Shown here: one piece after another, positions 1-24,221 of the stretch
Numbering within the stretch: position 1 is the stretch's first letter
Layout of the letters: each line of letters opens with the position of its first letter
Virus record (IMG/VR): IMGVR_UViG_3300024933_000006
Span: 1-24,221 of that record
Length of the DNA: 24,221 bases
Direction: 5' to 3' (one strand)
Source: a virus
Translations under genes and position numbers: made by a program
Notes under the pieces: generated by a model
Told to the model about the DNA's origin: nothing
Seen by the model: the letters and a program-made list of their open reading frames with translations, nothing else
Database searches by the model: none

Positions 1-456
1 GATCGACTGGTCCAGGTAGGCATTGGCGTGCGACTGGGCCACGGGGCGGGCCAGCTTGGTGAAATCCACGGCCGAACGGATGTTCGTCATGGTGTCGCCC
101 AGCTTCACGGGGATACGGGCCTGGTCCACACGGGTGCGGGCCTTGTCGTATGCCAGGCCGGTGCCCTTGCCCTCGACCATGCGCGATCCCATGATGGGGC
201 GCATCTTGGACGGCTGCACGAAATGGAATTCCACCTCGTCGCCCGTGCCGCGAGACAGGTCCATCGCCTTCACGATGGGGTAGTCCGAGCTGGACTGCTT
301 GCGGATCATTTCCGCCACCTTCCCCTCGCCCTTGGGCAGGGGGCCGGAGAGCTGGCCAAGGCGCGAAAGGCGGTTCTCGGCCAGGGCAAACATGCCCGCC
401 GACTGGACGAATGCGGCCTTGTCGGAACCGGCCGCCACATGGCTGTTCATGGTCAT
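1..456 (-). CDS. Phage major capsid protein, N4-gp56/DUF4043 type (C-terminus cut by window edge)
   Basis: The first 152 codons are present and the frame is open to base 1. The start ATG at 456-454 is preceded by a near-perfect ribosome site (AGGAGGT, 4-5 bases away); a second in-frame ATG lies at 450. The protein begins MTMNSHVAAGSDKAAFVQSA and continues with RLSRLGQLSGPLPKG, DYPIVKAMDLSRGTGDEVEF and LGDTMTNIRSAVDFTKLARP. This is the N-terminal pattern I associate with the DUF4043 (Phage_capsid_3) relatives of the N4 gp56 capsid protein, which builds the icosahedral head. It lies directly downstream of the scaffold candidate in the leftward packaging-head operon, as expected for a coat gene. 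The family call rests on motif memory; the capsid role is also supported by the portal, scaffold, coat order. Confidence 0.8.
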   Translation of the reverse strand, partial: MTMNSHVAAGSDKAAFVQSAGMFALAENRLSRLGQLSGPLPKGEGKVAEMIRKQSSSDYPIVKAMDLSRGTGDEVEFHFVQPSKMRPIMGSRMVEGKGTGLAYDKARTRVDQARIPVKLGDTMTNIRSAVDFTKLARPVAQSHANAYLDQSI

Positions 457-479
457 AGTGACCTCCTTCGATGGGATGG

Positions 480-502
480 GGGCGGCTCATCACGAGCGGC
501 CC
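480..502 (-). other. Stem-loop in the leader of the capsid gene
   Basis: Nine-base arms at 480-488 and 494-502 pair with one mismatch around the loop ATCAC (GTGAT on the transcribed strand). It lies between the scaffold stop and the capsid ribosome site. There is no T-run, so it is not a simple terminator; it may be an RNA processing or stability element. Confidence 0.4.
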
Positions 503-511
503 GTTCAATTA

Positions 512-1528
512 CTAAATGGCGTTCATCACGCGCTCGATCTGCTCGGGCGTCATGTCCTGCATGCGCTCAATGAGCGCGTTCGGGCTGGTGCCGGCCATGG
601 CCGCCACCTGCTGCGACACGTCGGTGTGCTGCTCGCCCGCTGCCTCCGACAGCGAGTGGGGGACGCGGCGCTGCACCTCCGGTGCCTTGCCATCGCCCTG
701 AGCACGCGGTGCAGGAGCGGCCTTGCCGGTCTGCGCCTTGAACGTGTCAAAAACTTCAACCACCTCCTGCGCCGTGCCACCCGTCTTCGGGTCCAGCACG
801 CCTGCCACGGCTGCGCGCGAGAAGCTTGGGAGCGCCTGCATCCAGGCTCCGAACTCGGCCGACTGCACGATCTCGTCCGCATCGGGATGCTTCTGATAGA
901 TCGTGTTCAGGTGGCCGTCGCTCGCTTCCTTGGCCTGCTGCTCCTTGAGCGGCTTCAGCGCCTGGGCGCTTTCCTGGCGCAGCTCGGCGCGCAGTTCCTC
1001 GCGCATCTGGGCCATCATGGTTCCCAGGCCCTTGGCGATGGCTTCCTCGGAGAAGTCGCCGAACATCGAAATGTCAACGCCTTGCCCGATGGCCGCCTTT
1101 GCCGCTGCCAGGTTCTGGTCTGCCTGGGTCTGCGCCTGACCTGCGTCCGCACGGTCCTGCGCCTTCCCCTCGGCTTGGCCCAGATTGGCCTGCTGCTTGG
1201 CGGTCATCTCCGCAACTTGTGCACGGAGCGTTTCGTTCTCGCCTTCCAGCGTCTTCGCGTGGTTTCGCGCCTGTTCCAGCTTCTCGTAGGGGATGGTGTA
1301 GGCGCCGGACTTGCTGGCAATCGCAGCGCCTGCGGGTTCATCGCCCGTGTTCGGCTTGTCCTGTGCCTGGCCTTGAGCGCCCTGCCCTGCGGTATCCGCC
1401 GCAGTGCCAGCGCCATCGGCCGCACCATTCGTGTTGTCCTGTTCGCCCTGGATCACGGCGTCGTCGCTGTCCAGCGATTCGCCGTTGAGGGCCTTTTCGA
1501 GAAATTCCGCCGGAGTAAGTCCTGGCAT
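512..1528 (-). CDS. Putative phage head scaffolding protein
   Basis: This is a 338-residue acidic, Ala/Gln/Glu-rich protein lying between portal and coat genes, the usual place of the scaffold that guides procapsid assembly and is then lost. It starts MPGLTPAEFLEKALNG, followed by a low-complexity Gly/Ala/Gln/Asp stretch, a heptad-rich middle segment (YEKLEQARNHAKTLEGENE) typical of a coiled coil, and a C-terminus ending in LIERMQDMTPEQIERVMNAI. The start at 1528 is chosen because GGAG lies 8 bases upstream. The frame also opens at ATG 1573, which would add 15 residues but has no ribosome site. No catalytic motif is visible. Identification rests on composition, length and position rather than a recognised domain. 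Confidence 0.65.
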   Translation of the reverse strand: MPGLTPAEFLEKALNGESLDSDDAVIQGEQDNTNGAADGAGTAADTAGQGAQGQAQDKPNTGDEPAGAAIASKSGAYTIPYEKLEQARNHAKTLEGENETLRAQVAEMTAKQQANLGQAEGKAQDRADAGQAQTQADQNLAAAKAAIGQGVDISMFGDFSEEAIAKGLGTMMAQMREELRAELRQESAQALKPLKEQQAKEASDGHLNTIYQKHPDADEIVQSAEFGAWMQALPSFSRAAVAGVLDPKTGGTAQEVVEVFDTFKAQTGKAAPAPRAQGDGKAPEVQRRVPHSLSEAAGEQHTDVSQQVAAMAGTSPNALIERMQDMTPEQIERVMNAI

Positions 1529-1638
1529 GTTGCGTGCTCCATCCCAGCTATCCGGCTGGGCCTGAATGGGCATGCGGGTTGAGGGATGGGCCAGGACAGA
1601 AGCCCTGGCCGTCCGCTCTCCTGCTGCGGGAGGTGCTG

Positions 1639-1651
1639 CCTCATCACGAGG
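1639..1651 (-). other. Small hairpin upstream of the scaffold gene
   Basis: CCTC-ATCAC-GAGG folds into a 4-bp stem with the same loop and inner bases as the hairpin in front of the capsid gene (11-mer CTCATCACGAG at both places). The surrounding 1529-1742 stretch otherwise holds no gene that I can support. Confidence 0.3.
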
Positions 1652-1742
1652 TGGCGTTTCGCCCGGCGCTTCACAGCGGGGGGCTTGGGGACAGTGTCGA
1701 AGGGATGCGCGGAAAGCCTTCGCCCTATACCGGGCGGGCGTG

Positions 1743-1766
1743 AAAAAGCCGCCTCGGTGGGCGGCT
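1743..1766 (-). terminator. Rho-independent terminator after the inserted HNH gene
   Basis: On the minus strand, perfect 7-bp arms AGCCGCC and GGCGGCT enclose a 6-base loop and are followed by five Ts. It lies 22 bases past the stop of the HNH gene and ahead of the scaffold gene, so it would partly or fully uncouple scaffold and capsid from the upstream portal transcript unless antitermination or a new promoter in 1529-1742 operates. Confidence 0.8.
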
Positions 1767-1788
1767 GGATTGCGTTACGGGCTTCGGG

Positions 1789-2499
1789 CTACAGCAGGAA
1801 GCCTAGCGACTGCATAAAGTCAATCGGGTCTTTGGCGCTCTTGGATAGATTGCACGGCGGGCACAAGAGCTGCAGATTGGTGCGCTGGTTTGTTCCGCCG
1901 CGCGCCAACGGCTTGATGTGGTCAAGGTGGTAAGGCCCTCCGGCGATTGACGCCTTGCATACCGCACACCTGCCGCGCTGCGCATGCATCAGGAAGCTGA
2001 CCACGGTGGCATCAATTACGCCAGCTGCGCGCCGCATGGCCTTTGCTGCTTTTCTGCTCGGCCGCAAGCGGTCTTTGTTCGCGTGGTACCAGGCCCGGGT
2101 CGCCTTTCTGACGCGATCAACATTCGCAGCGCGCCACGCCATGGTCTGCGAATGCAGCTTCGCTCTATTTGCTTTCCTGCGCTCTGAGATCGCGTCAGCA
2201 GCTCTGGCATGGTGCTCTCTCGCGCGTCGCATTAGCCTATCCCGGTTCGCCTGGTAATAGGCTGCGGACTTCTCCTTGCGAACTTCTTCCGCACCTTCGG
2301 CGTAGTACGACTCTTTTTTCTTGGCCGTGATCTGCTCTGCGTGCTGGCGGTTGTAATCTGCCTGCTTTGCCGCGACGCAGGCTTTGCATTCACCTCTTAG
2401 GCCGTCCTTGCAGCAAGCGGCCTTATAGAACTCCGCGTGAGGCTTCTCGATCCCGCAGGTGCGGCACTGCTTCGCCGCGATAAAATCATTGCCAGCCAT
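1789..2499 (-). CDS. HNH homing-type endonuclease inserted in the head operon
   Basis: This 236-residue basic protein has two zinc-binding parts. The N-terminal knuckle uses C12xxC15 and C38xxC41. The C-terminal HNH nuclease domain has CAVC (178-181), YHLDHIKPLARGG with the catalytic His pair around 191-194, a conserved Asn near 208 and CPPC (213-216). The middle (residues 50-160) is a charged helical repeat with several tyrosines and YHANKDRLR-like units. The start at 2499 has AAGGAG 5 bases upstream. The gene separates portal from scaffold, has visibly lower GC than both and carries its own terminator, all signs of a free-standing selfish insertion. A role in packaging is possible, since some phages use HNH proteins with terminase, but the distance from the terminase genes argues against it. 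Confidence 0.85.
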   Translation of the reverse strand: MAGNDFIAAKQCRTCGIEKPHAEFYKAACCKDGLRGECKACVAAKQADYNRQHAEQITAKKKESYYAEGAEEVRKEKSAAYYQANRDRLMRRAREHHARAADAISERRKANRAKLHSQTMAWRAANVDRVRKATRAWYHANKDRLRPSRKAAKAMRRAAGVIDATVVSFLMHAQRGRCAVCKASIAGGPYHLDHIKPLARGGTNQRTNLQLLCPPCNLSKSAKDPIDFMQSLGFLL

Positions 2500-2568
2500 G
2501 ACGACTCCTTCCCAGTCTGAATGGTTAGAGCCCGCGCCGGATTGCCGTCCGCCGTGGGCTCGCCTATT

Positions 2569-4788
2569 TTAGTCAGTTCGTAGCGTTTCGATTCCATCAT
2601 TTCCACCTGCTGCCGCGCTCTGCGGCTGCATCGGTGACTGCGGCGTGGTCGGGCTTGTGTCTCCAGGCATGCCGCCCGGCTGTTCGACTGGAACGACCTG
2701 CTCTGGCACCGGGTAATTCGGGTCGGCACCTGCGGGGGTCGGCGGCTGCCAGCCAGCGTTTTGCATCACCACATCACCAATGGGCGCAATCATCGGGTTG
2801 AGCGCGATCTTCTCGCCCGCCTGCATCGCTGCAAATGCGCTGGTCACGCCGGTTTGCACCGCTTGTGCCACCAGATTCTTGATGCGCGCGTCGCTCTCGG
2901 CCTGCTTGATGTCCAGCTCGCGGGCCTTGAGGTCGTACATCAGCTCCTGCTTCACCTGCGTGCGGATCGCCTCGGGGTCGGCCTGGCCCTTCGATGCCCG
3001 GATGGCATCCACCACCTCCTTCTTGCGGGGCAGGTCCATGAGGTCGATCAGGAACGGCATCACCACCTGCTGAACCTCGGGCGGCGCGGCCTTGATGGAC
3101 TCCGACAGCGCGTTGAGCTGCTGCGTGCGGAAGCTGCTGGACGTGGGCACGTCCTCCAGCGCCACCTTGAGCCGCGTGCGCTGCACGTCGTTGGACAGCA
3201 GCACGATGTTGGTCATCGGGTCCACCTCGGGGCGGTTCAGCACCACCGTGCGCGCCGGGTTGATGACATCGCCCTCGATCACCACCGTGGTTTCCTCCTT
3301 GCCCACGTCCTCGATGATGAGCGCCAGCAGCAACTCGCCCACCAGGGCGCGCGCCTCCTTGAAGTTGTCCATGAGGTCGGCCAGCGACACCTGGGACTGC
3401 TCAAGCTGGGTCTGCTCCTGCACGCCGCTGGTGGCCGTGCCAGTCTGGCCCTGGAAGGCCGGCGTCACGCCCGACACCCGGGCTGCCGCCGCGCGCGAGT
3501 CCTGCATGAGCTGGAATTGCTGCGCGTTGAGCTGGAAATCCCGGTTGCGCTCGAAGACGCCGCCGTCCTTCATGGCCTCGGGGTCCAGCACGAAATCAGC
3601 ATCCACGCGCGAGGACATCTGCCGGAATTGCTGATCCGTCATTGCCACGGCGCCCTTGGTGCGCTTCGTCTCCACCGCCGACATGCCCCAGCGCAGCTTG
3701 GAAATGGTGCTGTTCAGGTTGTCCTGCGGGAAAAGCATGTCGCGGACCAGCCCGAACAGGATGCCGGTCATGTCTTCCTGGCAGCCAATCACCCGCACGT
3801 AGGGGAAATGGCGGTGCGGGTACGGGCTCGGGCCGTCGAACAGGCGATGCGGCCCCATCCAGTAGGCGCGGCGCACCACGGGCAACAGTTCCTCCACCAG
3901 CTTGCCACGGCCCAGCGCCAGCGCCGCCTGGTGCAGCTCGCTGGCCTCGTCGTACTTCACCGCGCGCCCGTCCTTCATCTTGAGCATGACGGTCGTCACC
4001 CAGCGGCGATACCACAGCTCCGTGATGCACACGGTCCTGTTTTCCTCGTTGTAGTAGTTGTCCTCCTGCACCGTCCAAGCGCGCTCGGCCTCGGCAGCCG
4101 ACTGCAGGCCCGTGGACTGGCCGCCCTCCAGCTCCTGCGCCGCGAAGTGGGCCATCCACTTATCCGGCCCGCCGTGGGCGATCAGCGTGGCGTGCTCGGG
4201 GAACATGCGCGCGGCCCGCGAGCGGCTGATCCAGCGGCGGCGGTACAGCCAGCGCGCATCGCTCAGGTCCGGCTCGATGGCCTTCATGTCCCACCAGATT
4301 TCATTGCGGTGGATGTAGCGGCACTTGTAGGGGAACTCCAGGCTGTTCGATGCCCGCGCCACCTCCACCCAGCCGATGCCCACGGCGCACGCTGGCTTGA
4401 ACGCCTGCGACAGCGCGCGGTCGGCCTTGCTGTGCCGCTCGGCCTGGTTCAGGCGGAAGTTGAGCGCGTCGGCCACGTCCTGGCCGCCGGGCTCGCCGTC
4501 CGGCGTCACGCGCCAGTCGGTGCGCGTCTTGGCCTCGTAGCCGCACACCGCCGCGATGGCCGGGCCGATGATGTTCTCCTTGGCCGGGGGGATGCCCATG
4601 GCCTGCATCTTGCGCAGCAGGTCCGTGCCGAGCTGGTTGCCGTCCGCGTAGTCGGCCTCCTTGTCGGCCTGGGCGCGCCACGCGGGCTGGCCCAGCGCCT
4701 CGCGCACGATGGCCGCGAACTCGTCAATGCTGATGGGCTGGTCGTCGCCGTCCTGCAGCTCGTCGGGGGTGGTGGTGGGGTTCAGCAT
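2569..4788 (-). CDS. Phage portal protein, P22-like
   Basis: This 739-residue protein should form the dodecameric ring at one capsid vertex through which DNA is packaged and ejected and to which the tail attaches. The length matches the P22 portal class (about 725). Recognisable stretches include DWRVTPDGEPGGQDVADALN, RYIHRNEIWWDMKAIEPDLS, LFGLVRDMLFPQDNLNSTIS and a Met/Gln/Pro-rich tail. The frame opens at 4959, but the first 57 codons are Pro/Arg/Thr-rich read-through of the terminase gene. I place the start at ATG 4788, with GAGG 8 bases upstream and 13 bases after the terminase stop; ATG 4794 is the alternative. It follows large terminase in the usual packaging order. Confidence 0.85.
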   Translation of the reverse strand: MLNPTTTPDELQDGDDQPISIDEFAAIVREALGQPAWRAQADKEADYADGNQLGTDLLRKMQAMGIPPAKENIIGPAIAAVCGYEAKTRTDWRVTPDGEPGGQDVADALNFRLNQAERHSKADRALSQAFKPACAVGIGWVEVARASNSLEFPYKCRYIHRNEIWWDMKAIEPDLSDARWLYRRRWISRSRAARMFPEHATLIAHGGPDKWMAHFAAQELEGGQSTGLQSAAEAERAWTVQEDNYYNEENRTVCITELWYRRWVTTVMLKMKDGRAVKYDEASELHQAALALGRGKLVEELLPVVRRAYWMGPHRLFDGPSPYPHRHFPYVRVIGCQEDMTGILFGLVRDMLFPQDNLNSTISKLRWGMSAVETKRTKGAVAMTDQQFRQMSSRVDADFVLDPEAMKDGGVFERNRDFQLNAQQFQLMQDSRAAAARVSGVTPAFQGQTGTATSGVQEQTQLEQSQVSLADLMDNFKEARALVGELLLALIIEDVGKEETTVVIEGDVINPARTVVLNRPEVDPMTNIVLLSNDVQRTRLKVALEDVPTSSSFRTQQLNALSESIKAAPPEVQQVVMPFLIDLMDLPRKKEVVDAIRASKGQADPEAIRTQVKQELMYDLKARELDIKQAESDARIKNLVAQAVQTGVTSAFAAMQAGEKIALNPMIAPIGDVVMQNAGWQPPTPAGADPNYPVPEQVVPVEQPGGMPGDTSPTTPQSPMQPQSAAAGGNDGIETLRTD

Positions 4789-4801
4789 GGTCATGCCCTC
4801 A

Positions 4802-6409
4802 TCAGGTGCGCCAGTCGGGGGCTGGCGGCATTTCAAAATCGTTCTTGGTGCCGTAGGCGTCGTCGGTGGGCGTGTAGAGGCCCGATTCCTTGGCCTGTGC
4901 CCACTGGCGCAGGGCGTCGGCGGCCTCGGTGCACCCGTTGCTCTTGTCGGGCTCGTCAAGGAACTTCGCCATGGCCTGGCTGTACTTCTTGCGGTAGCCG
5001 CGCAGGCGCTCCAGGCCGAAGGAGCAGGCCTCCTTGTCGAACCAGGCGCCGCGCATGTGCTTGCGTAGCGTGTTCACCCCGGTCATGAGATGGGTCACGC
5101 GGGGCACGATCACGAACTTCTGGCCTGGCATCAGGCCCTGCAGAATCTGCTTGGTGGATCGGTTGGTATCGCCCAGGCGCTTGTGGTCCGCGTCGTGGGG
5201 TAGGTAGTGCTTGCCGAAGACAAAGCCCAGGAGCTGCAGTTGGCGCACGTAGTGCTTGAGGTCTTCGTCGTGCTCTTCGTAGTACCCGATGAAACGGTCC
5301 TCGCCGCGCAGTTGCTGGGCGAACCAGATCGCGCACCCGTCGCTGTTGCCGATGTCCCAGAACGTGTGGACAGGCAGGTCCAGCAGCGGCACGGCCGTGA
5401 TTCCGCCGCGCTTGGTCAGCTCGGTGATGGCCTTGGTGAGGTAGTGGCCCTCGGTGGACTGCTGGAAGGCCTCGCGCGGCGTGGATGGGTACTCCTGCCA
5501 CATGCGTTCCTCGCGCCCGGCGAAGTCGGCGGCCTGGGTCGCCACGTACCACGCGCGCTGCTCCATGTCGATGGTGGTGGACATTTCCACCTCGGCCTGC
5601 TCGAAATACTCGTGCTGCTTGGGCGTTATGACCACCGCGCTCGCGTCCATGCGGTAGTTCGGTTCCTGCCACCACGCATAGAAGTGGAAACGGTAGTCGC
5701 GCGGCGTCAGCTTCTGGTGGGAGTGGTGCAGCGCCTCGGCCTGCGTGCACAGGTCGTAGAAGTCGCCGTTGGCGCCCTCGGCAGTGCTCTCGATCACCAG
5801 GATGCCGGTGAGCGGCACGGCCGGGATGGAGCCGGTCATGACCTCCTTGGCCTTGTCCGGGAACTTGGCGCAAATCTTCCCGAACTCGCTGATGTGCAGC
5901 CGGTGGATGGTGCCAGAGCGCATCGACGTGGCCACACGGATGCTGCTGTTGTTGTGCGCGAAAAGCAGCTCTGTCGCACTGTCGCGGGCCAGCGGGAAGC
6001 GCTCGCGGATTTCCTCGGGCAGGCTGGTGTAGGCGTACTTCACCTTGTCCCGAAAGATCACCTCGGCCGCCTCGCGGTCCTGGGCGATGATGCCGCAGCG
6101 CTGGTCGGCGTTGAAAAGCGCGTGGTCCAGCCACAGGATGGCAATCAGGGTCGTGAACCCAAGCTGTCGGGCTTTCAGGATCAGGTTTCGATGCCACAGC
6201 CTGCGCATGAATCGCTTCTGCGCGCGGTTGGGCTTGAACGGCACACTGAACGTGTCCCCGACCTTTCCTCCCTTCATGTCGTCGCCCTTGACCATGATCT
6301 TGTAGAGGCAGCCCGAGAACAGCCGCCACTCAGGATCGGCCAGACACCGCTCCAGTTCCTCGGCACTGGTCGGCATCTGGTTGAGGGAGACACTCACGCG
6401 ACGGGCCAT
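4802..6409 (-). CDS. terL: Terminase large subunit
   Basis: This is the 535-residue ATPase-nuclease motor that cuts and pumps phage DNA into the prohead. Visible features are the adenine-contact-like region FKPNRAQKRFMRRLWHR (58-74), a variant Walker A KARQLGFTT (79-87), a Walker B strand ILVIES (203-208) with the catalytic glutamate, and a C-terminal RNase H-fold nuclease with FWDIGNSDG (Asp352) and LPHDADH (Asp406/408). The start at 6409 has GAGG 6 bases upstream and lies one base past the small-subunit stop. The frame continues upstream to 6661 but that part is Arg/Thr-rich shadow of the small subunit. The variant Walker A with Q-L-G-F in place of the classic GKT is usual for this group. 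Confidence 0.93.
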   Translation of the reverse strand: MARRVSVSLNQMPTSAEELERCLADPEWRLFSGCLYKIMVKGDDMKGGKVGDTFSVPFKPNRAQKRFMRRLWHRNLILKARQLGFTTLIAILWLDHALFNADQRCGIIAQDREAAEVIFRDKVKYAYTSLPEEIRERFPLARDSATELLFAHNNSSIRVATSMRSGTIHRLHISEFGKICAKFPDKAKEVMTGSIPAVPLTGILVIESTAEGANGDFYDLCTQAEALHHSHQKLTPRDYRFHFYAWWQEPNYRMDASAVVITPKQHEYFEQAEVEMSTTIDMEQRAWYVATQAADFAGREERMWQEYPSTPREAFQQSTEGHYLTKAITELTKRGGITAVPLLDLPVHTFWDIGNSDGCAIWFAQQLRGEDRFIGYYEEHDEDLKHYVRQLQLLGFVFGKHYLPHDADHKRLGDTNRSTKQILQGLMPGQKFVIVPRVTHLMTGVNTLRKHMRGAWFDKEACSFGLERLRGYRKKYSQAMAKFLDEPDKSNGCTEAADALRQWAQAKESGLYTPTDDAYGTKNDFEMPPAPDWRT

Positions 6410-6410
6410 G

Positions 6411-7409
6411 TCAATCCTCGTCGTCGTGGTCGTCCTGGCGCACCGGCAGGCTTGATGCCTTGCGCTCGGGGTCGTCCTGCACCGGTCCGAAGCCGTTGCT
6501 GTTGCCGGATGCCACGCGCGCCAGTAGCGCCGCCAGCGGGTCGGCCTTCTGCTGGTTGTCCTTCTCGTACAGCCCGACGTGCTTGGCCAGCTTCTCCAGC
6601 GCGTCCATCTGGGAATGCGTGAGCACCTCGATTCCGTACTTGGTGGTCTTGGCGCCGGCATACAGCGCCGCGCCGCGCTCGCTCAGGTTGCGGGTGTCCT
6701 TGAGCACTGTTCGCGGCTGGCCGTCGCCGCCGCATTCTGGGCAGTCGCGCACGGGCAGTAGCAGGGGGTTGAAGCCAATGCCGCCCTGCTCGTCAAAGTC
6801 GCCTGGGTTCTTGCCCTTGTCGATCCACACCTCGCGGTCGGTGTTCATTTCCAGCAGGGTGCGCTGGTACTTGTGCCCAATGCCATAGCAGCAGCGGCAG
6901 CAGCCGGTCTTCACTTCCACCAGCTCGCGCGGGTCGGCCAGGGCGATGTTGGCGATCCGCGTCAACACCAGATCGGCCGTGATGGCGGTGCGCTCCTGCT
7001 GCTTTCGGCGCGCATCTGCGATGGCGTGCTGAATCTGAGGTTTTCTGAGGTGGTCGTAGCCCTGCTCCGCTGCGGTATTCGGGCTATACCCGGCACGAAT
7101 CGCAGCCTGGGTGGCGTTCAGGTCCACCATGTATTCCTCCACGAACCGCTGTTGCTTGTCCGTGAGGGGTGATGCTGGGGTGTCCTGCGATGCAGGCTCC
7201 ACGAGTCGCGCAGCGGCCTTCGCGGGCGTTTTGCGCGGTGCGGTCTTGGTGGTGGTCTTGGCCGGTGCTGCAGCCTTCTTCGCGGGGGCAGGTGCTTTCC
7301 GTGCAGGCGCGGCTTTGCCTGCGGCCTTCTTGGGGGCTGCAGGCTTGGCGGCTGGCGCGGGCGGTGTCTTGCGGGGTGCGGGCTTCTTGCCCTGGGGGGA
7401 AGTGGCCAT
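6411..7409 (-). CDS. terS: Terminase small subunit with histone-like tail and zinc-knuckle insertion
   Basis: This 332-residue protein should recognise the phage packaging site and load the large subunit. Residues 1-70 are almost only Ala, Lys, Pro and Thr in KKAA/APAKK units, like the C-terminal tail of histone H1. Residues 82-140 (LTDKQQRFVEEYMVDLNATQ, then AAIRAGYSPNTA) are the Terminase_2 helix-turn-helix. A cysteine cluster GCCRCC (169-174) and CPECGGDG (223-230) looks like a DnaJ-type zinc ribbon split by about 50 residues. The C-terminus is acidic (DDHDDED), perhaps the contact with large terminase. Length is roughly double a minimal small terminase. The start codon is preceded directly by a perfect hairpin rather than a clear ribosome site. 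Confidence 0.87.
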   Translation of the reverse strand: MATSPQGKKPAPRKTPPAPAAKPAAPKKAAGKAAPARKAPAPAKKAAAPAKTTTKTAPRKTPAKAAARLVEPASQDTPASPLTDKQQRFVEEYMVDLNATQAAIRAGYSPNTAAEQGYDHLRKPQIQHAIADARRKQQERTAITADLVLTRIANIALADPRELVEVKTGCCRCCYGIGHKYQRTLLEMNTDREVWIDKGKNPGDFDEQGGIGFNPLLLPVRDCPECGGDGQPRTVLKDTRNLSERGAALYAGAKTTKYGIEVLTHSQMDALEKLAKHVGLYEKDNQQKADPLAALLARVASGNSNGFGPVQDDPERKASSLPVRQDDHDDED

Positions 7410-7427
7410 GCCCGGAGTGTTCCGGGC
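7410..7427 (-). other. Perfect hairpin abutting the small-terminase start codon
   Basis: GCCCGGA-GTGT-TCCGGGC: 7-bp arms and a 4-base loop. On the minus strand the last stem base touches the ATG. No ribosome site is visible between hairpin and ATG, so the structure could restrict translation of the small subunit, or act at the DNA level as a binding site. Confidence 0.45.
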
Positions 7428-7480
7428 AGTGGCTTGGTGGCCTAACCCTATGCTGGGCGCGCCATTTCATTGGTCAATAC

Positions 7481-8158
7481 CTACGGGGAGTCTGGCCCAG
7501 CAGCATCGCTATGCTCTGGTTTACTCACGGCTCCGACGTCTAAAGAATCAGGCGATTCATCAGGGATGGGCGCGGATGGCATATTCACTGCCAAGATCGC
7601 CTCCATCTGCGCGAGGTATCTGTCGCGCTTTTTTCTTGCAGACTGAAATGCAGCTTTTGCTTCGGCGAAAGCTGGGGCGTTTGCAAAGTCATACATCATT
7701 GACTGGGTGCCAGAGGTGCCGGAGCGACCTGCTCGCAATGACGCCTTTTCAGTCGAAGCCACGGCCATCTCGTCGCTTGCAGCATTTGCTAATGCGGTAA
7801 GTGCGGCGAGTTGCACTTGCACGGAACCGTTGGCCACCAATGCCTTTTGAGCAGATGCAGCCTCTTTTAGCTCATGGCGAGTCTCGGCCAACTCTTCCTT
7901 CTGCAGTTTCACGGACCTTGTGAGCCAGTAGAAGGCTGCGAATGCCACCACTGGATTCATAAGCCCACCAAAATAGTCGCCGAACGCTCCCCATTTATCG
8001 GCATTCTCTGCCAAGGGGAGGTTCATCAGCCAAGAGAAGTACACGAAATACCCTCCAACCAGCGCCGCGCCTATCGCAGTCAATGCGAACTTCCATTTAT
8101 CTATCTCACTGTTCAATCCCCCGCTTTCGGCATTCGCTCTCTGCTTCTCCATCATCAT
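7481..8158 (-). CDS. Membrane protein resembling the N-terminus of putAbiC abortive-infection proteins
   Basis: This 225-residue protein has two predicted membrane helices (about 24-46 and 63-81) separated by GAFGDYFGGLMNPVVAFAAF and followed by KLQKEELAETRHELKEA, a coiled coil. That G-x-FGDxFGGLxNP segment leading into L-Q-x-x-EL-x-x-TR-x-EL is the hallmark I know from 'putative phage abortive infection protein' (putAbiC, PF16872). The family usually runs near 300 residues, so the C-terminus here is shorter and different, Ala-rich and hydrophilic. The start ATG 8158 (MMM) has GGGAGAGG just upstream. GC is lower than in its neighbours and it seems to have its own promoter, so it looks like a moron serving superinfection exclusion or defence. 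The function is inferred from the motif only. Confidence 0.7.
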   Translation of the reverse strand: MMMEKQRANAESGGLNSEIDKWKFALTAIGAALVGGYFVYFSWLMNLPLAENADKWGAFGDYFGGLMNPVVAFAAFYWLTRSVKLQKEELAETRHELKEAASAQKALVANGSVQVQLAALTALANAASDEMAVASTEKASLRAGRSGTSGTQSMMYDFANAPAFAEAKAAFQSARKKRDRYLAQMEAILAVNMPSAPIPDESPDSLDVGAVSKPEHSDAAGPDSP

Positions 8159-8169
8159 GGCCTCTCCCG

Positions 8170-8186
8170 TGTTGTTTAGAACAACA
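8170..8186 (-). promoter_or_regulatory. 17-bp perfect palindrome over a probable promoter of the Abi-like gene
   Basis: TGTTGTT-TAG-AACAACA is fully symmetric (7-3-7) and ends 11 bases before the ATG at 8158. On the minus strand it contains an extended -10 like element, TGT then TCTAAA (8183-8175), with no good -35, as extended -10 promoters tolerate. It differs in sequence from the repressor operators, so a different regulator is expected. A transcript beginning inside it would be nearly leaderless except for the ribosome site. Confidence 0.45.
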
Positions 8187-8248
8187 TGGTTCTACCTGAG
8201 ACTTCCCTGTTTGAGAATGCATCCTGCTCAGTCCGCCGCGAGCAAGGT

Positions 8249-8590
8249 TCAACGCGCTGCCCCTTGCGAGCGAAGATGGTTGAACAGCTCCGCGTGGCGC
8301 TCCACAAACCGGCGCAGGAACTCCAGGCCGCGCCCGGTGACGCGGGCCACGGGGTCATAGCCCAACAGCAAGGTCAGGCAGGTGTCCTTTTCCAGCACGA
8401 ATTCCTCGTAGGTCTGCCCGTTCTGGGGGTGTCTCCAGGTCTGGATGTACCCCCCGAACAGGGCGCCGAGCTGGTCACGCAAGGCGCGGATGTCGCGCAT
8501 GACGTGGAAATGCTCCTTTCCAGTCAGGCCCGCAATCTCGCGGCTGCTCATGGTCAGTTGGTTGCCCATCAGGGGCATCAGTGCGTTCAT
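8249..8590 (-). CDS. Rha family phage regulatory protein
   Basis: This 113-residue protein belongs to the Rha (pRha) family first known from phi80 and P22-type phages, which interferes with growth in hosts lacking integration host factor and is thought to be a regulator. The N-terminal half has the typical SREIAGLTGKEHFHVMRDIR (helix-turn-helix contact region), then YIQTWRHPQNGQTYEEFVLE and CLTLLLGYDPVARVTGRGLE, corresponding to the conserved GY-x-x-x-R motif. Start ATG 8590 has GGGAG 6 bases upstream and shares ATGA with the preceding gene's stop. It closes the regulatory part of the leftward operon. Confidence 0.87.
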   Translation of the reverse strand: MNALMPLMGNQLTMSSREIAGLTGKEHFHVMRDIRALRDQLGALFGGYIQTWRHPQNGQTYEEFVLEKDTCLTLLLGYDPVARVTGRGLEFLRRFVERHAELFNHLRSQGAAR

Positions 8591-9198
8591 GGCTTGCTCC
8601 CTTCACGGCTTTCCACATCCTCCGGCCCGGTCACGCCAAGCAGGTCCATCTGGCGGGCGTCCAGCTTGTCGCGCAGCAGCTCGCGCATGGACTTCAATTC
8701 GCGGTCCTGCTTTTCAACCTTCGCGGCCAGCTCCGTGGCCAGGAACAGGTGTTGGTTCGTGCTGTTGATGAGAATCGCCTGTCCGGCCGCGCCCACACTC
8801 AGTTGGGCCAGTGCACGGTCCTCGCTGGGCGTCAGGTGCAACACCACATCCTCGACGCCGGGCCGCCCGGTCATTTCGATCAGCACGTAGCCGCTGTCCA
8901 GGATGGTCTTGCTGATGTTGCGCGACGGCGGGTAGGTTTCCACCAACTCATAGATGCCGCGCAGAAGGCGCTTGAGCTTGGTTTCGCCCACCAGGTCGCG
9001 CAGGCGGTCATCCACGATGGACAGCTTGAGCCCCGTCAGTTCTGCCACCGTGTCGCGCGTGGCGGTCTGGCCCAGGGCGCGCAGGTCGCGCACGGCGTCA
9101 AGCACCCGCTGGGTGCTCGTGATGGCTTTGGGAGCGCTTGTCTCTGGCGCCTGCACGGGCTCCAGGGCGGCGGGTTGCAGGTGCTTGGTTTCAGTCAT
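8587..9198 (-). CDS. Winged-helix-like phage regulatory protein, function unknown
   Basis: This is a 203-residue protein. Residues about 25-90 (TQRVLDAVRDLRALGQTATR, DTVAELTGLKLSIVDDRLRD and a LLRGIYEL wing-like strand) look like a winged helix that assesses DNA. The middle holds SGYVLIEMTGRPGVEDVVLHLTPSED and the C-terminus (155-190) is a charged helix, EKQDRELKSMRELLRDKLD, able to form a coiled coil. It overlaps the genes on both sides by ATGA junctions, so it is translationally coupled between the NUMOD4-HNH gene and the Rha gene. Similar proteins occur next to Rha genes in prophages; no function can be assigned. Confidence 0.72.
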   Translation of the reverse strand: MTETKHLQPAALEPVQAPETSAPKAITSTQRVLDAVRDLRALGQTATRDTVAELTGLKLSIVDDRLRDLVGETKLKRLLRGIYELVETYPPSRNISKTILDSGYVLIEMTGRPGVEDVVLHLTPSEDRALAQLSVGAAGQAILINSTNQHLFLATELAAKVEKQDRELKSMRELLRDKLDARQMDLLGVTGPEDVESREGSKP

Positions 9199-9764
9199 GA
9201 GGACTCGCAGTTCAGTTGGCGTTTCTTCGCGGCCGATGCACGGCCAGTGATGTGGCTCCAGTTCTGGCCGATTCGGACGGCGCGCACTGTTGAGCTTGCA
9301 ACTCCAAGCAGAGGCGCCAACCTGAGAGAGGACAGCGGGCTCGCAAGGATGGTCTGCACCAAGTCATCAGTGAGCACGGCCTTTGGCGACTGCGATCCCG
9401 CGTTGGCGGTACCGTGCTTCCAGCGGTCCTTTGCGTTCCCGCTCGGCGTATCCCAACGGAGATTGCTCAAGACAGGGTTTGAACGGTCCCCATCACCGTG
9501 GCAAGCCTCCATGGCAGGCGAAGGGCGTGGCCCGACGAATGCCTCCAGCACCAAAACATGCACGTCGAGCTTTTTTGCAATGCCGCCATTGCAAAGGCGG
9601 ACAAACCGATAGCCAGTGCTCTTCTTGTCAACGGGGGTAGCCTTCATGCGCCCATTGCGAACGCGCCCGATGCTGTCGATACGGTCAAGCGATCGCACAC
9701 GTCCGAAGCTAGAAACCTCGTAGACCCCCTCGTAGCCTGAGATTGCCTTCCATTCCTCGTTCAC
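9195..9764 (-). CDS. NUMOD4-HNH homing endonuclease
   Basis: This 189-residue protein starts at GTG 9764, chosen because GGAGG lies 6 bases upstream and the GTGA overlap couples it to the preceding stop; the frame runs open to 9860 without support. Order: NUMOD4 motif EWKAISGYEGVYEVSSFGRV (4-23), an HNH_3 core with VHVLVLEAFVG (68-78), ACHGDGDRSNPVLSNLRWDT (87-106), and a C-terminal helix-turn-helix like NUMOD1 (SQSPKAVLTDDLVQ then LLGVASSTVRAV). These are modules of free-standing homing endonucleases that cut a specific target and spread by gap repair. Lower GC than its neighbours supports recent insertion into the operon without breaking coupling. Confidence 0.88.
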   Translation of the reverse strand: MNEEWKAISGYEGVYEVSSFGRVRSLDRIDSIGRVRNGRMKATPVDKKSTGYRFVRLCNGGIAKKLDVHVLVLEAFVGPRPSPAMEACHGDGDRSNPVLSNLRWDTPSGNAKDRWKHGTANAGSQSPKAVLTDDLVQTILASPLSSLRLAPLLGVASSTVRAVRIGQNWSHITGRASAAKKRQLNCESS

Positions 9765-10279
9765 GCTTCGCCTCCATTCGGGTGAAGGATTGGCGGCAGC
9801 GCCAATCCCCGTGGCCACATGCCAGCGCTGATGACTTGCGCTTGCGTTCTTGCAATCCATTCAGCTTCGCGCTGTCGGCGTTGATCCTTGGAAAACATCG
9901 CCCCTTGGTCAAAAAGCAAATGACAGCCTCGGCGTCCTGGTTGCGATGCACACAGAGGGAAGCTGTCCAGATCCGACACCTTGGTGCCTGCTCCCTTGCC
10001 TGTATTGGCGTGGGCACATTGGCTGATTCCGACGATTCCGCAGCAGACGCACGGCAGGCTGGCCACGGCGCGGCGGTAGCGCTCGCTGCGCAGCGGCGCG
10101 GGCTCCTTGGGCGCCGGGCCGCTGGTGCTCCCGCACATCACGGCGGCGCGAGGCACTACGTTTTTCATAGCTGCCTGCGCACGCTGGGCAAGCGCCGCAT
10201 CCCGATTTGGCTCCCGTTTCACCAGGGCCATGCGCGGCTTGAAGCCGGTGCGCTTCATGGGCGTGGAGCGGGTCAGCAT
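9761..10279 (-). CDS. Ref/NinG-like HNH-type phage nuclease (putative)
   Basis: A 172-residue basic protein with N-terminal MKRTGFKPR, then a zinc and His core: LPCVCCGIVGISQCAHANTG, KGAGTKVSDLDSFPLC and GRRGCHLLFDQG. The CxxC, HxN, KGxGxK, PLC and GCHxxxD order recalls the phage P1 Ref (RecA-dependent nuclease) and DUF1364-type phage proteins that belong to the same HNH-like group. Start 10279 has AGGAG 7 bases upstream and overlaps the preceding stop by 7 bases; its own stop overlaps the next gene's GTG. A role in recombination or DNA processing during lytic replication is expected; the exact subfamily is uncertain. Confidence 0.72.
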   Translation of the reverse strand: MLTRSTPMKRTGFKPRMALVKREPNRDAALAQRAQAAMKNVVPRAAVMCGSTSGPAPKEPAPLRSERYRRAVASLPCVCCGIVGISQCAHANTGKGAGTKVSDLDSFPLCASQPGRRGCHLLFDQGAMFSKDQRRQREAEWIARTQAQVISAGMWPRGLALPPILHPNGGEA

Positions 10280-10536
10280 GCCGCAGCTCCTGCGGCGTCT
10301 GCCATGGCATCGGCCTGCAGCTCGGCCTCGGCCAGCGCCACCACATCGACCGCGATCTGGCGGCGGTAGCGCACCACGGCGGTCAGCAGGTAGCGGCGCT
10401 GGGCCGGGGTCAGCGGGGGCGGCTCCTGCATGGCAGCAGCAAAGGCCATGTCGCGCGCGAAGCGCTTGGTGCCGATGCCAGGGAAGAAGGTGCAGCGCTC
10501 CAGCGCGCGCGCCAGGGTCTTTTCATTCTCGGTCAC
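10273..10536 (-). CDS. Small conserved-looking phage protein, function unknown
   Basis: An 87-residue Ala-rich helical protein (TLARALERCTFFPGIGTKRF then TPAQRRYLLTAVVRYRRQIA). The start is GTG at 10536 with AGG 7 bases upstream, overlapping the previous stop as GTGA. The C-terminus is a run of Ala/Asp residues. Length and tight coupling on both sides support it as real. No motif reveals a function. Confidence 0.65.
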   Translation of the reverse strand: MTENEKTLARALERCTFFPGIGTKRFARDMAFAAAMQEPPPLTPAQRRYLLTAVVRYRRQIAVDVVALAEAELQADAMADAAGAAAC

Positions 10537-10910
10537 CGGATCACCTGCCTCTCGATGCGGTCGGATGCCATGCGGGTCTGCCAGATTCGGATGGCGCTCT
10601 CGGCTGCCAGGAGCTGGAAGCGCAGGCGTTCTTCGATTTCCACGGCCGCGTGCAGGCCGTCCAGCAGCGCGATGTACTCGTCGTGGGCGTAGGCGTAGCG
10701 CTCCTGCATGGCCGCGCTCTTGTGACCGTCCTTCTCGGCTTCGATCATCAGCAGCGCCTTCTTGCTCTTGCGGAAGTGCTCCAGGCGCGTGCGGTCGGCC
10801 TTGGCCTGGGCGTATTGGGGGGACAGCTCCTTGAGCGCTTCCAGCGCGCCCAGCTTCCCGCGCGTGCCGTGGTCCAGGCCGTCGCCTTCGGGGTGCGGTG
10901 CGTCAGCCAC
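10533..10910 (-). CDS. Phage protein with long helical C-terminus, function unknown
   Basis: A 125-residue protein starting at GTG 10910, supported by GGAGG 7 bases upstream; the frame extends to 11066 but that part is Arg/Ser-rich shadow. It contains ALKELSPQYAQAKADRTRLE, FRKSKKALLMIEAEKDGHKS, AAMQERYAYAHDEYIALLDG and AESAIRIWQTRMASDRIERQ. The pattern (Lys-rich helix, Y-A-H-x-EY-x-x-L-L-x-G, then a helix with R-I-W-Q-T) recurs in siphophage genomes beside replication and resolvase genes. It is probably a helical, perhaps oligomeric, protein; a function is not known to me. Confidence 0.68.
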   Translation of the reverse strand: MADAPHPEGDGLDHGTRGKLGALEALKELSPQYAQAKADRTRLEHFRKSKKALLMIEAEKDGHKSAAMQERYAYAHDEYIALLDGLHAAVEIEERLRFQLLAAESAIRIWQTRMASDRIERQVIR

Positions 10911-11220
10911 GGCGGCCCCTCCAGTCTTGGCCCGTGAACTTGCGCAGGCGTGCCATGTGGTCTGCTTGCTCGCGGCGCGGGTCACGCGGCGGCGGCGGGA
11001 GGATGAACGGGCGCGACACCAAAAATCGCACGCCGTTGACGATGCCCAGCAGGCCCTTGTCGTCATCGGTCAGCGAGTCCGGGTCACGCACCTGGTGCAC
11101 CTGCACCAGCGTGGCTCCATCGGCATCCGTGGAGAACTCAGCGACAGCCAAGCGGGCCACTTCGCGCCGCATGGCTTCCATCAACGACGACGGGATCACC
11201 ATGACGAACTGTTTACGCAT
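10903..11220 (-). CDS. Phage hypothetical protein between resolvase and helical protein
   Basis: A 105-residue protein, MRKQFVMVIPSSLMEAMRRE then a short alpha/beta segment (VQVHQVRDPDSLTDDDKGLL) and a Pro-rich, basic tail (LPPPPRDPRREQADHMARLR). Start 11220 has GGGAGG 5 bases upstream and overlaps the resolvase stop by 8 bases; its own end overlaps the next start by 8 bases. No recognisable domain. Confidence 0.65.
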   Translation of the reverse strand: MRKQFVMVIPSSLMEAMRREVARLAVAEFSTDADGATLVQVHQVRDPDSLTDDDKGLLGIVNGVRFLVSRPFILPPPPRDPRREQADHMARLRKFTGQDWRGRRG

Positions 11221-11656
11221 GGCGGCCTCCCTGGGAACGGCGGAACGGCCACGCCACCATGGCGGCGTCGCGCTCGTGCTGGTTGCTGCTGTGCGTCCAG
11301 CCGGTGACGATGGCGAAGTTCTCTGCCGCGCGCTTCGGGCCTTTGGCCGCCGGGCTCACGCCGTGGGCCGGAATGCCCAGCTCCACGCAGATTTCGGTGA
11401 TGAGACGGCACCACGCATCCACCTGCCCCAGGCTGCGCGCTGTGGCCAGGGCCGCGCCGTATGCCGCCTTGGTGCGGGCGTTCCAGGCGCGCGATGCGAG
11501 GCGCGAATCCTCGAACACCACGCGCCCCGGCATGGCCTCGCGGATGGTGCGCTCGATTTCGTGGGGGGAAACCGTGTCCAGGCGCACCAAATCCCCGTCC
11601 AGGAAGTGGGCCACGCCCGTGCTCGCGCCCGGATCAATTCCGAGAATCAGGCTCAT
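11213..11656 (-). CDS. RuvC-like Holliday junction resolvase
   Basis: A 147-residue protein starting MSLILGIDPGASTGVAHFLD: the first acidic residue (Asp8) sits in the DPGxxTG loop that defines the RuvC/RNase H fold. A second acidic strand is VVFED (46-50) and the C-terminal catalytic helix has HERDAAMVAW (127-136) with Asp130. A loop with KxAAYGAAxA (63-72) matches family DNA-contact helices. Phage RuvC enzymes resolve branched DNA before packaging, which suits a place between replication and terminase genes. Start 11656 has GAGG 8 bases upstream and ATGA overlap; the longer frame to 11965 is a shadow of the upstream gene. Confidence 0.85.
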   Translation of the reverse strand: MSLILGIDPGASTGVAHFLDGDLVRLDTVSPHEIERTIREAMPGRVVFEDSRLASRAWNARTKAAYGAALATARSLGQVDAWCRLITEICVELGIPAHGVSPAAKGPKRAAENFAIVTGWTHSSNQHERDAAMVAWPFRRSQGGRHA

Positions 11657-12795
11657 GCCGCAGCCCTCGCCTTCATCATCAACCCCGCGAACGGGTTGGG
11701 GGCGTAGTCCCGGTAGGTTTCGTGGCGCCGCGCCGAACCTACCACCGACTTGCGGCAGCCCAGCTCCTTGGCCATCTTGCTTTGGCTCAACGTGCTGGAG
11801 CGCACCAGCTCTACCTGCGCCGGCGTAAGCACGCCGATCTTGTCGCGCACGCTCGCCGACACCTTGCGGCCATGCTCCTTCGCCCACACCTCGCCCTTCG
11901 CGGCGAAGGCAATGCGCATGGCCGCGCTGCGCGTCACCTGTTTGTGGTGCGCGTGGTTGCAGCATCCAGGCGTTTCACAGGTGCGCACCAGGGTGTAGCC
12001 CGGCTTGAGCGCCTTGCCGTGCACGAACGTCCACAGAATCAGGTCAACGCGGCGCACGTTGCCATCGTGGCGCATCACCGGATGGCCCTGCGGGCTGCGC
12101 CCCCCGCTCCAGACCAGGCAGTCGCCCTCCTTTTCCTCGCAGCGAAGCAGGATTTCCCGACCGACTTCCTCGGCGCCCGGCTTGTAGTCCGGCATCGCGT
12201 AGGTCCAGCTACGGTCCTTGCCGATGATCTTCACCAGCCCTTGGCGGCGCAGCTTGTGCACCTCCGCGCGGACATGGAAGCGTCCACGCCCCACCAGCTC
12301 GGCCAGCAGTTCCAGCTTCACCGGCTGACGCTCTGCGATCAGCTCCAGCAGGCGCTCGGGCTTTACGGCGGGCTGCGGGCCGGCCAAATGGCCCTGGCGT
12401 GACGCTGGCACCCATTTGCGAATGCCGCTGAAGGCCATCTGCTTGATCTGCTTGCGCGCCTGCATGTCCAGCAGCAGCAGGCGCATGGCGTCTTCCGTTC
12501 CGCCCGACAGCTTCGCCAGCTCGCGCGTGGAGCACTCTTTCTTGCGGACTGCTTTCAGCACGTCGGCGCGGCCCCAGGGGCACAGCGCAATCGCGTCCTC
12601 CACAGTGATCCAGCGCGGGTCCGCCAAGTCGCGGCGGCGGCTGACGGGCACAGCCAGCATGCGCTTGTGCGCAGATTCCAAGACGCGCGCAAGGTATTCC
12701 GCGCCCCACCCCGTGGCCTCGCGCAACTGGCTCTCGTGAGCCTTTCCATCCTGCAGCAGGTCCACCACCAGCCCAATGTCTTGTTTCAGCGCCAT
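11653..12795 (-). CDS. Multi-winged-helix protein with HNH-like Cys/His domain
   Basis: A 380-residue protein. Residues 5-50 (VVDLLQDGKAHESQLREATG), 80-125 (CSTRELAKLSGGTEDAMRLL) and 147-195 (LLELIAERQPVKLELLAELV) look like three winged helices in tandem. Residues 215-300 carry DCLVWSGGRSPQGHPVM, VDLILWTFVHGKAL, TLVRTCETPGCCNHAHHKQV, the layout of HNH_3-type proteins with cysteine zinc ligands at 273, 278 and 279 and His 281-284, though I cannot tell whether catalysis is intact. The C-terminus (323-358) is another helix-turn-helix. Start 12795 has GGAGG 7 bases upstream and lies two bases past the previous stop. It may be a replication-region DNA-binding protein or a domesticated endonuclease. 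Confidence 0.72.
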   Translation of the reverse strand: MALKQDIGLVVDLLQDGKAHESQLREATGWGAEYLARVLESAHKRMLAVPVSRRRDLADPRWITVEDAIALCPWGRADVLKAVRKKECSTRELAKLSGGTEDAMRLLLLDMQARKQIKQMAFSGIRKWVPASRQGHLAGPQPAVKPERLLELIAERQPVKLELLAELVGRGRFHVRAEVHKLRRQGLVKIIGKDRSWTYAMPDYKPGAEEVGREILLRCEEKEGDCLVWSGGRSPQGHPVMRHDGNVRRVDLILWTFVHGKALKPGYTLVRTCETPGCCNHAHHKQVTRSAAMRIAFAAKGEVWAKEHGRKVSASVRDKIGVLTPAQVELVRSSTLSQSKMAKELGCRKSVVGSARRHETYRDYAPNPFAGLMMKARAAA

Positions 12796-12797
12796 GC

Positions 12798-13328
12798 CTA
12801 CGCCTCCATGCCCAGCGCCTGCCGCGCGAACAGCACCGTCGTAGGCGACTTCTTCACCCCGGCCTGCACCAGCGCCAAGATGCGGCGGGCCCAATCGCGC
12901 CCGTCACCCTTGGCGTCGAACGTGAGCGGCACGGGGGGTATCACGTTGGGCGGCGGCAGACGCTTGTAGCCCTCCAGCTCGGCGTGGGTCTTGCGCGGCG
13001 TGATGGCCTCGCACACCTTTTCCATCTGCGGCAGGTTGGGCGCGAACTCCGGGCTCTCGCTCATGAGGCGCTTCGCGGCGGCCTCGATGACATCGGGCGA
13101 GAACTTGGCCAGGGCCGAGTCCCACACCAACATCGCAGCGGCCACGCCCTTATCGCCACCCGCTTCGCTTTTCTCGCCAGTGGCGTATTTCGCCAGGAAC
13201 AGGCTGCCGTAGGCGCCGTGCAGCAGCACGAACAGCTTGCGCACCGTCACCGATGCCTCGCGTTTGGCGCGCGGCTGGGCTGCAGCCTCGCGCACGGCCT
13301 CATGGGCCAGGGTTGCAACATCGTTCAC
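12798..13328 (-). CDS. Lambda P-like replication protein / helicase loader (putative)
   Basis: A 176-residue protein starting at GTG 13328 (GGAG 7 bases upstream, GTGA overlap with the DUF1376 gene). Central segments VRKLFVLLHGAYGSLFLAKY, VWDSALAKFSPDVIEAAAKR and SPEFAPNLPQMEKVCEAITP follow the pattern of phage P-type replication proteins, in which a helical module ends with a P-x-F-x-P-x-x-x-x-F/M motif. Such proteins bring the host DnaB helicase to the phage origin. Its position right after a replication initiator-like gene, as with lambda O and P, supports the call. The frame upstream to 13583 is a shadow. Confidence in the exact role is moderate. Confidence 0.65.
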   Translation of the reverse strand: MNDVATLAHEAVREAAAQPRAKREASVTVRKLFVLLHGAYGSLFLAKYATGEKSEAGGDKGVAAAMLVWDSALAKFSPDVIEAAAKRLMSESPEFAPNLPQMEKVCEAITPRKTHAELEGYKRLPPPNVIPPVPLTFDAKGDGRDWARRILALVQAGVKKSPTTVLFARQALGMEA

Positions 13329-14077
13329 AGGTTCACTCCGTCGTAGATCGTTGCGGCGGCTGCCGCGTATCGACCGCCGCTGGCAGGCGCTTGGTGCGCC
13401 GCCTTGCCTTGCCGGTCGGCATACCACCCCGCGTTGAAGCCCTGCCAGCCAGCCTCGCAGCAGTACGCCAACGCCGTCTCCAGCGCCACGCCTGCCTTCT
13501 GCGCCTCGCGCATCACCCCAGCCAAAGCGGTGTCGGTCAGCGGCGCACGCTTCTCGCGGCGCAGTCGCTGAAAGTCCTGCCAAACCGGCTCCGAAACGTC
13601 ATCGGGGCGGGCGGCCAGTGGTTGCGCGCTGCGCTTGCGCTGCGCTACACCTTCGTCAGAAGGTGTTTGGTTATTGGTTATTGGTTCTTGGTTAGGTGGC
13701 GCTTCGTCACCAGCCTTGCTTGAGTCGTCTACGGCCGGTGCACGTTTCGTGCTCTTTTCTTTACGCTTCGTCTCGCGCTCTTGGGCGATCCGTGCATTCA
13801 CCTCGGACTTGACGCGGTACTCGCCAATTTCCTCCTGGATGCGCTTTTGCACGTACCGGCCGTCCTCCAGCGTGAAGAATTTGCGCAGTACAAACTCAAC
13901 GGCTTCAATCTCAGCCGTGGAAGATGCCCACGTCCAGTCGATTGCTTCCTCCATCGTGGGGAACTGTTCACGGTCGTAGCACGCATCAATCAGGAGCGTG
14001 TACGCACCGTGCTGCAACATGGACAGTCGGCCCGCTTTCTTGGCGTAGTCGCCAAGGTTGCGCTTGTAGTAGTGCAT
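13325..14077 (-). CDS. DUF1376 replication initiator-like protein
   Basis: A 250-residue protein beginning MHYYKRNLGDYAKKAGRLSM and LQHGAYTLLIDACYDREQFP, the signature of DUF1376 (PF07120) proteins that occupy the lambda O position in many prophages and have a winged-helix-like N-terminus. Residues 60-95 hold a second conserved block (AVEFVLRKFFTLEDGRYVQK). A Lys/Glu-rich linker and a repeat-encoded NQEPITNNQ segment follow, then a C-terminal helical domain (SEPVWQDFQRLRREKRAPLT). Start 14077 is preferred over GTG 14098 because the family starts M-H-Y-Y and AAGG/AGGA lies upstream. It probably starts phage DNA synthesis together with the next gene. Confidence 0.8.
   Translation of the reverse strand: MHYYKRNLGDYAKKAGRLSMLQHGAYTLLIDACYDREQFPTMEEAIDWTWASSTAEIEAVEFVLRKFFTLEDGRYVQKRIQEEIGEYRVKSEVNARIAQERETKRKEKSTKRAPAVDDSSKAGDEAPPNQEPITNNQTPSDEGVAQRKRSAQPLAARPDDVSEPVWQDFQRLRREKRAPLTDTALAGVMREAQKAGVALETALAYCCEAGWQGFNAGWYADRQGKAAHQAPASGGRYAAAAATIYDGVNL
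13669..13696 (-). repeat. Four tandem 7-bp repeats, possible replication origin iterons
   Basis: Plus-strand units GGTTATT, GGTTATT, GGTTCTT and GGTTAGG follow without gaps. They form an AT-rich island inside the DUF1376 gene and encode the NQEPITNNQ linker. The period of seven is not a codon multiple, so DNA-level selection is plausible. Lambda-type phages place origin iterons inside the initiator gene in the same way. Confidence 0.5.
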
Positions 14078-14088
14078 CGGCCTTGTTC

Positions 14089-14277
14089 CTACTCGCACAC
14101 GACGGCGCGCCGGCCGCCGACACGTTGCGTCGCTTCGTCGCGCGCGAAATGGGCCGCGTGGATTGCGCGTTCCGCTTCACGCGCTGATGCGTCAGGCCTG
14201 TTCTCGGGCTTTGCGCCAACGCGGCCGAAATGCGGCGGCTGGTTGAGGGGCTTGCGCGGGTTCCATAACGTGGTCAT
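14089..14277 (-). CDS. Small phage protein, function unknown
   Basis: A 62-residue basic protein (MTTLWNPRKPLNQPPHFGRV, then REAERAIHAAHFARDEATQR). It has one of the best ribosome sites of the operon, AGGAGG 5 bases before ATG 14277. It sits 9 bases after the HNH-AP2 stop and 11 bases before the DUF1376 start. No domain is recognisable. Confidence 0.62.
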   Translation of the reverse strand: MTTLWNPRKPLNQPPHFGRVGAKPENRPDASAREAERAIHAAHFARDEATQRVGGRRAVVCE

Positions 14278-14286
14278 GGCGGCCTC

Positions 14287-14775
14287 CTAGATAGTGCAGC
14301 CCGGATGCAGTTCACGCTTCTTTGCCAAATAGGCGGCGTGCGCGGCTTCTGGTGAGTCAAACATGCCGACCTCGATAGCGCGACCGTTCAACTTGATGCG
14401 TGAGCGCCACTTGTTTTGCCAAGCGAAAACGCCCAGAAATCCGCACTTGTTAGCTTTTGTTGGGCCGCGCCTGTTCTGTTGGTTTTCGGATGGGCTGACA
14501 TCACGCAAATTGACAATACGGTTGTCATCCCGAACACCGTTGATGTGATCTACCTGCCCCGTTGGCCACACACCGTGGACATAGAACCAAGCTAGGCGGT
14601 GGGCGCGAAAGTCAGTTCCGAAGGCGCCAATAACGCGATAGCCTTTTTTATCGAGCTTCCCTTGAATCGGCCCGGATAAATGTCCTCGAACGGCAGTTTT
14701 TCTAGAGAATCGACCCGTTTCTTGGTCGTAGTGCAGGCGCTCCAGCAGTTGCGCGTGAGTGATTGTTTTACTCAT
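14287..14775 (-). CDS. HNH endonuclease with AP2 DNA-binding domain
   Basis: A 162-residue protein with an HNH_3 core, AHRLAWFYVHGVWPTGQVDH then INGVRDDNRIVNLRDVSPSE (His59, Asp76-His77, Asn85/89), followed by NQQNRR and an AP2-type module from about residue 110 to 155 (GFLGVFAWQNKWRSRIKLNG, FDSPEAAHAAYLAKKRELHP). This is the standard architecture of phage free-standing homing endonucleases; the AP2 part binds DNA. The start at 14775 shares ATGA with the previous stop and has AAGG 7 bases upstream. GC is clearly lower than in neighbours, a sign of mobile origin. Confidence 0.92.
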   Translation of the reverse strand: MSKTITHAQLLERLHYDQETGRFSRKTAVRGHLSGPIQGKLDKKGYRVIGAFGTDFRAHRLAWFYVHGVWPTGQVDHINGVRDDNRIVNLRDVSPSENQQNRRGPTKANKCGFLGVFAWQNKWRSRIKLNGRAIEVGMFDSPEAAHAAYLAKKRELHPGCTI

Positions 14776-14996
14776 TCCGCAACCTTTCCAGCATCGCCGG
14801 ATGCCAGCGGATTGATGCCAGCGCAGCGCAGGAGCACAGTGGCCCTATGCAGCTCGTAGTTCAAAGCCTTTTCAAGAATCGGCACCACGTAATCCGCACG
14901 GGCCTTGAGGCCGTCCACCATCAGCATCGCATCAATACGGCTGGCCAGCTCTGGCGTGATGTCCACGCGCAGCTCAACTTTGTCTTGGTTTGCCAT
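14772..14996 (-). CDS. Small ribbon-helix-helix-like protein
   Basis: A 74-residue protein: VELRVDITPELASRIDAMLM then a helical stretch ADYVVPILEKALNYELHRAT. A basic or polar beta strand followed by two helices with L-x-x-R-I-D-x-x is typical of small ribbon-helix-helix regulators. It starts at 14996 directly after the TAG of the Cro-like gene, with a G-run 9 bases upstream. It probably binds DNA and belongs to the immediate-early leftward genes. Confidence 0.65.
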   Translation of the reverse strand: MANQDKVELRVDITPELASRIDAMLMVDGLKARADYVVPILEKALNYELHRATVLLRCAGINPLASGDAGKVAE

Positions 14997-15266
14997 CTAT
15001 GTGGACCCCCCTGCCTTGGCGGGCTCCTTGGCCTCGGTGAATGCGCCGTTGCGCACCAGCGCCCAGTTCACCTTGTCGTTCAGTTGCTCACAAGGAACAC
15101 CTGTGGCAGCGAACACATCAGGGCACCGCTCTGCGGACACGCGGCCCACTTTCAGCCAGTGCTCAACGTGTTGGCGAAGAACTCCGCGGCCGACTGCATC
15201 TGCCAGCTTGGACGGGCTGCCATCGAACGAATCGACAGCGCGCTGAATACCTGTTTTGTTTTCCAT
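14997..15266 (-). CDS. Cro-like YdaS-type helix-turn-helix regulator
   Basis: An 89-residue protein. Residues 16-63 (GSPSKLADAVGRGVLRQHVE, HWLKVGRVSAERCPDVFAAT, GVPCEQLNDKVNW) match the YdaS/Cro-like family pattern of a helix-turn-helix followed by G-x-V-x-x-x-R-C and a terminal W. It is the first gene leftward of the repressor and divergent from it, the place of cro in lambdoid immunity regions. It should lower repressor transcription and favour lytic growth by binding the same operators. Start ATG 15266 has only a weak GAG upstream. Confidence 0.85.
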   Translation of the reverse strand: MENKTGIQRAVDSFDGSPSKLADAVGRGVLRQHVEHWLKVGRVSAERCPDVFAATGVPCEQLNDKVNWALVRNGAFTEAKEPAKAGGST

Positions 15267-15280
15267 TGGGGATACTCAAA

Positions 15281-15296
15281 TGCAAAGTAGTTTGCA
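15281..15296. promoter_or_regulatory. Left operator 1
   Basis: TGCAAAGTAGTTTGCA is a perfect 6-4-6 palindrome between the divergent Cro-like and repressor genes. It lies immediately downstream of the leftward -10 element, near its start site. It matches the four other operators in the window. Confidence 0.85.
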
Positions 15297-15325
15297 ATGT
15301 ACCACGCAAACCAGCTTGCAGGCAA
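15296..15325 (-). promoter_or_regulatory. Leftward early promoter driving the Cro-like operon
   Basis: On the minus strand: -35 TTGCCT (15325-15320), 18-base spacer, -10 TACATT (15301-15296), each 4 of 6 to consensus. Operator 2 fills the spacer and operator 1 covers the start site, so bound repressor would block it. The start site is about 25 bases before ATG 15266. Confidence 0.6.
15305..15320. promoter_or_regulatory. Left operator 2
   Basis: CGCAAACCAGCTTGCA has the same half-sites as the other operators, with one imperfect position in each half. Its centre is 24 bp from operator 1 and 25 bp from operator 3. It occupies the spacer of the leftward promoter. Confidence 0.8.
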
Positions 15326-15329
15326 CTGG

Positions 15330-15345
15330 CGCAAAATCGTTTGCA
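15330..15345. promoter_or_regulatory. Left operator 3, touching the repressor start codon
   Basis: CGCAAAATCGTTTGCA, with perfect 5-bp inner arms, ends directly before the repressor ATG at 15346. Filling this site should shut off the repressor's own transcription, as OR3 does in lambda. Confidence 0.85.
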
Positions 15346-16122
15346 ATGAAAAAGACGCTTGCTGATCAGGTCAGGGAGTACATCCAGTTCATGGGCAAAG
15401 ACTTCACGCCCGGGAAGCTAGCTTTGGAGGTCGCCAAGCGCCAGCGCGACCTGCCAGAAGGAAAGCGCTGCAAGAGGCAGAACATCGAGCAGCTACTCGA
15501 AAGTGATTTCCGAACTGTTCGCTACATCGCCGCACTTGCTGCAGCAATGGGGACCACGGTGGAGACGCTGGTGGCGGGGGCATTCGTACCGAGCGCGGAT
15601 ACAACGCCAAAGGCACGACTGACGCCCGCCCCCGCCCCGCACGAGGCACCATCAGATGCGTCAGGCGCCCCGCCCGATCTGGTCATCGCAGAGTTCGATA
15701 CCGGCGGCGGCATGGACACCACAGGGCGCCTGCTGCTGGACGATCAGCCAGGCATCATCAAGAGCTGGCGCGTGTCCCATGACTGGCTCCGCCTGAATGT
15801 GCCATCGCACACTGGCATCCGCAATCTCTGCATCGTGACTGGCTTCGGCCCATCCATGCGGCCCATGTTCAACCCTGGAGACCCGCTGCTGGTGGACACA
15901 GGGGTGAAGACGGTTACCCACGAGGGTGTCTATTTCTTCCGCGTAGGGGACGAGGGTTATATCAAAATGATCCAGCGGGTTCCCGACCCCCACGGGGACG
16001 GCGTGATGCTCAACATCATCTCCAAGAACCCTGATTTCCCGCCCTACCCCATGTCGCCCAAGAACCCTCACTTTGAGGTGCTGGGAAAGGTGCTGACCGT
16101 GTGGCGCAGTGAGCAGTATTGA
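15346..16122 (+). CDS. CI-like repressor, HTH plus S24 peptidase domain
   Basis: A 258-residue protein. The N-terminal DNA-binding part spans about 1-78 (LADQVREYIQFMGKDFTPGK, KRQNIEQLLESDFRTVRYIA). A Pro/Ala linker (80-112) joins it to a LexA-like S24 domain with catalytic Ser170 in GFGPSMRPMFNPGD and Lys207 in EGYIKMIQR. It should keep the prophage silent by binding the five operators and self-cleave on RecA activation. The cleavage Ala-Gly is not certain; one A-G lies at 77-78. The frame extends upstream to 15256, but ATG 15346 is chosen because operator 3 ends exactly there. No ribosome site exists, so the message is probably leaderless, as with lambda cI from PRM. Confidence 0.92.
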   Translation: MKKTLADQVREYIQFMGKDFTPGKLALEVAKRQRDLPEGKRCKRQNIEQLLESDFRTVRYIAALAAAMGTTVETLVAGAFVPSADTTPKARLTPAPAPHEAPSDASGAPPDLVIAEFDTGGGMDTTGRLLLDDQPGIIKSWRVSHDWLRLNVPSHTGIRNLCIVTGFGPSMRPMFNPGDPLLVDTGVKTVTHEGVYFFRVGDEGYIKMIQRVPDPHGDGVMLNIISKNPDFPPYPMSPKNPHFEVLGKVLTVWRSEQY

Positions 16123-16137
16123 AGGAACGGAGAAACG

Positions 16138-16557
16138 ATGTCCCTGTTGAGAATGGTCACTGGAGCACTGGACACTGAGGTCAACTCATTCACCAAAATT
16201 CTCCAGCGGAGACGCTCTCCATTGCAGATAGCGCCAAGTGGGTCGGGCCAGGGCCTCCTGTACGGATTTGGCCTCTCTGCAATGGGAAACGCAGCCTCTC
16301 CAGAAGCCGTACTTGCCCGCGTCCTCAAAGAGTGGGTTGGGCTAAAGCAATGGTCTATTGATTCGCAAGTTTCTGTCCTGGAAAGCCGCGTGCTTGGGAA
16401 CAAGTACGTCGCACCAGACGGGATAGCAACCTTGGAGCAATGGCTTCAATGGCGCCTTCCTATCGAGTTCCCGCAGCATCAACTTATCCCTGCAAATGGA
16501 TGGACGTCAGAGTTCTATTCTTGGGCTGTAGCACGCGCGGATGAGCACTTTGCATAG
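16138..16557 (+). CDS. Lysogeny-operon protein of unknown function
   Basis: A 139-residue protein (MSLLRMVTGALDTEVNSFTK; TLEQWLQWRLPIEFPQHQLI; ending AVARADEHFA). It begins 15 bases after the repressor stop with GGAG 5 bases before the ATG, so it is expressed with the repressor in the lysogen. GC is somewhat lower than in the flanking arms. No transmembrane helix or domain is evident. Position suggests a lysogenic-conversion or exclusion role, which is inference only. Confidence 0.68.
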   Translation: MSLLRMVTGALDTEVNSFTKILQRRRSPLQIAPSGSGQGLLYGFGLSAMGNAASPEAVLARVLKEWVGLKQWSIDSQVSVLESRVLGNKYVAPDGIATLEQWLQWRLPIEFPQHQLIPANGWTSEFYSWAVARADEHFA

Positions 16558-16852
16558 TGTCTGGATATGTACGGCCATGGTCTTGGTTGTGGCATCGCCG
16601 TGGAGTGCGGAAGCCAAGATTCCTCGCGACCGCGCCCAGGTGCGCGCCTTCCGAGCAGAACAACCCTGCCCCTCCACGGGCCGCACGCGCGGCGCCTGCC
16701 CGGGCTGGCACGTTGATCATGTGACCGCGCTGTGCGCTGGCGGGGCCGACCACCCCAGCAACATGCAGTGGATCACACGAGAGGACCACCGGTTCAAGAC
16801 TCTGGTGGATGTGAGGGAATGCCGGAAGGACCGGCGGAAAGGAATTCGATGA
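16541..16852 (+). CDS. Exported HNH-like endonuclease
   Basis: A 103-residue protein with an N-terminal signal peptide, SVWICTAMVLVVASPWSAEA, cut predicted after AEA (about residue 25). The mature part KIPRDRAQVRAFRAEQPCPS leads into ACPGWHVDHVTALCAGGADH and PSNMQWITREDHRFK: an HNH core with HVDHV, G-G-AD-H-P-SN-MQW and DH-x-x-K. Cysteines at about 43 and 53, and near the end, may bridge in the periplasm. Start 16541 overlaps the previous gene by 17 bases and lacks a clear ribosome site. An exported nuclease made by the lysogen could attack incoming DNA; this role is inferred. Confidence 0.8.
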   Translation: MSTLHSVWICTAMVLVVASPWSAEAKIPRDRAQVRAFRAEQPCPSTGRTRGACPGWHVDHVTALCAGGADHPSNMQWITREDHRFKTLVDVRECRKDRRKGIR

Positions 16853-17166
16853 GCACTTGGTACAAACTCGATCTGGGAAACGGGGCCGCAGCTTTTACGC
16901 CAACACGCAGAATTCAAGAGTCCTTCACGGCGCTACAGATTGCCCATGGCGTACCAAGACCAGAGTGGGCGCTGTTCTCGCGATATGACCTGCGCGCAGA
17001 CAATGTGGAGATGTACTTCACACCCGCAACCACCCCGCTTGCGCTCCAGCTTGGAGCTACACCATGCGACAAGCCAACTCACAACGATTTCAGTCTTGGC
17101 CTACTTTGCGGGGAGGCTGACGGATTGCTTTATCACTTCCCCGATCATCCGCGCATGCGCAGCTAG
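16849..17166 (+). CDS. Conserved-looking protein of unknown function, last gene of the lysogeny operon
   Basis: A 105-residue protein starting MSTWYKLDLGNGAAAFTPTR, with the middle WALFSRYDLRADNVEMYFTP and end DFSLGLLCGEADGLLYHFPD. Start 16849 has AAAGGA 5 bases upstream and overlaps the HNH stop as ATGA. I recall proteins of the same shape (MSTWYKLDLGDG, FSRYDL, YFSP, CEKPS) next to similar HNH genes in other proteobacteria, so the pair may work together; this is from memory. Its 3' end overlaps the oppositely oriented gene 17101-17283 by 66 bases. Confidence 0.75.
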   Translation: MSTWYKLDLGNGAAAFTPTRRIQESFTALQIAHGVPRPEWALFSRYDLRADNVEMYFTPATTPLALQLGATPCDKPTHNDFSLGLLCGEADGLLYHFPDHPRMRS

Positions 17167-17283
17167 CGCGAAGTTGGACACGATCGTGCCCGCAGGGAAT
17201 CCCTCGGTCCTGCCATCCAGGTAGAGACGCCAGACATTCCCATCAGGGCCGCGCAGCTCGAATAGAAGTTCGTCACCCTGCAT
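17101..17283 (-). CDS. Small phage protein, convergent with the lysogeny operon
   Basis: A 60-residue protein: MQGDELLFELRGPDGNVWRL, YLDGRTEGFPAGTIVSNFAL, then a helical tail. The core F-E-L-x-x-PDG-x-VWRLY-x-DGR-x-EGFP-x-GT is a compact beta-rich pattern that I associate with small phage proteins. ATG 17283 has GGAG 5 bases upstream. The frame continues to 17457 but crosses the operators, so the short form is preferred. It would be transcribed leftward from the 17358-17420 region and is therefore probably repressor-controlled. The 66-base overlap with 16849-17166 leaves some doubt. Confidence 0.55.
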   Translation of the reverse strand: MQGDELLFELRGPDGNVWRLYLDGRTEGFPAGTIVSNFALAAHARMIGEVIKQSVSLPAK

Positions 17284-17294
17284 CACTACTCCAT

Positions 17295-17316
17295 ACCGCC
17301 CTTGAGGCGGTTTTTT
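17295..17316 (+). terminator. Rho-independent terminator of the repressor operon
   Basis: ACCGCC-CTTGA-GGCGGT followed by a run of Ts (17311-17316). It isolates the lysogeny transcript from the rightward lytic promoter 70 bases further on. Confidence 0.9.
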
Positions 17317-17357
17317 GTTGCCCGCCCGGATTGGGCGTGGGGGCAGTTTACCGTTAA

Positions 17358-17373
17358 TGCAAACTATCTTGCA
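17358..17373. promoter_or_regulatory. Right operator 1
   Basis: TGCAAACTATCTTGCA matches the left operators with one imperfect position. It lies upstream of the rightward -35 and over a possible leftward promoter (TTGCAA at 17374-17369, 18-base spacer, TAAACT at 17350-17345) for the gene 17101-17283. Confidence 0.8.
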
Positions 17374-17381
17374 AAAAACTC

Positions 17382-17410
17382 TTGCTCTATTGCAAACTTG
17401 TTTGCATAAT
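17382..17410 (+). promoter_or_regulatory. Rightward promoter of the structured-RNA and recombination arm
   Basis: -35 TTGCTC (17382-17387), 17-base spacer, -10 CATAAT (17405-17410; 5 of 6 to consensus). Right operator 2 fills the spacer up to the -10, so repressor should silence it. The predicted start is near 17417, about 1,040 bases before the first convincing gene. Confidence 0.72.
17391..17406. promoter_or_regulatory. Right operator 2
   Basis: TGCAAACTTGTTTGCA is a perfect 6-4-6 palindrome between -35 and -10. Its centre is 33 bp from right operator 1, close to three helical turns. Together with the left cluster it makes five sites for one repressor. Confidence 0.87.
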
Positions 17411-17416
17411 TCATCC

Positions 17417-18457
17417 ATCGCACCAACAACGCGAAACGAACCGGCCCAGACGCACACAGGGCCACGCCGACCGGAGACGCGAGGGGTTCCAGGCCAGATG
17501 GCTGCAGCAAGTTGGAGGCGATGGGGTCAATCCATCGAGAGCAGCCCTCCACGTTCATGCAGCCAGGCACGGCTGGGTAAACGCAGGGCCTCCGCGGGCG
17601 GTAGCGGACAAGAAAAGATCGTCGGTCGCTCAAGTCAGTAGCGCTCTGCCCCCGGATGGGATCGGCAACGCGAACATCAACCAGCCACGCGAAATCCATC
17701 CGCTGGGATCTGTACGGCGGTGAGGCAAACAGGGAGGCCAAGAACAGAAACGACCAGCGCGCAAGCGCTGACAGCTCGGAAAGACACGAGCACGAGAGGA
17801 CAGAAGGCGGCTACCTGCTGCCGGGGTGATGCCCGGTTGCAATGCGCGAGGCTGCCACAGGGGTGCGCTCATGGAGCGGGCGCGCAGAGGGCCGAAGGCC
17901 AGACCAGCCCCTAGGCCGACTGACGATCAATCAGTTGGCCGCCTTCTGTCCTCTCCGATGCCCTCTCACGAGGGCCATCACGCATGCAGGCTTGAAGGGA
18001 TGAGAACGCGCGATTCAGTTCGTTGCCCAACACGCCCGCTACTGAGCCTGCAGCCGTGATGGCGAAACACCTCTCGGCACTGTCATCGAGCAGTGAACCG
18101 AAGAAGCCGGAGTTGGTGGCCCGGCAGCCATCTTCAATTCGCCCTTGTTCACAGGGGCTATGCAGAGTAGCGAACGCGGCTTTCTGCTGACGAATGTAGC
18201 CCGGAAGGGTGAGCGCGACCACCCCGGGAGAGCAGCGGGGACATTTTCGGGGCGGCAACTGCAGTCGCCATGCGCTGGTCGGGGCCGCATACCTCGTAAG
18301 AGACCACACACATACCAGCGATAGCGTTTCCAGTGCGGGGTTTGTCCTTTCCACCGCAGCCGCCCCACCCCCCTCTCCCATACCAACACACATCAGTGCT
18401 TGCCTCGCGGGTCGGGGCATGGGCTGACGATGTTGTCAGGCACTTAGCAGTACCACC
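17417..18457 (+). ncRNA. Candidate large structured non-coding RNA
   Basis: About 1,040 bases with no gene I can support, directly behind an operator-controlled promoter. Complementary arms are dense. Hairpins: 17519-17524/17532-17537, 17756-17769 (GCAA tetraloop), 17821-17825/17832-17836, 17890-17893/17897-17900, 17914-17923/17931-17940 (one G-U), 17960-17965/17970-17975, 18078-18082/18091-18095, 18162-18166/18183-18187 and 18424-18428/18435-18439. Long-range helices: 17794-17811 with 17938-17955 (18 bp, perfect), and 17976-17982 plus 17985-17992 with 18045-18052 plus 18055-18061 (15 bp around a 2x2 internal loop). A nested domain pairs 18193-18197 with 18241-18245, enclosing two further stems. 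Size and phage location recall GOLLD and ROOL RNAs, but I recognise no family consensus. The 3' end is uncertain, with no T-run terminator before the next gene. Confidence 0.6.
17794..17955. repeat. 18-bp perfect inverted repeat closing a central RNA domain
   Basis: The arm at 17794-17811 (GAGAGGACAGAAGGCGGC) is exactly complementary to 17938-17955, with 126 bases between. The enclosed part holds at least three further hairpins. The last three pairs compete with the adjacent 17914-17940 hairpin, so either the helix is 15 bp or the two alternate. Confidence 0.9.
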
Positions 18458-19105
18458 ATGGGAACCGACATCCACGGCGTTTTTCAGCGCCACGACGCCA
18501 CCACGGGAATGTGGCAAGACATCCCCAGCAACTACGAGCAGGACCGCCACTACCAGCTCTTCGCGGTGCTGGCCGATGTGCGCAATGGCACGGGCTTCGC
18601 TGGCGTCAAGACGGGCGATGCCGTGACACCCATCGCCGAGCCGCGCAGCTACCCCGAAGGCTTCGAGGTGGACGATGGCGATGACTACCACCCGATTGCC
18701 GCGCTGGAGCACATGGACCCGCGCCGTCGCAAGTACCACGACGAGAGTGAAAAACTCGTAGTCTGGATGGGCGATCACTCGCATTCCTGGCTTGCGGCCG
18801 AGGAAATGTTGGCGTGGTTCAAGAGCGCTCCGGTCGTCGTGAAGACTGGCATCGTGGGCCGCGAAATCTACGAGCAGTGGGACCGCAAGGGCGCCCCCCG
18901 GAGCTACTGCGGCGGCATTTCTGGCCCCGGCGTTGTCATCGTCCACGACAACGAGCACGAGCGCAATGCGATCCCGAACTGGACCCACATCCGCTGCGAG
19001 TGGGACAGCCCGTTGCGCGCCGAACTTGCCTACTTCTTTGACGAGGTGGCGCGCCTGCAGGCCGAGCACGGGCAGGTGCGTTTCGTCTTCGGCTTCGATT
19101 CCTGA
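18458..19105 (+). CDS. Conserved phage protein of unknown function (GTDIH type)
   Basis: A 215-residue acidic protein beginning MGTDIHGVFQRHDATTGMWQ, then NYEQDRHYQLFAVLADVRNG, EPRSYPEGFEVDDGDDYHPI and DHSHSWLAAEEMLAWFKSAP, ending VRFVFGFDS. The G-T-D-I-H start, R-x-Y-x-x-F-A-x-L-A-x-V-R-N and SWL motifs are typical of a phage protein group with no assigned function. The N-terminal D-x-H and later H/D clusters could bind metal, which is speculation. No ribosome site precedes ATG 18458; translation may depend on the structured leader. It is the first protein gene of the rightward arm. Confidence 0.82.
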   Translation: MGTDIHGVFQRHDATTGMWQDIPSNYEQDRHYQLFAVLADVRNGTGFAGVKTGDAVTPIAEPRSYPEGFEVDDGDDYHPIAALEHMDPRRRKYHDESEKLVVWMGDHSHSWLAAEEMLAWFKSAPVVVKTGIVGREIYEQWDRKGAPRSYCGGISGPGVVIVHDNEHERNAIPNWTHIRCEWDSPLRAELAYFFDEVARLQAEHGQVRFVFGFDS

Positions 19106-19115
19106 CAACACCAGT

Positions 19116-19140
19116 GCATGCCCTGCGCGCCAGGGCATGC
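19116..19140 (+). other. 10-bp perfect stem-loop between cistrons
   Basis: Arms 19116-19125 (GCATGCCCTG) and 19131-19140 are exactly complementary around CGCGC. There is no T-run, so a terminator is unlikely; it may protect or process the message between 18458-19105 and the lipoprotein gene. Confidence 0.6.
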
Positions 19141-19187
19141 GCGGGGCTTGTCGCCGCCTGCCCCAGCGGCATTTCTCAAGGAACACC

Positions 19188-19607
19188 ATGAAATTCACCC
19201 TCATCGCCGCCGTGCTCGCCGCGGCTGCCATGGCCGCGTGCGGCGGCAAAGACGTTGCCCCGCCCGACCGCATGGAGGAAGCCCGCCAGACGGCCAAGGC
19301 CAACGCCGAGTTCAACGCCGCGCTTTACAAGGCGCAGAACCCGCGCTTCACCTCGGATTTCGCCATCGTCAGCCGCAGCGACGACGCGCAAAACCCCGCA
19401 TGCCCCCAGGGCGACGGCTGGGCCGAGCTGTCGATCATGCGCGTTGAAGGCAAGCAGGTGGACAAGACGGTCCTCATGTGCTCCACCTACTCGGCCAGCG
19501 TGGGCTGCTACCGCAAGGACGATTTCGACAAGAACACGAATCTCGCCAAGCAGAACGGCAGTTGCAGCCCCCAGGTGCCCTACCCGCTGCCCCGGATCGC
19601 CAAGTAG
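19188..19607 (+). CDS. Small phage lipoprotein
   Basis: A 139-residue protein with a lipoprotein signal: MKFTLIAAVLAAAAMAACGG, lipobox MAAC, so lipidation at Cys18 and membrane anchoring are predicted. The mature part has EARQTAKANAEFNAALYKAQ, SDFAIVSRSDDAQNPACPQG and several cysteines (near CPQG, VLMCST, VGCYR, GSCSP) that could form two disulfides. Start 19188 has AAGGA 5 bases upstream. Lipoproteins in phage early operons often act in exclusion or lysis; which applies here is not known. The frame upstream to 18933 is a shadow. Confidence 0.75.
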   Translation: MKFTLIAAVLAAAAMAACGGKDVAPPDRMEEARQTAKANAEFNAALYKAQNPRFTSDFAIVSRSDDAQNPACPQGDGWAELSIMRVEGKQVDKTVLMCSTYSASVGCYRKDDFDKNTNLAKQNGSCSPQVPYPLPRIAK

Positions 19608-19610
19608 GCC

Positions 19611-19721
19611 ATGGCCATCCTCACCGGCCTCGTCGGCGCCGGCCTGCTGGCCTGGACTGCCGGCACCTGCTACGCGGCCTACCGCCTGGGCCGCTGGGCC
19701 GAGCGCCGCGCCTCGAAGTGA
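19611..19721 (+). CDS. 36-residue single-helix membrane protein
   Basis: MAILTGLVGAGLLAWTAGTC continues as YAAYRLGRWAERRASK: one hydrophobic helix (3-24) and a basic tail that should stay in the cytoplasm. It starts 3 bases after the lipoprotein stop, with only a weak AGG upstream, so translational coupling is likely. Too short to be certain. Confidence 0.5.
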   Translation: MAILTGLVGAGLLAWTAGTCYAAYRLGRWAERRASK

Positions 19722-19860
19722 CAGCACCAGCAAGAGCCCCGCGCGCGGGGTTCTGACGGGCTTTGTCCCGCATCTTTCCGCCGCGCCAGGGCGCCTTCTC
19801 CTCCCTCCCCTCTCTTCTTCCCCTGGCAGGCCCTGACGGGCAGCGGTTTTCTTTTCCCAC

Positions 19861-19884
19861 AGCCCTCCCCCGCGAGGGCTTTTT
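19861..19884 (+). terminator. Rho-independent terminator before the inserted HNH-type gene
   Basis: AGCCCTC and GAGGGCT arms around a 6-base loop, followed by Ts to 19884. It would end or attenuate the rightward transcript after the small membrane protein, ahead of the endonuclease and recombination genes, so antitermination or read-through is needed for the latter. Confidence 0.82.
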
Positions 19885-19904
19885 CACGTCCACAGGAGAC
19901 ATCC

Positions 19905-20351
19905 ATGGCAGCGAAGACGACGCACGGAATGTCCAAATCACGGGCATTTGTGACTTGGCACAGCATGGTGAACAGATGCCATCAACCCAACTGCAAAACC
20001 TACCGCGGGTATGGCAGCAAAGGCCTCTCCGTGTGCGACCGGTGGCGATTTTCCTTTGAAAACTTTCTGGCCGACATGGGGGAGCCCCCAGACGGATGTT
20101 CGATTGATCGCATCGACAACGCTCTTGGCTATCAGCCAGATAACTGCCGGTGGGCAACAAGGCGAGAGCAGCAGATGAACCGCCACAACACGGTTTTCCT
20201 AACTCTGGGAGAGCACGTTAAGGCGCTGGTTACGTGGGCAGACGAACTCGGAATAAGCCCCATCACCATTGCCACACGCCTCCATCGTGGCTGGTCACAT
20301 GAGCGAGCGCTGACAACCCCAGTAGCGAAGAAAGGCAAAAGCCATGAATGA
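19905..20351 (+). CDS. HNH-type phage endonuclease
   Basis: A 148-residue protein with SRAFVTWHSMVNRCHQPNCK, YRGYGSKGLSVCDRWRFSFE, NFLADMGEPPDGCSIDRIDN and YQPDNCRWATRREQQMNRH: the S-x-x-W-x-x-M-x-x-RC, Y-x-x-YG-x-x-G-x-x-VC-x-RW, SIDRIDN, CRWAT-x-x-EQ series common in phage free-standing endonucleases. The cysteines probably hold zinc and the DRID/N residues form the active site. The C-terminus (100-140) has a helix-turn-helix-like repeat (WADELGISPITIATRLHRGW). Start 19905 has AGGAG 6 bases upstream. Lower GC and a terminator just ahead suggest a mobile insertion into the operon. Confidence 0.87.
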   Translation: MAAKTTHGMSKSRAFVTWHSMVNRCHQPNCKTYRGYGSKGLSVCDRWRFSFENFLADMGEPPDGCSIDRIDNALGYQPDNCRWATRREQQMNRHNTVFLTLGEHVKALVTWADELGISPITIATRLHRGWSHERALTTPVAKKGKSHE

Positions 20352-20727
20352 CCACATCCACCCAACCATGCAACAGGCCCTGGCAGGCATCGTGCCGCCA
20401 GGCTTTCGCAGCGCCCCGGTGATGCACGCCACGCAGCACCTGCAGTCCATCAATGAGGCCCAGCGCGCAGCGCTGGCCAGCTTCGACGCTCCACGCTGCC
20501 CCGCCGGTCAGTTCCTGCACGTCCACAAGCACCCCACGCTGGGTGCGCTGGACTGCCACCTGGAGTGGGAGGACGCGGCACCCGAATGCGGCTGGGCCGA
20601 ACAGGTCACGCTGTGTGCCGCCTACATGTGCGGTCGGGACATCTATGGCCGCCTCACGCCCTCCGAGGTGGAGGCAATCGAAATCGAAGCCACGCGCCAG
20701 CCCAAGCAGGCTGTTGAACCAGCATGA
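20344..20727 (+). CDS. Phage protein of unknown function
   Basis: A 127-residue acidic protein (MNDHIHPTMQQALAGIVPPG; WEDAAPECGWAEQVTLCAAY; LTPSEVEAIEIEATRQ). It overlaps the endonuclease gene by 8 bases with AAAGG upstream, and shares ATGA with the next start. The high GC contrasts with the inserted gene before it. No domain is recognised. Confidence 0.68.
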   Translation: MNDHIHPTMQQALAGIVPPGFRSAPVMHATQHLQSINEAQRAALASFDAPRCPAGQFLHVHKHPTLGALDCHLEWEDAAPECGWAEQVTLCAAYMCGRDIYGRLTPSEVEAIEIEATRQPKQAVEPA

Positions 20728-21032
20728 GCAAGAAACATACGCCTGGACCGTGGGCAATGCACCCAACTGCGACACACCCCGCAGTTCGCTCCGTTGGGAC
20801 GCCAGAGATTGGGCCGCGCCGAATCTGCACTGTTGGAACCATGAACGGCAACCCCGTTGATAAAGCGAACGCCCGCCTTATTTCCGCTGCGCCTGATCTG
20901 CTGGATGCGCTGCAACGCGCCGTCAGCAGCTACGGCGCGCCCGGTGGGCCGTGGAATGTCCCTTCCGAACCCGGGAGCTGGCTGGAACGCGCCCAGGCCG
21001 CCATCACGAAAGCAACCGGAGAACCCGCATGA
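20724..21032 (+). CDS. Small HTPGPW-type phage protein
   Basis: A 102-residue protein with KHTPGPWAMHPTATHPAVRS near the start and KANARLISAAPDLLDALQRA in the middle. The pairing of H-T-P-G-P-W with A-N-A-R-L-I-x-A-A-P-D-L-L-x-A-L is a very frequent small-protein signature in phages of Proteobacteria; its function is unknown. It is coupled by ATGA at both ends. Confidence 0.82.
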   Translation: MSKKHTPGPWAMHPTATHPAVRSVGTPEIGPRRICTVGTMNGNPVDKANARLISAAPDLLDALQRAVSSYGAPGGPWNVPSEPGSWLERAQAAITKATGEPA

Positions 21033-21304
21033 CCACCCGCCCCAACCTCACCACCTTGGCCGCGCTGCTGGCCGTCTTCGCCGTGTTCTTCTGGGCGCAG
21101 GCCGACGACGCGCGTCATCTCGGCAACCCGCCGACCGCAGCAGCGCAAGCCGCGCGGGAAGAAGCCGAGGCCATCGCCAGCCGGGAATGGGCCGGGCAGC
21201 AGGTGTGCGGCCCGCACGCCACGCCGGAATGGATGGACTCGAAAACACTTCAGTGTTTGCGGCATGTTGACCAGCCGACGCGGGTCGCTGGCGGGGCGCC
21301 ATGA
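21029..21304 (+). CDS. Small exported or membrane-anchored phage protein
   Basis: A 91-residue protein: an N-terminal hydrophobic helix LTTLAALLAVFAVFFWAQA (7-25), then a polar part with QQVCGPHATPEWMDSKTLQC. The C-G-P-x-A-x-x-x-W-x-D-x-x-T-x-Q-C motif with two cysteines is familiar from small phage proteins of the early arm. ATG 21029 has GGAG 7 bases upstream and ATGA coupling; the frame upstream is a shadow. Confidence 0.75.
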   Translation: MTTRPNLTTLAALLAVFAVFFWAQADDARHLGNPPTAAAQAAREEAEAIASREWAGQQVCGPHATPEWMDSKTLQCLRHVDQPTRVAGGAP

Positions 21305-21396
21305 AAGCCGCCATCGCCTTCGGCGCCTGGCTCGCCACAACCTCCGCAGCGCTCGCCCTCTACATGGCGTGGCTCCACCAACCTTTCATCCACTGA
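21301..21396 (+). CDS. 31-residue membrane micropeptide
   Basis: MKAAIAFGAWLATTSAALAL continues to YMAWLHQPFIH: a single hydrophobic helix. The ATG overlaps the preceding stop as ATGA and the stop lies 7 bases before recT. The gap-filling position and coupling support a real tiny gene. Confidence 0.52.
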   Translation: MKAAIAFGAWLATTSAALALYMAWLHQPFIH

Positions 21397-21403
21397 GGAC
21401 CGC

Positions 21404-22465
21404 ATGAACTCCCCCACCCCTTCCACCAGCACCGCCCTGGCCGTGCACAGCGCCAGCAGCTACGACCTGCTCATGAACGCCGACAGCCTGGAGCGGCTGG
21501 AGCGCATCGCCGATCTGATGGCCAGCGGCAAAACCACCGTGCCGGCGCACCTGCGCGGCAGCAAAGGCGACTGCTTCGCTATCGTGCTCCAGTCCATGCA
21601 ATGGGGCATGAACCCCATCGCCGTTGCGCAGAAAACCCACCTGGTGAACGGAACGCTCGGCTATGAGGCCCAGCTTGTGGCGGCCGTCATCAACAGCAGC
21701 GGCGCGGTGAAAGACCGCTTTGCCTTCGAGTTCTTCGGCCCCTGGGAAAAGGTGATCGGCAAGTTCACCGTGAAGAAGGGCGAGAAGGGCGAATACCGCG
21801 TGCCCGGCTGGACGTTCGCTGATGAGGAAGGCTGCGGTGTGCGCGTGTCGGCCACGCTCAAGGGCGAGACGGCGCCGCGCGTGCTGGAGCTGCTGCTGGC
21901 ACAGGCCCGCGTGCGCAACTCCACGATGTGGGCCGACGACCCGAAGCAGCAGCTTGCGTACCTGTCGGAAAAGAAATGGAGCCGCCTGTACGCCCCCGAC
22001 GTGATCCTGGGCGTCTACACCGCCGACGAACTGGCTGAGCCCGGCGAGAAGTTTATGGGCATGGCAGACGAGGTGCCGCGCGCTCAGCCACATCAGTCCG
22101 CAGAACTCCCTGCATACCCCGCAGACCAGTTCGCAAAGAACCTACCGGCCTGGCGCACTGCCATCGCCGCAGGCAAGGCCACGGCAGACGCCGTGATCGC
22201 CAAGGCCAAGACCAAGGGCACGCTGACGCAGGAGCAGATCGACGCCATCCGGGCACCCATCGAGCAGCCTGTGACGGACGTGCGGCCCAAGGGTGACCCG
22301 GCGCCCACGCTGGCGCAAGACTTGGAAAAGCGCCTGCGTGACGCCCCGGACCTGGACACGCTGTACGGCGTGGCCGACGCCATCGGCGAGGTGGACGACC
22401 CGCAGCAGCGCGCCGACCTCACGGCGCTTTTCGAGCATCGCCAGTTCGCGCTGGAAGCCGAATAA
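21404..22465 (+). CDS. recT: RecT family single-strand annealing protein
   Basis: A 353-residue protein that should coat ssDNA left by the exonuclease and anneal it to complementary strands during phage recombination. Typical blocks are LERIADLMASGKTTVPAHLR, GDCFAIVLQSMQWGMNPIAV, AQKTHLVNGTLGYEAQLVAA, VRVSATLKGETAPRVLELLL and KQQLAYLSEKKWSRLYAPDV, LGVYTADEL. Start 21404 has GAGG 5 bases upstream. The first 20 residues are a Ser/Thr/Pro leader and the last 100 form a polar C-terminal tail (TLTQEQIDAIRAPIEQPVTD). The YqaJ exonuclease follows 68 bases later, making the usual two-component recombinase. Confidence 0.92.
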   Translation: MNSPTPSTSTALAVHSASSYDLLMNADSLERLERIADLMASGKTTVPAHLRGSKGDCFAIVLQSMQWGMNPIAVAQKTHLVNGTLGYEAQLVAAVINSSGAVKDRFAFEFFGPWEKVIGKFTVKKGEKGEYRVPGWTFADEEGCGVRVSATLKGETAPRVLELLLAQARVRNSTMWADDPKQQLAYLSEKKWSRLYAPDVILGVYTADELAEPGEKFMGMADEVPRAQPHQSAELPAYPADQFAKNLPAWRTAIAAGKATADAVIAKAKTKGTLTQEQIDAIRAPIEQPVTDVRPKGDPAPTLAQDLEKRLRDAPDLDTLYGVADAIGEVDDPQQRADLTALFEHRQFALEAE

Positions 22466-22533
22466 CGCTACCTTTTTCATAGCATCGCACGCTTTCTGGC
22501 AAAGCGCTGCATGCTGATTTTGTAGGATTTTCC

Positions 22534-24221
22534 ATGTACCAAGTTCTCGAAAATGCCCCACAGGGCAGTGCCGCCTGGCATGCCGCCCGCGCCAAGCACT
22601 TCTGCGCTTCCGAAGCTGCCGCAGCGCTGGGCCTTTCCAAGTACACCACCCGCGACGAATTGCTGCGCCAGAAGGCCACCGGCCTGACCGAAGAAGTCAG
22701 CCCGGCCAAACAGCGAATCTTTGATGCGGGGCACGAAGCCGAGGCGCTGGCCCGCCCGATTGCCGAGGAAATCGCAGGCACCGAGTTCTACCCCGTGGTG
22801 GCCACGCGCGAAGTGGAAGGCATGGCGCTGCTGGCCAGCTTCGACGGCATCGACATGCTGGACGTACTGATCTGGGAGAACAAGCTGCTGAACCAGTCCC
22901 TGGTGCAGCAGGTGCAGGCGGGCGACCTGGAGCCGCACTACTACCTGCAGTTGGAGCACCAGCTTCTGGTCAGCGGCGCACAGCGCGCCCTGTTCACCAC
23001 CAGCGACGGCACGCCAGAGGGCACGCACCCGCTGTGGTACGAAAGCAAGCCCGAGCGCCGTGCGCAACTCATTGCGGGCTGGAAGCAATTTGCCGCCGAC
23101 CTGGCCGCCTGGAAGCAGCCCGAGGCCAAGCCTGCCCCCGTGGTGGCCGAGGCCATGGAAAGCCTGCCCGCCGTTTCCCTGCGCCTGGACGGCAAGCTGG
23201 CCGTGGTGTCCAACCTTCCCGACTTCTCCACCGCGCTGCGCGCCTTCATCGAGCGAATCCCGGCGAAGCCCGACACTGACCAGGAATTTGCCAACGCCGA
23301 GGCCGCCTGCAAGTCCCTCAAGCGCGCCGAGGAAATGTTGACAGCGGGCGAGGACGCCGCCCTGGGCGAAATGGTGGACTTTGAGGCCATGCGCCGCCAG
23401 GTGCGCGACCTCAAAGAGCTGGCCCGCACCACCCGGCTGGCCACCGAGAAGCTGGTGGCAGCGCGCAAGGAGCAGATCCGCGGTGAAATCGTGGCCGGGG
23501 GCATCGCTGCACTGCGCGAGCACATCGCCGAGCTGAATGCGGCCATGCCCGCCAACTACATGCCCCAGGTGCCTGCCGACTTCGCCGGGGCCGTCAAGGG
23601 CAAGCGCACGCTCGACAGCCTGCGCGGCGCCGTGAACGACGAACTGGCCCGGGCCAAGATTGCCGCCAGCGAAATCGCCAACCGCATCCATGCCAACGTC
23701 AAGACGCTGCAGGAAAGCGGGCTGGTGGTGCACGATGCCGCCGCGCTGGTGCTCAAGCCCCCCGACGACCTGGCCGCCATCATCGCCAACCGACTTGCGG
23801 CCGAGCAGCAGCGCCAGGAAGCCGAGCGCGAACGCATCCGCCGCGAGGAGTTCGAGAAAGTTCAAGCCGCGCAGAAGGAAGAAGACGACCTGATCGCCCG
23901 CATCTGGGAAGCCGCTCGCCGCATCGAGGGCCCTCGCGTCGGCTATGTGCAGAAGGCCATCGGCTACTTCGAGTCGGGCGCAGGCAAGTACATCGACGAT
24001 CACCGCCCCCGCGTGGTGGCTGCTGTGACCGCCGCGCGTGCAGAGATGCAAGAGAAGCTGCGCGAAGCCCAGCAGCGCGAGGAAAACGAGCGCGACGAAT
24101 ATGCGGCCCGGGAGAAGCTGGAAGCCGAAGCGCGCGACGCTCAGGCCGCCATCGCCCAGGCCGTGGCCGGGCTCGACGCCCGCCAGGTCATCGGGGCGGC
24201 CCAGGCCAGTGCAGCTGCTGC
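22534..24221 (+). CDS. YqaJ-type phage exonuclease with long coiled-coil extension (3' end outside window)
   Basis: At least 562 residues, open to the window end. Residues 1-215 form a YqaJ/lambda-Exo PD-(D/E)xK nuclease: SAAWHAARAKHFCASEAAAA, AGHEAEALARP (Glu68 region), ASFDGID (Asp104), IWENK (Glu115, Lys117) and YLQLEHQLLVSG (Gln139/143). It should resect dsDNA ends 5' to 3' for RecT. Family members usually end near 200-330 residues. Here a long helical part follows (EAACKSLKRAEEMLTAGEDA; EQQRQEAERERIRREEFEKV; EKLREAQQREENERDEYAAR), predicted coiled coil. ATG 22534 has AGGA 6 bases upstream. Confidence 0.9.
   Translation, partial: MYQVLENAPQGSAAWHAARAKHFCASEAAAALGLSKYTTRDELLRQKATGLTEEVSPAKQRIFDAGHEAEALARPIAEEIAGTEFYPVVATREVEGMALLASFDGIDMLDVLIWENKLLNQSLVQQVQAGDLEPHYYLQLEHQLLVSGAQRALFTTSDGTPEGTHPLWYESKPERRAQLIAGWKQFAADLAAWKQPEAKPAPVVAEAMESLPAVSLRLDGKLAVVSNLPDFSTALRAFIERIPAKPDTDQEFANAEAACKSLKRAEEMLTAGEDAALGEMVDFEAMRRQVRDLKELARTTRLATEKLVAARKEQIRGEIVAGGIAALREHIAELNAAMPANYMPQVPADFAGAVKGKRTLDSLRGAVNDELARAKIAASEIANRIHANVKTLQESGLVVHDAAALVLKPPDDLAAIIANRLAAEQQRQEAERERIRREEFEKVQAAQKEEDDLIARIWEAARRIEGPRVGYVQKAIGYFESGAGKYIDDHRPRVVAAVTAARAEMQEKLREAQQREENERDEYAAREKLEAEARDAQAAIAQAVAGLDARQVIGAAQASAAA

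Follow-up and report, generated by a model that had tools for sequence, protein, structure and literature searches.

Background

To our knowledge, few RNA-only antitermination elements have been described. The boxA of E. coli has the sequence TGCTCTTTAACAA, and GOLLD and ROOL, both large and ornate phage RNAs, form RNA-only multimeric cages. The put element of phage HK022 is an RNA-only antiterminator located directly behind PL (PMC9378689), and the boxA of rRNA lets the transcription of long untranslated leaders escape Rho (PMC4807359). Here we describe a leader RNA in a 24,221 nt stretch of viral DNA (IMG/VR record IMGVR_UViG_3300024933_000006, positions 1 to 24,221), hereafter the window. 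An earlier note on this DNA had proposed a single kilobase-scale RNA, like GOLLD or ROOL in size and setting. We find that the leader is instead a mosaic of separable, recombining modules, always promoter-proximal, two of which are named D1 and W. It is well supported as an RNA family without an Rfam entry that is common to many phages, and no publication describing the D1/W leader was found in the open-licence literature searched.

Locus organization and non-coding status

The features of the locus are collected in Table 1. The -35 and -10 elements of the promoter are located within and between two operator-like palindromes; a consensus scan did not report this promoter. A third palindrome, at 15280, is related to both and lies directly upstream of the start of the repressor (~15346), which is an S24-type CI-like protein. 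Since the palindromes at 15280 and at the promoter are alike, one repressor plausibly controls both sides. The protein at the Cro position (14997-15266, minus strand) matches Pfam YdaS, which is termed a toxin; the YdaS family is common at Cro-type regulatory positions. Between the repressor and the leader, a small HNH-type protein with an apparent N-terminal signal peptide is encoded at 16541-16852. The 3' boundary of the leader is real, as the ORF that follows it matches a PHROG over its entire length. Further downstream, within the early operon, an intrinsic terminator-like site occurs at 19862, in keeping with the antitermination role proposed below. A sub-threshold match to the Rfam family sX6 (28.7 bits vs 40) at 19183-19316, over the first part of a gene predicted to encode a lipoprotein, lies outside the leader and is probably due to chance.

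Table 1 Features of the leader and its surroundings, in window positions
Feature	Position	Strand	Description
Terminator-like hairpin and T run (intrinsic)	17295-17311	+	Ends the upstream repressor-side operon
Operator-like palindrome 1	17357-17374	n/a	ATGCAAACTATCTTGCAA
Promoter	17382-17410	+	TTGCTC-17-CATAAT; read from sequence, -35 weak
Operator-like palindrome 2	17390-17407	n/a	TTGCAAACTTGTTTGCAT; overlaps the -10
Non-coding leader	17413-18457	+	From the operator-flanked promoter to the first early gene; ~1,045 bases
D1, 5' structured domain	17413-17516	+	Covariance model R1, built without the window; pair counts
D1 helices	17418-17421/17431-17434, 17438-17441/17486-17489, 17444-17447/17459-17462, 17492-17495/17500-17503	+	
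Complementary trio A, B, C	17415-17421, 17518-17524, 17532-17537	+	A CCATCGC; B GCGATGG; C CCATCG
GTTCATGCAGC	17553-17563	+	Occupies the boxA-like site of most D1 relatives; overlaps the W start
W core, 5' part	17559-17624	+	Helix 17597-17602/17618-17623; 14-member alignment, pair counts
W core, 3' part	17690-17756	+	Helix 17694-17697/17706-17709; pseudoknot 17700-17703/17717-17720; loop GCCAAGAACAGAAA at 17737-17750
Long hairpin	17794-17955	+	24-nt arms (18 bp exact) with a 114-nt insert between
M3	17960-18063	+	Hairpin GCCCTCTCACGAGGGC followed by the 2x2-loop stem 17974-17992/18045-18063
Remainder of leader	18064-18457	+	No conserved module recognised
First early gene	18458-19105	+	PHROG 10141, function unknown; full-length match, E=2e-26

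The ORFs tested from both strands in 17101-18457 gave no Pfam or PHROG match, which, together with the 3' boundary set by the PHROG 10141 gene, bears out the proposal of some 1,040 gene-free bases behind a repressor-controlled promoter. Open frames (e.g. 17911-18420 and 17364-17741 on the minus strand) might point to a protein gene, on one strand or the other, that is diverged or has escaped recognition. Against it stand the missing profile matches, the covarying helices described below and the alignment of the W relatives, in which no stop-free frame is common to all 14 and the lengths are out of register; homologues that keep an open reading frame, named in the earlier note as a possible refutation, were thus not encountered among them. 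Coding on either strand was rejected for D1 and W, and for the leader at large we consider it highly improbable.

A search of the whole window against Rfam at the gathering score, of the kind that the earlier note had advised for 17400-18470, left the leader unmatched, GOLLD and ROOL included, and no GOLLD or ROOL match appeared at E<=1 in 15800-19970 and four relatives. No tRNA or tmRNA gene was found in the window. Thermodynamic folding of the sequence was only modestly more stable than that of shuffles (z=-2.5 on the plus and -1.8 on the minus strand; 20 shuffles per strand). Folding energy by itself is insufficient to settle a structured RNA; it is the covariation among relatives that decides the matter.

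Relatives of the leader

Among annotated phages, blastn with the window and with W/D1 queries identified only Acidovorax phage AP1, where a short match falls in DNA without genes at the equivalent place, behind the repressor-side promoter; annotated plasmids gave no matches. Further relatives, drawn from shared-motif patterns and from the neighbourhoods of RecT homologues, comprised about 25 viral contigs and one bacterial MAG. The leaders of the family are 360-1045 nt long. The start of D1 or W lies between a few and ~150 nt from the operator-flanked promoter in the loci inspected, and the operator sequences and first genes vary among relatives with the start of the RNA alike. A remote D1 (L255; genome G607, contig 128) was found blind by the covariance model and has an operator-like repeat and a -10 upstream, as well as CCTTAAAAAG at the D1 3' end. 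L255 alone was convincing among the genome searches around G001, where L256 and L259 were chance-like matches in coding DNA. The pattern matches L006, L007, L013, L015, L022 and L023, and likewise L238, L239, L241, L242, L244 and L245, were also set aside as chance-like.

Two relatives carry other RNA genes in the leader, and a third resembles DNA of a tRNA array. The L009 leader contains a tRNA-Ala (TGC) gene (L009:1658-1739) enclosed by an 11-bp outer stem. A permuted two-piece tmRNA with the tag ANDSSFLMTANA (L012:1478-1880) lies inside the early leader of L012, between D1 and the boxA-like site. In Pseudomonas phage ZC08, the tRNA array has an unannotated gap of ~430 nt (L011:3674-4107), with a 44-nt stretch in common (89%) with the AP1 leader; this gap may hold an undescribed RNA of the array. 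The tRNA-Ala, the tmRNA and the AP1/ZC08 likeness support an exchange of RNA modules.

Conserved structured modules

A conserved structured RNA almost certainly exists at this locus. The model R1 recovers D1 in the window with 46.6 bits (E=3.7e-10) and zero non-standard pairs, and the model R2, likewise built without the window from the W 3' part, recovers its counterpart with 86.4 bits (E=1e-19). Strong scores of R1 and R2 in the window are confined to 17413-17516 and 17690-17756, respectively.

Double changes occur at 8/16 pairs of D1, with a covariation score reached by 0/500 shuffles, and the D1 pairing was lost when partners were slid as a control. One helix changes from ACCC/GGGT through GACC/GGTC to GAAC/GTTC, the version of the window, and another from GGCCC/GGGCC to GGGG/CCCC. 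D1 begins at about +1, where relatives read CATCGCAGCA..CCGCGA. In the complementary trio of this region (17415-17537), either A:B or B:C pairing is possible, and the two are mutually exclusive. By inspection, the trio is also found in AP1, L008, L009, L036 and L250; that it might be a co-transcriptional switch is only an idea.

The W core comprises ~200 nt (17559-17756 in the window) and was aligned for 14 members; in L202, D1 is fused directly to W. Its 3' part has double changes in 6/12 pairs and a covariation score found in 0/500 shuffles, so that both it and D1 lie well above shuffles and slid controls. An H-type pseudoknot in this part shows compensatory changes, with a nearly invariant loop. 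In the 5' part, where sequence conservation is strong, the helix pairs consistently but covaries more weakly (double changes in 2/9 pairs).

The 15-bp helix with a symmetric 2x2 loop described in the earlier note was found as the long stem of M3. Both arms of this stem change together among phages and are re-paired by different sequences in relatives, and the 2x2 loop is retained in L240. The other perfect or near-perfect helices that had been listed are also present as inverted repeats, including the exact 18-bp pair (17794-17811/17938-17955). The 18-bp pair has no independent relative for comparison: outside the window its hairpin is seen in L005 alone, whose sequence is the same as that of the window. 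This hairpin may serve as a stem for processing, or may be a small insertion made of an inverted repeat. No independent relatives of 17771-17955 and 18064-18457 were present among the relatives found. Overall, the relatives, the covariation and the zero Rfam matches in the leader uphold the claim of a structured non-coding RNA with no known consensus.

A boxA-like motif at the D1 3' end

The motif [CT]TTAA[CAG]A, of the CTTTAA type, is present as a single copy in 11/15 D1 leaders examined, always at the D1 3' end, with forms that include GGTCTTTAACAAG and GGTCTTTAAAAAG. It is located 145-151 nt from the leader start in 9/11, at 71 in L112, where D1 is shortened, and at 122 in L255; its density in the 135-165 nt interval is ~100-fold that of the rest of the leaders. 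We take this motif to resemble the boxA of rRNA and of lambda, with E. coli as a reference that may not be the host's; a host boxA sequence was sought in six genomes and none was found. CTTTAA is absent from four D1 leaders and from the window. At the boxA-like site, the W-type leaders, the window included, instead read G[CT]TC[TA]TGCAGC or a closely similar sequence, and as a weak guess GYTCTTGCAGC (GTTCATGCAGC in the window) might be a boxA variant.

Proposed function and alternatives

We infer an action on RNA polymerase from the conserved structured modules, from where they lie and from the way they are combined. By analogy with known leaders, we propose, with a probability of about one half, that the leader acts in cis early in the lytic cycle, either recruiting host Nus factors to RNA polymerase or modifying the enzyme directly. 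It would form the untranslated 5' end of the early lytic operon on the PL side, where RNA polymerase would start at ~17413 once the repressor is off its operators. D1 would be made first and then W, both folding on the nascent RNA and acting in cis on the transcription complex. Relatives of D1 that bear CTTTAA would offer a boxA to NusB-S10 in the fashion of rRNA leaders; in W-type leaders such as that of the window, W itself would act, in the manner of the HK022 put RNA. The modified polymerase would then get through the long leader, which as untranslated RNA is a Rho target, and through later terminators. The downstream modules, swapped among phages, may be released as separate RNAs.

An effect on polymerase in cis is favoured by the position of the leader, its independence of the first gene, the boxA-like site and the promoter-proximal conservation. 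The differences in operator sequences and first genes among relatives argue against regulation of one particular gene. Counted against antitermination are the lack of CTTTAA in the window and in four D1 leaders, and a leader length (360-1045 nt) well in excess of what put or nut requires. A terminator separating the leader from gene 1 was found in 8/21 relatives vs 7/21 on the antisense strand; as this is not above the control, enrichment of terminators ahead of gene 1 was rejected and is not clear evidence of antitermination.

The main rival, which we consider doubtful, is a role like that of GOLLD and ROOL, with a large phage RNA acting in trans early in the lytic cycle. The transcript would be made for the sake of this RNA, and polymerase would get to the downstream genes by reading through or from a second promoter. 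Leader length and the many modules, more than antitermination needs, speak for it, as do good terminators immediately ahead of gene 1 in a number of relatives (e.g. L045, L249, L250, L253), the tRNA-Ala within the L009 leader, the tmRNA within the L012 leader and the module resembling DNA of the ZC08 tRNA array; some GOLLD linkers also hold tRNAs (PMC12286853). It accounts poorly for a leader placed at the 5' end of an early transcript with the boxA-like motif in a constant position, and for conservation that is focused on the promoter-proximal D1/W and not on the full length, and a GOLLD or ROOL match is absent. The likeness to these RNAs drawn in the earlier note thus stands for size and phage setting and fails for family membership, even at E<=1.

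It is quite unlikely, in our estimate, that the locus is an array resembling an rRNA operon, in which D1/boxA would shield transcription, RNase III would cut the long stems to free several small RNAs, and modules would be gained and lost like phage tRNA genes. Long stems do surround variable inserts (17794-17955 and 17974-18063 in the window), a stem of the GAGCGATGTG..CACATCGTTCTC type recurs in AP1, L008 and L012, and tRNA and tmRNA occur as inserts; most inserts, however, are not recognisable as RNAs. We give still less credence to a 5' UTR with no role beyond keeping the early mRNA stable or governing how gene 1 is translated: a hairpin near the 5' end can form in every leader inspected, but the first genes vary among relatives and most of the conserved modules are far from the start codon. 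The cis-acting leader may also be part of a wider arrangement, a mobile platform resembling an rRNA operon, composed of an early promoter, a self-contained antitermination leader (D1+boxA, or W) and stem-bounded RNA cassettes. The cassettes would be interchangeable, would include tRNA, tmRNA and unknown RNAs, and would be released as effectors early in infection; we hold this speculative and, on balance, unlikely.

If the cis-acting reading is true, the class of RNA-only antitermination would be widened by a leader family that spans phages of different immunity, with no Rfam entry, a covarying pseudoknot and, in many members, a fixed boxA-like site. The tRNA and tmRNA of two relatives also suggest a way in which non-coding cargo could be expressed by phages from a single protected promoter. 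The antitermination proposal is directly testable in a simple reporter.

Comparison with known systems

As in phage tRNA/tmRNA arrays, a tRNA-Ala is found in L009 and a permuted tmRNA in L012, whereas most leader modules are neither and the window has none. GOLLD and ROOL share with these leaders the form of a large, ornate phage RNA, with a tRNA inside or nearby in some members; the window is from a phage and lacks a tRNA, and the L009 leader has one inside. In contrast to GOLLD and ROOL, the leaders are unmatched in Rfam at E<=1, are positioned as operon leaders and are modular, vs one conserved core.

In common with the boxA of rRNA leaders and lambda nut, a boxA-like YTTTAA(C/A)A is found in most D1 relatives at a fixed place behind a structured leader and ahead of long untranslated RNA. 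The window differs in having no CTTTAA, and neither boxB nor boxC was identified in the leader. HK022 put likewise opens an early transcript under repressor control as a structured RNA, with a dedicated phage protein identified in neither system. It consists of two stem-loops in ~70 nt, whereas here D1 (~100-145 nt) is joined by W (~200 nt) and further modules, so that the position behind PL agrees with put and the size and fold do not; we know of no sequence relation between put and D1/W. By these analogies, the D1/W leader appears to belong, as a kind, with phage leader RNAs whose target is transcription, of which it would be a new, modular and much larger form.
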